From positions 124,001-188,000 of the forward strand of contig NZ_JACHIF010000007.1 of the NCBI RefSeq assembly GCF_014203045.1: 64,000 nucleotides of DNA. The letters run 5' to 3'. This document shows, piece by piece, positions 1 to 64,000 of the stretch; position 1 is the stretch's first letter; each line of letters starts with the position of its first letter. The position numbers and the translations under genes are program-made. The notes below the pieces were generated by a model that did not search any database, was not told the DNA's origin, and saw nothing but the letters and a program-made list of their open reading frames with translations. Source of the DNA: Prosthecobacter dejongeii. GTDB taxonomy: Bacteria; Verrucomicrobiota; Verrucomicrobiia; Verrucomicrobiales; Verrucomicrobiaceae.

Positions 1-310
1 TGGCATCCAGTTCTTCCGTGGAAGAGGTTGGTGGGCTTTCAAATTGACCGAGCCAGCGATCAATATTGGCTTTGGTATCGCCACCCTGTCCGCTACCGAA
101 GTAATAGAAGACTGCCTCTAGGGGCTTATCGGTGCCTTCGACGGTGATTTGGAGCGTGGCCGCGCGCATGGGACTGCTAGTCGGCACGGCGGTCCAGAGA
201 TTTGAAGGAAGTGTGAAACTAAGATTTCCGGCGGAGACTTTGCCCTCTTCAGCGCGAAGGCTGGTGGTGGCAAGGCTGAGAAGAGCAAGGGCGGTGAGCA
301 GGCGTTTCAT
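1..310 (-). CDS. Partial exported protein of unknown function
   Basis: An open frame begins with ATG at 310 and runs off the left edge without a stop, so only the first 103 codons are present. The protein starts with MKRLLTALALLSLATTSLRA, a classic signal peptide with basic N-region, hydrophobic core and likely cleavage after LRA. The mature part (FTLPSNLWTAVPTSSPMRAATLQ, then a segment on its use as VFYYFGSGQGG) resembles small secreted proteins of unknown role in Verrucomicrobiota and Planctomycetota. It lies downstream of azurin on the same strand but beyond a hairpin terminator, so it is probably its own unit. No enzyme motif is visible in the portion present. Confidence 0.7.
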   Translation of the reverse strand, partial: MKRLLTALALLSLATTSLRAEEGKVSAGNLSFTLPSNLWTAVPTSSPMRAATLQITVEGTDKPLEAVFYYFGSGQGGDTKANIDRWLGQFESPPTSSTEELDA

Positions 311-340
311 GGTGGGTCGTATGGCTGGTAGAAATGGAAA

Positions 341-362
341 GGGCGGACTCGTGAGTCCGCCC
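341..362 (-). terminator. Hairpin terminator of the azurin gene
   Basis: Bases 341-350 and 353-362 are perfectly complementary ten-base GC-rich arms around a very short centre. Read on the minus strand the hairpin is followed by TTTCCATTTC. It lies 16 bases past the azurin stop codon and before the next minus-strand gene, which fits an intrinsic terminator with a weak U tract. Confidence 0.6.
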
Positions 363-378
363 CGTAAATGCTATGAAT

Positions 379-843
379 TTATTTGGTGACGTGCAAGACT
401 CCTTTCATGAGCAGCCAGTGACCTGGGAATGTGCACATGTAAGGATAGTCGCCCGCCTCGGCTGGAGCGGTGAATTCGATGGTTTCAGTGCCGTTTGGCA
501 TGACCAACTTGGTATTGGCAATGATGTCGTCTTTAGAAGCATCTGGAACATAGCTCTTAGCCATGGCCTGAGGATCGGTCATCATGGCATTGGCCTGTGC
601 GCCGACCGCTTGGTCCTTGCCTGGCTTGACGAGGATGAAATTATGGGGCTGTGGGGCCACGCTGCCTGTGTTATTGAGGGTCAGCTTGACTTTCTGTCCG
701 GCTTTCACCGAGAGATCGGTTTTGTCGTAACCCAAGGGATTGCTGGCGTGTGGCTTGAGCTCGATGGTGGCGACGTCAGCCTCCTGAGCTGAGACATTGA
801 GGGAGAGGAGAGCGAGGGCGGTGAGGGCAGCTAGTTTCTTCAT
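379..843 (-). CDS. Azurin-like blue copper protein
   Basis: A 154-residue exported type I copper protein that should carry electrons in the periplasm. The start chosen is ATG at 843 because it opens a good signal peptide (MKKLAALTALALLSLNVSA); an upstream in-frame start at 903 would add 20 unlikely residues. The copper ligands are all present in azurin order: His67 in PHNF, Cys137 in YMCTFPGH, His142 and Met146 in HWLLMKG. Cys-x4-His-x3-Met is the azurin spacing. Partners cannot be named, but the window also holds several cytochrome c domain proteins. A very similar cupredoxin domain is built into the large fusion protein at 40851. It is monocistronic, with a terminator at 341-362. Confidence 0.9.
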   Translation of the reverse strand: MKKLAALTALALLSLNVSAQEADVATIELKPHASNPLGYDKTDLSVKAGQKVKLTLNNTGSVAPQPHNFILVKPGKDQAVGAQANAMMTDPQAMAKSYVPDASKDDIIANTKLVMPNGTETIEFTAPAEAGDYPYMCTFPGHWLLMKGVLHVTK

Positions 844-984
844 GGTATGGTTTAACGGGGGTAGTACGCTAATCGGGCGTGGAAGATCTAGATTTTCAAC
901 CAATTTCGGTAGGTTGGCTTGAACTTTGCGATTTGCGTCAAGGAAAGTTTCAGCGACGTATTAGCGTATAGTCTCTAACATCCA

Positions 985-2352
985 ATGAATCCCTTTCACG
1001 AAACTGCCACTGCCGCGCATCAGATGAGCCGCCGCCACGTCCTCCGTGGACTTGGGACGATGATGTCTCTGCCTTTCTTGGAATCTCTGGGAGGAAAAGC
1101 TTTCGCCGCTGCCGCTAAAGAGCCCGTAAAGGCACCGATGCGCGCCGCCTGGCTTTACATTCCGAATGGAGTCAATGTGAAAGAGTGGTTTCCTACAGGA
1201 GAAGGCACGAGCTATGAACTGAGCCCCACGCTGAAGGAAATCGAGCGGCATCGCCAAGAATTCATGGTCGTTTCCGGTTTGGCACAGGATAAGGCTCGCT
1301 CTCATGGCAATGGTGGGGGAGACCATGCGCGGGCTACTTCGACTTTCTTGACAGGTTGCATGCCGAAAAAGACCGCTGGTTCCGATATTCAGTTAGGAGT
1401 TTCGGTAGATCAAATTGCTGCTCAGAAAATCGGTCACCTCACACGGCTGCCATCTCTGGAACTGAGCACGGATGGACAGCGCAGTTCTGGCCGCTGTGAC
1501 AGTGGTTACTCTTGTGCTTATCAGTTTAATCTGGCTTGGAAAAATGAGACGATGCCAATGGCACCGGAAATGGACCCCCGGTTAGTCTTTGAACGTCTTT
1601 TTGGTTATGGCGCCGCTGGAGCCAAAGGCGCAGAGGGGGCACGCCGCCAACGTCTGCAGAAAAGCATTTTAGACACTGTTTTGGGCGAGGCAAAGTCTCT
1701 CCAGGGTAAGGTCAATGGTAATGATAAACGGAAGCTGGATGAATACTACAGCAGCGTGCGCGACATCGAGTTGCGTATCGAGCGGGCGGAAAAATTCACG
1801 GCTAGCTTGCCGAAAGATTATCCTGTGCCCGAAGGCATCCCAGAATCTTACGAAGAGCATATTCACATGATGTTCGACCTGCTGACCCTCGCTTTTCAGA
1901 CTGACACGACTCGCCTTTGCACCTTCATGCTCGCTCATGACGGCAGTAACCGGAGCTTTCCTCAGATCGGTGTGCCTGATGCTCACCACTATCTGTCTCA
2001 CCATGAAAGTGACGAACAGAAGTTGGAGAAAATCGCGAAAATCGATCGGTTTTACATGCGCCAATTTGGCTACTTTTTAGATAAACTGAAGGCGACAAAG
2101 GAAGGTGATGGCAATCTTTTGGACAACAGCATGATCGTATTTGGTGGCGGAATTGGTGATGGTAACCGTCATAACCATGATAATTTACCAATCCTTCTCG
2201 CTGGCCGTGCTGGTGGAACCTGGACGCCCGGCAAGCGTATTGTGCTCCCAGGAGAGACTCCAATGACTAATCTTTATCTTTCAATGCTGGATCGCTTGGG
2301 AGTGAGGGCTGAGAAAGTGGGAGATAGCTCGGGTGTCTTGCAGGTGAGTTGA
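985..2352 (+). CDS. Tat-exported DUF1552 family protein
   Basis: A 455-residue protein matching the DUF1552 family, which is abundant in Planctomycetota and Verrucomicrobiota. In those genomes it usually sits beside a DUF1592/DUF1588/PSCyt1 cytochrome, and its function is unknown. The N-terminus holds a twin-arginine motif (SRRHVLRGLG, residues 14-23), then a hydrophobic stretch ending near GKAFA, so export in folded form is likely. Family landmarks include RAAWLYIPNGVN near residue 55, GGGDHARATSTFLTG near residue 115 and SNRSFPQIGVPDAHHYLSHH near residue 320. The first ATG (985) is used; ATG at 1024 would start directly at the Tat motif and is also possible. The usual cytochrome partner is absent here. 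A terminator follows at 2382. Confidence 0.85.
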   Translation: MNPFHETATAAHQMSRRHVLRGLGTMMSLPFLESLGGKAFAAAAKEPVKAPMRAAWLYIPNGVNVKEWFPTGEGTSYELSPTLKEIERHRQEFMVVSGLAQDKARSHGNGGGDHARATSTFLTGCMPKKTAGSDIQLGVSVDQIAAQKIGHLTRLPSLELSTDGQRSSGRCDSGYSCAYQFNLAWKNETMPMAPEMDPRLVFERLFGYGAAGAKGAEGARRQRLQKSILDTVLGEAKSLQGKVNGNDKRKLDEYYSSVRDIELRIERAEKFTASLPKDYPVPEGIPESYEEHIHMMFDLLTLAFQTDTTRLCTFMLAHDGSNRSFPQIGVPDAHHYLSHHESDEQKLEKIAKIDRFYMRQFGYFLDKLKATKEGDGNLLDNSMIVFGGGIGDGNRHNHDNLPILLAGRAGGTWTPGKRIVLPGETPMTNLYLSMLDRLGVRAEKVGDSSGVLQVS

Positions 2353-2381
2353 TGCATCTGACCTAATTCCAAGAATTTGGA

Positions 2382-2414
2382 AATGCCTGATTGCTGTGCG
2401 ATCAGGCATTTTTT
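2382..2414 (+). terminator. Intrinsic terminator after the DUF1552 gene
   Basis: Arms 2382-2391 (AATGCCTGAT) and 2401-2410 (ATCAGGCATT) form a perfect ten-pair stem with a nine-base loop. The stem runs into a T tract ending at 2414. It lies 29 bases after the DUF1552 stop, a strong Rho-independent terminator. Confidence 0.85.
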
Positions 2415-2442
2415 CATTCCCTTACGTGATTGGCGCGTTATC

Positions 2443-2470
2443 TTGTAGGAATTTAACACTTACGTATAAT
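2443..2470 (+). promoter_or_regulatory. Candidate sigma-70-like promoter
   Basis: A perfect -10 hexamer TATAAT lies at 2465-2470. A weak -35-like TTGTAG lies at 2443-2448, with a 16-base spacer. It sits just after the preceding terminator and about 55 bases ahead of the ATG at 2525. The -35 match is poor (3 of 6), so the call rests mostly on the -10 and on position. Confidence 0.45.
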
Positions 2471-2524
2471 TAACATGAGAGGGGCGTTGCATGATAGCGT
2501 CTCCAGTTTTAATAATCACTGCTC

Positions 2525-4135
2525 ATGGCGGCTCAAGCATCCGACTCACCCACGGCATCAGCCACTTCGCAGGAGCTCGCGCTCTTTCCCGAAGATGCTG
2601 AACAGACCCTGGCGATGGATGCGGGACCTGTGGCTTTTGCAAATGAGGCAAAGTCACCGGAAATGCTGCAAACCTCAGAGATTTCTAAAGAGAGCGAAGT
2701 TCCAGTGCGCGCACTGCCCCCGCTGCCGCAGGAACTCAAAAACGTCGCCAAGACTTTGGAAAAAGTTCTGCATGATCCTGGACAATTGCAGGGGGCTTTT
2801 GCCAGCTTTTGTGCCGCTGCCTATGTAAAGCCAGAGTGGGCGGGGGCAGCGAGTGAATATTTGACGACTCTTTTTGAGCATCAGGAAGACACGTTGGCTG
2901 AGATGACGCGGGTGCCAGATTTGATCATTGAGCTAGGCTCAGGACACTACACCCTGACTTTTATGGTGGCCTCCCGCTGGGCGGCCAAGGCAGATTTAGC
3001 ACGATTGACGAGACTAGCAGAAGCTTTGATTGCGACGCAGTCAAAGATGAATAGCACAGAGGTAGTGGATCTCATGCTGGCCTTGACGACTTCGTTGTCA
3101 ATCAGCCGATATTCGCGAGCGGAGCAATTGCTCTCCGCTGCAAGTGCGCACGCTGGTGAGGATGAAGAGGACGCTTTGAGAGAAGCGCACTTGTGGTTAG
3201 GCGCAGGGGGCATTGTCCGTGGCTGCACTCAAGAGGCACGAGATCTATGGGATGTGCGCTTGCGCAGACCTCGCGTCGCTTGGACATGGACGAGTGCAGA
3301 AGAATGCAGCGCATTGGCTCAGTTGGCGCATTCATTGGATCCCCACAGCGAGGCGGCAGTCCTTTTCCAAGCGGTGGTTCCTTCCTGCTGGTGGGATCTT
3401 CTTATCGGACGTGCAAGGGATGTTACCGCTTACGAAGCCGCCTTAACTGCCGCTAAAGCAGCCGCGCAGGAGCGTGCACGGCAGGTGGATGAGATCGTTC
3501 CGGAACCGCCTAAAACACTGGTGCGCCAACCAATCATCGTATGGCGTGGCGTACCCTTTTTTATTGGCGGGCTTGTCGGTGCCTGGGCATTGGTCCTGGG
3601 AATTTGGGCTGGGCCTTATGACTTGGTGAGAACGGCGACTGAACCCCCTGCACTGGCTGAAAAGAATGGAGTGTCTGAAGTGCCTCAAGCTCAATCGCCT
3701 GTATTGCCAGAACACCCGCATGCAGCATGGAGAAAGGCACAAACTGAATCCCTTGCGGCAGAGGTGCCAGAACTGCGCCATTGGGTGGAGAAAATAGAAC
3801 TCGGTGAATGGAAGGAGTTTGAAACCTTGCTCAAGGGGGATTCTGCTGAATTGCCTAAAGACGATCCCAAGTATCAGAAACTCCTTCTATGGTTGCATCT
3901 GGATCCCCCATCAAATGCACAGACCCGCAGACAAGTGCCACTGCTGCTGGCGAGCTTGCGTCAGGACAGCACGGTCATTGAGCTCTGGGAAAAGCTTGTG
4001 TATCCGGGTTCTTTGAATGCACAGGAAATTCAAGAAGCAGCGTTACGCACACAGCATGAGAGTAAGGAAGCGTGGTCTCCGACACAGCGCGCCCAACTGA
4101 GCCGCCTGGTGGAGGCCAAAGTGACAGCTCCGTAG
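2525..4135 (+). CDS. Single-pass membrane protein of unknown function
   Basis: I do not recognise this 536-residue protein. The first 330 residues are Ala/Glu/Leu-rich and look all-helical, with repeat-like arrays such as ADLARLTRLAEALIATQ and SRAEQLLSAASAHAG that suggest a helical-repeat (TPR-like) cytoplasmic domain. One clear transmembrane helix follows at about residues 340-362 (GVPFFIGGLVGAWALVLGIW). The C-terminal 170 residues are again polar and helical, with WKEFETLLKGDSAELPK and QTRRQVPLLLASLRQD. There is no signal peptide at the ATG chosen. It has its own candidate promoter and is followed by 112 non-coding bases, so it is probably transcribed alone. It could be a scaffold or envelope-associated protein, but there is no functional evidence. 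Confidence 0.7.
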   Translation: MAAQASDSPTASATSQELALFPEDAEQTLAMDAGPVAFANEAKSPEMLQTSEISKESEVPVRALPPLPQELKNVAKTLEKVLHDPGQLQGAFASFCAAAYVKPEWAGAASEYLTTLFEHQEDTLAEMTRVPDLIIELGSGHYTLTFMVASRWAAKADLARLTRLAEALIATQSKMNSTEVVDLMLALTTSLSISRYSRAEQLLSAASAHAGEDEEDALREAHLWLGAGGIVRGCTQEARDLWDVRLRRPRVAWTWTSAEECSALAQLAHSLDPHSEAAVLFQAVVPSCWWDLLIGRARDVTAYEAALTAAKAAAQERARQVDEIVPEPPKTLVRQPIIVWRGVPFFIGGLVGAWALVLGIWAGPYDLVRTATEPPALAEKNGVSEVPQAQSPVLPEHPHAAWRKAQTESLAAEVPELRHWVEKIELGEWKEFETLLKGDSAELPKDDPKYQKLLLWLHLDPPSNAQTRRQVPLLLASLRQDSTVIELWEKLVYPGSLNAQEIQEAALRTQHESKEAWSPTQRAQLSRLVEAKVTAP

Positions 4136-4247
4136 CCATTAGAGCGGGTTTCTTTTTGAAAGGAATATCGAGTGCTAAGATACCCTTTGTCCTAAAAGAT
4201 GGAAGATTTGGGTAACTTTATCCGCTATCTTTAAACCACTTTCGACC

Positions 4248-5534
4248 GTGAATTTGCTCCAATCGCTTGATTACTCCATTCTCCAACAGTGCATGCACTG
4301 TGGCATGTGTCTGCCTACTTGCCCCACTTACATGGAGACGAAGAAGGAACGAAATAGCCCGCGAGGACGCATTTCACTGATGAGGAGTGTAGCGGATGGT
4401 GAGTTGGAGATCACCAAGGCGTTTTCAGATGAAATGTATTATTGCCTGGGTTGTCTGGCTTGCCAAACGGCCTGCCCGGCTGGAGTTAAATATGGAGAGC
4501 TTTTTGAAACTGCTCGTGCAGAAGTCGAGCGTGCTGGGGTGGCGCAAAAGGCAGAGCGTGACTTTTGGCGTTGGTTGACGCTGAATGTGCTGTTTATGCA
4601 TCCGCGGCTGCTTCGCTTTGCAGGCTGGGGCCTTAGGTTATGGCAAAAAAGTGGTCTCGATATAGCATTGAGACGGGTCAAGTTTCTGGGGTTATTGCCG
4701 AAAAAACTGCAGGATCTGGAGCCTCAGACACCACGAGTAGCTGCCGTTTTTTCAGATTCATTAATCGAGCCTGTTGAGACGCCCGCGCAGAAGAAATACC
4801 AGGTGGGCTTGCTCACTGGATGCATTCAAGATCTGGCGTTTTCAAACATCAATCGTGATACTGCTGATGTTTTACTAGCCAATGGCTGTGAGGTGGTGAC
4901 CCCACGCTCTCAGTCCTGCTGCGGTTCTTTGCATGCACACAATGGGGCCGTGGAATTGGCTCAAGAATTGGCTCGACGGCAGATCGATAGTTTTGATTTG
5001 GAGAGCCTAGACGCCATCATTACCAATGCGGGGGGGTGTGGCTCTCATCTCAAAACTTATGGCCACTTGCTGCATGACGATCCACTCTACGCTGAGCGTG
5101 CAAAGTTATGGGACGGTAAGGTGAAAGACATTCATGAATGGCTGGTGCAAGTGGGCATCCGAAGACCAACCCATGGAGCAGAAGTGATGGAAGTCACTTA
5201 TCACGAAAGCTGTCATCTCTGTCATGGCCAAAAGGTAGTGAGCCAGCCTCGCCAAGTTTTGCAGGCGATTCCAGGTTTGGTCTTAAAAGAGCTACCGGAA
5301 AGTAATTGGTGTTGTGGCAGTGCTGGGATCTATAACATCACTCAGCCGGAACAGTCTGCTAAACTGCTGAAGCGGAAGGTCAATCACATCCAGCAAACCG
5401 GTTGTAAGGTGGTGACGACTTCCAATCCTGGGTGTCATCTGCAACTGGCCAATGGACTGGGTGCCAGCGCCGAGGTCACGCAGCCAGTGACTTTGCTAGC
5501 AAGGGCATACCGAGAAGAATCGGTCGTGGCCTAA
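4248..5534 (+). CDS. glcF: GlcF-like Fe-S subunit (glycolate/lactate oxidase type)
   Basis: A 428-residue iron-sulfur protein of the GlcF type, which passes electrons from an FAD subunit oxidising a 2-hydroxy acid such as glycolate. Two 4Fe-4S motifs lie at the N-terminus: CMHCGMCLPTCP near residue 16 and CLGCLACQTACP near residue 67. Two cysteine-rich CCG domains follow (SQSCCGSLHAHNG and NWCCGSAGIYNI). Translation starts at a GTG (4248-4250), because no in-frame ATG precedes the first cluster. The FAD partners GlcD and GlcE are not next to it, so the name reflects family rather than proven substrate. Its downstream neighbour converges on it, so it is transcribed alone. Confidence 0.85.
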   Translation: MNLLQSLDYSILQQCMHCGMCLPTCPTYMETKKERNSPRGRISLMRSVADGELEITKAFSDEMYYCLGCLACQTACPAGVKYGELFETARAEVERAGVAQKAERDFWRWLTLNVLFMHPRLLRFAGWGLRLWQKSGLDIALRRVKFLGLLPKKLQDLEPQTPRVAAVFSDSLIEPVETPAQKKYQVGLLTGCIQDLAFSNINRDTADVLLANGCEVVTPRSQSCCGSLHAHNGAVELAQELARRQIDSFDLESLDAIITNAGGCGSHLKTYGHLLHDDPLYAERAKLWDGKVKDIHEWLVQVGIRRPTHGAEVMEVTYHESCHLCHGQKVVSQPRQVLQAIPGLVLKELPESNWCCGSAGIYNITQPEQSAKLLKRKVNHIQQTGCKVVTTSNPGCHLQLANGLGASAEVTQPVTLLARAYREESVVA

Positions 5535-5564
5535 GAGCCGCAATATTTAAAGCTGGTTAGGCTT

Positions 5565-8411
5565 CTACCGAAGGAAACGAAATTCAGGTGTGGCCCAGAG
5601 AGTCTGGATCAAGCGTGCCCAGGCATCTCGGCGTTCATCACGGGTGGCATTGCCAGAGATGGAGGCTTCTAGGTAATCCTTCGCGATGCTGATTTCCTGC
5701 GGCGTGGCTAGACGGTTTAAAGAGTTGCGATAGGCCTTTTGAACCCCTTCTTCAAGAGAGGTCGTTTTCAAACAGCTTTCAGATGCTGAGCGGGCAAGTT
5801 CAATGACCTGGGGGTGATTCATCAGGTAAAGAGCCTGGGTGGCTACCGTGCTGGTCGTGCGTTGAGCGATGGGCTGATTGATATCAGCAAAATCAAAGAC
5901 TTCAAAGAGGGGGTGACGCACGTTTCGAAACGCTGCCGTGTAAACGCTGCGACGGGTGTCATTGAAAGGATATCCATACTCAAGGTTCTGCACCTTCGTG
6001 TCGTTGGAGTCCACGGCTTTGGCATCTCCAACATTCGGGCCAGCCCAGCGGTTATCCATGGAATCAGCCGTCGCAAGCATGGCATCACGAAGGCACTCGG
6101 CATCCATTCGCTTGCGGTTCATTCGTGATAATAAGCGATTGTCCGGATCTATGGTGGAAATCTCACCCTCTGAACTCATGCGATAAGTGTGGCTCATGAC
6201 CATTTCTTTAACGAGCCGTTTCAGACTCCAACCATCTTCCATAAATCGTACCGCAAGGTGATCGAGCAATTCTGGATGAGAGGGTAATTCTCCGGTGACA
6301 CCAAAGTTATCGGTACTGCGTACCAGGCCTGCCCCAAAGATCCAGTGCCAGACGCGGTTTACAAAAACGCGTGCAGTGAGCGGATGTTGGCGCGAGGTGA
6401 GCCACTCCGCCAACTGCAGGCGGCCGCTTTGCTGCGCAGGGATCATCGGCACCTGGCCTTTGACAGCGACCTGGATAAAACCTCGTGGAACGGGGACTCC
6501 AAGATTCCGAATGTTTCCACGCACATGGATGCGGGCATCCTCTGGTTTTTCATCTTCAGTCACGGTCATGGCCTCTTGCCGTGTGGGCCCTTCTTTCTGC
6601 AAGGCTTTGAGTTGTTTTTGCAGCTCAGCCATCCGGCCCTTGAGCTCTTTTTCTTCTTGGCTAGCTATGGGTGAGGGCATAGCTGGCATGTCTGCTTCGG
6701 CTGGGATAAATTGTAGGGCATCCACCGTGACGTAACCTTCAGCCCCAGCATTGGAAAGCATCACAAAATTTTGCCCAGTCGTTTCGAAACGAAAGGTGCC
6801 GAGTGAAATGAATTGTAGGCCTTCGAAGCTCTCGGTGGCTTGTTTGAAATAGACCAGTTCTTCACCATCGGCATGGAAGATGGTGGCCGGGATGCGCTCC
6901 GCCCGGCCTGGACCTCCGCTGAAGGCGACGCGTACTTCGTACTTCCCTGCCACTGGAATTTTGGGCGTAAAGGATATGGTCTTTTCTCCACGTCCTAGAT
7001 TGTCGTCATGAACATACCCTCCACCAATGAAGGGTGGGTAACGGCGGCTGGATTTCCATTCTCCCACCTTCTGTGCTTCGGTGTCATCCACCACCACTCC
7101 CGGAAGATCTGCAGGGGTCAGAGTCTTGCGTTTGCGAAGGCTGAGACCGCCGACATCACGCAAGGCATCTTTGAGATTAGCTATTTCTTGAGTCAGTTGA
7201 CCGACTTGTTTCTCTTTGACCTGCATTGTTGTCTCTTCGTCCCCTTCAAAAGGAAGCGGGCTATCAATCCAGTGGGCGACATTATCCGTGTAGTTTTTTA
7301 ATGTGCGCGTGCTGCGCATGATGCCAGCAAGGGCATAATAATCGCGAGTGGGAATGGGATCAAATTTGTGGTCATGACAGCGGGCACAGCCGATGGTCAT
7401 GCCCATGAATGACTTGCCGATGGTGTCGAGTTGTTCATCCACGATGTCCATGCGGAGCATCTGTTTGTCCTGTTCTTCATAATTGGTTGGGCCAAGGGCC
7501 AAAAAACCAGTTGCTGTGAGATTTTGCCGACGTTCACCCGCATTCTTGGCAGGCAAAAGATCCCCCGCTAGCATTTGCTTGATCATGTGGTCCACGGGCA
7601 AATTGGCCTGGATAGCTTCCAGTAAGTAATCGCGGAATCGCCATGCATCTTTGAACGGTAAGGAACGACCACCCCCTGATGACTCCGCAAAGCGTGTCAT
7701 GTCCATGAAGTGTGAGGTCCAACGTTCGGCAAAAGCAGGTGAAGCGAGGAGTGAATCCACAAGGAATTCAAGTTGCTCAGGAGCCGTGCTGAAAGAGTCC
7801 TTTGGGGGCAGGCCTGTGAGGTCAAAACTCAGGCGGCGAGCAAAAGTGGCCGCGTCTGCATCTTTGGCTGGCTGCAGTTTCTCAGCTTCCAGCCGAGCGA
7901 GGATAAAGTGATCAATCGCGTTGCGTGGCCAAATGTTTTGTTGAACAGACGCAGGGGGCTTGGCAACTGGCAGTTGAAACGACCAAAAGCTGCCATCAGC
8001 TTTTGGATTGCTGGAATTGTTTTTTGTTTCAGGGGCATCATTTCTAGGATCATGCGCACCACTGGCGATCCATGTTTTAAGATCTTCCAAAGCCGCTGCC
8101 GGCAGTTTTTTCTTGGGCGGCATTTTGAGGTCGCGATCCTCGTAACTAACAACTTTCCAGAGCAGGCTTTCCTCGACTTTACCAGGGATGATGCTGGGGC
8201 CTGAATCACCCCCTGTCTGCCAACCCGCACGATGATCGAGCCTCAAGCTACCCTTTTGCTTGTCCACACCGTGGCATTCCGTGCAATGCTCAATCAGCAG
8301 AGGACGAATGCGCTTTTCAAAAAATTCCGCAGAACCTGCTGCCGCACCCTGGGCGAAGGCTGGTAGGAGTGGCAGGATCCAGCAGGCAAGGCGATGGACG
8401 ACTTTCGGCAT
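5565..8411 (-). CDS. PSCyt1-DUF1549-DUF1553 exported cytochrome
   Basis: A 948-residue exported heme protein of the planctomycete-type cytochrome family. A signal peptide (WILPLLPAFAQGAAA) is followed by a PSCyt1 heme site, C43-T-E-C46-H47. A DUF1549 domain spans about 165-370 and holds a second CxxCH (C342-A-R-C345-H346). A middle beta-rich insert at about 450-560 (PVAGKYEVRVAFSGG) looks like a carbohydrate-binding or discoidin-like module. A DUF1553 domain spans about 665-930 (LTARVFVNRVWHWIFG, then TDNFGVTGELPSHPELLD). Such proteins usually pair with a DUF1501 or DUF1552 protein; here the nearest DUF1552 gene is 3 kb away on the other strand. The role is thought to be periplasmic redox chemistry during polymer or sugar degradation, but no reaction is established. 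Confidence 0.88.
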   Translation of the reverse strand: MPKVVHRLACWILPLLPAFAQGAAAGSAEFFEKRIRPLLIEHCTECHGVDKQKGSLRLDHRAGWQTGGDSGPSIIPGKVEESLLWKVVSYEDRDLKMPPKKKLPAAALEDLKTWIASGAHDPRNDAPETKNNSSNPKADGSFWSFQLPVAKPPASVQQNIWPRNAIDHFILARLEAEKLQPAKDADAATFARRLSFDLTGLPPKDSFSTAPEQLEFLVDSLLASPAFAERWTSHFMDMTRFAESSGGGRSLPFKDAWRFRDYLLEAIQANLPVDHMIKQMLAGDLLPAKNAGERRQNLTATGFLALGPTNYEEQDKQMLRMDIVDEQLDTIGKSFMGMTIGCARCHDHKFDPIPTRDYYALAGIMRSTRTLKNYTDNVAHWIDSPLPFEGDEETTMQVKEKQVGQLTQEIANLKDALRDVGGLSLRKRKTLTPADLPGVVVDDTEAQKVGEWKSSRRYPPFIGGGYVHDDNLGRGEKTISFTPKIPVAGKYEVRVAFSGGPGRAERIPATIFHADGEELVYFKQATESFEGLQFISLGTFRFETTGQNFVMLSNAGAEGYVTVDALQFIPAEADMPAMPSPIASQEEKELKGRMAELQKQLKALQKEGPTRQEAMTVTEDEKPEDARIHVRGNIRNLGVPVPRGFIQVAVKGQVPMIPAQQSGRLQLAEWLTSRQHPLTARVFVNRVWHWIFGAGLVRSTDNFGVTGELPSHPELLDHLAVRFMEDGWSLKRLVKEMVMSHTYRMSSEGEISTIDPDNRLLSRMNRKRMDAECLRDAMLATADSMDNRWAGPNVGDAKAVDSNDTKVQNLEYGYPFNDTRRSVYTAAFRNVRHPLFEVFDFADINQPIAQRTTSTVATQALYLMNHPQVIELARSASESCLKTTSLEEGVQKAYRNSLNRLATPQEISIAKDYLEASISGNATRDERRDAWARLIQTLWATPEFRFLR

Positions 8412-8547
8412 GGGCAGTCCAAACCAAACGGTATGGCGTGAATGCCTCTTTCAGTTCGAGCGATGAGGGCATCAAAGCGAGATTAATGATCACAATCATA
8501 AACAGCGTTGCCTTCGGGTGCGTAATTCCTTTACTGTCACTTTTCCC

Positions 8548-10389
8548 ATGCGCTTCCTTCCAATCAGCGCAGCCTGGTTCTGTCTGTCCCTGGCTGTTCA
8601 TGCCGCTCCAGCTTCACGGCTGGTGTGGCAGCCCGTGCAGGAGTACTTTATCCGCATTCAGCCGGGCAAGGCCCCCGTACCAGTTGCCGGCACTCAGCGG
8701 TTAAACTCCTTTGTGGCCTACACTCATTTAGGCACAGACTTTGGTTTTCATGGGCCTGCTGAGCACACGATTCAGTGGCAGACGGACGAAATCTGCGCGC
8801 ATCTGGGGCAGGACCCGGATGCTTGGGCCGGTTTGTGGCATAGCTTGGCTGGATTGGCTCGTGAAAATGACAAAGTGCTGAATTTCGCAGCTCCGTGGGC
8901 AGAATTCATCAGTTCGCGCTATCAGCCGAAAATCAGTAGTGTCATGATCCAGGCCAAAGGGCAGGGGAGATTGAAGCTGGAGATCAAGTCGAACGAGCAA
9001 AAGACACTTTGGGAACATTTGCTGGATGTCCAGGCCGTGGCCTGTGAAACATATGTCCTTCCAGTGCCCACTCTGGCGATGCCTAACGCCAAGTTGATCA
9101 ACTGGACGGCTGAATCGGGCAGTGAACTCTGCGTCACAAGTCTGAATTTAGGGGTGGAACTGCCACCCATAGCTTTTGACGAATATGTGGTGGCTGCGTC
9201 GTATGCGAAATTGGCGCGTTGTTATGATGCGAAGTCTGGTTTTGTCAAAGACCGTGCTCATACTGAGGATGGTGCCTTTGAGTCCCTGGCTTCTACAGGT
9301 ATGTTTGCTCTGGCGACTGCGGTGCTGGCGCAGCCGCCTTTGGAGATTGTTAATCGAAATGAGGCTGCGAAGATTCTTCGTACCATCCATCGCGCCGCTC
9401 GTGCTTTGGATCGCCCCCTCGGGTTGCTACCGCATTTCGTTCGCCGTAGCGCGACGGGTTATGTCATTCATCCAGGGACTGAATATAGCACGGTGGATAC
9501 AGCCATCTTTTACCATAGCCTTTTACTAGCTGCACAGGGCCTAGGAGATGAGGATCTGCACTTGGAGCTGGTCTCTGCTGTGGATCAGATAGATTTTAAA
9601 GCCCTACGCCTGCCCGATGGGAGTCTCAGTCACGGAATGAAGGATGATGGCCGCACGCTACTCCCTCATGGCTGGACGGATTGGGGCGGAGAATCTGCTT
9701 TGGTGATGATGTTAGAACGCATCGCCAATGACCAAGCGCCGCGAGTGAAGATGGAGCGGCCGGGGCAGTCCTGGCAGGGGACGGGATTCATTCCAGAGAT
9801 CCAGAGCCTGTTTTATCCAGATTTTGATCAAGATGTGCCGGATGCTCTGGATGGAGTGAAGTGGCTGAGCGCACGTACCCGCATGTTACAGGCACAAAAA
9901 GATTACATTCAGCGTACCTGGCCTGACAGTCTAGCAGCTAAGATCGGAATTTATGGTCTCTCTGCTGGCGAAGGAGAGCATGGGGATCGTTACCATGTGG
10001 GAGGGGTAGATCTACCAGACCAAGCGATGATTCATCCGCATTACATTCTGATGTCTGCCGCTCTTACGCCGCCTTCCGAAACTTATGCGCTCTTGGATCG
10101 TATGGAAAAGGCTGGTTATTTCCCCCCCTGGGGCATGGTGGAAACCATCTGCATCACAGGTCATAGCTACCTGCCGATGACAGGCTCTCTTAATGCCTCC
10201 TTTGAATCTATCGGTGCCTATCATCTGCTGGCCAAAAATCGAGGGATTCCAGATCTCATCTATCAGTCCAGTCGCCAGTCACCGGAGCTGCGTCGGGCGG
10301 TGGAATTATTTTATCCTGCATCTTCACGGCCTGTGCAATCTGCAGAACTGAAAATGCCACCCGATAGTTCAACTTCGGGAACGAACTGA
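8548..10389 (+). CDS. Exported glucoamylase-like (alpha/alpha)6 protein
   Basis: A 613-residue exported protein starting at ATG 8548 with signal peptide MRFLPISAAWFCLSLAVHAA; a GTG ten codons upstream is less likely. The N-terminal 220 residues look like a beta-sandwich. From about residue 225 the pattern matches the PF10091 glucoamylase-like fold: a YSTVDTAIFYHSLLLAAQ helix, LPHGWTDWGGESALVMMLER, a FYPDFD loop and IGIYGLSAGEG near residue 475. That family includes beta-glucan-active GH144/GH162 enzymes, so a glucan-trimming role in the periplasm is a reasonable inference. Catalytic residues could not be fixed by eye. It diverges from the PSCyt1 gene, with a 136-base intergenic region. Confidence 0.65.
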   Translation: MRFLPISAAWFCLSLAVHAAPASRLVWQPVQEYFIRIQPGKAPVPVAGTQRLNSFVAYTHLGTDFGFHGPAEHTIQWQTDEICAHLGQDPDAWAGLWHSLAGLARENDKVLNFAAPWAEFISSRYQPKISSVMIQAKGQGRLKLEIKSNEQKTLWEHLLDVQAVACETYVLPVPTLAMPNAKLINWTAESGSELCVTSLNLGVELPPIAFDEYVVAASYAKLARCYDAKSGFVKDRAHTEDGAFESLASTGMFALATAVLAQPPLEIVNRNEAAKILRTIHRAARALDRPLGLLPHFVRRSATGYVIHPGTEYSTVDTAIFYHSLLLAAQGLGDEDLHLELVSAVDQIDFKALRLPDGSLSHGMKDDGRTLLPHGWTDWGGESALVMMLERIANDQAPRVKMERPGQSWQGTGFIPEIQSLFYPDFDQDVPDALDGVKWLSARTRMLQAQKDYIQRTWPDSLAAKIGIYGLSAGEGEHGDRYHVGGVDLPDQAMIHPHYILMSAALTPPSETYALLDRMEKAGYFPPWGMVETICITGHSYLPMTGSLNASFESIGAYHLLAKNRGIPDLIYQSSRQSPELRRAVELFYPASSRPVQSAELKMPPDSSTSGTN

Positions 10390-10410
10390 AAATGGGTCGT
10401 TTGTGAACAC

Positions 10411-10442
10411 AAAAAAGCAGCCATCATTCAATGATGGCTGCT
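10411..10442 (-). terminator. Intrinsic terminator of obg
   Basis: Arms 10416-10427 and 10431-10442 form a perfect 12-pair stem with a three-base loop. Six A residues precede it on the plus strand (10411-10416), giving a U tract on the minus strand. It lies 16 bases past the obg stop. It may also slow plus-strand transcripts arriving from the convergent gene, but there is no T run on that side. Confidence 0.85.
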
Positions 10443-10457
10443 GATGAATAAAAGGGG

Positions 10458-11501
10458 TTATTTCAAGACCTCGAAAGTCTGGCCGATCTTTTTATCCAGA
10501 AAGTCCCGTAGCTTGTCCAGGCCTAAGCCGGTTTCACCTGAGACGGGGAAAATCTTGACACGTTTAAAGCGCTCTTTTAGGCGCTCAACATTGGCTTCGG
10601 CACCTTCGACGTCAATCTTGTTCGCCAGGATATGCCAAGGGCGTTTGGACAATTCTTTCGAATAGAGTGAGACCTCTTTGCGGACAGTTTCCAGATCTTG
10701 TACAGGGTCACGCCCTTCGGTACCGGCTGCATCCACCACAAAGAGCAAGATGCGGCAACGCATGATGTGCCGCAGAAAGTCATGACCAAGGCCAACGTTT
10801 TGGTGAGCTCCTTCGATGAGACCTGGAATATCTGCGAGGGTGCCACGGCGATGATCGCCAAAGTGAATGACCCCCACCATGGGTTGCAATGTGGTGAAGG
10901 GATAGTTAGCGATCTTGGGCTTAGCTGCGCTGAGCTTGGAAAGTAACGTGGACTTACCTGCATTTGGGAAACCAACAAAGCCTGCATCCGCAATGCTGCG
11001 CAGCTCAAAGTGGAAATAGCTCTCTTCGCCATCCTCACCAGGGGTGAACTCGCGAGGAGCTTGGTGGGTGCTGGTTTTAAAGTGAATGTTGCCTTTGCCG
11101 CCCTTACCACCTTTGCAAAGCACAAAGCGCTGCCCCACTTCCGTGAGGTCAGCGAAGGGTTCATAGCGGGTGACAATTTCACCAGTCTCGGGATCTTCTT
11201 CTTCCACCACTTTGGAAATCACGGTGCCACTGGGTACTTTATAGATGACCTCTTCAGCACTGATGCCTGTGCACATGTTGCCGCCACCTTTTTTGCCATC
11301 CTCAGCGATGAGTTTGGCATTGAAAAAGTACTGGCGCAGACTGTTGGTACTGGAGTCCACGAGGAGGACAATATCTCCACCCCGGCCTCCATCACCACCA
11401 TCTGGGCCGCCTTTGGGACGGAACTTGCCACGGTGAAAGTGCATACTCCCATCCCCACCTTTACCGGCGCGGGCATAGACTTTGATTTGATCGACAAACA
11501 T
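10458..11501 (-). CDS. obg: GTPase Obg/CgtA
   Basis: A 347-residue essential GTPase that binds the 50S subunit and takes part in ribosome assembly and stress control. The glycine-rich Obg fold fills residues 1-160 (GKGGDGSMHFHRGKFRPKGG, then GGDGGRGGDI). The G domain follows with G1 GFPNAGKSTLL, G3 DIPGLIEGA, G4 NKID and a short C-terminus without an extended tail. The start is ATG at 11501 (MFVDQIKVYARAG), the conserved family start; the open frame extends 22 codons further upstream without support. It diverges from the gene at 11617 and ends at the terminator at 10411. Confidence 0.97.
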   Translation of the reverse strand: MFVDQIKVYARAGKGGDGSMHFHRGKFRPKGGPDGGDGGRGGDIVLLVDSSTNSLRQYFFNAKLIAEDGKKGGGNMCTGISAEEVIYKVPSGTVISKVVEEEDPETGEIVTRYEPFADLTEVGQRFVLCKGGKGGKGNIHFKTSTHQAPREFTPGEDGEESYFHFELRSIADAGFVGFPNAGKSTLLSKLSAAKPKIANYPFTTLQPMVGVIHFGDHRRGTLADIPGLIEGAHQNVGLGHDFLRHIMRCRILLFVVDAAGTEGRDPVQDLETVRKEVSLYSKELSKRPWHILANKIDVEGAEANVERLKERFKRVKIFPVSGETGLGLDKLRDFLDKKIGQTFEVLK

Positions 11502-11616
11502 GAACCGGGCATGTAGCTCTTTTTTTGCCCTGTTACAAGCCGTTCGCGAACGAAGTTCTCTGTCCAAGCGATGTTTGGTGCTTTTCCCCAGGTGCAGAGG
11601 CTGCTAAACACCCTCC

Positions 11617-13080
11617 ATGCGCTATTTTTTCGCCGTTTTATGGCTTCCTCTGATGCTCGCGGCTGCCCAAGAAATGCCGTTTGGCATTCAGGTGGTGGAT
11701 GCACAAACGGGGAGGGGCGTCCCGCTAATAACGCTTACGACGACGAACCACCAAGTTTTTGTCACCGACAGTGCCGGCTGGGTATCCTTCCAAGAGCCAG
11801 GTTTCATGGACACGGAGGTCTATTTCCATGTGAGCGGTCCAGGCTATTCGGTGGCAAAGGATGGTTTTGGTTATTCGGGGGCGCGATTGCACCCGAAAGC
11901 AGGTGAAAAAACCGAGATCAAAGTGCTGCGCCATAATATCGCTGAGCGGCTTTACCGTGTGACAGGGCAGGGAATCTACCGGGATTCCACCTTGCTAGGT
12001 TTGGAGAATCCGTTACCCAAGTCTAACCTTAATGCTGCCGTGACTGGTCAAGACAGTGTGCAGGTACTGCCCTGGAAAGGCCGACTTTTTTGGTTATGGG
12101 GGGATACGAATGTAGCAAATTATCCGCTGGGCAATTTCCACACCACTTGTGCCTGGTCTGACCTGCCAGCCAAAGGCGGACTGGAGGCAAATGATGGAGT
12201 GCATCTTGAATACCTGATGGGAGGAGATGGACGGGTGCGGAAAATGGTGCCGACTCATGAGAAAGGTGTGGTGTGGGTTTTTGGTCTGCTCGGGGTGGCC
12301 GATAAAGCGGGAAACGATCATTTGTTAGGCCATTACGGGCGCTACGAACGGCTGGATAAACGGGTGGAGCACGGTCTCGTCGAGTTCGACGACGTTGAAG
12401 GACATTTTAGGCCTGTGGTGCAACTGGGTGACGAGTTTTCCTGGCAGCACCCCGAAGGGAACGCTGTTCGCGTTTCTTCCAAAGACGGCGATTTTTTTTA
12501 CTTTGTGGAGAGCTTTGCGCTGACCCGAGTTAAAGCAGACTATGATAACGTCTTGAATCCCGCTAGTTATGAGGCTCTCGCGTGGTCTGAAGACACTCAA
12601 GGATATCAATGGCAATCGAAATTACCTCCAGTAACTCAGCTGTCTGAGCGCCAGCAAATACGCTCGGGAAAAATTCCTGAGGAGAAGGCGCTGCTACAAG
12701 TTCAGGATGAGGCCTCGGGTAAGCCAGTTCTCATTCACCGCGCTAGCATAAACTGGAATGCTTATCGTCAGCGCTGGATCATGATCGCAACTCAGAATCA
12801 AGGGGAAGTTTCTATGCTGGGAGAGGTCTGGTATTCAGAAGCCTCCTCCCCGGAAGGACCGTGGAACCAAGCCGTAAAAATCGCCTCGCATCCCAAATAC
12901 ACTTTTTACAATCCACGGCATCATCCGTTCTTTGATGAAAATGGGGGGCGAACCATTTATTTTGAGGGCACTTATACGGAGACTTTTTCAGGAAACCCCA
13001 TCGCCACTCCGCGTTATGATTACAACCAAATCATGTATCGTCTGGATCTAAGTGATCCGAGATTGGCCGTATTCAAATAA
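11617..13080 (+). CDS. Exported beta-propeller protein, possibly glycosidase-like
   Basis: A 487-residue secreted protein with signal peptide MRYFFAVLWLPLMLAAAQ. Residues 20-110 look like a transthyretin or carboxypeptidase-regulatory-like beta domain (VVDAQTGRGVPLITLTTTNH, then VTDSAGWVSFQEPG). From about residue 135 the sequence shows the repeating W/G/D pattern of a five-bladed propeller (GRLFWLWGDTNVANYPLGNF, VWYSEASSPEGPWNQAV, NPRHHPFFDENGGRTIYFEGTY). This is reminiscent of GH43/GH32-like or DUF4185 proteins. I could not assign catalytic acids, so a binding rather than hydrolytic role is equally open. It ends at a bidirectional hairpin at 13082. Confidence 0.6.
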   Translation: MRYFFAVLWLPLMLAAAQEMPFGIQVVDAQTGRGVPLITLTTTNHQVFVTDSAGWVSFQEPGFMDTEVYFHVSGPGYSVAKDGFGYSGARLHPKAGEKTEIKVLRHNIAERLYRVTGQGIYRDSTLLGLENPLPKSNLNAAVTGQDSVQVLPWKGRLFWLWGDTNVANYPLGNFHTTCAWSDLPAKGGLEANDGVHLEYLMGGDGRVRKMVPTHEKGVVWVFGLLGVADKAGNDHLLGHYGRYERLDKRVEHGLVEFDDVEGHFRPVVQLGDEFSWQHPEGNAVRVSSKDGDFFYFVESFALTRVKADYDNVLNPASYEALAWSEDTQGYQWQSKLPPVTQLSERQQIRSGKIPEEKALLQVQDEASGKPVLIHRASINWNAYRQRWIMIATQNQGEVSMLGEVWYSEASSPEGPWNQAVKIASHPKYTFYNPRHHPFFDENGGRTIYFEGTYTETFSGNPIATPRYDYNQIMYRLDLSDPRLAVFK

Positions 13081-13081
13081 A

Positions 13082-13115
13082 AGGCCTGAGCTTTCCATGG
13101 AAAGATCTCAGGCCT
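13082..13115. terminator. Bidirectional terminator between convergent genes
   Basis: Arms AGGCCTGAG (13082-13090) and CTCAGGCCT (13107-13115) pair perfectly. An inner CTTTCC/GGAAAG pairing extends the stem. It lies 1 base after the propeller gene and 21 bases after the sdhB stop on the other strand. AATAAAA on the left gives a U tract for the minus strand; on the right only CAAAATT follows. Confidence 0.65.
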
Positions 13116-13136
13116 CAAAATTAACGGTCTCTAATA

Positions 13137-13925
13137 TTAATCTCCACCTTCAGCGCGCTCAATGCCACCGCCTAGAGCTTCCGCAGCGGCAGCAATGGCG
13201 TAGTCGCGGTTAATTTTAGTGATCCAGCGCACGCTGATTTCTTTTGGGCAGGCAGCTTCACACTCATACTGGTTGGTGCAGTTTCCAAAGCCTTCTTTGT
13301 CCATCTGACGAACCATACCAAGGGTGCGGCGGTTCTTTTCAGGCTTGCCCTGGGGAAGGGAATTGAGTTGGCCAGCTTTGGCAGAAACGAAAAGCATGGC
13401 GCTAGCGTTTTTACATGCTGCAACGCAGGCCCCGCAGCCGATGCAGGCAGCGGCGTCCATGGCGGCGTCAGCCACTTCTTTGCCGACTAAGATACTGTTG
13501 GCATCTGGCGCGGCACCCGTGCGGAGACTGATGTACCCACCCGCTCTTTGGATGCGGTCAAAAGCACTGCGATCCACCATCAAGTCCTTGATGACGGGGA
13601 AAGCGCGGGCACGGAAGGGCTCAATCCAAATTGTATCCCCGGTGCGGAACTTGCGCATGTGTAGCTGGCACGTAGTCGTGGCTTTTTCGGGGCCATGAGG
13701 CATCCCATTGATGGTCATCGAACACATACCGCAGATGCCTTCACGGCAATCATGGTCAAAAGCGATTGGCTCCTGGCCTTTCTGAATCAAGCGCTCATTG
13801 ACGATGTCCATCATCTCCAGGAAGGAAGCATGATCTGGAATCTCTGGCGCTTCGATATCTTGAAAATGGCCAGGCTGACCCTGATTCTGGCGCCAGACTT
13901 TGAGGTGAAGATTAAGGAGTGACAT
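13137..13925 (-). CDS. sdhB: Succinate dehydrogenase/fumarate reductase Fe-S subunit
   Basis: A 262-residue iron-sulfur subunit carrying electrons from the flavoprotein to the membrane anchor. The 2Fe-2S motif is [15 protein letters not shown] near residue 61. The ferredoxin-like C-terminal half holds [13 protein letters not shown] near residue 157 and [20 protein letters not shown] near residue 214. The sequence style, with the [12 protein letters not shown] linker, fits the type B complexes of Bacteroidota, Chlorobi and Verrucomicrobiota. It is the last gene of sdhC-sdhA-sdhB, 42 bases after sdhA, and ends before a terminator at 13082. Confidence 0.95.
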
Positions 13926-13967
13926 AAACCGAAAGGAGTGAGTAAGCGAGAATGGGGAAGAGGCAGA

Positions 13968-15884
13968 TCACTTGTAGCTGCGGACGGATAGATGGACTTC
14001 TTCGAAAGTGAGTTGTTCCTTGTTCAGGATCGGTTTGGAGAAGTCCCCGGTGTATTCCCAGGCGGCGGCGTAGCAGTAGTTTTCATCATCACGCTTCGCT
14101 TCGCCATCGGGATACTGATGTTCACTGCGGAAGTGACCTCCGCAGCTTTCTTCACGATCGCTGGCATCCAGACATAGCAGTTCGGCAAACTCCATGAAGT
14201 CAGCGACACGTCCTGCTTTCTCGAGTTCAGGATTGGCCATAATGCCAGAACCTGGAATGGTGACATTGTTCCAGAATTCATCGCGCAGCTCAGGAATGCG
14301 TTTTAGGGCCTCTGCAAGTCCTGCTTTATCACGTGCCATGCCGCACTTGTCCCAAACGAGAAGGCCGAGCTCGCGGTGGAAGCTGTCCACGCTGCGTTTG
14401 CCTTTGATGTTGAGGAGGCGATTGGTGCGAGATTGGCAGTCTTCCAGGGCCTTCTGGAACTCTGGGTGGCTGGTGGTAACAGAGCCTGGGTTCTGGGTGA
14501 CCAAATAAGGCGCGATGGTGGTCGGGATGACGAAGTAGCCATCTGCTAGGCCCTGCATGAGAGCACTGGCGCCGAGACGGTTGGCACCATGATCGGAGAA
14601 GTTGGCTTCCCCAAGAACGTGAAGGCCAGGAAGATTGCTCATCAGGTTATAGTCCACCCAAAGGCCACCCATGGTGTAGTGAACAGCTGGGTAAATACGC
14701 ATCGGCTGCGTATAGGCGCTTTCTCCGGTAATGCGCTGATACATTTCAAAGAGGTTGCCGTAACGCTCAGCGATGGTCTTTTGGCCGAATTGACCGATGG
14801 CTTCCGCAAAGTCGAGATAAACACCTCGTCCCCCGGGACCGACACCACGACCGTCGTCGCAGGCTTCTTTGGCTGCACGGCTGGAAATGTCACGCGGTGC
14901 TAAGTTACCAAAGCTAGGATATTTGCGCTCGAGATAGTAATCACGATCGGCTTCCGGGATCTGATGGGGGGGCTTGCCGATATCAGCTGCTTTTTTGGGC
15001 ACCCAGACACGGCCGTCATTGCGCAGCGACTCTGACATGAGGGTCAGTTTGCTCTGGTAGTCACCACTAACAGGGATGCAAGTCGGGTGAATCTGCGTGT
15101 AGCAAGGATTAGCAAAGTAAGCTCCCTTTTTATGAGCACGCCAAGTGGCCGTCACGTTGCAGCCCATGGCGTTAGTGGAGAGATAAAATACGTTGCCATA
15201 TCCCCCTGTGCACAGCAGAACGGTATCGCCTGAGTGGGCTTCTATTTTTCCGGTGACAAGATCACGAGTAATGATGCCTTTGGCGTGACCATCCACCACC
15301 ACGAGTTCCAGCATTTCGGTACGTGAATACATCTTCACGCCGCCTCGGGCGATTTCCTTGTTCAGTGCGGAGTAGGCGCCGAGAAGAAGCTGCTGTCCCG
15401 TTTGGCCGCGTGCATAGAAAGTGCGACTGACCTGGGCACCACCGAAGGAGCGGTTGGCTAGGCCACCCCCGTATTCACGGGCGAAGGGCACGCCCTGGGC
15501 GGCACATTGGTCGATGATATTGACGCTTTCTTCTGCCAAACGATGCACGTTGGCCTCACGAGCACGGAAGTCACCGCCTTTGACGGTGTCATAAAAAAGG
15601 CGATGCACGCTATCGCCATCGTTTTGATAGTTCTTGGCGGCGTTGATGCCCCCCTGGGCTGCAATCGAGTGTGCGCGGCGAGGGCTATCCTGGAAACAAA
15701 AGCACTTCACTTGGTAACCGAGCTCGGAAAGCGTAGCGGCAGCCGAGGAACCTGCAAGGCCACTGCCCACGACGAGCACGGTATACTTGCGCTTGTTCTT
15801 CGGGTTGATGAGCTTGGAGTCCTGCTTGTGTTTGGACCACTTTTCAGCCATCGGGCCGGAGGGAATCTTAGAGTCGAGAGGCAT
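13968..15884 (-). CDS. sdhA: Succinate dehydrogenase/fumarate reductase flavoprotein
   Basis: A 638-residue FAD subunit that oxidises succinate to fumarate, or runs in reverse. The Rossmann dinucleotide site is [14 protein letters not shown] near residue 38. The covalent-FAD histidine lies in [17 protein letters not shown]. The capping and catalytic domains carry [14 protein letters not shown] and a late [37 protein letters not shown] stretch. Length and features match the non-classical SdhA paired with a single five-helix cytochrome subunit. The gap to sdhC is 48 bases, so one operon is expected. Confidence 0.96.
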
Positions 15885-15932
15885 GGCGGGGAAGGTGAAT
15901 GAACGGGTGCGCGTGAAAGGAGTGCCGATGGA

Positions 15933-16646
15933 TTATCTGCCGTAGCCAAAGACCAAAATGGCGATCGGGATGGAGCAATTTCCTACCAAGATGAGCAGGG
16001 CAAAGGCAATGCCCAGCTTTTGAAACAGTGGCCACGTGCGGTGAGTAGCCAGACCGAGAGTCTGGAAAATACTAGCGACACCATGACTAAGATGGCTGCA
16101 GAGCAGGATCATGGCGAAAATATAGAACACGGAGGCTGGCCACCATGAGAAGCCATCAATGACCATTTTATAAACGTTGTGAACTTGCTCCCCATGAAGC
16201 TCGGTGCTGTAAAGAGTTGGATTGTTGTATTCATTCCCGACACGCACGGTGAAGTGCATGAGGTGATAGATAATAAAAGCCAGGATGGTGAGGCCGCTCC
16301 AGATCATGGTGCGGGAAGCTGTGCTAGAAACTTTATGAGCTTCTTTGCCATAGCGATCCTTGCGGGCGGCGCGGTTCGCTTTGGTCAGTTGGATGGTGGC
16401 GACGATGTGAATAAGCACTGCCGCGAGGAGGCCAATGCGGGCAATCCAAACGCCAGCACCGTGCAAGGAAGTTTGCAACATGTGACCATATTCATTAATA
16501 GCATCTGGCCCAGCAAACACGAGAAGGTTCCCCACCATGTGACCGAGGATAAAAACGACGAGCATCAAGCCTGTCAGGGCGACAAGAAACTTCTTGCCAA
16601 TGGAGGAGCTATAAAATCGGGATAAAGAGTCTAAAACGGCGCTCAT
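15933..16646 (-). CDS. sdhC: Succinate dehydrogenase cytochrome b subunit (type B anchor)
   Basis: A 237-residue membrane anchor with about five transmembrane helices, including FLVALTGLMLVVFILGHMVGNLLVF, IARIGLLAAVLIHIVATIQL, MIWSGLTILAFIIYHLMHF and LGIAFALLILVGNCSIPIAIL. Histidines in HMVGN, HIVAT, YHLMHF and CSHLSHG are the likely heme b ligands. This is the single-polypeptide, di-heme type B anchor, so no SdhD is expected and none is present. The start is ATG 16646 (MSAVLDSLSRFYSSSIGKK); an upstream in-frame start lacks support. On the minus strand a perfect TTGACA lies at 16737-16732, but no good -10 follows it. Confidence 0.92.
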   Translation of the reverse strand: MSAVLDSLSRFYSSSIGKKFLVALTGLMLVVFILGHMVGNLLVFAGPDAINEYGHMLQTSLHGAGVWIARIGLLAAVLIHIVATIQLTKANRAARKDRYGKEAHKVSSTASRTMIWSGLTILAFIIYHLMHFTVRVGNEYNNPTLYSTELHGEQVHNVYKMVIDGFSWWPASVFYIFAMILLCSHLSHGVASIFQTLGLATHRTWPLFQKLGIAFALLILVGNCSIPIAILVFGYGR

Positions 16647-16840
16647 GGGTGGTGTGTTTTCACCTTGGCAATACGAACCCATCGTGCAAGCCGCAGCTCA
16701 AAAATTCATCAGTGCTGATCTTGCGAAATGATGTCAATATCTTGTCATGAAGCTGATTTTTGAGTGCTGAATCCCAACTTCTGCATAAAAGTATCCGATT
16801 CAGACACTTTCTTTTCGTCCCTTCGGGGGCATTTTCAGGC

Positions 16841-17242
16841 ATGTCATTGCCAAATGATGAAGCTTTGCAAAAGCGACTGACGAAACTGCGAATCCATGAA
16901 GAGGATTTAGAGGAGGAATTTATCCGTGGCAGTGGGCCCGGAGGTCAAAAGATCAATAAAACTTCTTCAACAGTGGTGCTCCGGCACGTGCCTTCCGGTT
17001 TAGAGGTGCGCTGTCAGCGGGAAAGATCACAGGTGATGAACCGCTATTGGGCGCGGATGGAATTGTGCGATCGCATGGAGGCCGCAGTGAGTGAGGCTAA
17101 AATGGCGCTACAGAACGAGAGGGAAAAAGCCCGTCGCCAAAACCGCCCCCGGCCCAGAGGTCTGAAAAACCGAATCTTGAAGACCAAGAAGAATCGTTCA
17201 GGTGTGAAAAAGAATCGAGGTCGTGTCAGCGGGGATGACTGA
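16841..17242 (+). CDS. Release-factor-like peptidyl-tRNA hydrolase with GGQ motif
   Basis: A 133-residue protein consisting of the catalytic GGQ domain of class I release factors without codon-recognition domains. The motif is GSGPGGQKINKTSSTVVLRH near residue 28. The C-terminus is strongly basic (REKARRQNRPRPRGLKNR, then KKNRSGVKKNRG), as in ribosome-rescue factors that insert a tail in the mRNA channel. A role in releasing peptides from stalled ribosomes is inferred from the ArfB and C12orf65/MTRFR family. ATG 16841 is chosen because homology begins with the following helix. The gene diverges from sdhC. Confidence 0.82.
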   Translation: MSLPNDEALQKRLTKLRIHEEDLEEEFIRGSGPGGQKINKTSSTVVLRHVPSGLEVRCQRERSQVMNRYWARMELCDRMEAAVSEAKMALQNEREKARRQNRPRPRGLKNRILKTKKNRSGVKKNRGRVSGDD

Positions 17243-17268
17243 CCGGGGCAAGCTTTGAGAAGCAGCCT

Positions 17269-17718
17269 TTACACCAGTGTGAGGCACTCAGGAAATCCTT
17301 GGCGAAGATTGGACCAGGGTGCCTGGGCGGAAACGTCTTGAGGATCTGGGGTCGCCGCTAAATCATCGGGGAGTTTCGCTGGAGACAGAATGGCGAGAAA
17401 AACGAGAGGCTCCTGATGAGGATTGTAAGTTGCATGCACAACACCAGGAGGGATGTGCGCCATTTCTCCGGCGCTGAGGATGCGGTATTCATCTCCCACC
17501 CATTGTTCTGCCCGGCCATGGATCACGTAGATGATTTCCTCCCGATGCGGATGAAAATGAAAAGGGTGGCAATGCATGGGGGCCATGTTTGCACGGACGA
17601 GAAGTAGTTTTTCCGCCTCGACAAGATCTGGACGGCATAACCATTCATTGTTCGTCCACGGGTTGGTTTCGCGAGCCGCGTCATTGATCTGCACAAAACG
17701 GGAAGGGGAGTCTGTCAT
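17269..17718 (-). CDS. Cupin-domain protein
   Basis: A 149-residue single-domain cupin. The first metal motif is HCHPFHFHPHREEIIYVIHG near residue 49 and the second is GEMAHIPPGVVHATYN near residue 83, giving a probable mononuclear metal site of several His and one Glu. There is no signal peptide. Small cupins of this kind include isomerases, dioxygenases and sugar-binding sensors, and the substrate cannot be chosen from sequence. It converges on the release-factor-like gene with a 26-base gap. Confidence 0.8.
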   Translation of the reverse strand: MTDSPSRFVQINDAARETNPWTNNEWLCRPDLVEAEKLLLVRANMAPMHCHPFHFHPHREEIIYVIHGRAEQWVGDEYRILSAGEMAHIPPGVVHATYNPHQEPLVFLAILSPAKLPDDLAATPDPQDVSAQAPWSNLRQGFPECLTLV

Positions 17719-17876
17719 AGCGTAGCCTAGGCAACCCTGAGTTTGAAATCAATCTACGGTTACCGCCTGAGGTGCACTTTTGGCTATCTGATACCAACTT
17801 ACAGGCGCTGGCGAAGCTACAAAATCGAAGGTAAAAAAGACTGGTCAAAGGAATGCCTAGACGTTATCTCCCCTCC

Positions 17877-18611
17877 ATGCGCACGTCGAATCCCCTGCTC
17901 AATGAATCCACCTTTCAGTCTCGTGCTGTGCAAGGTCATGGCCAGATGACTCTACAGGGGACGGTAAACAAAACTGCCTTTCTGCTTTTCCTGACCTTCG
18001 CCACGGCGATTTACACATGGAATATGGCGATGACAGATCCAGCTGCGGCCATGACGTGGGTGATTGGCGGGGCCATCGCTGGTTTTGTGTTGGCTCTCAT
18101 CACCAGCTTTAAGCCCGTTTGGTCCCCTGTGACCGGCAGTCTCTATGCCTTAGCGGAAGGTCTTTTCTTGGGTGGTCTGTCTGCTCGTTACGAGATGCAG
18201 TTTCAGGGGATTGCGCTTCAGGCTATCCTTCTTACTGGCGGTGTTCTCTTGGCCTTGCTTGCCGCGTATTCCATGCGCCTCATTCGCGCGACGGAAAATT
18301 TTAAACTGGGCATCTTCGCCGCCACGGGTGGCATTGCGCTGGTCTATCTAACAACAATTGTCCTTGGTTTCTTTGGCATCCAGATTCCCTACATTCATGA
18401 CAGCGGCTTTATCGGTATCGGCTTTAGTGCCGCTGTGGTTGTCATCGCCGCCCTGAATCTAGTGCTCGATTTCGATTTCATCGAGAATGGCTGTACTCAG
18501 GGAGCGCCGAAATACATGGAATGGTTCGCAGCTTTTGGGCTCCTGGTCACCTTGGTCTGGCTCTATGTCGAAATTCTCCGCCTGCTTTCCAAACTGGCTC
18601 GCCGGGATTGA
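17877..18611 (+). CDS. Bax inhibitor-1/YccA family membrane protein
   Basis: A 244-residue integral membrane protein with seven hydrophobic segments. It begins with MRTSNPLLNESTF, the characteristic N-terminus of bacterial YccA-like Bax-inhibitor-1 proteins, which is why ATG 17877 is preferred over a frame opening at 17853. Family features include an acidic Asp pair in the last helices (NLVLDFDFIENGCTQGAPKYMEWFAAFGLLVTLVWLY stretch). Homologues are pH-sensitive calcium leak channels or modulators of FtsH proteolysis; which applies here is unknown. It appears monocistronic. Confidence 0.9.
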   Translation: MRTSNPLLNESTFQSRAVQGHGQMTLQGTVNKTAFLLFLTFATAIYTWNMAMTDPAAAMTWVIGGAIAGFVLALITSFKPVWSPVTGSLYALAEGLFLGGLSARYEMQFQGIALQAILLTGGVLLALLAAYSMRLIRATENFKLGIFAATGGIALVYLTTIVLGFFGIQIPYIHDSGFIGIGFSAAVVVIAALNLVLDFDFIENGCTQGAPKYMEWFAAFGLLVTLVWLYVEILRLLSKLARRD

Positions 18612-18683
18612 TCGGCATAAATAGAAGTTCGCCGTTGGACAAAGACAGACTGGGGCCATCACCTGGATTTTGTAGCTGTGGAA

Positions 18684-18806
18684 ATGGATGGCACTAGGGC
18701 AAGCGAGTCCTTTTGGACGGCTCTTTGGGTGCCGAGTCTGCCTCTACAGATAGCCGTGCTAGTGTTGCTCTTTCATCGTCGAGAGCCTCGGCAAAAGGCT
18801 GACTAA
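18684..18806 (+). CDS. Possible small membrane peptide (40 residues)
   Basis: In the long gap between the Bax-inhibitor gene and cimA a 40-codon frame runs from ATG 18684 to TAA 18804-18806. It has a hydrophobic middle (WVPSLPLQIAVLVLLFHRR) and a basic end, the look of a one-helix small protein. The frame stays open back to a stop at 18618, so the start is uncertain and there is no clear ribosome-binding site. The rest of 18612-18868 shows nothing else I can support. Confidence 0.2.
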   Translation: MDGTRASESFWTALWVPSLPLQIAVLVLLFHRREPRQKAD

Positions 18807-18868
18807 CCACCCAATTCTTCAAACCTCTGCTTGCCTACTTGGCACGCCGCGCTAATTTGTCCCCCTTC

Positions 18869-18928
18869 ATGGCCACCCAACTAGCCATCTTTGCGATTCG
18901 AATTATCAGCGGGCTCCTCTGCGCGTAA
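18869..18928 (+). CDS. Candidate Ile/Leu-rich leader peptide of cimA
   Basis: A 19-codon frame encodes MATQLAIFAIRIISGLLCA and ends at TAA 18926-18928, 166 bases before cimA. It holds four Ile codons and three Leu codons. This is typical of attenuation peptides that sense branched-chain aminoacyl-tRNA, and cimA makes the isoleucine precursor citramalate. A weak promoter-like pair, TTGCCT (18831) and TAATTT (18853) with 16-base spacing, would put the transcript start almost at the ATG, and no Shine-Dalgarno is visible. The stop codon lies in the loop of a hairpin that can be exchanged with others (see 18911-18991). Supported by codon content and position only. Confidence 0.5.
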   Translation: MATQLAIFAIRIISGLLCA

Positions 18929-18991
18929 CGCAGCCGCAGGAGTCCGTCACGGCCTGTTGCCGCCGCACTCAAAGGGTGCCTCCAGCGGCAA
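18911..18991 (+). promoter_or_regulatory. Candidate attenuator RNA with exclusive hairpins
   Basis: Read by eye, three pairings compete. Arm 1 (18911-18918) pairs with arm 2 (18938-18945, one G-U), with an inner five-pair stem 18919-18923/18929-18933 around the leader stop. Arm 3 (18957-18963, TTGCCGC) pairs with arm 4 (18985-18991, GCGGCAA). Arm 2 region 18933-18942 can instead pair with 18980-18989 (nine of ten). No T tract follows arm 4, so simple intrinsic termination is not evident; Rho-dependent or another mode is possible. It could also be a dispersed structured repeat. Confidence 0.4.
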
Positions 18992-19094
18992 AAGTGTCTC
19001 CCGCGTTCATCGGGATTGAGCCATCCTCTCACTCCCATGTCCTGCCATCGCTTCGTATTGTTTAGCTTCTCTTTTTGACCTCCCTTTTCCTTTC

Positions 19095-20657
19095 ATGTCA
19101 GTTCCAGTAACCATCTATGACACTACCCTGCGTGACGGCACCCAGGGCACCGGCATTTCCTTCAGTACCCTCGATAAAATCCGCGTGGCCGAGAAGCTCG
19201 ATGATTTCGGCGTCCACTACATTGAGGGCGGGTGGCCTGGCTCCAATCCCAAAGATGCAGCCTTCTTTCAAGAGGCCGCCAAGCGCACCTGGAAAAAAGC
19301 CAAGATCACTGCCTTTGGTATGACCCGCCGTGGCAAGGTGAAGGTCGAGGACGACGCGCAGGTCCAGATGCTGCTTGATGCTCAGACCCCTGCCGTCACC
19401 ATCGTCGGCAAGACCTGGCCCCTCCACGTTACCGAAGTCTTCCAGGTCAGCCTGGAGGAAAACCTCGCTATGATCGCGGACACCGTTGCTTACCTAAAAA
19501 AGCATGGCCGCGAAGTGCTCTACGATGCTGAACACTTCTTCGATAGCTTCCGTGAAGATCCCGAATACTCCCTGAAGACCGTCAAGGCCGCCAAGGATGC
19601 CGGCGCGGACCTCGTCGTACTTTGTGAGACCAACGGCGGGGCCTTGCCTGAATGGGTTGAAGAAGTCACGCGCAAGGTCATCGCCCATCTCGGCGGTCCT
19701 GTGGGCATCCATACTCACAACGATGGCGGCGTCGGTGTCGCCAATGCGCTCGCCGCAGTCCGTGCCGGGGCCAATCAGGTCCAGGGCACTATCAATGGTT
19801 ACGGTGAACGTGTGGGGAATTGCAACCTCATCACCGTCATGCCTAACCTTCAGTTGAAAATGGGCTTTGATCTCGGGCTGGACCTCACGCGTCTGCGGGA
19901 CCTCGCTTTCTTTGTGGATGAGCTGGCCAACGTCCCCCATGACATTCGTGCGCCTTATGTCGGAATCGCCGCCTTCACTCACAAAGGCGGTCTCCACGTA
20001 CATGCCGTGCAAAAGCTGGCCCGTACTTATGAGCACGTGGACCCTTCTCTCGTTGGTAATGAGCGCGTCATCACCATTTCCGACATGTCCGGCCAGTCGA
20101 ATGTCCTCATGAAGGCCGAGGCCATGGGCGTAGCCCTCACCAAGGGCAGCCCCGAGGTCCAGAAGATCCTCGCTACGGTCAAGCACCTGGAGAGCGAAGG
20201 TTTCGAATTCGAAGCCGCCGAAGCCAGCTTTGAACTCCTCATCCGCAAGCAGTTAGGGCAACAAACGCAGTGTTTTGACCTCATCGAGTATCACACGACT
20301 CATCGTTATCATTCGGGCTCTTCAACCGAGACCACCGAGGCCACGGTGAAGATCCACGTGAATGGCAATGACGAATACACTGTGGATGAAGGCGACGGTC
20401 CTGTGAACGCGCTGGACAAAGCCCTGCGCAAGGCCCTGCTGCCACACTTCCCAGCCATTGCCCAGGTGCGTCTAGAAGACTACAAGGTCCGCATCATTGA
20501 CAGCGGCAGCGGCACTGCGGCGAAGACCCGCGTCCTCGTCGTCAGCAGTGATGGCACCCGCACCTGGGGCACCGTGGGCGTCTCCACCAACGTCATTGAC
20601 GCCTCCTGGCAGGCCTTGGTGGACAGCCTGGAACACTACCTCTTCAAACAGCCTTAA
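19095..20657 (+). CDS. cimA: Citramalate synthase
   Basis: A 520-residue DRE-TIM metallolyase that condenses acetyl-CoA with pyruvate to (R)-citramalate, the threonine-independent entry to isoleucine synthesis. The N-terminal catalytic motif is YDTTLRDGTQGTGISFS; the metal-site HTHND lies near residue 210 (GIHTHNDGGVGVANAL) and NGYGERVGNCNL follows near residue 237. Length and an extended first loop distinguish it from LeuA and match the long CimA family. The C-terminal 130 residues (VDEGDGPVNALDKALRKAL, then TWGTVGVSTNVIDASWQALVDSLEHYL) are the LeuA-type allosteric domain, likely binding isoleucine. The gene is more GC-rich than its neighbours. It is preceded by a candidate leader peptide and followed by a strong terminator. 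Confidence 0.95.
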   Translation: MSVPVTIYDTTLRDGTQGTGISFSTLDKIRVAEKLDDFGVHYIEGGWPGSNPKDAAFFQEAAKRTWKKAKITAFGMTRRGKVKVEDDAQVQMLLDAQTPAVTIVGKTWPLHVTEVFQVSLEENLAMIADTVAYLKKHGREVLYDAEHFFDSFREDPEYSLKTVKAAKDAGADLVVLCETNGGALPEWVEEVTRKVIAHLGGPVGIHTHNDGGVGVANALAAVRAGANQVQGTINGYGERVGNCNLITVMPNLQLKMGFDLGLDLTRLRDLAFFVDELANVPHDIRAPYVGIAAFTHKGGLHVHAVQKLARTYEHVDPSLVGNERVITISDMSGQSNVLMKAEAMGVALTKGSPEVQKILATVKHLESEGFEFEAAEASFELLIRKQLGQQTQCFDLIEYHTTHRYHSGSSTETTEATVKIHVNGNDEYTVDEGDGPVNALDKALRKALLPHFPAIAQVRLEDYKVRIIDSGSGTAAKTRVLVVSSDGTRTWGTVGVSTNVIDASWQALVDSLEHYLFKQP

Positions 20658-20671
20658 TATTGGTTCGCTCG

Positions 20672-20706
20672 AAAAAAAGGCAGAGGCATTCCCTCTGCCT
20701 TTTTTT
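20672..20706 (+). terminator. Strong intrinsic terminator of cimA
   Basis: A stem of GGCAGAGG (20679-20686) and CCTCTGCC is flanked by an A run on the left and seven or more T residues on the right (up to 20706), with a five-base loop. It begins 15 bases after the cimA stop. The A and T runs can pair, so it could act in both directions. Confidence 0.92.
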
Positions 20707-20760
20707 GTGCCTTGACGGACTCATTTTGAGTCGTTGGGGTCGGCTCCAGGTCTCATCTGG

Positions 20761-21062
20761 ATGTCCGATGATACGCCTCCGCTGCCCCATTCCATTGCTC
20801 GAATAGACCTGCTTAAGGCCATTGTCGTGGGCCTCGGTATCCAGTTATTTGTTTTTCTCCTCAGCTTAGTCATGCTGAATGGGGGTTACTTTACCCAGTG
20901 TGTCGTCCTTTCCATGGCGGCTTGGTGGTCCATGCTCTTCATCATGGCCCTGGCACGGCGCAGATCACGCTTGGGGACCTCATTGCCATTCGCTACGGTT
21001 TTTTAGTGATTGTAATCCTCGTCGTGCTTGGCCGCGTGCTTCAGAGAAATCTCCTGTCATAG
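20761..21062 (+). pseudogene. Small membrane protein gene with apparent frameshift
   Basis: From ATG 20761 an 81-residue frame shows two hydrophobic helices (IVVGLGIQLFVFLLSLVML and VVLSMAAWWSMLFIMALA), then loses protein-like character (RRRSRLGTSLPFATVF) and stops at 21006. In the -1 frame from about 20958 the sequence continues as AQITLGDLIAIRYGFLVIV, then another hydrophobic helix, ending in TAG at 21060-21062. Joined, this gives a roughly 100-residue membrane protein with a third helix. The likely cause is a one-base loss or two-base gain near 20953-20961, either a real mutation, a sequencing error or programmed frameshifting. Function is unknown. The end overlaps the convergent TPR gene by six bases. 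Confidence 0.55.
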
Positions 21063-21800
21063 CCCCGCGAGCGTCGCCCGTCCGCGTCGCTTGGTTTCTG
21101 GATCATCCTTCTCCCGGTTGGGCATCGCCAGGCCCTTGTTGATGGCTGCCTTGGCCTCCTCCGTCTTGCCCATCTGGGCATAGGTGCGGCCTAACTCAAT
21201 GTGGTGTAAAAGGCGATCTGGTTTCAGGGCGATGGCCTTTTTGAAATACGTCACAGCCTCCTCGTTCGTCGCCGCCGGCAGCTCGCCATACACCAGTTGC
21301 GCAATGCCCCGTGTCAGGCTGCCCATCCCCGCCAGAGCCTGGTGCCAGCGCCCCAGCAGATGCCAGGCATAGTCATCCTTCGGGTTCAATTTTGCCGCTT
21401 TCTCCGCAGATTCTTTGATCTTCTTGGACGCCTCAATCTTTCCCCGGTTCCCCAGCAGAGGCGTCATCTTGCCATGCACGATGGCGATGGAAAGGTGCGC
21501 ATCACTGCTCCTGGGGTCGGCCTTCACGGCCCGTTCTGCATAGGCCAGCGCCTTCTGGCCCTCTGTCAGTTTTTCGGTATTCGTCTTCAGTCCATCCATG
21601 CGGAATACGTGCTGCCGGGCGATCTTTACAAGCAGCGCCGCATCGTTCGGGTTCTGCTTTTCCGCAGGTAGATAGTATTTCAACGCTTCGTCAGGCTTGA
21701 ATTGCTGATCGTAGATGTCGCCTTGGCGGATGAGCTCGTTCGCCGGTCCGTTGATGGCCAGAATCAAAACAGTAAGGCTCAGAATGAAGAGGCGTTTCAT
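21057..21800 (-). CDS. Exported TPR protein
   Basis: A 247-residue protein with signal peptide MKRLFILSLTVLILAINGPA starting at ATG 21800. Tetratricopeptide-type helices fill the rest (PDEALKYYLPAEKQNPNDAALLVKIA, KALAYAERAVKADPRSSDAHLSIAI, EAVTYFKKAIALKPDRLLHHIELGRTYAQMGK). The spacing resembles the RMD1/FAM82-like TPR group. It starts only eight bases after the upstream Cfa-like gene stops, so it is the last member of the lipid-modification operon running from 27875. A protein-protein or lipid-transfer scaffold role is a guess from context. Confidence 0.8.
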   Translation of the reverse strand: MKRLFILSLTVLILAINGPANELIRQGDIYDQQFKPDEALKYYLPAEKQNPNDAALLVKIARQHVFRMDGLKTNTEKLTEGQKALAYAERAVKADPRSSDAHLSIAIVHGKMTPLLGNRGKIEASKKIKESAEKAAKLNPKDDYAWHLLGRWHQALAGMGSLTRGIAQLVYGELPAATNEEAVTYFKKAIALKPDRLLHHIELGRTYAQMGKTEEAKAAINKGLAMPNREKDDPETKRRGRATLAGL

Positions 21801-21808
21801 AAAGTTGG

Positions 21809-22849
21809 TCAGTTGGGTTTGATGAATCGGTAATGGGAGACAATCCATTCCTCGCCGTCGCGGTATCCCCATAGCTCGGCACAGGCCATGTAGAAAATGC
21901 GCCAGTAAGCCCACCATTTCACCGCTTGCTCTTTGCCATAAGTGTCTGCAAACAGAGGCATGATTTCCGCCTTGTTCGCGTCCATCTTGGATAGCCAGGC
22001 TTCTGAAGTCTTGCTGTAGTGCATGCCGCTCACGCACCAGTGATCCTCGATTTTGAGATCATCCTGAAAGTACAGCAACAGATCGTCAGAGGGCATCTGG
22101 CCACCCGTGAAAAAGTATTTCGCCATCCAATCTTCGTCGCTGGTGACTTCGTAATGGTAGGCATACTCACGATGTGTGAAGATATGGACGAAGAGTTTAC
22201 CTCCTGGTTTTAACCAAGTCGAAACACGGCGCAGAAGTTCTTGATAGTTCTTCATGTGCTCGAACATTTCCACCGAGACGCAGCGATCAAAGATGCCGTC
22301 TCCCACGCCTTCAAAATGGATCATGTTGGCCGTGATGATGGTCAGGTTATGAAGTCCCCGTCTTTGGGCTTCCGCATCAATGAATTCTTTTTGGGTGCGT
22401 GAATTCGAGACGCTGGTGACTTGAGCGTTCGGGTAGTGTTCCGCCATCCAAAGAGAGAGAGAGCCCCATCCACAACCTAGTTCAAGGATGCGTTGACCAT
22501 CTTTCAATTCTGCCCGCTCGCAGGTCATCTTCAGCATGATCGCCTCAGATTCATCAAAGGTGGTGCTGGGTTCTGGCCAGTAGCCGCTGCTGTATTTGAG
22601 GTGCTTTCCGAGGCACAGTTGGTAAAACCGAGTGGGGACCTCGTAGTGTTGTTCATTGGCCTCTGCCGTGGCGATGGCTACCGGACTCTTTTTTAATCCT
22701 TCAATGTGTTGCAGTAAGGATGCTTTTTGTGCCTCAATGTTAGGCTGCTTTTGCTTACGCAAAGTATTCGACAGACGCTGGCGAATGCCGAAGCGGATGG
22801 CTGCATCTGGAAGAATGTCTTTGGCGAGTAGATCGTTAAGATTGAGCAT
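21809..22849 (-). CDS. Cfa-like SAM-dependent methyltransferase (second copy)
   Basis: A 346-residue class I methyltransferase related to cyclopropane fatty acid synthase but shorter at the N-terminus. The SAM site is [21 protein letters not shown] near residue 120, and [15 protein letters not shown] follows near residue 194. [27 protein letters not shown] near residue 68 matches the acyl-chain side of Cfa-type enzymes. It likely methylates an unsaturated acyl chain on a phospholipid, but could make a methylated, cyclopropane or other product. It lies 45 bases after the DUF1295 gene, and a small hairpin (CAGGG/CCCTG) sits in the gap. It differs clearly from the other Cfa at 24518. Confidence 0.85.
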
Positions 22850-22894
22850 GACTTGAGGGACGATGAAAAATGCGTTCAGGGTTGAGCCCTGGAT

Positions 22895-23668
22895 TCACTT
22901 CTTGGGGAACCAAGGTATGAAAGCGCTGGTGCGGCGCTGGTAGTCCCGATAAACATCGCCGCGCTTTTCGACGGAAAGTTTCTCGGTGAGAGGGATGCCA
23001 GTGACGTTTAACAGAAAGTGTAACATAGCCAACGGAGCTACAATCGCGGTCCAGCCCCAAGGTGCCGGTAAGGCCATCAGAAACAGTCCCCACCAGAGCA
23101 GCGATTGGAAAAAATAATTTGGGTGGCGACTGTAATTCCAAAGCCCTTCTTCACAGATGATTTTGGGATCTGAATTGGTTCTTTTGAAGTGAGCGAGCTG
23201 TGCATCTGAAATTGCCTCTCCAATTAAGGAGATAAACCAAAGTCCTAAACCCAAGTATTCGAGGATATGAAAAGTCTGTGAAGGCTGCTGGGAAGTATGG
23301 TGCACTGGCAGCATCAACAGCCAAACAAGCAATGCCTGAACGAGAAAAAACCAAAGAAAAGAAAGAGGTAAATTGGATTTCCACTTTTCTCTAAGCACAG
23401 CATAACGCACATCTTCTTTGGGGTGATGACTGGCCACTCGCTTCCAGAGGTGAATTCCCAAACGCAAACTCCAGGCTGATACCAAAACGGCAATCGCAAA
23501 GCGACGAGGCAACCATCCATTGCCACTGACCGCGTACCAAATAGCCAAGGGGGTGAAGGCCAAAGACCAGGTAACATCTACAAAAGAATAGTTGTCCAGC
23601 TTCTTACTTAACCACCAAGTGAATAAAAATAAAACCAATAGAATACAGCCACCGATTGCGAGGATCAT
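22895..23668 (-). CDS. DUF1295/steroid 5-alpha-reductase-like membrane protein
   Basis: A 257-residue polytopic membrane protein with six or seven helices, starting ATG 23668. The family signature lies near the C-terminus: LWNYSRHPNYFFQSLLWWGLFLMALP, followed by VTGIPLTEKLSVEKRGDVYRDYQRRTSAFIPWFPKK. This is the DUF1295 (COG3752) pattern related to 5-alpha-reductases and isoprenylcysteine methyltransferases. In lipid loci such proteins are candidate NAD(P)H-dependent reductases of an acyl double bond. The start codon overlaps the stop of DUF2062 by four bases (ATGA), indicating translational coupling. Confidence 0.88.
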   Translation of the reverse strand: MILAIGGCILLVLFLFTWWLSKKLDNYSFVDVTWSLAFTPLAIWYAVSGNGWLPRRFAIAVLVSAWSLRLGIHLWKRVASHHPKEDVRYAVLREKWKSNLPLSFLWFFLVQALLVWLLMLPVHHTSQQPSQTFHILEYLGLGLWFISLIGEAISDAQLAHFKRTNSDPKIICEEGLWNYSRHPNYFFQSLLWWGLFLMALPAPWGWTAIVAPLAMLHFLLNVTGIPLTEKLSVEKRGDVYRDYQRRTSAFIPWFPKK

Positions 23669-24156
23669 GATGAAGTGCGGGTAGAGGTGCTATGCGCCAA
23701 ACGCTCAATGAGCGGTTTGGTGCTAAAATAGAGAATTGCTAAAATCACTGGGGCGAATAGGCACCACACAACGACTCCGTATAATGCTGTCATTCCATAG
23801 TCTTTGAAGAAAGGACCCGGCTCTGCGAAAAATCGCTCAATCATACTAGGGATGTGAATGCTCACATGAGGTGCATTGAACAACCATTCTCCTGCGCGAT
23901 AAAACGCCAAAAGTAGCGTCCATTGAAGAGGGTAAGTTAACGTTTTGAAGATCTGTAGAATAGGCTGGTTAAGCTTGAGCGGAATGCCCACCAGCAGAGT
24001 GAGTAGCGTGTTAGAACCAATGATGGGGAAAATCCCGAGAGCGACTCCAAAAGCGATGGCTTGTGCAATTTTGGCGGGCTGAGTTCCCTGCGTCAGTTGT
24101 TGCTTGATAGGCGATAGGACCCATCTATGCCACGCAGATGGTTTGGGTTCATTCAT
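23665..24156 (-). CDS. DUF2062 membrane protein
   Basis: A 163-residue protein of the DUF2062 family. The core is GTQPAKIAQAIAFGVALGIFPIIGSNTLLTLLVG near residue 25, followed by LKLNQPILQIFKTLTYPLQWTLLLAFYRAGEW and a last helix GVVVWCLFAPVILAILYFS. Three to four transmembrane segments are expected. The function is unknown; family members often lie beside lipid or glycosyltransferase genes. It shares ATGA overlaps with both neighbours (24153-24156 and 23665-23668), so expression should be coupled. Confidence 0.85.
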   Translation of the reverse strand: MNEPKPSAWHRWVLSPIKQQLTQGTQPAKIAQAIAFGVALGIFPIIGSNTLLTLLVGIPLKLNQPILQIFKTLTYPLQWTLLLAFYRAGEWLFNAPHVSIHIPSMIERFFAEPGPFFKDYGMTALYGVVVWCLFAPVILAILYFSTKPLIERLAHSTSTRTSS

Positions 24157-24488
24157 GCCATCCTCCTCAAAAGCACGTCTTCGATTTTAGCAGTCACAGG
24201 TACTCGGAAGAGTTGAATGAGTGCGTAAAGAGCCATTGCAATATTGCCTAACAACAAGATGGCGATGAGCCAACCAGCACGGCTAATCCCTGAAACTTCT
24301 TTATAAACGACCCAGCAGTAAAAAGTAAGAAAGCCCCAATACGCATCAAACAAGGTCGCAATCCACCAAGGGTGAGTCCAAGTCTCATACGGGATTTTCC
24401 ACAGGGGCAACTGTTTGCTTGCCCAGGTGGTGACCGCCAGCATGGAAATCAAAACAACGATGAAGAAGATGCGAAGGGGCAAGATCAT
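24153..24488 (-). CDS. DUF1475 membrane protein
   Basis: A 111-residue protein with three hydrophobic helices. The DUF1475 landmark THPWWIATLFDAYWGFLTFYCWV lies in the middle, preceded by MLAVTTWAS and followed by AGWLIAILLLGNIAMALYALIQLF. ATG 24488 is used because the family N-terminus begins there; a TTG start at 24524 overlapping the cfa stop would add 12 residues. Members of this family occur in small lipid loci of proteobacteria and Verrucomicrobiota, but no function is assigned. Confidence 0.8.
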   Translation of the reverse strand: MILPLRIFFIVVLISMLAVTTWASKQLPLWKIPYETWTHPWWIATLFDAYWGFLTFYCWVVYKEVSGISRAGWLIAILLLGNIAMALYALIQLFRVPVTAKIEDVLLRRMA

Positions 24489-24517
24489 AAAAAATGAGTG
24501 AGTGAATTCGACGTGAA

Positions 24518-25807
24518 TCACCAAGTGCGATGCAAGGCTCCATTGTTAGGCCGAGTGTAAACTGCCTGAACCACACTGATGTTACGCGTGGCAAATGCAG
24601 CCTCGCAGTATTGCAGGTAAAAATTCCATTTTCGGATGAATGTCTCATCGAATCCAAGATCCTTCACTTCTTGCACTCGCGCGTTAAATCGTTCGAACCA
24701 AAGTCGCAGAGTTTTAGCATAACCAGCGCCTAAATCTTCGAGTCCATGCAAGAACATGTCCCCCGTTTTATTGATGGCCTGATTCACGCGAGCCATGCTG
24801 AGTAACAGCGAGCCTGGAAAAATGTGTTTTTGAATCCAGTCCACCCCTTGAACCAGGTTTTTGTAACGACAGTCAGGAACGGTGATGACCTGGAAAGCGA
24901 GAAGGCCATGAGGTTTGAGGACCTCATGACATTTGGCGAAATATCCATCAACATAAGCTTCCCCCACAGCTTCTAACATTTCGATGGACGCGATTTTATC
25001 GAATTGTCCTGTGACTAAACGATAGTCCTGAAGACGAATTTCGATTAGATGTTCTAAACCTTCTTTTCTAACTCTCTCGGTCGCATATTTGTGCTGTTCT
25101 TGAGATATGGTGACGGCGGTCACTCGGCAGCCATATTGGCGAGCCGCATGGGTACAAAAGCCTCCCCAGCCACAACCGATTTCAAGAACGTGATCGGTAT
25201 CTTTCAATTCTAATTTCTGGCAAAGCGCATCGTATTTACTGAATTGAGCCTCTTCGAGAGTTTGCTCAGGAAATTCAAAACGCGCAGCCGAATACGTCAT
25301 CGTCTTATCCAACCAGAGAGAATAAAAATCATTACCAAGATCATAGTGCTCAGCAATGTTTCTCCGGCTGATTTGCAGGCTGTTAGGTCGGAGTCGATGC
25401 AAGAATCGGTTGTAGATTTTTAACAGATTCATGCATTTCAACTTGGTGGATGATGCCGTGCTCCCTTGCGTGTGATGGATGTTCTGGATGAACCAAGAGA
25501 TCACACCGGCAATGTCTTCCGTATCCCAGTCTCCGTGAACGTAGGATTCTCCAAAACCAATGTTTCCATAAAGGGCGCAGTGTCGAAAGAACTCCAAGTT
25601 GTGAATCCGCATTTCAAGACTCGGCGAAGTTTCCTGACTTCCCAGACGATATTCGCGGCCATCAGGTAAAATCATTCGCAGTGCCCCAGAAGGAAACTTT
25701 TTGAGTGTGTGCATGACCAGCCGCTCATAGAAACCCACGCGATCGGCTAAACTGAGATCAGGGGAGACAACTTCATCTTCTTCGAGGCTGAGCGTGGTGG
25801 AGTTCAT
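24518..25807 (-). CDS. cfa: Cyclopropane-fatty-acyl-phospholipid synthase family enzyme
   Basis: A 429-residue SAM-dependent enzyme with the full Cfa layout. An N-terminal lipid-binding domain spans about 35-135 (LRMILPDGREYRLG, YGNIGFGESYVHGDWDTEDI). The catalytic domain has AEHYDLGNDFYSLWLDKTMTYSAARF near residue 165, SAM motif VLEIGCGWGGFCTHAA near residue 206 and SIEMLEAVGEAYVDGYF near residue 270. QKHIFPGSLLLS and a late FIRKWNFYLQYCEAAFATRNISVVQAVYTRP stretch complete the match. It transfers a methylene or methyl group to a cis double bond in phospholipid acyl chains. ATG overlaps the DUF1365 stop (ATGA). Confidence 0.93.
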   Translation of the reverse strand: MNSTTLSLEEDEVVSPDLSLADRVGFYERLVMHTLKKFPSGALRMILPDGREYRLGSQETSPSLEMRIHNLEFFRHCALYGNIGFGESYVHGDWDTEDIAGVISWFIQNIHHTQGSTASSTKLKCMNLLKIYNRFLHRLRPNSLQISRRNIAEHYDLGNDFYSLWLDKTMTYSAARFEFPEQTLEEAQFSKYDALCQKLELKDTDHVLEIGCGWGGFCTHAARQYGCRVTAVTISQEQHKYATERVRKEGLEHLIEIRLQDYRLVTGQFDKIASIEMLEAVGEAYVDGYFAKCHEVLKPHGLLAFQVITVPDCRYKNLVQGVDWIQKHIFPGSLLLSMARVNQAINKTGDMFLHGLEDLGAGYAKTLRLWFERFNARVQEVKDLGFDETFIRKWNFYLQYCEAAFATRNISVVQAVYTRPNNGALHRTW

Positions 25808-26601
25808 GGCTTAATAGGAGAAATGGAGTGATGCGGGTTGTGGACACCCCGTTGCAATTCTGGATGAGCGGCTTTTCGATAAACGGTTAGACCTTTCATC
25901 CAGAGGCGCAAAGCATGCCAGTGAATGAGAAAAATCACGCGAAGAGTGAGCAATGGATATTTAATGGCACAAACAAGAAGCGCCGAATCTGTGAGATTAC
26001 GACGCTTGCCAGTGAGGCTGGTCAACATCACCCGTTCATCTCCTTGACGGTCATCAATGTGTATTTCGAGGTGATCCGCAGGGAGACGCAGCTTGAAGTC
26101 GAAATTCAGTTCCAAGTCAAAAAATGGGGAAACGTAAAAATGCTTGGGTGTGATGAGTCTGAAGGTCCCTCCGTCTTGTTCCGTGAGCACATAGGGCTTT
26201 TGTTCATGAAACGTGTTTGTCACTTCAGCCACAGCACAAAGGGGCTTTTCATGGACATCAAAACAGTAATAAAAACAAACTGGATTGAAAATGTAACCGA
26301 GAATTCGAGGGAAGGTAAGCAGTCGTATTTTTGCGATGCTGGATGTTTCCACGCCGGATTCTTTGAGTGTCTGCAAGAGACTCTCTTTAGTCTGTAAACT
26401 GTTCTTCGAAATATGATCAGTATCAAAGAAGGAGAATAGAGACCACTGGTTGTGTTTAAAGAAGCGTAGCCGGCTCGAAAGGAGGTCCAACTCGTCCAGG
26501 TCTAACCACAAATAAAAGAGGCGGTAGCTAAACCGATGCACTTTCGGACTGAGCCGATGATGCATCACATTGCATTCGTAGATGGCTGATGGCGAATTCA
26601 C
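25804..26601 (-). CDS. DUF1365 family protein
   Basis: A 265-residue protein of the DUF1365 (COG3496) family. Landmarks are SAIYECNVMHHRLSPKVHRFSYRLFYLWLDLDELD at the start, RIRLLTFPRILGYIFNPVCFYYCFD near residue 95, and VTNTFHEQKPYVL and FYVSPFFDLELNFDFKL after it. The start is placed at GTG 26601 because it forms a GTGA overlap with the upstream stop and gives the family N-terminus; the frame is open to 26631. The family nearly always sits beside the FAD oxidoreductase and Cfa seen here. Its chemistry is unknown. Confidence 0.9.
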   Translation of the reverse strand: MNSPSAIYECNVMHHRLSPKVHRFSYRLFYLWLDLDELDLLSSRLRFFKHNQWSLFSFFDTDHISKNSLQTKESLLQTLKESGVETSSIAKIRLLTFPRILGYIFNPVCFYYCFDVHEKPLCAVAEVTNTFHEQKPYVLTEQDGGTFRLITPKHFYVSPFFDLELNFDFKLRLPADHLEIHIDDRQGDERVMLTSLTGKRRNLTDSALLVCAIKYPLLTLRVIFLIHWHALRLWMKGLTVYRKAAHPELQRGVHNPHHSISPIKP

Positions 26602-27875
26602 CACGGATCCTCCCCGAGCAGATCTCGGCATAGATTGACCGCAGACATAAAACCATCCTCATGGAAGCCATAGCGAAACCAAGCCCCAGCATAATAAGTG
26701 GTCTGATCTGGTGAGATTCGATTCAAATCAGGGAGGCGTTTTTGGGCAACCGTCGCTTCGACGTCAAACAAAGGATGCTCATAAGAAATCCGTCGAAGAA
26801 CCTTAGCAGGATCAATCGCTTCAGCGCCATTGATGCTAACGAAATAATTCGTTTTTTTGGAGACTCCTTGAAGGAGATTCATCCAATAGTGAGTGCTGGG
26901 TTGGATGATCCCTGATTGGTCAAATTCGATATGATAATTCCATGCAGCCCAGCATTTTTTTGTTCGAGGCATGAACTGATCATCCGTATGCAAAGTGGCG
27001 AGATTGGCCTGATATTTGAAGCGTGGAAGCAGTTCTTGCTCTAAAGGTGTGGGGTCAGCCAGCATCTTCAAAGAAGTGGGCGCATGAGTCGCTAAGATAA
27101 CTTTATCGTAAATTTCAGGCGCATGATCTTTGGCATAAAGAATGACTTTGCCGTTTTTTCGCTCAATTCGTTCGACTGGGGTTTTAAGACGGATGCGATC
27201 TTGAAACGGGGGGATGAGTTTGCGAACATACTGGCGAGATCCATCCACCACGGTCCACCACGGGTGGCGCGTTTCCATGCCTAAAAATCCATGGTTAAAC
27301 CAAAAGTGCATCAGCGTGCGAGCTGGGAACTCCAACATCAAATCTGGCGGTGTGGACCACACTGCACTGCCCATAGGAATCACATAAAAGTCCAAGAAAT
27401 CTTGTCCGTAGCCTCTGGCTGCCACATACTCACGCAGAGTCATATGTTCAAACCGGGGATCATTCATCGCTGCCACGGTCTCTTCATTGAAGCGTTTGAT
27501 TTTAAGAAGGAACTTCCAAAAACGTGGGCTGAGAAGGTTGCGTCGTTGTCCAAAAATGGTGTCCAAATTCTTGCCATTGTATTCGTAACCGGTGGGCAAA
27601 TGACGCAGACTAAAGGACATGTCTGTGCGTTTGGTCTCCACGCCTAGCTCTTTAAACAAACGGCAGAGCAGGGGGTAGGTTTGATGATTGAAGACCATAA
27701 AACCCGTATCAATCGGTAATTCCTGCCCGTCTTCGGTTACCGTAACGGTATTGGTGTGCCCACCAACATAATCTGCAGCTTCATAGATCGTCAGATCATA
27801 CCGGGTGTGCAAAAAGTGAGCACAACCCAGCCCTGAAATACCGGATCCGATGATGGCGAGACGTGGGAGAGACAT
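26598..27875 (-). CDS. FAD-dependent oxidoreductase of Cfa-type lipid locus
   Basis: A 425-residue flavoprotein of the amine-oxidase/desaturase type (COG2907-like). The dinucleotide site is LAIIGSGISGLGCAHFLHTRY at residue 5, followed by ADYVGGHTNTVTVTEDGQELPIDTGFMVFN. A late YYAGAWFRYGFHEDGFMSAVNLCRDLLGEDPW closes the FAD fold. It probably oxidises or reduces an acyl intermediate formed with Cfa and DUF1365. It is the first gene of an eight-gene operon. ATG 27875 is preferred because homology begins there; ATG 27908 adds eleven residues and cannot be excluded. It diverges from the gene at 28036. Confidence 0.9.
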   Translation of the reverse strand: MSLPRLAIIGSGISGLGCAHFLHTRYDLTIYEAADYVGGHTNTVTVTEDGQELPIDTGFMVFNHQTYPLLCRLFKELGVETKRTDMSFSLRHLPTGYEYNGKNLDTIFGQRRNLLSPRFWKFLLKIKRFNEETVAAMNDPRFEHMTLREYVAARGYGQDFLDFYVIPMGSAVWSTPPDLMLEFPARTLMHFWFNHGFLGMETRHPWWTVVDGSRQYVRKLIPPFQDRIRLKTPVERIERKNGKVILYAKDHAPEIYDKVILATHAPTSLKMLADPTPLEQELLPRFKYQANLATLHTDDQFMPRTKKCWAAWNYHIEFDQSGIIQPSTHYWMNLLQGVSKKTNYFVSINGAEAIDPAKVLRRISYEHPLFDVEATVAQKRLPDLNRISPDQTTYYAGAWFRYGFHEDGFMSAVNLCRDLLGEDPW

Positions 27876-28035
27876 TTTGTCGAAGATGCTTTTGTCTAAG
27901 TTCTTCATTTCTTCGACTGAGACCGCTTGGCGGATTCATCTCGTTTGGTTCACCCGCGATAAAAGTACCTGTTCCTGTGATCGCCTGGGGAGAGGGTTGA
28001 CTCGCGGAAGCGTTTGTTCAGGGGTATTTCTCGTT

Positions 28036-31000
28036 ATGAAGCAACTTCTCTTTTTCACTTTGAGCTTCGCTGGATTTGTTTTGGCTGCGCCTCCACCCGC
28101 CAATAACATCAAGTCCAAGACCACTCATGCCGAAGCCTACGGTCCTACTCAAAATGCCGTGACGGTGGATCCTGCCAAAGATTTACCGCGTTACCCAGCC
28201 GTAGAACCCAAGGGTGCGCGTGAAACGTGGCAGGTAAAAAAGGGATTTGACCTGGAACTGGCTGCCCACGAACCGCTCGTTCGAGATCCCATTGCCGTTT
28301 GTTTTGATGAACGTGGACGAATGTTTGTGTGCGAAATGATCGATTACTCCGAGATGCGCGACGTCACCCCCCATCTCGGGCGCGTTTCTATGCTGGAGGA
28401 CAAAGATGGCGATGGCTTCTTTGAAACCAGTCAAGTCTTTGCCGATAACTTGCCCTGGCCCACGGGCGTTATCTGGGCGAACGGCGGCCTCTATGTTGGG
28501 GCCACGCCGGACATCTGGCGCTTCGAGGACAAGGATGGCGATGGCAAAGCCGAGGTCCGCGAAAAGGCCTTCACTGGTTTTGGCACCGGCCTGAAAATCC
28601 TCAATGTCCAGGGCCTGATGAACAGCTTTCAGTGGGGCCAGGATAACCGCGTCCACATCCTCGCCGGAGGCGGAAATCGGGGCATTGTCACCTGCCTCAA
28701 ACGACCCGACCTGCCTGGTATCGAGATCGGTGGTAAGGACTTCTGGTTTGATCCGCTGACTCATGAGTTCGGTCTTGAGGGCGGCGGTGCCCAGTATGGC
28801 ATGAGCTTTGACAACTACGGTCGCAAATTCGGCTGCTCGAATTCAGACCATCTCCAGTACTGGGTCTATGACGGCCGTTATGCTTCCCGGAATCCACTTT
28901 ACTCCATGCCCGCCGCGCGCAAAAGCATCGCCGTGGATGGCGGCGCGGCCGAGGTCTTCCGCCTCAGCCCGGATGAGCCTTGGCGCATCATCCGCACCCG
29001 CTGGCGCATCGCTGGGGTCGTTAAAGGCTCGGTCGAAGGTGGGGGCCGAGTCAGTGGTTACTTTACGGGCGCTACTGGCACCACCCTTTACCGCGGTGAT
29101 GCCTATGGTCCGGAGTTTATAAACAACAGCTTCAGCGGCGATGCTGGCGGCCAGCTCATCCATCGCAAGCAGATCCGTTATGCCGACAATGGCATTGATC
29201 TTCTGGGGGAACGACCCGCCGATGAACACGGCTACGAATTCGCTGCCAGCAAGGACACCTGGGTTCGTGTGGTCAATTTTGCCAATGCTCCCGATGGCCA
29301 CCTGTACGTCTGTGACATGTATCGAGAAGTCATCGAGCATCCCTGGAGTGTGCCCGATGAAATCAAAAAACATCTTGATCTCAATAGCGGCAGTGATCGT
29401 GGTCGCATCTGGAGAATAACCAAAAGTGGCGAAACGAAAGCTGCCTCCCGTCGCACTCGTCCCGCCTTGGACAAAGCCAGCCTCGAAGATCTGGTGGCCG
29501 CTCTCGCCCATCCAAATGGCTGGCACCGCGATACCGCCGCCCGGCTCCTCTATGAGCGTCAGGACAAGGCCGCCGTGGCTCTTCTCGAAAAAGACTTCGC
29601 AGATCTCAAGAATCCTCTCGCTGTCATCCATCGCCTCAATGTCCTCCAGGGTCTCAAGTCCCTCAGCCCAGATGTCCTCATCATCGCTTTGCAAAACGAA
29701 GATGCCCATGTCCGCGAGCACGCCATCTTCCTGGCCGAGCCCCTTCTTCAGGCTGCATCATCCCCAGAGGCCCTTTGGCAGAAGCTGCTTACCTTGACGG
29801 CAGATCCGAGTTCCCGTGTCCGGTTCCAGCTCGCCCTCACCCTCGGCCAAGTTTCTCATCCTGGGCAAGCTCTGGCTCTCGCCTCCATTGCTCCTAGCGA
29901 AGACTGGCTCCGTCATGCCCTCCTTTCCGCCCCGCCGGAACAGGCCTTCGCGGTCTATCAGACCCGCTCCTCAGGCAAGACGGCGGCCGACGAAGCCCTA
30001 TCTCTCGGCCTCATTGAAACCATCGCCGCCCGCAACAAGGCGGCAGAAGTAACGGCCCTAATTCAGTCTCTCGGGACCTCGCCATCCCCCAAAACCATCC
30101 GTGCTCTGGCCGAAGGTCTTCGCCGGTCCGGTACAACCCTTGAGGCCGTGGATAAAGAGAAAAAACTCACCCCCGCTTTTGCCACAGCTACCGAAACCCT
30201 GGCCAATCTGAAAGCTTCCGACAAAGACCGCCTTGCCGCCATGGAGCTGGTGGCCCTTTCCCGCCCGGCCTCCGTCATCCCTAGCTTACAGATCTGCTTG
30301 GCCGAAGGTCAATCGGAAGCCCTGCAGGCTGCCGCCATCCGTCACCTCGCTACCTTTAGCCAGCCTAAGGTCACTCAGGCACTCATCACCTCCTGGCCTC
30401 ACCTCGCCCCTCAGGCTCGCACCGCCGCCCTGGCAGCCCTCGTTTCCCGTGATGATCGCGCCACGGCTCTGCTGACGGCCCTGGGCAAAACCGAAGGTGC
30501 CCCCACAGCGGCAGATCTCTCCGCATCCCAGGTCCAGGACCTCGCGAAGCATAAAAACGCCCAAGTCGCCGCTCTCGCCCGCACTACTCTCGCCGCCGTC
30601 ATTCCTCCATCGCGTGAGGAAGTGGTGAAAAAATTTCAGACGGCTCTCTCCCTCAAAGGAGACGCCACCGCAGGCAGTGCCGTTTTCATGTCCCGCTGTC
30701 TCGCCTGCCACGTGGCCAACGGGCAGGGGATCGAAGTAGGCCCCAACTTCACCACCGTGAAGACCCGTGGCAAAGACGGCCTCCTCACTGCCATAGTCGA
30801 GCCGCATAAAGAAGTCGCCTCCCAATACATCGCCTACACCGTCAATACCAAGGACGGCCAGACCCTCAGCGGCATCATCGCCAAGGACGACGCCAGCAGC
30901 ATGACGCTCAAAATGATGGGCGGAGCCGAAATCACTGTGCAACGTTCCAACATCCTCGGCAGCTCCTCCTCCGGCCAAAGCCTCATGCCAGAAGGACTGG

Positions 31001-31062
31001 AGCAGGGGATGACCGAGCAGGACATGGCCGATCTCATCAGCTTCATCGAGGCCGTTGAATAG
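28036..31062 (+). CDS. Propeller-HEAT-cytochrome c dehydrogenase-like protein
   Basis: A 1008-residue exported protein with signal peptide MKQLLFFTLSFAGFVLAAP from ATG 28036. An N-terminal six-bladed propeller of the PVC membrane-bound dehydrogenase type spans about 50-470 and carries two DKDGDG calcium-like loops near residues 123 and 170. A HEAT-like helical repeat region spans about 495-870 (ALQNEDAHVREHAIFLAEPLL and similar). The C-terminal cytochrome c domain has C888-L-A-C891-H892 and a later LMPEGLEQGMTEQDMADLISFI. It is likely a periplasmic sugar or alcohol dehydrogenase passing electrons to its own heme; the substrate is unknown. It is GC-richer than the lipid operon upstream. Confidence 0.9.
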   Translation: MKQLLFFTLSFAGFVLAAPPPANNIKSKTTHAEAYGPTQNAVTVDPAKDLPRYPAVEPKGARETWQVKKGFDLELAAHEPLVRDPIAVCFDERGRMFVCEMIDYSEMRDVTPHLGRVSMLEDKDGDGFFETSQVFADNLPWPTGVIWANGGLYVGATPDIWRFEDKDGDGKAEVREKAFTGFGTGLKILNVQGLMNSFQWGQDNRVHILAGGGNRGIVTCLKRPDLPGIEIGGKDFWFDPLTHEFGLEGGGAQYGMSFDNYGRKFGCSNSDHLQYWVYDGRYASRNPLYSMPAARKSIAVDGGAAEVFRLSPDEPWRIIRTRWRIAGVVKGSVEGGGRVSGYFTGATGTTLYRGDAYGPEFINNSFSGDAGGQLIHRKQIRYADNGIDLLGERPADEHGYEFAASKDTWVRVVNFANAPDGHLYVCDMYREVIEHPWSVPDEIKKHLDLNSGSDRGRIWRITKSGETKAASRRTRPALDKASLEDLVAALAHPNGWHRDTAARLLYERQDKAAVALLEKDFADLKNPLAVIHRLNVLQGLKSLSPDVLIIALQNEDAHVREHAIFLAEPLLQAASSPEALWQKLLTLTADPSSRVRFQLALTLGQVSHPGQALALASIAPSEDWLRHALLSAPPEQAFAVYQTRSSGKTAADEALSLGLIETIAARNKAAEVTALIQSLGTSPSPKTIRALAEGLRRSGTTLEAVDKEKKLTPAFATATETLANLKASDKDRLAAMELVALSRPASVIPSLQICLAEGQSEALQAAAIRHLATFSQPKVTQALITSWPHLAPQARTAALAALVSRDDRATALLTALGKTEGAPTAADLSASQVQDLAKHKNAQVAALARTTLAAVIPPSREEVVKKFQTALSLKGDATAGSAVFMSRCLACHVANGQGIEVGPNFTTVKTRGKDGLLTAIVEPHKEVASQYIAYTVNTKDGQTLSGIIAKDDASSMTLKMMGGAEITVQRSNILGSSSSGQSLMPEGLEQGMTEQDMADLISFIEAVE

Positions 31063-31139
31063 CCATCAGCACCACAAAGCTTCGTTCAGAACCTCGCGCC
31101 TCAATTTGACCTCCCCGCTGCGCTGCCCATCTTGGAAGG

Positions 31140-32111
31140 ATGAATCTCTCCATCCGTCCGCGCCGCAACCGCCAGTCTCCCGCCATCCGGGACATGGTGC
31201 GCGAAACTGTGCTCACTCCTGGGAATCTGATCTACCCGCTCTTCCTTCAGGAGGGGGATGAAAACACCCCCATTAGCGCCATGCCTGGCTGCCAGCGCTG
31301 GTGCCTGGCAGATCTCGTCCAGGAAGCAGGTGAAGCCCACGCTCTCGGCATTCCGGGTGTCGTACTTTTCCCACGCATTCCCGATGAGCTGAAAACTCCC
31401 GGTGCCGAGGAATGCTACAATGACGATGGCCTCGTCCCTCGCGCCATCCGTGCGCTCAAGGCCGCCCATCCCACGCTCATGGTCATCACTGACGTGGCGC
31501 TGGATCCCTACAACAGCGATGGTCACGATGGTCTTGTGGCTGCCGATGGCCGCATCCTCAATGATGAGACCGTCGAGGTCCTGTGTCAGCAGGCCCTCTG
31601 CCATGCCCGCGCTGGGGCAGACATTGTCGCTCCCAGCGACATGATGGATGGCCGTGTCGCCGCCCTTCGTGCAGCCCTGGATCAGGCCGGATTCACTCAG
31701 GTCTCCATCATGAGCTACACTGCCAAGTACGCCAGCGCCTACTATGGTCCCTTCCGTGGTGCGCTCGATTCCGCCCCCAAGGCGGGCGACAAAAAAACCT
31801 ATCAGATGGACCCTGCTAACACCATTGAGGCCCTTCGTGAAGCTGCCCTCGATGAATCTGAAGGTGCCGACATTCTCATGGTCAAGCCCGCAGGCCCGTA
31901 CCTCGATATCATCGCCCGCATCCGTGATGTCAGCACCCTTCCCATCGCCGCCTATCAGGTGAGTGGCGAGTATCTTATGATCAAGGCCGGGGCCGCCGCT
32001 GGCTGGCTGGATGAGGACAAAGTGGCCATGGAATCCCTCCTCGGCATTCGCCGCGCCGGGGCCAATATGATCCTAACCTACTTTGCCAAAAAGATTGCCG
32101 CCGTCCTGTAA
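31140..32111 (+). CDS. hemB: Delta-aminolevulinic acid dehydratase
   Basis: A 323-residue porphobilinogen synthase joining two 5-aminolevulinate molecules in heme synthesis. Active-site lysines lie in SYTAKYAS near residue 193 and LMVKPAGPYLD near residue 246. Where zinc-dependent enzymes have three cysteines, this one reads TDVALDPYNSDGHDG near residue 118. It therefore belongs to the magnesium-dependent type found in Pseudomonas. It is followed two bases later by the glycosylase gene, so the two are likely cotranscribed. High heme demand fits the many CxxCH proteins in the window. Confidence 0.96.
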   Translation: MNLSIRPRRNRQSPAIRDMVRETVLTPGNLIYPLFLQEGDENTPISAMPGCQRWCLADLVQEAGEAHALGIPGVVLFPRIPDELKTPGAEECYNDDGLVPRAIRALKAAHPTLMVITDVALDPYNSDGHDGLVAADGRILNDETVEVLCQQALCHARAGADIVAPSDMMDGRVAALRAALDQAGFTQVSIMSYTAKYASAYYGPFRGALDSAPKAGDKKTYQMDPANTIEALREAALDESEGADILMVKPAGPYLDIIARIRDVSTLPIAAYQVSGEYLMIKAGAAAGWLDEDKVAMESLLGIRRAGANMILTYFAKKIAAVL

Positions 32112-32113
32112 TC

Positions 32114-32845
32114 ATGTCCACTTCCTCCCGACTCATCCAGGCTGCGCGTGATCTCAGCAGCAGCCTCGCCTTCCTCACCTTCGCTCCGCCAACAGCCTAC
32201 GTTTACAACCCCCTCGAATACGCCCGCGCTCCTCACGAACTCTACCTCAGCCGCTATGGCGAAGGTAAAAAGCGCGTCGTTTTCGTCGGCATGAATCCAG
32301 GCCCTTTCGGCATGACCCAGACCGGCGTTCCTTTTGGTGAAATCGCCGCTGTCCGCGACTGGATGAAGATCGAAACGGAAGTCGGGCATCCCGAGCACGA
32401 GCACCCCAAACGCCGCGTCACCGGCTTTGCCTGCAAAAACTCCGAAGTCAGCGGCCGTCGCCTCTGGGGCCTCTTCGCCCAGCGTTTCGGCGCGGCTGAA
32501 AACTTCTTCAAGGAGCATTTTGTGGCTAATTACTGCCCCCTCGTCTTCATGGAGGAAGGCGGTCGCAACCGCACCCCGGACAAGCTCCCTGCCAGTGAAA
32601 CCGAGGCCATGGAAAAGCTCTGCGATGCCCACCTCTGCGAAGTCATCGCCACCCTTGATCCCGAATGGGTCATCGGCGTCGGTGCGTTTGCCGAGGCCCG
32701 CGCCCAGCGTGCCAAAGACACCCTCGGCACCCCCTTCAAAGTCGGTCGCGTCCTCCACCCCAGCCCCGCCAGCCCGCTCGCCAACCGCGACTGGCCCGGC
32801 GAAGCCACGAAGCAGCTCATCAAACAGGGCGTCTGGGAGGCCTAA
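32114..32845 (+). CDS. SMUG1-type uracil-DNA glycosylase
   Basis: A 243-residue DNA repair enzyme excising uracil and oxidised pyrimidines. Motif 1 is VGMNPGPFGMTQTGVPFGE near residue 58, very close to vertebrate SMUG1. Motif 2 is HPSPASPLANRDWPG near residue 215. FFKEHFVANYCPLVFMEEGGRNRTPDKLP lies between. SMUG1 homologues are rare in bacteria outside a few lineages. The start codon lies two bases after the hemB stop, so it should be coexpressed with heme synthesis, an arrangement without an obvious functional reason. Confidence 0.9.
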   Translation: MSTSSRLIQAARDLSSSLAFLTFAPPTAYVYNPLEYARAPHELYLSRYGEGKKRVVFVGMNPGPFGMTQTGVPFGEIAAVRDWMKIETEVGHPEHEHPKRRVTGFACKNSEVSGRRLWGLFAQRFGAAENFFKEHFVANYCPLVFMEEGGRNRTPDKLPASETEAMEKLCDAHLCEVIATLDPEWVIGVGAFAEARAQRAKDTLGTPFKVGRVLHPSPASPLANRDWPGEATKQLIKQGVWEA

Positions 32846-33016
32846 CCCGTTTCATCATGCCCAGGATCCACCTGCCGACGAATGCTCGTTCTTGAGGCTT
32901 CCCGCCAGATCCACCTGCACCTTCATCGTTTTCATTCTTTTATTTGTGATGACTCAAGAGGTGGTCAAAACTAAGATCCAATCACGATACTTCCAATGGA
33001 AGGCCTTTTTAGTGGC

Positions 33017-33637
33017 ATGAAAATACAAGTCATTTTGGCAATTTGCACAGCAGTTTTCACTCTCGCATCATGCGAGTCTAAACAGTCCGTTGGTCAGCAA
33101 GATTCGATCTGGTTTCGGCCTTTAACAAAAGTGGATTTCAAAGATGTTCCCATAGCCCGCGCTGTCGAAGAACTGGTCGCCATTTATAGAAAACAATATC
33201 CCAATGATCAGCGGCTTTCCGGCTATCTGGTAGCTGCTGAGAAAGCTGGGGGATCTCGTGTGACCATGGATTTAAAAGATGTTCCTCTTGGCGAAGCCTG
33301 TCAGCTTTTGGCGACATCTTCAGGATGGAAGTATTCCTTGCATGAGCGCACTTTGTGTCTGTTCCCGGGTGGCCAAGAGAACTACCAGGCCTCCACTGAA
33401 GTGTTATCATTCTCATCGCAGGTGCGCAGCGCTCTTCGACTCAGCAACACGCCCTCAGAGGGGGAGGTCGTGAGCCAGCTCAAGGAGTTGAAAATTCGAA
33501 CCATCGAATTCGATAGCGTCAGGCTTTTTGAAAAAGACGGAAATCAGTATCTAATTGTGTCGGGGACCCGAGAAGAGCTCGATACATTACATCATTTGTG
33601 GAAGCTCTTGGAAAGAGGGCTGGCTACGGGACCGTGA
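33017..33637 (+). CDS. Lipoprotein with STN-like segment
   Basis: A 206-residue putative lipoprotein: MKIQVILAICTAVFTLASC gives a lipobox LASC with cysteine 19. The mature part has two segments of the form VDFKDVPIARAVEELVAIY and VTMDLKDVPLGEACQLLATSSGWKYSLHERTLCLFP. These resemble the short secretin/TonB N-terminal (STN) fold that binds partner peptides. The tail FEKDGNQYLIVSGTREELDTLHHLWKLLERG recalls other secretin N-domains. The role is unknown. The 170 bases upstream contain a short repeated GATCCACCTGC but no promoter I can defend. Confidence 0.65.
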   Translation: MKIQVILAICTAVFTLASCESKQSVGQQDSIWFRPLTKVDFKDVPIARAVEELVAIYRKQYPNDQRLSGYLVAAEKAGGSRVTMDLKDVPLGEACQLLATSSGWKYSLHERTLCLFPGGQENYQASTEVLSFSSQVRSALRLSNTPSEGEVVSQLKELKIRTIEFDSVRLFEKDGNQYLIVSGTREELDTLHHLWKLLERGLATGP

Positions 33638-33690
33638 ATAAAGACGCATCTGCGGCAGGACGTCTTCGTGTTTGAGGGGCAGACGGTTGA

Positions 33691-33710
33691 GTATCGCTTT
33701 CACGCGATAC
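33691..33710. terminator. Hairpin between convergent genes, possible terminator
   Basis: GTATCGC (33691-33697) and GCGATAC (33704-33710) form a perfect seven-pair stem with a six-base loop in the 112-base space between the lipoprotein gene and pseC. No adjacent T tract is seen on either strand, so termination is doubtful. Confidence 0.3.
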
Positions 33711-33749
33711 AGTTGCTCATGAGTTTTAATAAACCTCGAAGCACAAGCC

Positions 33750-34919
33750 CTAAACCCCTGTCGCCACCGCCAGCGCATCACGCACCCGCAGAATGTCCTC
33801 GTCCTTCATCGCGGGGAACATGGGAAGCGTGATCGCTTCCTGGTAATACTGCTCCGCCTCTGGGAACATCCCCTCGTTAAAGCCCAGCCTCACATAGTCA
33901 GGCTGCAAATGCACCGGGATGTAGTGCACATTCACTCCAATGCCCTGCGCGCGCAGGCTGTCAAAGACCTGCCTGCGTGTCTGCGAGATCTCGGCCAGGT
34001 TGAGCCGGATCATGTAAAGGTGCCATCCGCTGACGCCCTTCGGGTCCCTCGCAAGAGGTCGCAGCGGCAGCCCGCCTAACTCCTGATCGTACAACGCCGC
34101 GATCTCCCGCCGCCTCGCGGAAAAGGCATCCAGCTTCGTCATCTGGCTAGCCCCCAGCGCGGCTTGGATGTCCGTCATGCGGAAGTTGTAGCCCAGCTCC
34201 AGTTGCTGATAATACCACGGCCCCTCGGATTCTCCCACCATCCGGTCAGCATCGCGCGTGATGCCGTGCGTGCGCAGCATGCCGATCTTCCAGGCCAGTT
34301 CGTCATCGTTGGTCGTGATCATTCCACCCTCGCCACTCGTCACGATTTTCACTGGGTGAAAGCTATGCGAAACCGCATCTGACCACCGGCAGTTGCCGAT
34401 CCGTTCGCCCTCATAGCTGCCGCCTAGAGCATGGGCACCATCTTCCAGGATCTTAAAGCCATATTTCTGCCCCAGCGCATGGATGCGGTCCATCGCGCAG
34501 GGCTGGCCGGTGAAGTGTACCGGCACCACGATCTTCGGCAGCTTCCCCTCTTTTTCAGCCTGCTGCAGTTTCGCTTCCAACCGCTCCGGGCACAGGTTCA
34601 CCGTTCCTGGATCCACATCCACAAAGTCCACGTTCGCTCCGCAATAACGCCCCGCATTGGCCGAGGCGACAAAGGTGATGGGGCTGGTCCAAAGCCAATC
34701 TCCGTGTTTGAGGCCCATGGCTTTAGCGGCAAGGTGCAGCGTGGCGGTACCATTTGACATTGCTACGCCATGTTTGGCACCACACCAGCCAGCGACAGCT
34801 TCTTCGAAACGACCGATGGCGGGCCCTTGGGTGAGGAAGTCCGACTTCAGCACATCCATCACCGCCTGGAGGTCTTCAGCATCAAGAGACTGGCGACCGT
34901 AAGGAAGGAAAGAACTCAT
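33750..34919 (-). CDS. pseC: UDP-sugar aminotransferase PseC
   Basis: A 389-residue PLP-dependent DegT/DnrJ family enzyme. The PseC reaction aminates C4 of a UDP-4-keto-6-deoxy-L-altrose made by PseB. The Schiff-base lysine lies in SHSFHPVKIVTSGEGGMITTN near residue 186. Other family marks are FLTQGPAIGRFEEAVAGW, AMSNGTATLHLAAKAMGL and EDGAHALGGSYEGERIG. ATG at 34919 overlaps the methyltransferase stop by four bases (ATGA). Together with pseB it makes the first half of pseudaminic acid or a related amino sugar. The later genes pseH, pseG and pseI are not in this window. Confidence 0.92.
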   Translation of the reverse strand: MSSFLPYGRQSLDAEDLQAVMDVLKSDFLTQGPAIGRFEEAVAGWCGAKHGVAMSNGTATLHLAAKAMGLKHGDWLWTSPITFVASANAGRYCGANVDFVDVDPGTVNLCPERLEAKLQQAEKEGKLPKIVVPVHFTGQPCAMDRIHALGQKYGFKILEDGAHALGGSYEGERIGNCRWSDAVSHSFHPVKIVTSGEGGMITTNDDELAWKIGMLRTHGITRDADRMVGESEGPWYYQQLELGYNFRMTDIQAALGASQMTKLDAFSARRREIAALYDQELGGLPLRPLARDPKGVSGWHLYMIRLNLAEISQTRRQVFDSLRAQGIGVNVHYIPVHLQPDYVRLGFNEGMFPEAEQYYQEAITLPMFPAMKDEDILRVRDALAVATGV

Positions 34920-35836
34920 GAGTCAGAGTGAAAATTTTCGGCCAATTTGCTAGCGACAATGCTTTGGCTACTACGCAGACAAGGGATCCCACCCAGAATA
35001 GGATAAGCCCGCATGGATTCTTTACTGTACCAGCAGTCGCGCATGGGCGTGAGTTCAGTTTTATAAACAGGGCAGCAGCGGCGGGGTGTTACAGGAGCCG
35101 CTGTTTCGTCTTTGGCCAGAATCAGGAGCGCTGTGGGGTTGAGAGGATTGCGATTGCCCGCAAAGATCTCGTGCCGCATCACTCGAAAGCCTAAATGTTG
35201 AGCAAGGCCGACCAAATTGCGGCAGTAACCATGTTCATCCATGCGCTTGCGAGCTTCATCACTACCTAGTTCATAAGCAGGCTCCAGCATGACCACGTAG
35301 CGACTACAAACACGATAAAGCTCCGACAAAATCGCTGCCTCTCGCCCGTGATTCGGTTCAATGGAATGATTCGTCCAGACCACATCCACACTGCTGTCCA
35401 TGTAAGGAATTTCAGTGAGGCTGCCAGTGCTGATTTGAATGTCGAAACTGGGTTCTTGCTTTTCTAGCCATTGGTTAGCGACAGCCATGCGCGACCAGCA
35501 AAGATCAAATCCGTGGATTTGCACGGGTGGCTGGGTCATTTGTGAGAGGGTCAGCCAAAGCATGTTACCTTCCCCCATCCCGGCATCCAGAATACTGCGG
35601 ATCGGGCCTAGACTATCAAGTAAAGCCGCCACGTGACTGCAATACTCACGCTTATGAGCAAGCAGAGCTGGGTCTGCCAGAGCACCTACATATGACCCCG
35701 CTTGTAGGTCGTATGAGAGTTCGATCATCTTTTCATCATTGCCCTGAGCTCCCGCTTCTTGACGAAGCATCTTCATCAAATTTTGTCCCTGTTGATAGGC
35801 ACTTTTCAACTCCCAAGGCTTGATGCTCGAACTCAT
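34916..35836 (-). CDS. SAM-dependent methyltransferase with Trm112-like tail
   Basis: A 306-residue class I methyltransferase. The SAM-binding site is IRSILDAGMGEGNMLWLTL near residue 79, with DSSVDVVWTNHSIEPNHGREAAILSELYRV following near residue 148. The last 50 residues (RRCCPVYKTELTPMRDCWYS, then AYPILGGIPCLRSS) look like a small zinc-knuckle or Trm112-like module. It sits between pseB and pseC, coupled to pseC by ATGA and 15 bases after pseB. It therefore probably methylates an amino-sugar intermediate or the finished glycan, which is inference from position. Confidence 0.8.
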   Translation of the reverse strand: MSSSIKPWELKSAYQQGQNLMKMLRQEAGAQGNDEKMIELSYDLQAGSYVGALADPALLAHKREYCSHVAALLDSLGPIRSILDAGMGEGNMLWLTLSQMTQPPVQIHGFDLCWSRMAVANQWLEKQEPSFDIQISTGSLTEIPYMDSSVDVVWTNHSIEPNHGREAAILSELYRVCSRYVVMLEPAYELGSDEARKRMDEHGYCRNLVGLAQHLGFRVMRHEIFAGNRNPLNPTALLILAKDETAAPVTPRRCCPVYKTELTPMRDCWYSKESMRAYPILGGIPCLRSSQSIVASKLAENFHSDS

Positions 35837-35851
35837 AAGCTAAATAGAGGA

Positions 35852-36862
35852 CTAGATGACGAAGCTTGGATCAACATGTGATTGGATGAGCGTGCGTATC
35901 TCTTCTACCGTCATCCATTCCGTGTTGGTGCCTGAATTGTAAGCAAGGCCGGACGATACCGGCGTGGCACCGTGATGATCGCAGAACGCCTTGATGGTGA
36001 CATCCAAAGGCTGGCGATGTTTGTTTGGCACGATGATGTAGTGTTTGTCCGTGGAGATGGTTTGCAGGGCATCTGTGGCCGTGACCATTTCTTCGTGAAT
36101 CTTTTCACCGGGTCGAATGCCGACAACAGGTTTTTCGCACTCTGGTCCGATGGCTTCCGCCACATCTGTAATGCGGTAGCTCGGAATTTTAGGCACAAAG
36201 ATTTCACCACCAATGGCGTGTTCCAGCGCGTGCATCACGAGTTCCACACCTTCTTCCAGCGTGATGTTGAAGCGGGTCATTTCAGGATCTGTGATCGGCA
36301 AGACTCCGGTCTTACGCTTTTCCAAGAAAAACGGAATCACAGAGCCGCGTGACCCCATGACATTGCCATAACGGACCACACTGAACTTGATCTTCCGATC
36401 TCCGCGCACGTTGTTTGCAGCGATGAAAAGTTTATCCGAGCACAATTTCGTCGCCCCATAAAGATTGATTGGGGCCGCAGCTTTGTCTGTCGAAAGGGCA
36501 ACAACGTTTTGAACATCGCTATCAAGACAAGCCTCAATGAGATTTTCTGCGCCGAGGACATTCGTTTTGATGAATTCCATCGGGTTATACTCAGCCGCAG
36601 GGACCTGCTTGAGCGCAGCTGCATGAATGACGGTATCTACCCCCTCCAGAGCACGCTGGAGGCGGTCCTTATCCCGAACGTCGCCAATGAAGAAACGCAG
36701 ACGTGGGTCAGTGAACTTTTGGCCCATTTCAAACTGCTTCAGCTCATCGCGTGAATAAATTACGATGCGCTTTACCTCCGGGTTGGCAAGCAGGGTGGTA
36801 ATGCATTTTTGACCGAACGAACCGGTGCCTCCGGTGACGAGAATCGAGCGAGCTGATGACAC
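35852..36862 (-). CDS. pseB: UDP-N-acetylglucosamine 4,6-dehydratase (inverting)
   Basis: A 336-residue short-chain dehydrogenase/reductase of the PseB type, which dehydrates UDP-GlcNAc with inversion at C5. The NADP site is SILVTGGTGSFGQKCITTLL at the start. The catalytic region includes DVRDKDRLQRALEGVDTVIHAAALKQVPAAEYNPMEFIKTN and STDKAAAPINLYGATKLCSDKLF near residue 134. GTG 36862 is chosen: it gives normal PseB length and has AGGAA ten bases upstream, while the frame is open to 36913. It is the first gene of pseB-methyltransferase-pseC. Confidence 0.92.
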   Translation of the reverse strand: MSSARSILVTGGTGSFGQKCITTLLANPEVKRIVIYSRDELKQFEMGQKFTDPRLRFFIGDVRDKDRLQRALEGVDTVIHAAALKQVPAAEYNPMEFIKTNVLGAENLIEACLDSDVQNVVALSTDKAAAPINLYGATKLCSDKLFIAANNVRGDRKIKFSVVRYGNVMGSRGSVIPFFLEKRKTGVLPITDPEMTRFNITLEEGVELVMHALEHAIGGEIFVPKIPSYRITDVAEAIGPECEKPVVGIRPGEKIHEEMVTATDALQTISTDKHYIIVPNKHRQPLDVTIKAFCDHHGATPVSSGLAYNSGTNTEWMTVEEIRTLIQSHVDPSFVI

Positions 36863-36948
36863 GATGATAGAAATTCCTGGGTTGTAAAAGGGCGATGGCC
36901 CGAAAGGTGACACTTGTACGCAGGCAAGGGCCTCGCAAGGTCTAAATG

Positions 36949-37677
36949 TCAGTTGGGTGGGCTTAGCGGCAGTTGGGTGGTTTTCCCTCCAGCTTGGTTT
37001 TCGAGGTCAGCGAGGGTGAATTTTTTGATTTGGCCTGCTTGATTGGCTTGGGTGAATTCTCCGCTATTCACATCCATGCAGGTGAGCCATCCTTCACCAT
37101 AAGCCCAGGTGTCGAGGCAGATAGCATGCGGACGCAGGCTGGGGATGCCACTCTTTTGGGCCGTGTGCCCACAGATCATGGTTTTACCTGAAACATGAGG
37201 GTAACTATCATCAAAGCGCGTCCAGAACAGCCAATCATCACTTTGTTCCTTAAGAGGAAAAACCGCGTTGGCATTGGCATGAACAAAGAGATGCTTGTCG
37301 CTTTCCCAATGGCGGAGGCAGCGCTCATTCAAAAATTCCATGTGTTCTGGCGAAACATGATTCCAGGAAAGCGTGGTGCGATCTGGTGCATAGGAGAGTA
37401 GGGTCTCTCGGCCTCCGACACGCAGCCAGGCTTCTACGTCCAATTGCTCCGACATGGCATCGATGAAGAGGATTTCATGGTTGCCGAGGAGCGGTTTTAA
37501 CTGTGTGGTTTTTTCTAGGTCAAGAAGGATGCTGATGACCCCTTTGGAATCGGGTCCACGATCGACGTAATCACCTAAAGTGATCAATACATCATCGCTC
37601 CCTGGCTTCACTGCATCCAGCAGTGTTTGGAGAGCGATGGAACAGCCGTGGATGTCTCCGATAGCCAGGATTCGCAT
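36949..37677 (-). CDS. Serine/threonine-type metallophosphoesterase
   Basis: A 242-residue calcineurin-like phosphatase similar to bacterial PrpA/PphA. The metal motifs are GDIHGC at residue 6, GDYVDRGPDSKG near residue 35, GNHEIL near residue 66 and a late GHTAQKSG. Substrates of this group include phosphoproteins and dinucleoside polyphosphates; none can be chosen here. ATG 37677 (MRILAIGDIHG) is the conserved start. It lies between pseB and the large membrane protein on the same strand, with 86- and 37-base gaps. Confidence 0.9.
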   Translation of the reverse strand: MRILAIGDIHGCSIALQTLLDAVKPGSDDVLITLGDYVDRGPDSKGVISILLDLEKTTQLKPLLGNHEILFIDAMSEQLDVEAWLRVGGRETLLSYAPDRTTLSWNHVSPEHMEFLNERCLRHWESDKHLFVHANANAVFPLKEQSDDWLFWTRFDDSYPHVSGKTMICGHTAQKSGIPSLRPHAICLDTWAYGEGWLTCMDVNSGEFTQANQAGQIKKFTLADLENQAGGKTTQLPLSPPN

Positions 37678-37714
37678 CAGCCCACCTTTGCGCGTCCTAG
37701 CACAGGCGTAAACA

Positions 37715-39955
37715 CTATTTTGCAGGCAGACGTGACTTGGGCGCCAGCGGCTGGGTTTCATTCATCCGCGCAAATTCCTCAGGCATCAGCAGTTCCACAT
37801 CCGAGCCAAAGCTCATCGGGCCGAGAAAATGGAGTTCGGTCAGCTCCGCAGACTCTGCCAACCAGGCGTAGGACTGGTGGTAAAGGTGAAGAAACCGATC
37901 CACAAAGGGCGCGATGACCTCGGAGGCATCGGCTGCCATTTTCGCAGACAAAGCGCGGATATCCACCGCAGCTCCGGGATTCATCGAAATGTTAATGGGT
38001 TCGGGTAACTTCCCTTGGAGTAAGTGCTCATTTAGGGGAATCGGGCGTTTAATGGGGGGCAGGGCATACATGGCCCCATCCATGGTGGAGAGGATCTGCC
38101 GGACGAGGTTAGTCATTTTTGGCACCACTGACTGCAAAGCGGTGAAAAAACTCCCGGTATCATCAAGACTGGCATATCGAGCCCCTAAGGTTTGAAAAGC
38201 GAAGAAGGTCGTCAGCAATTCACGAAAGCTGGGAAGGGCCCCTGCCATGGCCTCATAGACTGAAACCCAGGCTGCGAGGTCCCGGCGGCGATCTGAAAGC
38301 CTATCGTCCAGATCACTTTTTTCGCTCCACCACAGCAGGCCTAGTGCGCTGGCAAATCGGCTTTCCATCTTCATTTCGTAGGCAACGAGGGCGGTCTCCA
38401 TGTGCTCCATCAGCATGCGCTGGCGGGCAGCTTCACTCCGCAAAGATTGGGGTGTAGTATCATCGGTGCCAAATTGAATCCGAGAGACGGTGAAGCCTGC
38501 CAGGCTGAGAACGGCTGCCGCTTCTAGATCCCGCCGCCGCTGCCAGGCGAGGTTCCATTCCTGCAGGGCTAATTTGAGTCGGCTACCCCATTCACGGAGC
38601 TCTTTGCGAACGCGTAAAATTTCCTCCTGCAACTGAGCCCGACCAGGAGAAAATTGATGAGTGGCACCAAGACCACACATGGCACGTTCAGGATGGGCTA
38701 AGCCTCCGAAATAACGACGAATGGTGACCAAAGATTCATCTTCCCGTCGGTTTTGATGCAGCACTTCCTCGTCTGCAACCAGTCGGTTTTCATGAAGGCC
38801 GATGCCCAATTCATGCTGGTAATAAAAACAAGTAACCTGCCGTGCTAGATCGACAAACCCACGAATGAGAGCCGCAGCAGGAGCATCGGCGGGCAGCTCT
38901 TGTAAAAAATCTGCAACGGGCGCTGTTGCTGATTGTGGCTCATGAAAGCTAGCTGGACTTTTTTGGCGAGAGGCCCGGGCTACATGCCGTGCTAGAAGGA
39001 GAGCTAAGTTTTCAGGCAGACGCTGCTGAGTGATGCCGCGCTGGATCTCTGTGCGAGATGCGTCCCAGGCAATTTGGAGTAAATCCATTTTTTCCTGGAG
39101 ATTTTTCCAGGCCTCTTTGCCCAGGACTTTGATTCCGGCACTGTTTGCTCCGCTGCTGAGCCTGATCAAAGCTGCTGCACTGATGAGCTTCGCCCCCATC
39201 ACAAAAAGCCCAAACGGAAGTTTAGACACTCCCATCCAGAGCCAAGTGGTGACCCGTATCGAACGTTGGAGAGAGGTTTCCTTCAGGCGTTTGTTTTGCA
39301 ATTCCAATTCCCATGGGTCGCGCTCATGCAATGCACGGTAGAACCACGTGTTGAGTTCACGAACCAGATGCGAAAACGTTGTTCCTAGTCCTCCGGCATT
39401 CAGGGCTAATTCGCGAACTAAAAGAGCGGCAAATTCTCGGGCACTTACCACTGAAACGATGGGCAATCCGATGTGTAGGATGAGCTCTCCACCAGCTACA
39501 CCGAGGACGCCATCCTTTACAGAAGAACGGATGCCGATGGAGGTATCCAACCAAATTTCCTGCGGGGGGTCCAACTTCAAATGCCAACAGATTTCATCCA
39601 CCAACTCAAAGATGCGCGGTTGGCTAGAAGGTGTGATTTGCAGGGCCACATGAACGGAGCGGGGGCGCGGCATCAAGGGGCGTAGCGTGAAAATCCAAGT
39701 GACTACACCCGCAGCGATGTAAGCTACAGGGAGAGCATCCTGCCAACTCCAGCTATCTGCTAGGGCTAGAGAAGTCACCCACTCAAATCCTAGCCACCCC
39801 ACAAAGAAACCTGAGATAATGACCAAAAGCAGGTAGGCTAGAGGCAGCATCAGTGTAAGACTGCTGGTCGCCAGCAATAGCAAAAAATGGAATGGCCCGC
39901 GCCAGGGAGTCAGGCGCACACGCTTCAGCGGCGGAGGGGCGATGGGTTCAGGCAT
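37715..39955 (-). CDS. Membrane protein resembling an inactivated M48 peptidase
   Basis: A 746-residue protein with two to four N-terminal transmembrane segments (FHFLLLLATSSLTLMLPLAYLLLVIISGFFVGWL, then LPVAYIAAGVVTWIFTL). After them comes a region laid out like M48 zinc peptidases: RIFELVDEICWHLKLDPPQEIWLDTSIG, LILHIGLPIVSVVSAREFAALLVRELALNAGG. In active M48 enzymes the helix reads ELxAVLAHELGH; here residues 181-185 are RELAL, so both metal histidines are missing. The rest, about 200-700, is helical and rich in Arg/Glu. It is best read as a pseudopeptidase or a scaffold descended from one. A second look at alignment is needed to be sure of the M48 ancestry. The gene diverges from a GreA-like gene. 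Confidence 0.65.
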   Translation of the reverse strand: MPEPIAPPPLKRVRLTPWRGPFHFLLLLATSSLTLMLPLAYLLLVIISGFFVGWLGFEWVTSLALADSWSWQDALPVAYIAAGVVTWIFTLRPLMPRPRSVHVALQITPSSQPRIFELVDEICWHLKLDPPQEIWLDTSIGIRSSVKDGVLGVAGGELILHIGLPIVSVVSAREFAALLVRELALNAGGLGTTFSHLVRELNTWFYRALHERDPWELELQNKRLKETSLQRSIRVTTWLWMGVSKLPFGLFVMGAKLISAAALIRLSSGANSAGIKVLGKEAWKNLQEKMDLLQIAWDASRTEIQRGITQQRLPENLALLLARHVARASRQKSPASFHEPQSATAPVADFLQELPADAPAAALIRGFVDLARQVTCFYYQHELGIGLHENRLVADEEVLHQNRREDESLVTIRRYFGGLAHPERAMCGLGATHQFSPGRAQLQEEILRVRKELREWGSRLKLALQEWNLAWQRRRDLEAAAVLSLAGFTVSRIQFGTDDTTPQSLRSEAARQRMLMEHMETALVAYEMKMESRFASALGLLWWSEKSDLDDRLSDRRRDLAAWVSVYEAMAGALPSFRELLTTFFAFQTLGARYASLDDTGSFFTALQSVVPKMTNLVRQILSTMDGAMYALPPIKRPIPLNEHLLQGKLPEPINISMNPGAAVDIRALSAKMAADASEVIAPFVDRFLHLYHQSYAWLAESAELTELHFLGPMSFGSDVELLMPEEFARMNETQPLAPKSRLPAK

Positions 39956-40090
39956 TATGTGTCATTTTGATGAAAATATCTCATAATTATGGAAATTAAA
40001 GTAAACAGATCGAGAAAATGAACTTTTCCAGAGGTTGGCTATCGAGTTGCCAAAAGATCATCCCACTCCCTCATTGTACTTTTCTAAATC

Positions 40091-40558
40091 ATGGAATCTC
40101 TGAATAAAGCTCTGGTGCTGGCCCACATCCAAAAAACGCTGGATGAAGAATTGGCCGTGCTGACACGGGGAGCTCGTGCCTCTTTTGCGGCTGCGACTGA
40201 TCCCGATAGCCGCGCAGAAAACAAATATGATACCCGCACTCTGGAGGCTTCCTACGTCGCTCGCGGACAGGCACAGCGTGTTCAGGAGTTACAATCTGCA
40301 ATCCATCTTTTCCAAGCTCTTACTCAGGAGACCTCGTCCAGTCCCAGCATTCAACTTGGCTCTTTTATTCTTTTGGATGAAGATCAATATTACTTCATGG
40401 GGCCTGGTGCAGGTGGGACTGAGATCACCCTAGACGGAAAGGAAATTCTCGTCATCACTCCTGCCTCACCCTTGGGAAAAAAACTCATGGGGAAACGAGT
40501 GGGAGATCGTGTGGAACACAGACCTGGGATGGGATTCCGAATCACGCTGGTGGAGTAG
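40091..40558 (+). CDS. GreA/GreB-like transcription factor
   Basis: A 155-residue protein with the two-part layout of GreA. The N-terminal coiled coil spans about 1-80 (IQKTLDEELAVLTRGARASFAA, then DPDSRAENKYDTRTLEASYVARGQ, with acidic residues at its tip). The C-terminal FKBP-like domain has ITLDGKEILVITPASPLGKKLMGKRVGDRVEH, matching the conserved SPLGxxLxGKxxGD of Gre factors. It likely enters the RNA polymerase secondary channel, but the acidic tip differs from canonical GreA, so cleavage activity is uncertain. A separate orthodox GreA may exist elsewhere in the genome. Confidence 0.8.
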   Translation: MESLNKALVLAHIQKTLDEELAVLTRGARASFAAATDPDSRAENKYDTRTLEASYVARGQAQRVQELQSAIHLFQALTQETSSSPSIQLGSFILLDEDQYYFMGPGAGGTEITLDGKEILVITPASPLGKKLMGKRVGDRVEHRPGMGFRITLVE

Positions 40559-40601
40559 TGCAGAGGCGCCATCTTTGGGTTTCCCCGGGGAAGATTGTTC
40601 G

Positions 40602-40610
40602 TGGTATAAT
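40602..40610 (+). promoter_or_regulatory. Candidate extended -10 promoter
   Basis: TGG-TATAAT forms an extended -10 element with a perfect hexamer at 40605-40610. No clear -35 lies 16-18 bases upstream (TTCCCC at 40581 is poor). It would drive the fusion gene at 40851 with a leader of about 230 bases. The remaining 40611-40850 holds no gene I can support. Confidence 0.4.
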
Positions 40611-40850
40611 GATGGATGTTTCCGTTCTACGGGTCATCATTTATGCTGTTTTGGCCATGAAACCGTTTTGAACGTGAATTCTAATTGCGGCTTTCTGAAG
40701 TTGTCGAGACATGATCGGAACAGCGAATTCTCACGCGGCCACAGCTCCTGAATTCGCTCTGATTGTACCGAGATATTCCCTTTTGCACCCAAGCCTCTTG
40801 CGTTTGGCGAAACAGCTTCTTCTTTTCGTTCGTTATCAGAGCCCTCCACC

Positions 40851-43175
40851 ATGCGTCTTTCTTCTCTTTTGGTCTTCCTCGGCCTTGTCGGCCATCTCCC
40901 AGCCGCGGAGAAAAAAGAACAGCCGATGACACCCGGAGGTGTGTATCGTGCGCATGACATGCAGCGCCCCCGGCCCCAGGTGATCAGCCCACCGGGATTC
41001 AGCACCCATGAAAAGGCGGGCTCCCCCCCCTCAGATGCCAAGATCCTCTTTGATGGCAAAGATCTTTCTCATTGGAAGCGCGAGCCGCGCAAAGACTCTG
41101 GAACTGGCGATGACAAGCCCCAATGGAAAGTCGAGAACGGCTACATGGAAATCGTTGGCCGCAGCGGGAGCATCCGTACGCGTGACACGTTTAAGGGCGA
41201 CGGCCACCTGCACTTGGAGTGGGCCACGCCCGCCACCGTCGCCGGCAACGGCCAGGGCCGCGGCAATAGCGGTGTCTTCATCGGCGGTTTCCCTGAAATC
41301 CAAGTGCTTGACTCTTACCAGAACGATACTTATCCGGATGGTCAAGCCTCGGGCCTTTACAGCCATTACCCACCTATGGTCAATGCTAGTCGCAAGCCCG
41401 GCGAGTGGCAGACCTACGATATCTTTTTTGAGCGGGCCAAACCCGGCGCTAAGGCAAAACTGACCGTCATTCACAATGGCATCGTCGTTCACTTCCAGCG
41501 TGAGTTTGATAGCATTGCTCAGGAGGGTGACCTGATGCTCCAAGATCACCTGAATCCCGTCCGCTTTCGTAACATTTGGTTACGTCCCCTACGAGTGGAT
41601 TCCGACAAAGCTGGCCTGCTAACTCCAGCAAAAGCAGCGATTGAGATAAAAAAATCTCCGGGTTCAGCTCCCCTCAAAATCATTCGCATCAAAACCATGA
41701 CGGCTCAGATGAAGTATGATCAAAATGAGTTTGTTGTTCGTCCAGGCGAGGCCGTGAAAGTCATCTTTGAAAACGGAGACGATTTGCCGCACAACATCGT
41801 CTTTTGTCAGCCAGGCACCGATACCGCTGCCATGGCCCTGAAGCAGATGGAAAACGTCGAGGCTGCTCTCAAGCGGAATTGGGTGCCAGATGACAAGCGC
41901 GTGTGGCTGCATTCGAAAATGCTCAATCCTCATGAAGAGGAAGCCCTCACCTTCACAGCTCCAGAAAAAGCAGGGGATTATCCCTTTGTCTGCACCTTTC
42001 CGGGCCATGCCCTTACTATGAACGGCAAGATGAAAGTCTTGCCTCTCGGCGATGGCCTCAAAGACCTCAAATTCGCCCTTTATCAGGGAGCCTGGAAAAG
42101 CCTTCCAGATTTTTCGAAACTCAAACCGCACCGTGAAGGCATGGTCGAAGACAACCTCATTCAGATCAAGCTCGACGACTACAAGAACGAGTTCGGCGTC
42201 GTCTTCACCGGCAAGCTTCATGCTCCGCGCAAGGGCAGCTACCGTTTTTACATCACAGGGGATGATGGGGTCCGACTTCTTGTGGATGGTAAAAACATCG
42301 TCGAATTCGACGGTATTCACCCAGCCGGAGACATTAAGGAAGGTTCCGCCCAGCTTGAGGAAGGTCTCCATGATTTCCGTCTCGAATATTTCCAAGCTGG
42401 AGGAGACATCGCCGTCTTTGCAGCCTGGAAAGGTAGCCATTTCGACATCACGCCCCTCTCAAAGTGGACACCCAAAGGCTGGGAAAAAGGGGCCAAACCG
42501 AAGCAGAAGAAGGATTTCGATCCCATCCCTCTTGTGGTTAAAAATGAGCCTGTCATCTACCGCAATTTCATTGCTGGAGCGGGCAATCGGGGCATCGCCG
42601 TCGGGTATCCGGGGGGGATCAGCGTTGCCTGGAGTGCGGAACAGATGAACCTCGCCCTTATTTGGCGCGGAGCTTTCATGGATGCCTCCAAACATTGGAA
42701 TAGCCGCGGCGGTGGTTACCAGGCCCCTCTTGGTTATGATGTTCTCAGCCCTTCCCAGGGGCAGCCTTTCGCCATCCTCGCGACGCCAGAGGCTGCCTGG
42801 CCAGAAAAACAGGAGCGGGCTCCGGGGTACGCCTGGAAAGGCTATCGTCTTGATACCTCACGCCATCCCACCTTCCTTTATGAATGGAATGGTCTGAAAG
42901 TGGCAGATCGCTGCGCAGCCGCACCTAACCAATTGCAACGAACGCTGAAGATCGATGGCCAGGTGCCTGCAAACATGTGGCTGCGCATCGCCTCTGGTAA
43001 GATCGAAGCCAAGGACGGAGGCTTCCTCATTGATGCAGGAAAGCTTAATCTTGAAGGGCGTGCTTTTGAAAACAAGCTCCGCATCACTGCTGCAGGAGCC
43101 CGCATCGTGGGGGGGAATCTCCTCCTCCCCATCACTGGTTCAGAGGTCTCCGTCACGTATTCCTGGCCTCAGTGA
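40851..43175 (+). CDS. Exported DUF1080-azurin-PA14 fusion protein
   Basis: A 774-residue exported multidomain protein with signal peptide MRLSSLLVFLGLVGHLPAA. A DUF1080 (3-keto-disaccharide hydrolase-type, concanavalin fold) domain spans about 63-248 (AKILFDGKDLSHWKREP, RGNSGVFIGGFPEIQVLDSY). An azurin-like cupredoxin follows at about 277-397 with all four ligands, H314, C381, H386 and M390. A PA14 carbohydrate-binding domain spans about 420-535 (GSYRFYITGDDGVRLLVDGK). A C-terminal domain of unknown fold closes it (about 555-774). The combination suggests binding and cleaving or oxidising a sugar while a copper site moves electrons. The following gene begins 36 bases on. Confidence 0.88.
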   Translation: MRLSSLLVFLGLVGHLPAAEKKEQPMTPGGVYRAHDMQRPRPQVISPPGFSTHEKAGSPPSDAKILFDGKDLSHWKREPRKDSGTGDDKPQWKVENGYMEIVGRSGSIRTRDTFKGDGHLHLEWATPATVAGNGQGRGNSGVFIGGFPEIQVLDSYQNDTYPDGQASGLYSHYPPMVNASRKPGEWQTYDIFFERAKPGAKAKLTVIHNGIVVHFQREFDSIAQEGDLMLQDHLNPVRFRNIWLRPLRVDSDKAGLLTPAKAAIEIKKSPGSAPLKIIRIKTMTAQMKYDQNEFVVRPGEAVKVIFENGDDLPHNIVFCQPGTDTAAMALKQMENVEAALKRNWVPDDKRVWLHSKMLNPHEEEALTFTAPEKAGDYPFVCTFPGHALTMNGKMKVLPLGDGLKDLKFALYQGAWKSLPDFSKLKPHREGMVEDNLIQIKLDDYKNEFGVVFTGKLHAPRKGSYRFYITGDDGVRLLVDGKNIVEFDGIHPAGDIKEGSAQLEEGLHDFRLEYFQAGGDIAVFAAWKGSHFDITPLSKWTPKGWEKGAKPKQKKDFDPIPLVVKNEPVIYRNFIAGAGNRGIAVGYPGGISVAWSAEQMNLALIWRGAFMDASKHWNSRGGGYQAPLGYDVLSPSQGQPFAILATPEAAWPEKQERAPGYAWKGYRLDTSRHPTFLYEWNGLKVADRCAAAPNQLQRTLKIDGQVPANMWLRIASGKIEAKDGGFLIDAGKLNLEGRAFENKLRITAAGARIVGGNLLLPITGSEVSVTYSWPQ

Positions 43176-43210
43176 TCCGCCCTCGATCCCACGTCTTCTT
43201 TTTCGTTCTC

Positions 43211-44722
43211 ATGAAACGTTTTGTTTTTCTTTCCCTCGTGGTCTCGCTCTGCAGCACTCTTTCTGCTGCGGATCCTGTCGAAGCCGATTTTTACAAGATC
43301 ACCACCTACACGACTCCGGCAGAGACTGCCCTGGAAGTGGGGTCCATTGAGCTTTTACCGGACGACAAACTCGCTTTAGGAACTCGCCGCGGGGAGATCT
43401 GGATCGTCTCCAATGCGCAGCAGTCCGATCCCTCAAAAATCAGTTACAAGCTATTTGCCTCCGGCCTGCATGAAGTTCTGGGCCTGGGTTACAAAGAGGG
43501 CGCTCTTTACGCCACGACTCGTTATGAAATTACCCGCCTCAAGGATGAGGATGGCGATGGTCGGGCTGATGTGTTTGAGAACGTGAACGACCAATGGGGC
43601 GTCTCTGGCGACTACCATGAGTATGCTCTTGGCAGCCGTTTTGATAAACAGGGCGACCTTTGGGTCACCCTCTGTCTCACAGGATCATTCGACAGCAAGG
43701 TGCCGTTCCGTGGCTGGGCCGTCCGTATCAAGCCAGATGGCACCCTTGTTCCCACTTGCAGCGGCATTCGTAGCCCTGGCGGTGTCGGCTTTGATGCCGA
43801 TGGCGAAGTCTATTATGTGGACAATCAGGGCCCCTGGCATGGTTCCTCCACCCTTCAGCACCTCGTCCCGGGCAGCTTCCAGGGGCATCCTGCTGGCAAT
43901 ATCTGGTATTCTCTCGCTCCGAACATGGGGCCTCGGCCTGTGGATCCCATCCCGGAAGCTTTCAAGGGCAACCGCAAACGGGGCGAAGCTAATCCCAATG
44001 GCGATCCTGACCGCATTGTCACTGAGCGCAAACGCATCAAGGAACTCCTTCCTCCTGCCGTATATCTCGTTCATGGCAAGGTCGGCAACTCTCCCACCTT
44101 CATCCTCTGCGATGAATCCGGCGGCAAATTTGGCCCTTTCCAAAAGCAGCTTTTTATTGCCGACCAGAGCCACAGCAATGTCAGCCGCGTCTTTCTTGAA
44201 ACCGTCAACGGCATCAAACAGGGCGCTGTCATTCCTTTCCGCACCGGTTTTGCTAGTGGTCTCATTGGTGGGCGCATGGATGCTGAAGGCCATCTTTACA
44301 CCGGCGGCAGTGATCGTGGCTGGGGTGCCCGTGGTGGCAAACCGTTTTGCTTTGAGAAGCTGGAATGGACCGGAAAGTTGCCCTTTGAAATCCATGAAAT
44401 GCGTGCCACTCCGGATGGCTTCGAGCTGACCTTTACCGAACCCGTGGATGTTAAATCCGCCAGTGATGTGACCAGTTACTCCATGCGCGAGTTTACCTAT
44501 GCTTACCGCGAAGACTACGGAGGTCCCGAGGTGGATGAGATCCTTGCCAAAATCAGTTCGGCCAAAGTCGGTGCTGACGGTAAGTCTGTGAAGTTGACTC
44601 TCTCTCCCATGACGCAGGGACACGTTCATGAACTCCACCTCGATGGGGTGAAGAACGCCAAAAGCCAGCCACTTCTTCATTCCGTCGCTTACTACACGCT
44701 CAATGAAATTCCGAAGCGATAG
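43211..44722 (+). CDS. Sorbosone-dehydrogenase-like exported propeller
   Basis: A 503-residue exported propeller protein with signal peptide MKRFVFLSLVVSLCSTLSAAD from ATG 43211. A GTG at 43172 overlapping the previous stop by four bases (GTGA) is an alternative start that would spoil the signal. Blades are marked by VGSIELLPDDKLALGTRRGEIW, YALGSRFDKQGDLWVTLCLTGS and GHLYTGGSDRGWGARGGK. A DEDGDGRAD calcium-like loop lies near residue 115. The C-terminal 90 residues look like a beta-sandwich (FELTFTEPVDVKSASDVTSY). Such proteins pair with DUF1080 proteins in Planctomycetota and Verrucomicrobiota and are likely sugar dehydrogenases; no heme or PQQ site was confirmed. Confidence 0.8.
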   Translation: MKRFVFLSLVVSLCSTLSAADPVEADFYKITTYTTPAETALEVGSIELLPDDKLALGTRRGEIWIVSNAQQSDPSKISYKLFASGLHEVLGLGYKEGALYATTRYEITRLKDEDGDGRADVFENVNDQWGVSGDYHEYALGSRFDKQGDLWVTLCLTGSFDSKVPFRGWAVRIKPDGTLVPTCSGIRSPGGVGFDADGEVYYVDNQGPWHGSSTLQHLVPGSFQGHPAGNIWYSLAPNMGPRPVDPIPEAFKGNRKRGEANPNGDPDRIVTERKRIKELLPPAVYLVHGKVGNSPTFILCDESGGKFGPFQKQLFIADQSHSNVSRVFLETVNGIKQGAVIPFRTGFASGLIGGRMDAEGHLYTGGSDRGWGARGGKPFCFEKLEWTGKLPFEIHEMRATPDGFELTFTEPVDVKSASDVTSYSMREFTYAYREDYGGPEVDEILAKISSAKVGADGKSVKLTLSPMTQGHVHELHLDGVKNAKSQPLLHSVAYYTLNEIPKR

Positions 44723-44754
44723 AGGCTAGGTCAGATAGCGTTATCAGAGGCGTT

Positions 44755-46167
44755 ATGAAGCCTCTCTTTTTACTCCTGACCTTTGGGTTAGCCCTCCAAA
44801 CTTGGGCGGGGGATGCACGACCGAATGTTCTGTTGATGGTTTCGGACGACCTTGCAGCGACGCTTGGCTGCTATGGTCATCCTCAGGCGCAAACTCCACA
44901 TTTAGATGCACTGGCCAAGGAAGGGGTGCTCTTTAGCCGCGCTTACTGCCAGTTCCCACACTGCAATCCATCCCGCTCTTCTTTTCTGAGTGGTCTGCGG
45001 CCTAACCAGACCCGTGTCACGGACAATGCCGACAGCCTCTACGTCAACATCCCGGACGTCCTCACCCTGCCGCACCACTTTCGCCAGCAAGGTTACGCCA
45101 CTGCTCGCTGTGGCAAGCTCTTCCACCTCGGCATCCCCACTGGCCTGGAAAGCATGGATGATCCGCACGCCTGGGACTTCGGCACGCCCTTTAAGGACGA
45201 GCGTCCTTATCCGCCCAAACGCAACTCTATCGTCACCGTTCAGACAGGCAAGAAGCAGGGGTTGGTCTGGCAGGAAATCCCGGGGGATGACGACCAGCTC
45301 TGCGACGGTGCCTTTGCCACCACCGCCATCGGCTGGTTGAAGAAGCGCGATGCCGACAAGCCCTTCTTCCTCGCTGTCGGCTTTCACCGTCCGCATCTGC
45401 CCCTCGTTGCTCCGGCTAAATACTTTGACCTCTATCCTCTGGATGAGATCACCCTGCCTGACTCTCCCGCCAATGATGTCGAGGACATCCCCGCTCCGGC
45501 TCGCAATGGTTCCGTGCCCGGTTATGCCATGACCTCCACGCCGGAACAGCGCCGCGCATCCATCCGCGCTTACCTCGCCTGTGTCAGTTATGTGGATGCG
45601 CAGGCTGGTCGTCTGCTGGCCTCGCTGAAGGAGCAAGGCCTCTTGGAGAACACCATCATCATCTTCACCAGTGACCACGGCTGGCACCTCGGTGAACATG
45701 GCCTCTGGCATAAGCGAAGTCTTTTCGAGGAAAGCGCCCGCGTCCCGCTCATCGTCTCCGCTCCCGGCATGAAGGGCAATGGCCGCACCGCCGTGGGCCT
45801 TGCGGAGCTTACCGATCTCTATCCCACGCTGTGCGATCTCTGCGGTATTTCGGCCCCTTCTCACTTGCAGGGCAAAAGCCTTCGCCCCGTGCTGAACGAC
45901 CCCGCCTCATCCGTTCATGTCGCCGCCTTCACTCAGGCCCGCCGTGGAAAAGATGCAGAGCATTGGGGCCGCAGCGTGCGCACTCCCCGCTGGCGCTGCA
46001 CGGAGTGGGACGAGGGCCGAAACGGCATCGAACTCTATGATCACGAGGCCGATCCGCATGAATACACCAATCTTGCCCAGGTCCCTGAGCATGCCCCCAC
46101 CTTGAAGGAACTGCGTGCCATGCTCGCTAAACACCTTCCGCAGATGGTGCTTTCTGAGAAACGCTGA
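44755..46167 (+). CDS. Iduronate-2-sulfatase-like exported sulfatase
   Basis: A 470-residue type I sulfatase with signal peptide MKPLFLLLTFGLALQTWAG. The formylglycine site is HCNPSRSSFLSGLRP with cysteine at residue 66 (C-x-P-S-R). Metal-site residues lie in LLMVSDDLAATLGCYG at the start and in FTSDHGWHLGEHGLWHKRSLFEESARVPLIV near residue 302. The shape matches iduronate-2-sulfatases, so a sulfated glycosaminoglycan-like or algal polysaccharide is the likely target. It needs a formylglycine-generating enzyme, which is not in this window. The gap from the upstream propeller gene is 32 bases, so one operon is likely. Confidence 0.92.
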   Translation: MKPLFLLLTFGLALQTWAGDARPNVLLMVSDDLAATLGCYGHPQAQTPHLDALAKEGVLFSRAYCQFPHCNPSRSSFLSGLRPNQTRVTDNADSLYVNIPDVLTLPHHFRQQGYATARCGKLFHLGIPTGLESMDDPHAWDFGTPFKDERPYPPKRNSIVTVQTGKKQGLVWQEIPGDDDQLCDGAFATTAIGWLKKRDADKPFFLAVGFHRPHLPLVAPAKYFDLYPLDEITLPDSPANDVEDIPAPARNGSVPGYAMTSTPEQRRASIRAYLACVSYVDAQAGRLLASLKEQGLLENTIIIFTSDHGWHLGEHGLWHKRSLFEESARVPLIVSAPGMKGNGRTAVGLAELTDLYPTLCDLCGISAPSHLQGKSLRPVLNDPASSVHVAAFTQARRGKDAEHWGRSVRTPRWRCTEWDEGRNGIELYDHEADPHEYTNLAQVPEHAPTLKELRAMLAKHLPQMVLSEKR

Positions 46168-46198
46168 TTGGAGTGACTCAGAAAGCTTCGTCATTCGC

Positions 46199-47560
46199 TC
46201 AAGCTTCCAGTTTCCAAGGACCGCGATATTCACGGGTCAACAGCTTGCTGGCTTCTGGATCGTTGAGAATCACTTCTTTCACTGGGTCCCATTTGATCGG
46301 ACGATTCACCAGGAAGGCTATCAGGGCGAGGTGGCCCGGTGTGGCGCTCCGGTGGGCCGTTTCCACAGGGGTCACCGTCGGCTTACGGTTCTTCACACAA
46401 TCCAGGAAGTTGCGGTGATGGCCCGGGGTTTCATAGAGGCGGGTCTTGATGACGTCGTCACCCATTTTGGGGGCCGTGGCTGCTTCCACTACCTTGTCGC
46501 CCTCACGCTTCTTGATGATCTTCTTCAACTCGGGCTTGGAGGCATCGTATGAGCCGCGGTTTACATGGACCCAGCCATCTGTGCCGATCCACTTGGTTCC
46601 CATTTTGATGTCATCATGACCGCCTGCGATGGTCATCACGATGTCACCAGCATAGGTCGCTTCGGCTCGGTACTTGGTTGCTGTGTTCCAAATGTCTGTG
46701 CGGGGCGGCATGTCCACTTGCAGAGGTTTGACGAGAGAAGGGCCGCTGCTGTCCATATCCATGCCCCAGTGGGCGATGTCGCAGTGGTGACCGATCCAGT
46801 CGAGGAGCTGGCCGCCGCCGATGTTGTAGTCCCAGCGCCAGTTTTTATGGACTCGGCACTCAATGTACTCCTGCATCGCCGCAGGCCCGATCCACATCTC
46901 ATAGTCTAGCTCCGCTGGCGGTGGGGTGACGCTGCGCTTGTCCCCCGTCTTGGCAAAGTCGTTGTGGCCTGCGGGCAGGCCTACTTCTACATGAGTAAGT
47001 TTGCCAATGAGTCCATTGCGGACGACTTCCGCACCGATGCGGAAGTTATTTTCACTGCGCTGCCAAGATCCAGTCTGCCAGATGCGACCATAGCGTTTGA
47101 CGGCATTCACGATGGCCTGCTGCTCGGCAACGGTGCGAGCAAGGGGCTTTTCTCCATAGATATCCTTACCGTTCTTGGCGGCTTCGATGGAGGTCAGTGC
47201 ATGCCAATTGTCCGGCAGGGCCAGCATGACGCTGTCAATGTCCTTACGGGCCATTACTTCACGGTAGTCATGATAGCCTTTACAGTCGGTATTCTTGTAG
47301 GCGGCATTGACGGTGTTCACGGCCTTTTCCAGGTTCCGTTTGTCAATATCACAGGCCGCTACGATCTGGCAGTCGGCCTCAGCGAGGAATTTATTGGTGT
47401 TACTGGGGCCCATCATGCCCCAGCCCAAAACGGCCATGGTGATCTTATTGGAAGGAGCATTCTGCCCAAGAACACTGGCAGGAATGATGGCTGGAAAACC
47501 GAGTACACCTGCCGACTTGGCCAGGAATTGACGGCGAGAAGATAGGGGAATGCGTTTCAT
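46199..47560 (-). CDS. Tat-exported Gfo/Idh/MocA oxidoreductase
   Basis: A 453-residue NAD(P)-dependent oxidoreductase of the Gfo/Idh/MocA family. The Tat motif SRRQFLAKSAGVLGFPAIIPAS opens the protein from ATG 47560. The Rossmann site is MAVLGWGMMGPSNTNKFL near residue 42, and the catalytic-strand motif GEKPLARTVAEQQAIV lies near residue 135. A later GGGQLLDWIGHHCDIAHWGMDMD stretch is typical of the exported PVC group. It likely oxidises a sugar or cyclitol in the periplasm with a bound cofactor. It converges on the sulfatase with 31 bases between. Confidence 0.92.
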   Translation of the reverse strand: MKRIPLSSRRQFLAKSAGVLGFPAIIPASVLGQNAPSNKITMAVLGWGMMGPSNTNKFLAEADCQIVAACDIDKRNLEKAVNTVNAAYKNTDCKGYHDYREVMARKDIDSVMLALPDNWHALTSIEAAKNGKDIYGEKPLARTVAEQQAIVNAVKRYGRIWQTGSWQRSENNFRIGAEVVRNGLIGKLTHVEVGLPAGHNDFAKTGDKRSVTPPPAELDYEMWIGPAAMQEYIECRVHKNWRWDYNIGGGQLLDWIGHHCDIAHWGMDMDSSGPSLVKPLQVDMPPRTDIWNTATKYRAEATYAGDIVMTIAGGHDDIKMGTKWIGTDGWVHVNRGSYDASKPELKKIIKKREGDKVVEAATAPKMGDDVIKTRLYETPGHHRNFLDCVKNRKPTVTPVETAHRSATPGHLALIAFLVNRPIKWDPVKEVILNDPEASKLLTREYRGPWKLEA

Positions 47561-47805
47561 TAAGGTCACGTTTGTAGCCAAAGTAGGGCAGAGGTGTCCA
47601 GAATGAATTGAGGAACAAATGACGAGTTTTCTCGCCACAATCTTCATTCCCCCCTAAAGCTAGTGATTCTGGTCGCAAAATCCGTTTGCAAATCGGGCAG
47701 AGGCAACCATAAAGCGCCCCGCGCGTTTTTGAACGCAGCAGAGTGTCTGTGTGTCACAGTGCACTCCCTGTTAAGACAACCCCAAACAACCATGATAGTG
47801 ACAGT

Positions 47806-48534
47806 ATGATCCAAGTGCAAAACCTCCGAAAAGTGTTCGGCAGTAAGGTGGCGGTGGACGACGTCTCCTTCTCTGTCGAAAAGGGTCAGGTCCTCGGCTT
47901 CCTTGGCCCTAACGGTGCTGGCAAATCCACCTCCATGCGCATGGTTACGGGCTACTTCCGCCCGACTTCCGGCAGCATTAAAATTGGGGGTATCAATATG
48001 CTGGAGGAGCCAGAACTGGCTAAGCGATCTCTCGGCTACTTGCCAGAAAACGCCCCTCTTTATTCCGATATGACCGTCGCGAGTTTCCTCGGCTTCTGTG
48101 CCGAAATCCGTGGCGTTACGGGTGCTGCTAAAATCAAAGCGGTTGATCGAGTCTTAGAACTTTGCTTCCTAGAAAGTGTGCGGAACCAGAGTGTGGACAC
48201 GCTTTCAAAAGGTTACCGTCACCGCACGTGTTTTGCCCAGAGCATCATTCACGATCCCGAAGTGCTCATTCTCGATGAACCCACGGACGGTCTGGACCCA
48301 AATCAGAAGCACGAAATACGTGGCTTGATCAAACGCATGGGCGAGACAAAGGCCATCATCTTCTCCACACACATCTTGGAGGAGGTGGAGGCGGCCTGTT
48401 CACGCGCCATCATCATTGACCGTGGTAAAGTCATCGCGGACGGCACGCCTGACCAGCTCAAAAAACTCGTCCCAGGCGTCAATACCCTGGATGAAGTGTT
48501 CCGCGCGATCACTCGCCCTGACACCGTGAAGTAA
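47806..48534 (+). CDS. ABC transporter ATP-binding protein (GldA-like)
   Basis: A 242-residue ABC ATPase. Walker A is GPNGAGKSTSMRMV near residue 39, signature LSKGYRHRTCFAQ near residue 135, Walker B LILDEPTDGLDP near residue 158 and the H-loop STHILEEVEAACSR near residue 190. The start ATG 47806 (MIQVQNLRKVFG) is the family start. It heads a four-gene operon with a gldF-like permease, a gldG-like protein and a DUF4340 protein. In Bacteroidota the same GldAFG complex is linked to gliding, but in Verrucomicrobiota such loci occur in non-gliders and the cargo is unknown. A weak promoter-like TTTGCA/CATAAA pair lies at 47685-47713. Confidence 0.92.
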   Translation: MIQVQNLRKVFGSKVAVDDVSFSVEKGQVLGFLGPNGAGKSTSMRMVTGYFRPTSGSIKIGGINMLEEPELAKRSLGYLPENAPLYSDMTVASFLGFCAEIRGVTGAAKIKAVDRVLELCFLESVRNQSVDTLSKGYRHRTCFAQSIIHDPEVLILDEPTDGLDPNQKHEIRGLIKRMGETKAIIFSTHILEEVEAACSRAIIIDRGKVIADGTPDQLKKLVPGVNTLDEVFRAITRPDTVK

Positions 48535-48574
48535 GAACTTCTTCAACCCTCTTTCGACCTTTTTTAACAACCTC

Positions 48575-49336
48575 ATGAAAAGCAGAGACCTGGAAAACAC
48601 TCTGGCGATTTTTAAGCGGGAGTTCCTCTCCTACTTCAATTCCCCGGTGCTTTACGTCATCGTCGTGATCTACCTTTTGGCCACGATGGCTTTCACCTTC
48701 TTCTTCGGTCAGCAGTTGCTGGAGACGAATAACGCCTCACTTACGGAAACCTTCTTTGTCTGGCATCCCTGGATTTATGTAGTGCTGGCCCCTGCTGTGG
48801 GCATGCGCCTGTGGTCCGAGGAGCATCGTCTGGGCACCTTCGAACTCCTGATGACCATGCCGCTGTCTCCCTGGCAGGCCATCATTGGCAAATTCTTTGC
48901 CGCAGCGATGGTCTGGCTTATCGGTCTGGCCCTTACATTCCCGGTGATCATCACCGTTTGCTGGTTGGGTAATCCAGATCCTGGTCCCATGATCACTGGG
49001 TATGCGGCGAGTTATCTGTATGCCCTCGGCTGCCTGGCGGTGACGAGCGCGGCGAGTGCCTACACTCGCAGTCAAGTGGTGTGCTTCATTGTTTCTGTGG
49101 CCCTTTGCATCGCCCTGACTTTGATCGGCCACCCAGGTATTTTGAATACGGTGCTTAACACTGTGCCTTCAGTTCTTGAACCCGTGGTGCGTTTCATCAG
49201 CTACCTGAGCTTTATGGATCACTTCTTTGAAATGACCCGTGGCATCTTTGTGCTGAGAGACGTGCTCTACTTCGTTTCGGTGATCATCGTGGCGCTCATT
49301 GTGACTCACATGGGACTGCGTTCCAAACGTGCTTAA
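48575..49336 (+). CDS. ABC transporter permease (GldF-like)
   Basis: A 253-residue ABC-2 type permease with six transmembrane helices. FNSPVLYVIVVIYLLATMAFTFF opens it, and LAPAVGMRLWSEEHRLGTFELLMTMPLSPWQAIIGKFFAA is the conserved cytoplasmic loop that docks to the ATPase. It lies 40 bases after the ATPase gene. Export of an unknown compound is expected. Confidence 0.9.
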   Translation: MKSRDLENTLAIFKREFLSYFNSPVLYVIVVIYLLATMAFTFFFGQQLLETNNASLTETFFVWHPWIYVVLAPAVGMRLWSEEHRLGTFELLMTMPLSPWQAIIGKFFAAAMVWLIGLALTFPVIITVCWLGNPDPGPMITGYAASYLYALGCLAVTSAASAYTRSQVVCFIVSVALCIALTLIGHPGILNTVLNTVPSVLEPVVRFISYLSFMDHFFEMTRGIFVLRDVLYFVSVIIVALIVTHMGLRSKRA

Positions 49337-49373
49337 GCTAGGTGTTACTTTTCAACCCTTTCAGAATCCTTTT

Positions 49374-51389
49374 ATGAATTTGAATAGCAAAGAAGGCACC
49401 GCAGGCATCACGGCACTGCTGGTCATCGCCATCGTGTTGGCCGTGAACTTCCTGGTCGGTGGGCTAGGCCTAGGCAATGCCCGTGTAGATTTGACTCAAA
49501 ACAAACTGTACACCTTGGCCGATGGCACACGCAATATTTTGGATCGTCTGAATCCAGATAAACCCGTCACTATTCGTTATTACGAAACGTCTGATGATCG
49601 CATCATGCCCCCGCAGCTCAAGATGCGCGCCACGGTGGTTCGGGATCTTCTTTTGGAGTTTCAAACCGCTGCCAAAGGCAAAATCATCTTGGAGCGGTTG
49701 ACGCCAAATCCGAATACGGAAGATGAAGACCGTGCCCGTGAAGATGATCTCCAGGGCATCCAAGTGAACCAAGATGGCGATACCCTTTACTTCGGTATGG
49801 CGATTCAGTCGGCCGCACAAAAAGAAGTGCTGCCTTTCCTGAATCCCGGTGAAGAAACGTCTCTGGAATACAACATCACCCGTGCCATCCAGAAAGTATC
49901 TAAAACATCCAAGACCGTAGTGGGTGTGATGACTTCCATGCCGATCATGGGCTCTCCAATGTTTCCTTTCCAGCAGCAGCGGGGGCAGCAGCCTTGGGTT
50001 CTCATCCAACGTTTGCGCATGGATTACGAGGTGCGTGATGTGCCCATGAGTTCTGATAAGATCGATTCCGATATCAACACTCTGGTCGTGATCCACCCTG
50101 CCGATATCACTGAGGCCGCCGAGTACGCGATTGATCAATACCTCCTCAAAGGTGGTAAAGTGATCGCCTTGGTGGATCCGCAGAGCATCGTGGCGAAGCG
50201 GGTTTACAGCAACCAACCCAACCCCATGACTGGTCAACCAGGTGGGGTGATCAATCCGACCTCAGATTTGCCTAATCTTTTAAAGGCATGGGGAGTCTCT
50301 TTCTCCAAAACGCAGGTCGTAGCAGATGTGAATTATCGCAGTGCTCAAGGGGGACAAAATCCTCTGGATCTCGAACTTCCTGCGGAAGCCTTAAGCCAAA
50401 CGGATCGTATCACCGCCAGCTTGCAACCTCTGCGGGTGCTGGTTTCGGGGGCATTTACTTTGGATACTCGAGATGGGATTGAATCCACCATTCTTGCAAG
50501 CAGTTCTAAAGCCAACGAAATGCTCGATGTCTCAGAAGCAGAATCGCTGACTCCGGAACGCATGAATACTTTCAGCCCCACCGGTCGGCCTCAGATTTTG
50601 GCGGTACGGCTGAGTGGAAAATTCAAAACAGCATTTCCTGGCGGTCGTCCAAAAACCCCGGCGGCAGGATTGGAATCCGGTGGCGCACAAGAGGATACAA
50701 CGGCCCCCAAACCTGCGGATGCTCCAGCTCCGCCTGTCGTGACAACATCACCTGCTGCACCAGTTGCTACACCAAAGGTGGAAACTCCTGCTAAGCCGGC
50801 CGAGAAGAAGGAAGAGTTTAATATCAGTGACGGCACCATCAAGGAATCCGTCAGCAGTGAAGGTATGGTCGTTTTGTTTGCGGACGCCGATATGATGTAT
50901 GATGAACTCTGCGTGGCGCGAGATCGCTTGGGTGAAATGGTCGCTGCCAACGCAAACCTGCCTTTGATGCTCAACGCCATCGAGGTTCTGAGTGGTGGCG
51001 GAGACCTTCTCCAAGTGCGTAGCCGTGCTGCCACTCAGCGTCCATTCCTGAAGATGGCTGAATTGCGTGAAAAGGTGGATCAAAAGTTCCGCCCTCAACG
51101 TCAAGCTCTCCAGACTAAGCTGGATGAAACCGCTCAGAAAATGGGTCCTCTGCGCGTGAAAGACGGTCAGTTGGCTGATCCTAGTCAGATCAAAGAGCTC
51201 AATGAGTTGATGAAGACGCAATCGGATATCAACCGCAAGATTCGTGAAGTGAAACGTGAACAGAATAAGGAAATCGAGTTCACCAAATCCATGATCGTGC
51301 TGCTGAACTTCCTGGTTGTGCCTTTGCTGGTGGTCTCCCTGGGGATTCTGTTGGCCATTCGTCGGCGTGTGATCACCGCTGCAGTTTGA
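49374..51389 (+). CDS. GldG family membrane protein
   Basis: A 671-residue GldG-type protein anchored by an N-terminal helix (GITALLVIAIVLAVNFLVGGL) and a C-terminal helix (MIVLLNFLVVPLLVVSLGILLAIRR), with a large periplasmic region between. Its GldG marks are DLTQNKLYTLADGTRNILDRL near residue 39 and an N-terminal thioredoxin-like fold. Near residue 445 a Pro/Ala/Thr-rich linker appears (APAPPVVTTSPAAPVATPKVETPAKP). ATG 49374 is chosen; a frame open to 49329 overlaps the permease gene. It acts with the ABC permease and ATPase. Confidence 0.88.
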   Translation: MNLNSKEGTAGITALLVIAIVLAVNFLVGGLGLGNARVDLTQNKLYTLADGTRNILDRLNPDKPVTIRYYETSDDRIMPPQLKMRATVVRDLLLEFQTAAKGKIILERLTPNPNTEDEDRAREDDLQGIQVNQDGDTLYFGMAIQSAAQKEVLPFLNPGEETSLEYNITRAIQKVSKTSKTVVGVMTSMPIMGSPMFPFQQQRGQQPWVLIQRLRMDYEVRDVPMSSDKIDSDINTLVVIHPADITEAAEYAIDQYLLKGGKVIALVDPQSIVAKRVYSNQPNPMTGQPGGVINPTSDLPNLLKAWGVSFSKTQVVADVNYRSAQGGQNPLDLELPAEALSQTDRITASLQPLRVLVSGAFTLDTRDGIESTILASSSKANEMLDVSEAESLTPERMNTFSPTGRPQILAVRLSGKFKTAFPGGRPKTPAAGLESGGAQEDTTAPKPADAPAPPVVTTSPAAPVATPKVETPAKPAEKKEEFNISDGTIKESVSSEGMVVLFADADMMYDELCVARDRLGEMVAANANLPLMLNAIEVLSGGGDLLQVRSRAATQRPFLKMAELREKVDQKFRPQRQALQTKLDETAQKMGPLRVKDGQLADPSQIKELNELMKTQSDINRKIREVKREQNKEIEFTKSMIVLLNFLVVPLLVVSLGILLAIRRRVITAAV

Positions 51390-51425
51390 TTTCTATTTTT
51401 TACACTCTTCAATTTGAATTGATCC

Positions 51426-52718
51426 ATGAAGAAAATTCTCACACTTCTTATCATCCTTGTTGGGCTGGTCGGAGCCGGGCTTGTTTATCAAAAACAGCAG
51501 AATGAGGGGCTGAATACGGCCGCGAATCGGGGCGTAAAAACGCGCGAAATGTTGCTGCCAGATCTAGACATCCAAGGAATCAAAAAAATCCGACTGAAGG
51601 ATGCGACTTCGGAAACCACTGTGAAAATCAGTGAAGATGGCAAATCGGCTACGGTGCTAGAACGTGGTGGGTATCCAGCCAGCATGGACCGAATCAGCTC
51701 CGTGCGTAGCGAACTCTACCAGCAGCGGATTGCCAACAAACAAGAAGTCCGCAAAGGTGCCTGGGCCGAAATCAAGGTGCAACCACCTGGGGAAGCTCCT
51801 GAGGGCGTAGGCACTCAAGTGGAACTGTCAGATGCCGGTGGTAAGGTCATCAAATCGTTCGTCTTGGGTAAAACCATTGACACCGCAGGTGGACGCACGA
51901 GCAACCAGTTCGGTGGCGGCAGCCAGCGTTTCGTTCGCATTCCGGAAGATGGTGATACCATCTGGGTGGTCAGCAATCCATTCACGGATTTGGAAGCCAA
52001 GCCTGATTCCTGGTTGGACAAGGCCTTCATTGATATCCAGAAAATCAAAGAGATCACCGTTGTTCCTCCTCAAGCTGAAGAAGGCTGGAAAGTCGGCCGT
52101 AAAACGGATGCTGAGTTGGAGTTTGCTCTTTTGGATGCTAAAGTGGGTGAGGCTCTGGATGGAACCAAGCTGGCTGTGAGCAATCTGCTTTCGACTCCGG
52201 TCTTCAACGATGTGGTGACGAAGGACAAAACGGCTGAAGCACTCAAAGGCGCGATCAAGGTTAACATCGTGACCTTCGAAGGTTTTGTCTATGATTTGCT
52301 GGTGGCTAAACAGCCTTCTGAAGATGGAGTTGGTCGCTTTTATCTGAGCGTGAAAGTAACGGGGAACTTCCCAAAATCACGTCCGCCAGTGAAAGACGAG
52401 AAGGAAGAAGAAAAGAAAAAAGCGGATGAAGCTTTCGCGACTCAGATCAAAGGCCTCGAAAGCAAGTTGGCCAAAGAGCAGAAGTTTGCAGACTGGGTGT
52501 TTGAAGTGTCTGAATACACCGTCAACAATATCTTCAAAAAGCGCAGTGAGATCGTGAAAGTCGATGCGAAAGCAACCCCTGCTCCGGCAGTGGCCAATCC
52601 ACCTGTTTTCCCAACTCCTACTGCTGCGCCCTCGGCAGTAGCTACGCCACCGATTCAAGTGCCTGTAGCACCCACACCTCCAGCACCGGCTGCGCCTGCG
52701 ACCGAAGAAAAGAAATAG
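51426..52718 (+). CDS. DUF4340 domain protein
   Basis: A 430-residue protein with an N-terminal signal anchor (MKKILTLLIILVGLVGAGLVY) and a DUF4340 domain made of repeated beta units (IKKIRLKDATSETTVKISEDGKSATVLERGG, GDTIWVVSNPFTDLEAKPDSWLDKAF). A Lys/Glu-rich helix follows (KDEKEEEKKKADEAF) and then a long Pro/Ala tail. DUF4340 proteins are regular companions of the GldG-type ABC operon in Verrucomicrobiota and Planctomycetota. It ends at a strong terminator, closing the operon. Confidence 0.85.
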   Translation: MKKILTLLIILVGLVGAGLVYQKQQNEGLNTAANRGVKTREMLLPDLDIQGIKKIRLKDATSETTVKISEDGKSATVLERGGYPASMDRISSVRSELYQQRIANKQEVRKGAWAEIKVQPPGEAPEGVGTQVELSDAGGKVIKSFVLGKTIDTAGGRTSNQFGGGSQRFVRIPEDGDTIWVVSNPFTDLEAKPDSWLDKAFIDIQKIKEITVVPPQAEEGWKVGRKTDAELEFALLDAKVGEALDGTKLAVSNLLSTPVFNDVVTKDKTAEALKGAIKVNIVTFEGFVYDLLVAKQPSEDGVGRFYLSVKVTGNFPKSRPPVKDEKEEEKKKADEAFATQIKGLESKLAKEQKFADWVFEVSEYTVNNIFKKRSEIVKVDAKATPAPAVANPPVFPTPTAAPSAVATPPIQVPVAPTPPAPAAPATEEKK

Positions 52719-52745
52719 AGCTTTTTCACAAAGCGAAGTGCTTCA

Positions 52746-52778
52746 ACGGCAACCCGCGCAACACGGGTTGCCGTTTTT
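52746..52778 (+). terminator. Strong intrinsic terminator of the ABC operon
   Basis: ACGGCAACCCG (52746-52756) and CGGGTTGCCGT (52764-52774) pair perfectly over eleven bases with a seven-base loop. Five T residues follow (52774-52778). It starts 28 bases after the DUF4340 stop. Confidence 0.92.
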
Positions 52779-52837
52779 ACTGCGAATGAACGACAGGGAC
52801 AGTTATCAAGGTGCGTATCCCTTTTCTCCTCCTGATT

Positions 52838-53725
52838 ATGTCCTCACGTCGCACTTTTTTCCGTCAGACTCTGGGCGTTGCTGCGCTCAGCCTCGCCCCG
52901 CATGTTTCATCGGCAGCCGTTGCACCTCGTAAGCTACGCAAAGCCATCATGGGCGGAACATTGGGAATCAAAGGAACTTTGATCGAAAAATACACCGCCG
53001 CTAAAGCTGCGGGTTACGAGGGAGTCGAGCCTGCTGGTGGTATGAATCAACAGGAGGTATTGGATGCTTTAGGTGTGACGGGTCTGGAGGCTGCTAGCGT
53101 GTGCTGTCACACGCATTGGAAGCAGACTCTGACGCACAATGATGAGTCTTTAAGAGAAGAGGGCCTGCAGGGCGTTCTCACGACATTGCGAGATGCGAAA
53201 GCTTATGGCGCGGGATCTATTTTGGTGGTCCCTGGGGTGTGCAATGAAGAGGTTCCGTATGATGTGGCTTGGGAAAGGTCCATCACTCAGCTCAAAAAAG
53301 CCGTGCCTTTGGCGAAGGAATTGGGGGTGAAGATCTCCATCGAGAACGTGTGGAATAATTTTATTCTGAGCCCCCTGGAGGCAGTGCGTTTTCTAGATGA
53401 AGTCGGTGACCCGATTGTTGGCTGGCATTTCGATATTGGCAATGTGCTGCGTTACGGATGGCCCGAACAATGGATCAAGGTACTCGGGCCACGGATCAAT
53501 CGAATCCATGTCAAAGAATACAGCACCAAAAAGATGAAGGACGAAGGCGTGTGGAAAGGCTTTGATTGCGATCTCACAGAAGGAGACAACAACTGGCCTG
53601 CCATCATGAAGGCGCTTGATGATATCGGTTACACGGGCTGGGCGATTAGCGAGCAGCGAGGCGGGCTGAACCCAAACGGGCTCAAAATGCTGACGGAGCG
53701 AATGGACCGTATCTTTGCCATGTAA
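52838..53725 (+). CDS. Tat-exported sugar isomerase/epimerase-like protein
   Basis: A 295-residue TIM-barrel protein of the xylose-isomerase-like/AP-endonuclease-2 superfamily. A Tat signal opens it (SSRRTFFRQTLGVAALSLAPHVSSA from ATG 52838); a GTG at 52811 is less likely. Metal-site candidates lie in KISIENVWNNF near residue 166, GWHFDIGNVLRYGWPEQW and HVKEY. Exported members are common in PVC bacteria and are often linked to inositol or keto-sugar breakdown, but the substrate is not known here. It lies after a terminator and is monocistronic. Confidence 0.85.
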   Translation: MSSRRTFFRQTLGVAALSLAPHVSSAAVAPRKLRKAIMGGTLGIKGTLIEKYTAAKAAGYEGVEPAGGMNQQEVLDALGVTGLEAASVCCHTHWKQTLTHNDESLREEGLQGVLTTLRDAKAYGAGSILVVPGVCNEEVPYDVAWERSITQLKKAVPLAKELGVKISIENVWNNFILSPLEAVRFLDEVGDPIVGWHFDIGNVLRYGWPEQWIKVLGPRINRIHVKEYSTKKMKDEGVWKGFDCDLTEGDNNWPAIMKALDDIGYTGWAISEQRGGLNPNGLKMLTERMDRIFAM

Positions 53726-53850
53726 GATAGGCGTTGGAAAGATTCAGCAGCCTATCATCAGGGGGGCTTGGTGAATGGATAAGGTGGATAAACTGTCACC
53801 ATCTTTTTTTTGGTTCAGGCTGGGGGAGCTGTTACGAAGCTCTCCCCCCC

Positions 53851-54345
53851 ATGAAAACCAAGTTCAATCACTCTCCCCTGATCCATCTTTTAGCTTTGGG
53901 TCTCGTCGCCTTTTTTAGCTGGATGGCTTATCGTTCATCAGTAGATCACTTCGTTCGTGGCGGCCTGTTTCTGCGTGGGATCATGGTCGGAGGATGTGGA
54001 CTGTTTGCATTGCTGACACTGGCGCTTTACTTGCGCAGCGGGGTCAATCGTTATCTCGTTGAAGAAGGAGGGTTGCGTATTCAGCGTCTTGGACAAAATA
54101 CCTTTCATGCCTGGTCGGAAATCAGCCGAATAGATCACAACCAGCCGCTTCATTATCTCGTCATTCAAGGTCGTGATGGTGCTTTGGCTTTGACCTCTAC
54201 AGATTACTTTCCTCGTCTTATGGATTTCGTTCGGGCTATTTATTTGCGTAGTCGCTGTGAACTCTCTCCATCACTGGCGGAAATGCTCGCCAGTGAATCA
54301 AATGAAACTGAAACTCCCACGGTCGCTTTAAGCATGGGGCTCTGA
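53851..54345 (+). CDS. Two-helix membrane protein with PH-like domain
   Basis: A 164-residue protein beginning at ATG 53851. Two transmembrane helices (LIHLLALGLVAFFSWMAY and IMVGGCGLFALLTLALYL) are followed by a small beta domain (YLVEEGGLRIQRLGQNTFHAWSEISRIDH) like the bacterial PH (bPH2) fold. The function is unknown. The upstream 125 bases contain an imperfect stem GATAGGC/GCCTATC with a 17-base loop that is unlikely to be a terminator. Confidence 0.6.
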   Translation: MKTKFNHSPLIHLLALGLVAFFSWMAYRSSVDHFVRGGLFLRGIMVGGCGLFALLTLALYLRSGVNRYLVEEGGLRIQRLGQNTFHAWSEISRIDHNQPLHYLVIQGRDGALALTSTDYFPRLMDFVRAIYLRSRCELSPSLAEMLASESNETETPTVALSMGL

Positions 54346-54376
54346 TGAGTGTTCGCGGAAAACTCGAAAACCTTAT

Positions 54377-55030
54377 TTAAGGGCTGAGCCGTTCCATCTT
54401 CCAGCCTCCCTCATGGCGGGTGTAGCGCAGGCGGTCATGCAGGCGACTTACGCGGCCCTGCCAAAATTCGATCTCAGAGGCCAGTAGGGTGTAGCCTCCC
54501 CAGTTGGGGGGGCAGGGGATGGGGCCAGTGCCGAAACGAGCTGCCATTTCGGTTTCACGCTGGTGCAGCCATTCACGTCCTGGGATAACCGCGCTCTGGT
54601 CCGAAACCCAAGCCCCTATCTGGTGACCGATAGGGCGGCTGTTGAAGTAGCTCTCCGCATCTTCACGGGGGAGTTTGGAAATCGTCCCTCGCACGCACAC
54701 TTGATGATGGCGCTGCGTCCACAGGAAGGTAAGCGCTGCGCGTGGATTTGCAGCGATGTCCCGCCCTTTGCGGCTGTCGTAGTTGGTGAAAAAATGAAAG
54801 CCACGCTCATCCAGTCCCTTTAAAAGGACGGTGCGGCTGTTGGGCCCGCCATCACTGCCAATGGTGGAAAGAGTCATGGCGTTCGGTTCAGGCAGAGCAT
54901 GAGCCAAGGCATCTTGGAGCCAAAGATTGAAGAGGATATGCGGATCGCTTGGGGCAGTCTCCTCGGTTAGGCTATCCAGATCGTAGCTCACGCGGAGGTC
55001 GCGTAGGTTGGTGGGTGGGAAGTCTAGCAT
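54377..55030 (-). CDS. pdxH: Pyridoxamine 5'-phosphate oxidase
   Basis: A 217-residue FMN enzyme oxidising pyridoxine or pyridoxamine phosphate to PLP. Family marks are PNSRTVLLKGLDERGFHFFTNYDSRKGRDIAANPRAAL near residue 64 and WTQRHHQVCVRGTISKLP. SYFNSRPIGHQIGAWVSDQSAVI follows near residue 130, and the C-terminal RVSRLHDRLRYTRHEGGWKMERLSP matches PdxH. The product feeds PseC and other PLP enzymes. It diverges from hpt with a 74-base region between the starts chosen. Confidence 0.95.
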   Translation of the reverse strand: MLDFPPTNLRDLRVSYDLDSLTEETAPSDPHILFNLWLQDALAHALPEPNAMTLSTIGSDGGPNSRTVLLKGLDERGFHFFTNYDSRKGRDIAANPRAALTFLWTQRHHQVCVRGTISKLPREDAESYFNSRPIGHQIGAWVSDQSAVIPGREWLHQRETEMAARFGTGPIPCPPNWGGYTLLASEIEFWQGRVSRLHDRLRYTRHEGGWKMERLSP

Positions 55031-55104
55031 GGGCTCAGCGAAAGAAACGTGCGTCAGGCCGTTGCGGCAATCCCATGTTTGCGCCTTTATCCAATATTCT
55101 TGCT

Positions 55105-55647
55105 ATGCCTGTCCTTTCTGGAGTCTTGAGCGATCTACACCGTGTGCTGCTCAGCGCGGAATCCATTCGCAGTCGTGTCACTGAAATGGCCCGGACGATT
55201 GAGCGCGATTATGCAGGAAAAGAGATCACCGTGGTGGTGCTCATGGACGGTGCCTTGTTTTTTGTGGCAGACCTTCTTCGGCAGATTGACCTGCCGATGC
55301 GCATTGTCACGCTAGGGGCCAGCAGTTACCACGGAGGCACAGAATCTACGGGTCAGGTGAAGATTAACTGGCCGGCTGGGGTGGAGTTCTGTGGTCAGGA
55401 TATTTTACTCTTGGATGATATTTTAGACACAGGACTGACTCTCAAAGCCCTGCGTGACCGATTGCAGGGAGAGTCCCCAGCCACACTGAAAACGGCCGTC
55501 TTGCTCGATAAAAAGCGGCCTCGGCAACATGTTGTCCCGCTGAATTACTGCGGGTTTGAAATCGAAGACGAATTTGTCGTGGGCTATGGCATGGATTATC
55601 AGGGACGATTCCGTAACCTACCGTGCATTGGTATTTTGAAGCCATGA
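55105..55647 (+). CDS. hpt: Hypoxanthine phosphoribosyltransferase
   Basis: A 180-residue purine salvage enzyme that adds hypoxanthine or guanine to PRPP. The PRPP-binding motif is ILLLDDILDTGLTLKALRD near residue 100. The N-terminal loop contains VVLMDGALFFVADLLRQID and the C-terminal part has FVVGYGMDYQGRFRNLPCIGIL. The start at ATG 55105 gives normal length; ATG 55075 would add ten residues. Its stop overlaps the next start by four bases (ATGA at 55644-55647). Confidence 0.93.
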   Translation: MPVLSGVLSDLHRVLLSAESIRSRVTEMARTIERDYAGKEITVVVLMDGALFFVADLLRQIDLPMRIVTLGASSYHGGTESTGQVKINWPAGVEFCGQDILLLDDILDTGLTLKALRDRLQGESPATLKTAVLLDKKRPRQHVVPLNYCGFEIEDEFVVGYGMDYQGRFRNLPCIGILKP

Positions 55648-55889
55648 TCACACGTGTACTTTTTTTCTCAGTGTTACGCGACATCACGGGTCACGAAGAA
55701 ATCACCTGGCAGATGCCAGAGGGTGCAAGTGTCGCAGATTTGCTGGACAGTCTTTACCGCCGATGGCCCAAGCTGGAGGATTGGGACTCTAGCCTACTGG
55801 TGGCGGTGGATCTAACCTATGTGAAGAAAACGGAACTTTTACATCCTCAATGCGAGGTCGCACTGATGCCTCCTGTGCAAGGAGGATGA
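55644..55889 (+). CDS. MoaD/ThiS-like sulfur-carrier protein
   Basis: An 81-residue ubiquitin-fold protein starting MITRVLFFSVLRDITGHEE and ending in the diagnostic Gly-Gly (VALMPPVQGG). It accepts sulfur as a C-terminal thiocarboxylate, most likely for molybdopterin synthesis. There is no moaE or other cofactor gene nearby, so ThiS-like use is also open. It is translationally coupled to hpt (ATGA overlap), an uncommon neighbour. Confidence 0.82.
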   Translation: MITRVLFFSVLRDITGHEEITWQMPEGASVADLLDSLYRRWPKLEDWDSSLLVAVDLTYVKKTELLHPQCEVALMPPVQGG

Positions 55890-55939
55890 TCCTGCATTGA
55901 CCACAGCCTAGAACCGTGCGAAACACCGCGCACTCTGCA

Positions 55940-56755
55940 ATGAAGGACATCGTCGATAACCGCCGCCACATCTCGTTAGGTAAAAAACTGAGCCTTGCTT
56001 GGCTCATTGTGAAGGAGAACGGCATCATCTGGTGTGCCGCCTTTGCGACCTATTATCTCGCCAGTGCTGTGGGAGCCCGCGCCTTCAAGTTAATGGATCA
56101 CATCCGCCGTCGTGATGGCGTGCCTGGGATGAATAGTCGCGCATTGAATAAAGCCATCTGGGAGGCCTGGGACTGGCAGGCTGGTGGTGAGGAATGGACG
56201 CCAAATGAAGCCTGGAAGACAGGAATCATTGAGCATGTCCTGCGTGGTTACATGCCGCAGGGTGGGCAGGTTTTAGAAATTGGCCCTGGTGGGGGGCGCT
56301 GGACGGGCGAACTCATCCAGCGTGCGGATGGACTGCTCGGTGTGGATATTTCAGCTTCCTGTGTGGAGGTGTGTGCAGAAAAATTTGGCAGCACGGGCAA
56401 AGCTAAATTTGTGGTCGGCTCAGGCAATGACCTTTCCGGCGTGCCAGATCGCAGCATGGATGCCCTATGGAGTTTTGATGTCTTCGTTCATATCAATCAG
56501 GCTGAGGTTGAGCGTTATGCAGATGAGTTTCGCCGAGTCTTCAAACCCGGTGCTGTGGGTATCATTCACCACGGCAGCGTGGGTGGTGGTCTCGGCGGCT
56601 GGCGCAGTAATCTGACCCATGAGGCTATGCTGGACCTCCTCAAAAAGCGTGGCTTTGAGATTGTGGCTTCCTTCAAGGAATTCACTCATGCGGGAGTGAC
56701 GCATCAGACTGGCCTGTATGAAGATGTGGTGACGGTCTTTCGCCAACCAGCCTGA
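55940..56755 (+). CDS. Class I SAM-dependent methyltransferase
   Basis: A 271-residue methyltransferase with a possible membrane-associated N-terminus (ENGIIWCAAFATYYLASAVGARAF). The SAM site is VLEIGPGGGRWTGELIQRADGLLGVDIS near residue 113. SMDALWSFDVFVHINQAEVERYADEFRRVFKPGAVGIIHH follows, resembling sugar- or lipid-active methyltransferases. The start may be ATG 55940 or GTG 55916; neither has a good ribosome-binding site. The 50-base gap from moaD leaves cotranscription possible. The substrate is unknown. Confidence 0.8.
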   Translation: MKDIVDNRRHISLGKKLSLAWLIVKENGIIWCAAFATYYLASAVGARAFKLMDHIRRRDGVPGMNSRALNKAIWEAWDWQAGGEEWTPNEAWKTGIIEHVLRGYMPQGGQVLEIGPGGGRWTGELIQRADGLLGVDISASCVEVCAEKFGSTGKAKFVVGSGNDLSGVPDRSMDALWSFDVFVHINQAEVERYADEFRRVFKPGAVGIIHHGSVGGGLGGWRSNLTHEAMLDLLKKRGFEIVASFKEFTHAGVTHQTGLYEDVVTVFRQPA

Positions 56756-56779
56756 TCGAGTGACGGACGAAGTTCTCGC

Positions 56780-58144
56780 TTAAACGGCAGGAGTTGCAAA
56801 CTTTAGCCAGGCTTTCCAGCATGTGACAAAGCCTTTGGCAAAGTCTTGGGGACGGGCCTCAACCCAGGCGGTGATCTGGGCGGGGCTAAACCATTCCCCA
56901 TAAGGAACTTCTTCTGGCAGGCAGCGTACGGGCCCATTGTGACGGGCGATGTGGAGTTCTACAAACTCGTGATCCGTGTGCTCCCCAGCCGGTAATTGAG
57001 CAGCTAGTTCTGTACCTGTGATTTCCAATCCCACTTCCTCACGGACTTCGCGGATGGCACAGGCGGCATAGCTTTCCCCGACATCCAGGTGGCCAGCGGC
57101 GCTGCTATCCCACTTCAATGGAGATACATCTTTGAGGTGTGATCGCATTTGCAGAAAAACATCGCCACGGGGGTTGATGACAAAGACATGCACTGCCCTG
57201 TGGAGCAGACCCTGCGCATGGACTTCGCCCCGCGGCTTTTGGCAGATGACCTCGTTTCGCTCGTTCACCACATCAAACATCTCGGAGGCCTTCTGCCCGG
57301 CATCGACCGAGTGGCGACCTTCATACCAGCGCGAGAGGTTCACCCATTGGCAAACGGAAAGTTCCTCCGCCCGCATCGTTACTGGCATCTGGAGGGATTC
57401 GCACAAAGCCTCCCAGGAATCTGGAGGTGGGGGAAGCAGATTCTTCATCTGCTTGCGACGTTGGCTAAAGCCCATGCGCACGAGTTTTTCAAAAGTGCGC
57501 CGTTCATACACCGGGAGGGTGGAGGGATCGCGCGGGGTAAACCGTACAATGGCACTGTCCACCTTGGGCTTCGGAGAAAAGGCTTCTGGTGGGATGATGC
57601 GTAGCAGTTCCACATCCCAATCGCGCTGAACGAGTACGGAGAGCGCTCCGTAGCCATCCTTGCCATGCTGGGCGGCGAGGCGTTCACAGACTTCCTTTTG
57701 CAGCATGAAGACGGCGCTCTTCACCGGGGTGGGTGGGGTGAGCATGTGCTTCATGATTTCGCCACCCACAGAGTAGGGTAGATTGCCGATCACGCGCACG
57801 TCGCCATACTGGTACCAGTCTCGCAAGTCCACCTGAGTGGCATCTGCGTGCTGCACGGCGACGCCTTGATGCCCATACTTTTTTTCCAACTGAGGGGCCA
57901 ACTGATTGTCTTTCTCAATGAGCAGCAGCTTTTGAGGGCGGTTAACCAAATGTTGTGTCATGGCACCGAGGCCAGGCCCAGGCTCGACCACAAAAGCTGC
58001 GCCATCCGGCAGAATTTGGTCTGAGATCCAGCGTGCCACTTCCTCATCCACAAGGAAGTTTTGCCCCATGCTCTTGCGGGGGGTTACTTCCTGGCCGCCG
58101 ATGATGCGGGTGGAGCGGAATTTGGGGCGTCGGTTGAATTGCAT
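56780..58144 (-). CDS. rsmA: RsmA (KsgA) fused to a NUDIX hydrolase
   Basis: A 454-residue fusion. Residues 20-285 are the 16S rRNA adenine dimethyltransferase RsmA: TPRKSMGQNFLVDEEVARWI, SAM site VVEPGPGLGAMTQ near residue 53, catalytic NLPYSVGGEIM at 121, and RMGFSQRRKQMKNLL near 223. After a short linker comes an IDI/YfcD-type NUDIX domain (about 288-450) with MFDVVNERNEVICQKPRGEVH and a complete NUDIX box at residues 351-373 (G-x5-E-x7-REV-x-EE-x-GL). The start is ATG 58144; an upstream in-frame ATG is less likely. RsmA dimethylates A1518/A1519; the NUDIX part could hydrolyse a nucleotide or isoprenyl-like diphosphate. No frameshift or stop separates the domains. Confidence 0.93.
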   Translation of the reverse strand: MQFNRRPKFRSTRIIGGQEVTPRKSMGQNFLVDEEVARWISDQILPDGAAFVVEPGPGLGAMTQHLVNRPQKLLLIEKDNQLAPQLEKKYGHQGVAVQHADATQVDLRDWYQYGDVRVIGNLPYSVGGEIMKHMLTPPTPVKSAVFMLQKEVCERLAAQHGKDGYGALSVLVQRDWDVELLRIIPPEAFSPKPKVDSAIVRFTPRDPSTLPVYERRTFEKLVRMGFSQRRKQMKNLLPPPPDSWEALCESLQMPVTMRAEELSVCQWVNLSRWYEGRHSVDAGQKASEMFDVVNERNEVICQKPRGEVHAQGLLHRAVHVFVINPRGDVFLQMRSHLKDVSPLKWDSSAAGHLDVGESYAACAIREVREEVGLEITGTELAAQLPAGEHTDHEFVELHIARHNGPVRCLPEEVPYGEWFSPAQITAWVEARPQDFAKGFVTCWKAWLKFATPAV

Positions 58145-58297
58145 GGCTGCTCCATCGCATGGCAGGGGAAGGACTGGCAACAGGAAAGCACGGCACCTGC
58201 GGACTTCTCAATAGCTGAGCTTTTTGAGTAACGGGCAATCAATTTTCGAAAATACTAAATTCCCTTGGAATTAGGTTAAAAGAAAGGCACTGGATGA

Positions 58298-58316
58298 GTA
58301 AGTGATAATCATTCGC
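58298..58316 (+). promoter_or_regulatory. Fur-box-like sequence
   Basis: GAGTAAGTGATAATCATTC contains TGATAATCATT (58303-58313), identical to the core of the Fur consensus. By my alignment about 14 of 19 positions match. It sits nine bases before ATG 58325, placing it where an operator could block initiation. Chance matches of this quality occur in AT-rich leaders. Confidence 0.3.
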
Positions 58317-58324
58317 CATTTTTT

Positions 58325-59080
58325 ATGCGTTGCTCTTTCATCTGCCTAAAAGCTTCTTTTTTCCTGCTTGGTCTCATGGTGTCTTTAGATGCTGCCGGTG
58401 CTGAAACGCCAAAAGGGGGAAACCACTCGGCGATCAAATTCACCGTAGATGGGATTCCTCTGACTCTCCCTGCCATTCCTGGGTATGGACGGTTGGATGG
58501 AATTTTGGACGAACTCGATGAAGGATTCCAGAAAGTAGCTGGTGCTTCAGGCGCAGAGGTGCTTGTCGTGCTGGCACCAGACATGGATGTGAGCCTTGCC
58601 CGGGCGGGCCAGATACCGCAGATGAAACAGAAAATTTTTATTCAGCGCAACGCAAAGGTTTCCGGGAAATTGCTGGCCAAGGAATTTCATAAACTCCGCA
58701 ACGGGTTTGCTGCTGAGGCGGAGGCAACGAAAACTCGCACAAAAGACGAGACGGTGGAAGGCAGAGAAAAAGCCATCAACGAAGCGGTCTCTTATCTAGA
58801 GGTCAACCCGAAGAAGCGCAGGATCAACACGCCTGAAATGCTCGGCTTCTTCGATGAGGACGAATCCAGCTTCTGCTATGCGATGTTGGCCTCTCACACC
58901 ATTGGTAATCCTGGAGAGGGAGTGAAGCTAAAGTCAAATGTGGTCTGCTTAGCTTTTGTCAAAGTCTCTGGCACGGTGGTCTTCGTGAGTGTGAATACTC
59001 CTTTCGAAAATAAGAAGAGTATGGACTGGGCCATGAAAATGACGAAGCAAGTTAAAGCAGGACTATTGGGGCGTCGTTAG
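58325..59080 (+). CDS. Exported protein of unknown function
   Basis: A 251-residue protein with signal peptide ending near LDAAGAE. The mature part is alpha/beta (IKFTVDGIPLTLPAIPGYGRLDG, EVLVVLAPDMDVSLARAG, SSFCYAMLASHTIGNPGEG, VNTPFENKKSMDWAMKMTKQVKAG). I do not recognise a family. The gene overlaps the convergent sulfatase by four bases at its end. The Fur-box-like site in front of it hints at metal regulation but is weak. Confidence 0.65.
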   Translation: MRCSFICLKASFFLLGLMVSLDAAGAETPKGGNHSAIKFTVDGIPLTLPAIPGYGRLDGILDELDEGFQKVAGASGAEVLVVLAPDMDVSLARAGQIPQMKQKIFIQRNAKVSGKLLAKEFHKLRNGFAAEAEATKTRTKDETVEGREKAINEAVSYLEVNPKKRRINTPEMLGFFDEDESSFCYAMLASHTIGNPGEGVKLKSNVVCLAFVKVSGTVVFVSVNTPFENKKSMDWAMKMTKQVKAGLLGRR

Positions 59081-60498
59081 TTGACGCGCTTCTTTTTGCG
59101 GTCGGATTCCCAAGCGCGTTCGGGATCATATTTCTCGTTCGCGACGGGGAGTTGGGCTCCCACCTGAGTGCGCCAATCGCTGAGTTGTTTTTGCATCTTC
59201 TGCGCGATGTCTGGTTCTGCAGCGGCCACATTGTCAGCCTCGCCGACATCGCGACGGAGGTTATAGAGCTCGACGTGCTGGTCTTCGAAGAATTCGATGA
59301 GCTTCCAGTCGCCGGCGCGGATGGCGCTGTAAGGTGTGGCGCTGCCAGGATGATAATGCGGGTAGTGCCAGTAAATGGCCTCCCGTTTAAGAATGTCCTT
59401 CTGAGTGAGTAGCGGCATCAATGATTCACCATCCACCACTTGGCCTTCTTTCAACGGCGTACCAGTCGCCTCAAGAAGGGTGGGGACGTGGTCATAGCTG
59501 ATCACAGGAGAATCATTGATGGTTCCAGGTTCGATGGTGCCCGGCCATGCAATGATGAGTGGGATGTGTACCCCGCCATCGTAGGGGCCTCCTTTGCCTA
59601 AGCGGGAAGGACTGTTGTCCGTAGGCCCTGGTTTCCACCCCTGGGCCCCGACCATGTGGCTCAGCCCTCCATTGTCACTAGTGAAGACAAAAAGAGTGTT
59701 CTCGCTCAGGTCGAGTTTCTTTAATGTTTCCCGCATGCGACCCACACCATCGTCCACGCTTTCCACCAGGGCTGCATAAACGGGATTGCTGTGACCGCCG
59801 TCGGCTTTTTTGGCCTGATACTTGGCCACGACGTCGGGCTTGCCCATGATCGGTGTATGAACAGCGTAATGGGGTAAATAAATGAAAAACGGCTGGTCTT
59901 TATGCTTTTCAATAAACCCAATGGCTTCGGTGGTGAGGCGGTCAGTCAAAAATTCGCCTTGGGGCCCGTCCGGCAAAGTGGCGATCTTGTAAGGAGAGAA
60001 ATAACTGGGCGGAGAACCTGCATCGGTGCCGCCGATATTAACGTCAAACCCATGTTTTTCGGGGTAGTGGTCGGTGCCGCCTAGATGCCATTTGCCGATG
60101 CTTGCGGTGGCGTAACCTCGTGTTTTTAAGCGCTCAGCCAGGGTTTCTTCGTCCTCAGGCAGATGTTTGGTCCATTCGGGAATGCTGAGGCGAGCATTGG
60201 GGCGATTATGTCCGGCGATCCAGTCTGTAACATGCAGACGGGCAGGGGACTTGCCGGTAAGGATGGCCGCCCGGGTGGGAGAGCAGACTGTACACGCGGA
60301 ATAGGCTTGGGTAAAACGCATACCATCCTTGGCCAACTGGTCTAGGTGAGGCGTCTCGTAGTATTTGCTGCCGTAGCAGCCTAGATCCGTCCAGCCCATG
60401 TCATCAATCAAAATGAAGATGATGTTGGGGGGGCGATCTTGCGCCTGACTCGTGAGTGAAAAGGCAATCGCCAGTGTGAAAAGAAATCTAAGCAGCAT
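59077..60498 (-). CDS. Arylsulfatase A-like exported sulfatase
   Basis: A 473-residue type I sulfatase with signal peptide MLLRFLFTLAIAFSLTSQAQ. The formylglycine motif is VCSPTRAAILTGKSPAR with cysteine near residue 72 (C-x-P-x-R). Metal and substrate residues lie in FILIDDMGWTDLGCYGSKYYETP, GKWHLGGTDHYPEKHGFD and FTSDNGGLSHMVGAQGW. It resembles arylsulfatase A or GalNAc-6-sulfatase-like enzymes and differs from the iduronate type at 44755. It is separated from the lipid permease by 158 bases with divergent promoters expected. Confidence 0.92.
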   Translation of the reverse strand: MLLRFLFTLAIAFSLTSQAQDRPPNIIFILIDDMGWTDLGCYGSKYYETPHLDQLAKDGMRFTQAYSACTVCSPTRAAILTGKSPARLHVTDWIAGHNRPNARLSIPEWTKHLPEDEETLAERLKTRGYATASIGKWHLGGTDHYPEKHGFDVNIGGTDAGSPPSYFSPYKIATLPDGPQGEFLTDRLTTEAIGFIEKHKDQPFFIYLPHYAVHTPIMGKPDVVAKYQAKKADGGHSNPVYAALVESVDDGVGRMRETLKKLDLSENTLFVFTSDNGGLSHMVGAQGWKPGPTDNSPSRLGKGGPYDGGVHIPLIIAWPGTIEPGTINDSPVISYDHVPTLLEATGTPLKEGQVVDGESLMPLLTQKDILKREAIYWHYPHYHPGSATPYSAIRAGDWKLIEFFEDQHVELYNLRRDVGEADNVAAAEPDIAQKMQKQLSDWRTQVGAQLPVANEKYDPERAWESDRKKKRVN

Positions 60499-60656
60499 GG
60501 TTGTGGCAGGAACGATGAATAAGACGCAAAGATTGCAACGATCTGTATGAGCAAAACCTGAATTTTAACCGGGAACGACACATCTGAGGAGGCTAAACAC
60601 CACGTTTCAAACGCCAGCCTTGCCAGCTTTAAAACCCAGCCTAGTCTGAGTCATAC

Positions 60657-61787
60657 ATGGTGGTGCGAATATTTGACCGTTATCTGGGTAAGCAGGTTCT
60701 CTCAGCGACGCTGATGGGCGTCCTGCTGCTCAGTGGCGTGATGGTGCTGGGTAACGTTTACAAGAAGCTTGACGAACTCCTGGGGGATACACAACTGCCC
60801 CTAGGCTTTGTCTTGGAGTTCGTCGCCCTCATCATTCCGTTCTCGCTGATTTTTACTATTCCGTGGGCCTTTCTGACGGGCATCTTGCTCGTGTTTGGAC
60901 GGCTCTCAGCGGACAATGAATTGGTTTCGCTACGGATGACCGGCTGGTCCATGTCTCGGATCTGTGCCGCCGTGTTTGTTTTAGCCTTTGGGCTATCCAG
61001 CGTTTGTTACTGGGTGAACGTCAGCGTCTCGCCCATGGCGAAGGATCGTATCAAGCGGATGTTCTTTGAAGTGGCCTTGGATAATCCTGCCGCTCTTTTC
61101 CAGGAAGGCCGTGTTCTGGATAAAGTGCCAGGTTTCCGCATCCATACAGGAAAACGGGACGGGAATGTGTTGAAGGATTTGGAAATTGTCGAAGTGGAAG
61201 GACGGCTGCCTCAGCGTGTGATCCATGCTCAACAAGCCACCCTACAGATGCAGCCTGGAGTGCTGGATTTCATCATGCAACTGGAAGGAGCAGAGATCGA
61301 AAACATCACCTACACCGAAGATAAAAAGGTGGATAAGATTGAGTTCGTCAATGCAGGCAAGATGGCCATGCTTTTTCCACTCTCGCGGCTCAAAGAGGAT
61401 ACCGTCAAAGTGAATGCTAGCATGAAGTCCACCAGCATCCTATGGGGGGAAGTGCGTAGCTGGATGGATGGGGTGACGGGCAAAAAAATGGATGAGAAAG
61501 AACATAGCAAGTCTCTGACAGAGCTGAGCAAAAGGTACAGTTTTTCTCTTGCCTGCGTAACGTTTGCCTTGGTCGGCATTCCGCTGGGTGTTACGGCGCA
61601 ACGCCGAGAAACGTCCACAGGCTTTGCCCTCAGTCTCATCACCGCGACACTCTACCTGGTCTTCATCATCCTCGCAGACACCTTGAATAGTAAACCTGCG
61701 GCCATGCCACACCTCATCATGTGGGCACCGAATGTTCTTTTTATGGGCATTGGGGGATGGCTTTTTTACCGTTTGAGCCGTCGCTAG
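60657..61787 (+). CDS. LptF/LptG family permease
   Basis: A 376-residue YjgP/YjgQ-family membrane protein with six helices and a periplasmic jellyroll domain (about 110-275). It starts with IFDRYLGKQVLSATLMGVLLLSGVMVLG and ends with ITATLYLVFIILADTLNSKPAAMPHLIMWAPNVLF. LPS export permeases work as LptF/LptG pairs with the LptB ATPase, so a second copy is expected elsewhere. It is evidence of an LPS-bearing outer membrane. It is followed by the sugar-binding lipoprotein after 15 bases, which suggests cotranscription but no shared role. Confidence 0.88.
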   Translation: MVVRIFDRYLGKQVLSATLMGVLLLSGVMVLGNVYKKLDELLGDTQLPLGFVLEFVALIIPFSLIFTIPWAFLTGILLVFGRLSADNELVSLRMTGWSMSRICAAVFVLAFGLSSVCYWVNVSVSPMAKDRIKRMFFEVALDNPAALFQEGRVLDKVPGFRIHTGKRDGNVLKDLEIVEVEGRLPQRVIHAQQATLQMQPGVLDFIMQLEGAEIENITYTEDKKVDKIEFVNAGKMAMLFPLSRLKEDTVKVNASMKSTSILWGEVRSWMDGVTGKKMDEKEHSKSLTELSKRYSFSLACVTFALVGIPLGVTAQRRETSTGFALSLITATLYLVFIILADTLNSKPAAMPHLIMWAPNVLFMGIGGWLFYRLSRR

Positions 61788-61802
61788 CTCTTGCTTGTTT
61801 GT

Positions 61803-62810
61803 ATGAAAAACCGTCTTTTTGTGGGGTTGTCTCTAGGGGCTTTGAGTGCAGCCTTCTTGGTTGGGTGCGACCCAAAAGGGCCTGTGCAAACACAGCTGGA
61901 GGAACCTCGCAAAGTGGTCTTCCTCTCGGCGCATGGCGATCGTGCCTTTGAAACAGGGCAGCGCAATCTCTTGGCACGCTTGATGGCTAATGAGCCCTTT
62001 TATCAACTGCAAACTTTGGATGCAGGAGTCAGCCCAAACACTCAGCTCCAGCAGTTTCGAGATGCTGTGGCGAGTCAGCCTTATGCAATCATCTTGGATC
62101 CACTGAACGCCGAGCTCCTCGAAACCGAAGTGAAGGCAGCGCTGGCGCGAGGGGTTTGGGTGATCGGGCTTGGGGAAACCAGTGTGTCTTTGGGCTGCAC
62201 GTCCGCGTTAGTGGCCGACCAGAAAAAAGTGGGGCAACTGGCGGGTGAATTGGTCATCAATGCTTTAACGGCAAAAGCTAGTGCCGCTGGGCAAACGGAG
62301 GTCTCCGGGCGAGTGATCGAGATCCGAGGGGATGATGAAAATGGCGTCTGTCAGCAACGACACGAAGGTTTTGAAGCCGCACTAAAAGCTGTGCCTGGCA
62401 TCATTCTGGTGCATGACGCACCAGGTTTATGGAGCATTGCCGGAGGGCGCGAACGCACCCAAGATGCGTTGCGTTTGCAGCAAAGTTTCGACATTGTTTA
62501 CGCTCACAATGACCTGATGGCCTTGGGGGCTGCATCGGCGCTTCAAGATCGCCGAGAGGATGTGATGATCATCGGCACGGATGCTTTTCGTGGCCGTGAA
62601 GGGGGCCTGACCTTGGTCGGCGACGGTGAAATTGACGCGACGGTTTATCAGTCACTTCTGGTGGATTTCGCCTGGGTGATTTTAAAAAAGCGAGCTGAAA
62701 CAGCTGAGTTTAAACCTCAGCCGCGATACGAAATGCCCATGCGTTCCATTTTGCCCAAGGATGTGGACGACATCCGCTGGAATGGATGGCCCAAATACCC
62801 GGAGTTTTGA
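61803..62810 (+). CDS. Sugar-type periplasmic-binding lipoprotein
   Basis: A 335-residue periplasmic-binding-protein of the ribose/LacI type (Peripla_BP_4). MKNRLFVGLSLGALSAAFLVGC gives a lipobox with cysteine 22. Core features are KVVFLSAHGDRAFETGQRNLLARL, PYAIILDPLNAELLETEVKAAL, RVIEIRGDDENGVCQQRHEGFEAAL and IVYAHNDLMALGAASAL. ATG 61803 is used; a TTG at 61791 is possible. No transporter permease lies beside it, so it may be an orphan binding protein or a receptor for signalling. Confidence 0.88.
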   Translation: MKNRLFVGLSLGALSAAFLVGCDPKGPVQTQLEEPRKVVFLSAHGDRAFETGQRNLLARLMANEPFYQLQTLDAGVSPNTQLQQFRDAVASQPYAIILDPLNAELLETEVKAALARGVWVIGLGETSVSLGCTSALVADQKKVGQLAGELVINALTAKASAAGQTEVSGRVIEIRGDDENGVCQQRHEGFEAALKAVPGIILVHDAPGLWSIAGGRERTQDALRLQQSFDIVYAHNDLMALGAASALQDRREDVMIIGTDAFRGREGGLTLVGDGEIDATVYQSLLVDFAWVILKKRAETAEFKPQPRYEMPMRSILPKDVDDIRWNGWPKYPEF

Positions 62811-62818
62811 GGTGTATT

Positions 62819-63202
62819 TCACTCCCACCAGTGGAACCACTGATTCATCCAGCCGACAGCTGCAACGAGGGATGTGACCACCACCCCAAATTCTAGCATG
62901 AGGGCCATACGACGACGTTTAGCCGCACGAAGCTGGTGCAAGGGAACACGCTGCGGGGAACGCAGGGCTTTTTTGGAAAACATCGCTTCTGGGGCTGGCA
63001 AGACGTCTTTCGAGGCTATGCGACGCCGACGCAGGGTGTGAGGAGCCGCCACGATGGCACACTCCAGAGAATGAATTTCTTCCTGGAGGGCGAGTGAGCG
63101 AGATTTCATCTGCTTCAGCTTCGCGGGCTTAGCTTCCTGAGCCAAAGCCTGAACCGTTCTCGGACGACGTGTGGCGACGCGTTTGTTCATAGCGGAAGAC
63201 AT
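62819..63202 (-). CDS. Small basic protein with C-terminal helix
   Basis: A 127-residue protein with a very basic N-terminal half (RRPRTVQALAQEAKPAKLKQMK, LRRRRIASK, RAAKRRRMALM) and a single C-terminal transmembrane helix (LEFGVVVTSLVAAVGWMNQWF). It is not recognised. It begins one base before the stop of the upstream coiled-coil protein, so the two are almost certainly coexpressed and may interact. Confidence 0.6.
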   Translation of the reverse strand: MSSAMNKRVATRRPRTVQALAQEAKPAKLKQMKSRSLALQEEIHSLECAIVAAPHTLRRRRIASKDVLPAPEAMFSKKALRSPQRVPLHQLRAAKRRRMALMLEFGVVVTSLVAAVGWMNQWFHWWE

Positions 63203-63913
63203 TTAAAACATGAGCTTGATCAAGATCACGGCAATCAAGATCGTGGCCATCAATGGTAAGGTGAAGGCGAAACCTCGACGCACCCATGTGCCGAGATCAT
63301 CAGCACCGGAGAGCGCATTGGCCAAGCGGCCACTGGCGCTGTATTCCCCTTCGTCCTCGTCTTCACGTTCTGAATTTAAATGCAGAGGTGAAGTCTCTAC
63401 GGGGCGATGGGAAGTGACACGACGGATGCCTTTTTCAAAGCTCGTTTCAGCCTCAATCAGCGCTGAAATGGCTTTGTCCAGTTCTTGATCGAGCTGGCTG
63501 CGGTGCCAACGCTCAGGCAAGAAGAGTTTGAGTTCATCCAGACGATCACGGAAGTCCTGCTGAGTGGAAGACATGTCCTCCACACGACGGCGGGCATCTT
63601 CAAGGTCTTCAGTAATGGCGCGCAGGCTGCGTTCCAGCTTTTCGGTGATGTCTTTGCGACCCGCGATGAAACGCTCCTGCTTTTGCTTGAGGTTTTCTAG
63701 AATTTTACGTTGGTGTTCCAGCTCTTCCTGCTCAGCGCGCAGCTTGGTGAGGCGGTGCTGGGCTTCACGGACTTGCTGGTCCATGTCCTCCATGGGAGAT
63801 TCTTCGGCGTGGCCGATGGTGAATTCTGGGGCCTCATCGAAGCGGAGGATATTGTTATCCTCTGATGTGGGGACCGAAGCGAGAGCGGGAGAGCGGCGGG
63901 CCATGGCTGTCAT
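63203..63913 (-). CDS. Coiled-coil protein with C-terminal transmembrane anchor
   Basis: A 236-residue protein. A long coiled coil spans about 45-125 (QQVREAQHRLTKLRAEQEELEHQ, RKILENLKQKQERFIAGRKDITEKLERSLRA), a helical stretch follows, and one C-terminal helix (GFAFTLPLMATILIAVILIKLMF) would tether it to the inner membrane with the coil in the cytoplasm. No family is recognised. The start is ATG 63913 (ATG 63904 is possible). The remaining 63914-64000 is non-coding and AT-rich, and I see no further feature. Confidence 0.6.
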   Translation of the reverse strand: MTAMARRSPALASVPTSEDNNILRFDEAPEFTIGHAEESPMEDMDQQVREAQHRLTKLRAEQEELEHQRKILENLKQKQERFIAGRKDITEKLERSLRAITEDLEDARRRVEDMSSTQQDFRDRLDELKLFLPERWHRSQLDQELDKAISALIEAETSFEKGIRRVTSHRPVETSPLHLNSEREDEDEGEYSASGRLANALSGADDLGTWVRRGFAFTLPLMATILIAVILIKLMF

Positions 63914-64000
63914 GAATTTTATTTCAGTGACAGTAATATTACAGCTTTTTTAAATAATCTAGACTTTTCGTGCGCTTTTTCGCCATCCAGTAAGGAATGG

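Follow-up and report, generated by a model that had tools for sequence, protein, structure and literature searches.

Organization of the locus

The window analyzed was a 64,000 nucleotide stretch of the Prosthecobacter dejongeii genome, in which eight open reading frames on the minus strand, designated g1 to g8, span positions 21057-27875. The initial annotation had read them as a single operon, and the operon is real: the reading frames, the families and four overlaps were all verified. The overlap at 26598-26601 reads GTGA and those at 25804-25807, 24153-24156 and 23665-23668 read ATGA, and the Pfam score of every gene exceeds the cut-off of its own family, confirming the family make-up proposed for the eight genes. 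A further GTGA was found at the g3/g4 junction (24518-24521); however, ATG 24488 was better supported as the start of g4 than this codon and gives a protein of 111 residues, the same length as in a relative of the same family (L032). The gap between g6 and g7 is 45 nt and that between g7 and g8 is 8 nt, with ATG 21800 as the probable start of g8.

The gene order is conserved outside this strain, since the neighborhood survey found the identical eight-gene order in 6 of 80 loci containing DUF1295. Of 31 stretches retrieved from the phylum sample for their DUF1365 genes, 3 had this order as well (L036, L040 and L043). A shorter version is found in the verrucomicrobium Chthoniobacter flavus Ellin428 (L119), where the UfaD-, UfaO- and UfaM-like genes are followed by DUF2062, DUF1295, the CNMT-type gene and TPR. 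Neither a sigma-70 promoter (3 promoter-like sites against a shuffle mean of 7.0) nor a terminator (4 terminator-like sites against a shuffle mean of 8.2) could be placed.

A probable furan fatty acid core

The first three genes are contiguous. g1 (26598-27875, 425 residues) encodes an FAD-dependent oxidoreductase of the amine oxidase type (Pfam Amino_oxidase, 84.5 bits, and NAD_binding_8), whose nearest solved relative is the amine oxidase LkcE (100 bits). g2 (25804-26601, 265 residues) is a DUF1365 protein, scoring 260 bits against a Pfam cut-off of 25, and g3 (24518-25807, 429 residues) is an S-adenosylmethionine (SAM) methyltransferase of the cyclopropane fatty acid (CFA) synthase family (Pfam CMAS, 283.6 bits). 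DUF1365 is the domain of UfaO (PMC7380195), and the order of the three genes is, by locus number, that of Rhodopseudomonas palustris RPA2571-2570-2569 (PMC7380195). In several relatives (L034, L038, L039, L045 and L046) the UfaO- and UfaM-like proteins form a single reading frame. On family, order and published identity figures, g1, g2 and g3 look like orthologs of UfaD, an acyl-chain desaturase, UfaO, a furan-forming oxygenase, and UfaM, respectively. The suggestion that the FAD oxidoreductase, DUF1365 and Cfa-like genes constitute the furan fatty acid core was borne out, the three occurring together in 49 of the 80 DUF1295 loci. The genome also has four matches to fatty acid desaturase families, which makes unsaturated substrates plausible.

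The AlphaFold2 model of g2 (pLDDT 93.7) weakly resembled lipid-binding and nitrobindin-type barrels, and with a best structural Z of only 6.6 these weak matches make the barrel-type fold no more than a hint. In Foldseek neither this model nor that of g6 had a counted match with an E value of 0.001 or lower, and the search of solved structures returned no credible DUF1365 relative, the one hit (E 0.066) being a phage capsid protein.

Both g3 and g7 match the CMAS family, as would be expected if the operon made cyclopropane fatty acids, or some other usual product of CFA enzymes, and the neighboring genes were unrelated. Several observations make this very improbable. In an alignment of 90 g3-type sequences, taken at phmmer scores of at least 280 bits in the same phylum or profile scores of at least 400 bits at other loci, a His of the E. 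coli CFA active site is replaced by Gln and a Gly by Glu in all 90, while the Cys is retained in 17. That His is a bicarbonate ligand. Moreover, g3 scored 279 bits against the NCBI CFA synthase model, under the cut-off of 400, DUF1365 and the FAD gene often lie nearby and would be superfluous to a lone CFA synthase, and g7 is nearer to N-methyltransferases than to CFA synthase. The His and Gly replacements and the score below the cut-off led us to reject cyclopropane synthesis as the main function of g3.

A second methyltransferase

g7 (21809-22849, 346 residues) had been described as a divergent second Cfa. It does belong to the CMAS family (141.7 bits), but it is closest to coclaurine N-methyltransferase (CNMT; 6GKV, 294 bits), followed by pavine N-methyltransferase (265 bits), with CFA synthase at 110 bits, and it aligned with g3 at 29% identity. 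By these matches g7 appears to be a methyltransferase of the LIME1/CNMT kind, distinct from UfaM, and the link to FufM runs through the resemblance of FufM to LIME1, a CNMT-like protein. FufM, which makes dimethyl-furan fatty acid, shares 37.87% identity with plant AT4G33110/LIME1 (PMC10940516) and 26% with UfaM (PMC7380195). It methylates 9M5-FuFA, with no detectable methylation of 18:1 (PMC7380195). A known furan fatty acid step, that of FufM, would appear to exist already for an enzyme of the g7 type.

The DUF1295 protein

g6 (22895-23668, 257 residues) is a helical membrane protein of the DUF1295 family (216.2 bits) and is proposed to be an NADPH-dependent reductase of acyl-chain C=C bonds. 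The second Pfam family was Steroid_dh (34.5 bits), with minor hits to PEMT (26.2 bits) and ICMT (17.5 bits). The AlphaFold2 model (pLDDT 96.1) superimposed best on delta(14)-sterol reductase (4QUV; Z 14.8, 3.8 Å over 235 residues) and on PbSRD5A (Z 14.0 over 201 residues), while the SAM-dependent ICMT, which has the same wider fold, gave Z 11.6-11.7. Foldseek reached only E 0.051. The sequence search of the PDB did not separate SRD5A2 (E 0.011) from SAM-dependent ICMT (E 0.014). The tie in the profile search, the PEMT and ICMT hits and the ICMT superposition would all suit a SAM-dependent membrane methyltransferase of the ICMT/PEMT type rather than a reductase; this assignment is somewhat unlikely, given that Steroid_dh scored higher and that the best superpositions were with sterol and steroid reductases. 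The predicted fold is thus nearer to the sterol and steroid C=C reductases than to SAM-dependent ICMT, even though the sequence search ties the two, and the reductase step and the use of NADPH are proposed on that footing.

Co-occurrence was surveyed in 145 genomes of the same phylum, 200 Pseudomonadota genomes and 80 DUF1295 loci, the last being a biased set; all genome counts are raw and ignore kinship. In the phylum sample, DUF1365 was present in 32 of 145 genomes and a UfaM-like gene in the same 32 (threshold 297 bits, reached by 32 of 38 matching genomes; G127, at 245 bits, has no DUF1365). A strong DUF1295 match was found in 29 of the 32 DUF1365 genomes and in none of the other 113. Here the threshold was at least 140 bits, met by 29 of 33 matching genomes; the four omitted scored 23-30 bits and lack DUF1365, and G121, whose gene is broken into two pieces with a stop, was included. 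A CNMT-type gene occurred in 25 of the 32 and again in 0 of 113 (at least 346 bits, 25 of 38 matching, the remainder being CFA-like apart from a fragment in G121).

Among the Pseudomonadota, 13 of 200 genomes had a CNMT-type gene (E 1e-40 or better); 12 of these had DUF1365 and 12 a strong DUF1295 match, and G196 had neither. There were 52 genomes with DUF1365, including G284 with a match of 26.8 bits, and strong DUF1295 (at least 174 bits, 17 of 70 matching, the next being G283 with 104 bits and DUF1365) was present in all 12 that had a CNMT-type gene as against 3 of the 40 that did not. At the 80 DUF1295 loci, a CNMT-type gene was found in 60, outside of which stand the fragments in L101 and L158 that are cut by contig ends, and in 45 it accompanied the UfaD-, UfaO- and UfaM-like genes. 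Of the 7 loci with no MAG mark in the title, 6 had all four. DUF1295 travels with the furan enzymes in several bacterial phyla.

The association is not exclusive. Neither the core nor a CNMT-type gene lay in the stretch at 14 DUF1295 loci, and 7 of these genomes, all MAGs, lack DUF1365, as do 2 of the 17 Pseudomonadota genomes with strong DUF1295; DUF1295 is consequently not confined to the furan pathway. Ten proteins that neighbor DUF1295 outside the pathway (at L110, L136, L149, L153 and L157) gave no clue to a substrate, their families being ABC transporter, hydrolase, peptidase, NamZ, RmlD-like and similar. In two split genomes DUF1295 stands alone in its stretch (L069 and L076).

Pairs of a methylase and a reductase in actinobacteria provide the model for another arrangement, in which DUF1295 and the CNMT-type enzyme form a separate branch that methylates a mid-chain alkene and then reduces it, giving saturated acyl chains with a mid-chain methyl branch. 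DUF1295 lies within 300 nt of the CNMT-type gene in 59 of 60 loci, adjoins UfaM instead in some split genomes (L071-L075), has a predicted fold nearest to C=C reductases and, in Pseudomonadota, tracks the CNMT-type gene (12/13) more closely than the core (15/52). We nevertheless consider such a branch unlikely: FufM, the closest tested enzyme known for this type, acts on 9M5-FuFA and not detectably on 18:1 (PMC7380195), and the CNMT-type gene is almost confined to DUF1365-positive genomes (25/25 and 12/13), which is unexpected if the branch were independent of furan synthesis.

DUF1295 as a partner of furan enzymes was not found in the open-access literature. By title and the start of the abstract, no open-access paper on DUF1295 concerned furan fatty acids, and the COG names led to one open-access paper, off-topic by its title. 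In R. sphaeroides, RPA2569-2571 were enough for 9M5 and fufM for 9D5 (PMC7380195), which means that R. sphaeroides can carry out those steps with no added DUF1295.

Remaining genes

g4 (24153-24488, 111 residues) is a small membrane protein with a half-length DUF1475 (39.1 bits, family positions 124-231 of 236) and g5 (23665-24156, 163 residues) is a DUF2062 membrane protein (48.7 bits). g8 (21057-21800, 247 residues) is a TPR protein with a hydrophobic, signal-like N-terminus. In the longer frame, 21057-22037, it matched Pfam RMD1-3 at 47.3 bits against a cut-off of 26.7, with generic TPR nearly equal at 45.8 bits, and its best natural solved match was the TPR domain of RMDN3/PTPIP51 (7CC7, 50 bits), although an engineered TPR scored higher (64 bits). 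DUF1475 was present in 28 and DUF2062 in 24 of the 80 DUF1295 loci; these two families and the TPR protein are a narrower extension of the core than DUF1295. The DUF1475 count of 11 includes the match in G102, which falls under the family cut-off. By title, the open-access papers on DUF1475 dealt with plant transcriptomics only.

Regulation

Control by sigmaE-ChrR is described as a regulatory hallmark of the furan pathway, apart from its chemistry (PMC6852236). A link to ChrR had also been suggested for this locus and did not hold: the curated ChrR model was reached in none of the 145 phylum genomes, 14 of which had sub-threshold matches, and the P. dejongeii match was 43.9 bits against a cut-off of 124.5, covering only positions 97-204 of 216. 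Rhodobacter-like, ChrR-linked regulation was accordingly rejected for the phylum sample. ChrR does adjoin the same genes in Hyphomicrobiales plasmids. In Chlamydomonas, the SAK1-dependent singlet oxygen genes include CFA1, CFA2, DUF1365 and DUF1295, the last occupying one table row, and CFA2 appears in another table as CPLD27, a coclaurine N-methyltransferase (PMC4067076).

Proposed pathway

The probable products of the operon are furan fatty acids of the membrane phospholipids, most likely carried through to the dimethyl form. The reactions of UfaM, UfaD, UfaO and FufM were shown in Rhodobacter and Rhodopseudomonas (PMC7380195); for P. dejongeii the basis is the identity of the gene families, the conserved order, the co-occurrence and the predicted fold, from which we infer that its relatives of these enzymes would catalyze the same reactions. 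The UfaM-like g3 would methylate an unsaturated acyl chain in place, the UfaD-like g1 would desaturate the product to a conjugated methyl-diene, the UfaO-like g2 would add an oxygen derived from O2 and close the furan, and the FufM-like g7 would add the second methyl group. For the UfaO step, the calculated balance, diene C19H34O2 + O2 = furan C19H32O3 + H2O, calls for no reductant. With NADPH, g6 may saturate an acyl double bond that one of the methyltransferases leaves behind, in a side branch or in a clean-up step, and g4, g5 and g8 may be membrane or exported accessories, with the TPR protein g8 possibly a lipid binder.

The operon had been put forward as a candidate for an undescribed lipid-modification pathway. 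It very probably does modify lipids, but the literature already covers its core (PMC7380195). What is left undescribed is less than had been suggested, chiefly DUF1295, followed by DUF1475, DUF2062 and the TPR protein. A possible, if speculative, extension is that DUF1295 and the FufM-type methylase constitute a conserved module of a methylase and an NADPH-dependent acyl-chain alkene reductase with a sterol reductase fold, an unrecognized furan branch in several bacterial phyla and, to judge from the SAK1 regulon, green algae, with DUF1475 as a further, unassigned pathway member.

Furan fatty acids are membrane lipids that have been connected with defense against light-driven oxidation. The locus gathers a probable four-step dimethyl-furan route, seemingly with every known enzyme of furan fatty acid synthesis, in one operon, outside the phototrophs in which it was worked out, and suggests that non-photosynthetic phyla also make furan lipids. 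It singles out DUF1295 as a specific and widespread candidate for a step that has no assignment in the papers cited here and offers a lead for the unassigned DUF1295 and DUF1475 proteins of eukaryotes.

Comparison with known systems

The operon looks like an extended form of the UfaM-UfaD-UfaO pathway of Rhodobacter sphaeroides and R. palustris, with which it shares a contiguous set of genes for a DUF1365 protein, a CFA-type methylase and, judged by its family and position, the FAD oxidoreductase (PMC7380195). The R. sphaeroides operon has other genes as well (RSP1087-1089). It differs in that one operon also holds the FufM-type gene, DUF1295, DUF1475, DUF2062 and the TPR protein, and in that the P. 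dejongeii genome has no curated ChrR. Like FufM, g7 is a SAM methyltransferase related to UfaM yet distinct from it; however, the locus number of fufM in R. palustris (RPA0924) is remote from those of ufaM/D/O (RPA2569-2571; PMC7380195), whereas here they lie in one operon with DUF1295 adjoining. The next number to fufM, RPA0923, belongs to a gene for which a deletion strain is listed (PMC7380195). A further counterpart is plant LIME1/AtFUFM1 (PMC10940516). It is a protein of the CNMT type, which g7 resembles. The Chlamydomonas SAK1 regulon is similar in that two CFA-type genes, DUF1365 and DUF1295 are co-induced, but they have separate locus names and form no operon, and no DUF1475 was seen in the available part of that report (PMC4067076). 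Finally, delta(14)-sterol reductase and steroid 5-alpha-reductase (4QUV, 7C83 and 7BW1) have a fold like that of the g6 model, at an identity of 14%.

Structure and setting of the operon

The eight-gene minus-strand operon described in the initial annotation was borne out: all eight reading frames were found and open, the family names matched the Pfam families found, and a base check showed that the four gene overlaps were exact, one GTGA and three ATGA. The genes g1 to g8 encode an FAD oxidoreductase, DUF1365, Cfa-like, DUF1475, DUF2062, DUF1295, coclaurine N-methyltransferase (CNMT)-type and TPR proteins. The preferred starts were ATG 27875 (g1), GTG 26601 (g2), ATG 24488 (g4) and ATG 21800 (g8). 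Outward of g1 lies a divergent gene (27850-31062, plus strand) for a large DUF7133/HEAT/cytochrome c protein, a kind typical of PVC bacteria. Translation of this gene probably begins not at the listed ATG but further downstream, at the signal-like MKQLLFF. An HMGL/LeuA-dimer synthase gene, also on the plus strand, is outward of g8. The G+C content was 48.7% in the operon vs 53.3% in the window. The organism's own genome (6.0 Mb, 22 contigs) had a single match each for DUF1365, DUF1475 and DUF1295, and its only CFA-like genes at E 1e-10 were g3 and g7. Among the matches listed, the closest titled g6 relatives were Prosthecobacter MAGs (73 and 76% identity), and on this basis the phylum is given as Verrucomicrobiota.

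The operon had been put forward as an undescribed lipid-modification pathway. The operon is real, but judged by gene family and order it is probably an extended furan fatty acid operon and not a wholly new pathway; the new part is the pairing of DUF1295 with a methylase and the DUF1475/DUF2062/TPR extension.

Association of DUF1295 with the pathway

The portions available of the open-access literature searched assign DUF1295 no place in the furan fatty acid pathway. In 145 genomes of the same phylum (raw counts, kin included), DUF1365 occurred in 32, and UfaM-like genes (≥297 bits) in exactly these 32, which also contained all 29 genomes with a strong DUF1295 match, all 25 with a CNMT-type gene and all 11 with DUF1475. 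In a second test in another phylum, 200 Pseudomonadota genomes (again raw counts, kin included), DUF1365 was present in 52, strong DUF1295 in 17 (15 with DUF1365) and the CNMT-type gene in 13 (12 with DUF1365, 12 with strong DUF1295). Among the DUF1365-positive genomes, strong DUF1295 was found in 12/12 with the CNMT-type gene vs 3/40 without it; the centre genome had been picked for having DUF1295, and its omission altered the counts little.

A DUF1295 profile scan of the genome collection gave at least 591 matches. The best 80 loci, 73 with titles marked MAG, form a query-biased set, and the query alignment had itself been built from genomes and plasmids that carry the pathway. A CNMT-type gene was present in 60 of these, always on the same strand and in 59 cases within 300 nt. 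UfaM was found in 54, DUF1365 in 52, the FAD gene in 49, all three core genes in 49, the core plus the CNMT-type gene in 45, DUF1475 in 28, DUF2062 in 24 and TPR in 10. Titles of pathway-bearing loci included Verrucomicrobiota, Bacteroidetes, Acidobacteria, Gemmatimonadota, Planctomycetota and cyanobacterial/Melainabacteria MAGs, and the proteobacterial Achromobacter, Pseudoxanthomonas and Chiayiivirga. The most frequent order was UfaD-UfaO-UfaM-DUF1295-CNMT (15/80). A survey of gene order in relatives, as the initial annotation had suggested, found the exact eight-gene order in 6/80, and it was also seen in L036, L040 and L043 among 31 own-phylum stretches around DUF1365.

Neither core nor CNMT-type genes were above threshold in 16 of the 80 loci, two of which had a CNMT gene cut off at the contig end (L101, L158). 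DUF1475 and DUF2062 were retained in three of the remaining 14, whose genomes had DUF1365 elsewhere in seven cases and lacked it in seven, all MAGs. In split genomes, DUF1295 adjoined the CNMT-type gene (L062-L068) or UfaM (L071-L075), or stood alone (L069, L076). These placements and the pathway-negative loci show that DUF1295 is linked to the methyltransferases, yet also occurs outside the pathway.

In L052, L054, L055 and L056 the CNMT-type gene was immediately ahead of the FAD and DUF1365 genes with no UfaM in the stretch; UfaM was elsewhere in these genomes, beside DUF1295 (L071-L074), so that the two methyltransferases had exchanged neighbours. In L110 (8099-10717, plus strand), DUF1295 formed the C-terminal end of an 872-aa frame in which Pfam matched nothing else at E 1e-5; this may be a fusion or an over-long frame.

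Predicted functions of g6, g7 and g8

The AlphaFold model of g6 was confident (pLDDT 96.1). Its closest structural matches were delta(14)-sterol reductase (Z 14.8 over 235 residues), PbSRD5A (14.0) and SRD5A2 (12.9), followed by ICMT (11.7). Between helical proteins, Z values to about 13 may reflect a shared arrangement, and Foldseek E-values were weak (best 0.051), but Steroid_dh was the second Pfam family. The substrate of delta(14)-sterol reductase is a conjugated diene; the preferred, putative role of g6 is therefore to reduce a methyl-alkene or diene acyl chain with NADPH. The model also matched chain G of the Arabidopsis Ycf2-FtsHi motor complex (PDB 8xku; Z 11.2, 16% identity).

The g8 protein has a signal-like N-terminus, and its nearest natural solved protein was the TPR domain of RMDN3/PTPIP51, which binds and transfers phospholipids in vitro (PMC9239997). 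A similar role in the operon would be a guess from this likeness.

The description of g7 as a divergent second Cfa held as to Cfa kinship, but it is not merely a second Cfa: coclaurine, pavine and other N-methyltransferases were its best solved relatives (294 to 223 bits), far above CFA synthases (≤110 bits). We take Arabidopsis AT4G33110/LIME1 to belong to the coclaurine kind. R. palustris FufM converts monomethyl 9M5 to dimethyl 9D5 furan fatty acid (PMC10940516, PMC7380195) and is 37.87% identical to LIME1 (PMC10940516) and 26% identical to UfaM (PMC7380195), while g7 and g3 are 29% identical in alignment. Together, the coclaurine-type match and these identities make a FufM-like function likely for g7, the resemblance being drawn via LIME1.

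Proposed mechanism

By analogy with steps known for the Rhodobacter/Rhodopseudomonas enzymes, g3 would methylate acyl chains of phospholipids, g1 would desaturate the methylated chain to a conjugated methyl-diene, g2 would oxygenate it and close the furan, and g7 would add a second methyl to the furan chain; g6 may reduce the methyl-alkene or diene chain with NADPH. With four matches to the fatty-acid-desaturase family in the genome, a supply of unsaturated substrate is plausible. The UfaO reductant is described as unknown in PMC7380195, and none needed adding in vitro. By calculation, diene + O2 = furan + H2O balances with no reductant. The g2 model resembled a small barrel, and its best matches, which were weak, included OlmO spirocyclase and fatty-acid-binding-type proteins (Z 6.6, 6.5). 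Furan closure by a UfaO-type enzyme may therefore need no reductant.

Plasmids, algae and regulation

Eight of 66 plasmid records with DUF1295, hand-picked and non-random, were examined and gave the same picture as the 80 loci. In Acinetobacter sp. WY4 the gene order was desaturase-FAD-DUF1365-Cfa-DUF1295-methyltransferase, and a photolyase gene lay close by. In plasmids of Rhizobium tropici, Rhizobium johnstonii, Shinella and Phyllobacterium, pathway genes and a ChrR-sigma pair were found close to DUF1295, and Cupriavidus, Legionella lytica and Caballeronia records showed further variants. Lipocalin, chalcone-isomerase-family, DUF2878, DUF2177 and photolyase genes were partly recurrent in L082 (Acinetobacter sp. 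WY4), L083 (Cupriavidus) and L084-L085 (Rhizobium); they may contribute additional components to a lipid response against oxidative stress. The SAK1-dependent singlet-oxygen genes of Chlamydomonas include CFA1, CFA2, DUF1365 and DUF1295, and another table of the same source gives CFA2 as CPLD27, a coclaurine N-methyltransferase (PMC4067076).

The suggested ChrR link did not hold here: none of the 145 phylum genomes reached the curated ChrR model (14 had weaker matches), and the regulatory circuit of Rhodobacter is therefore unlikely to operate here in its known form.

Comparison with known furan fatty acid enzymes

Counterparts of g2 and g3 were fused in one reading frame in five relatives (L034, L038, L039, L045, L046). 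In 90 aligned sequences of g3 and its relatives, the E. coli CFA His and Gly positions were Gln and Glu, respectively, in all 90, and the Cys was kept in 17. The replaced His helps hold bicarbonate in CFA, and its loss in g3 would fit methylation without ring closure. UfaD we take to be an amine-oxidase-type FAD protein. PMC7380195 describes UfaO of R. sphaeroides as a DUF1365 protein, UfaD as a desaturase of fatty-acyl chains and UfaM as a SAM-dependent methylase; the R. palustris equivalents are RPA2570, RPA2571 and RPA2569, respectively. The g1-g2-g3 genes of the window belong to the matching families and lie in the same order as R. palustris UfaD-UfaO-UfaM by locus number.
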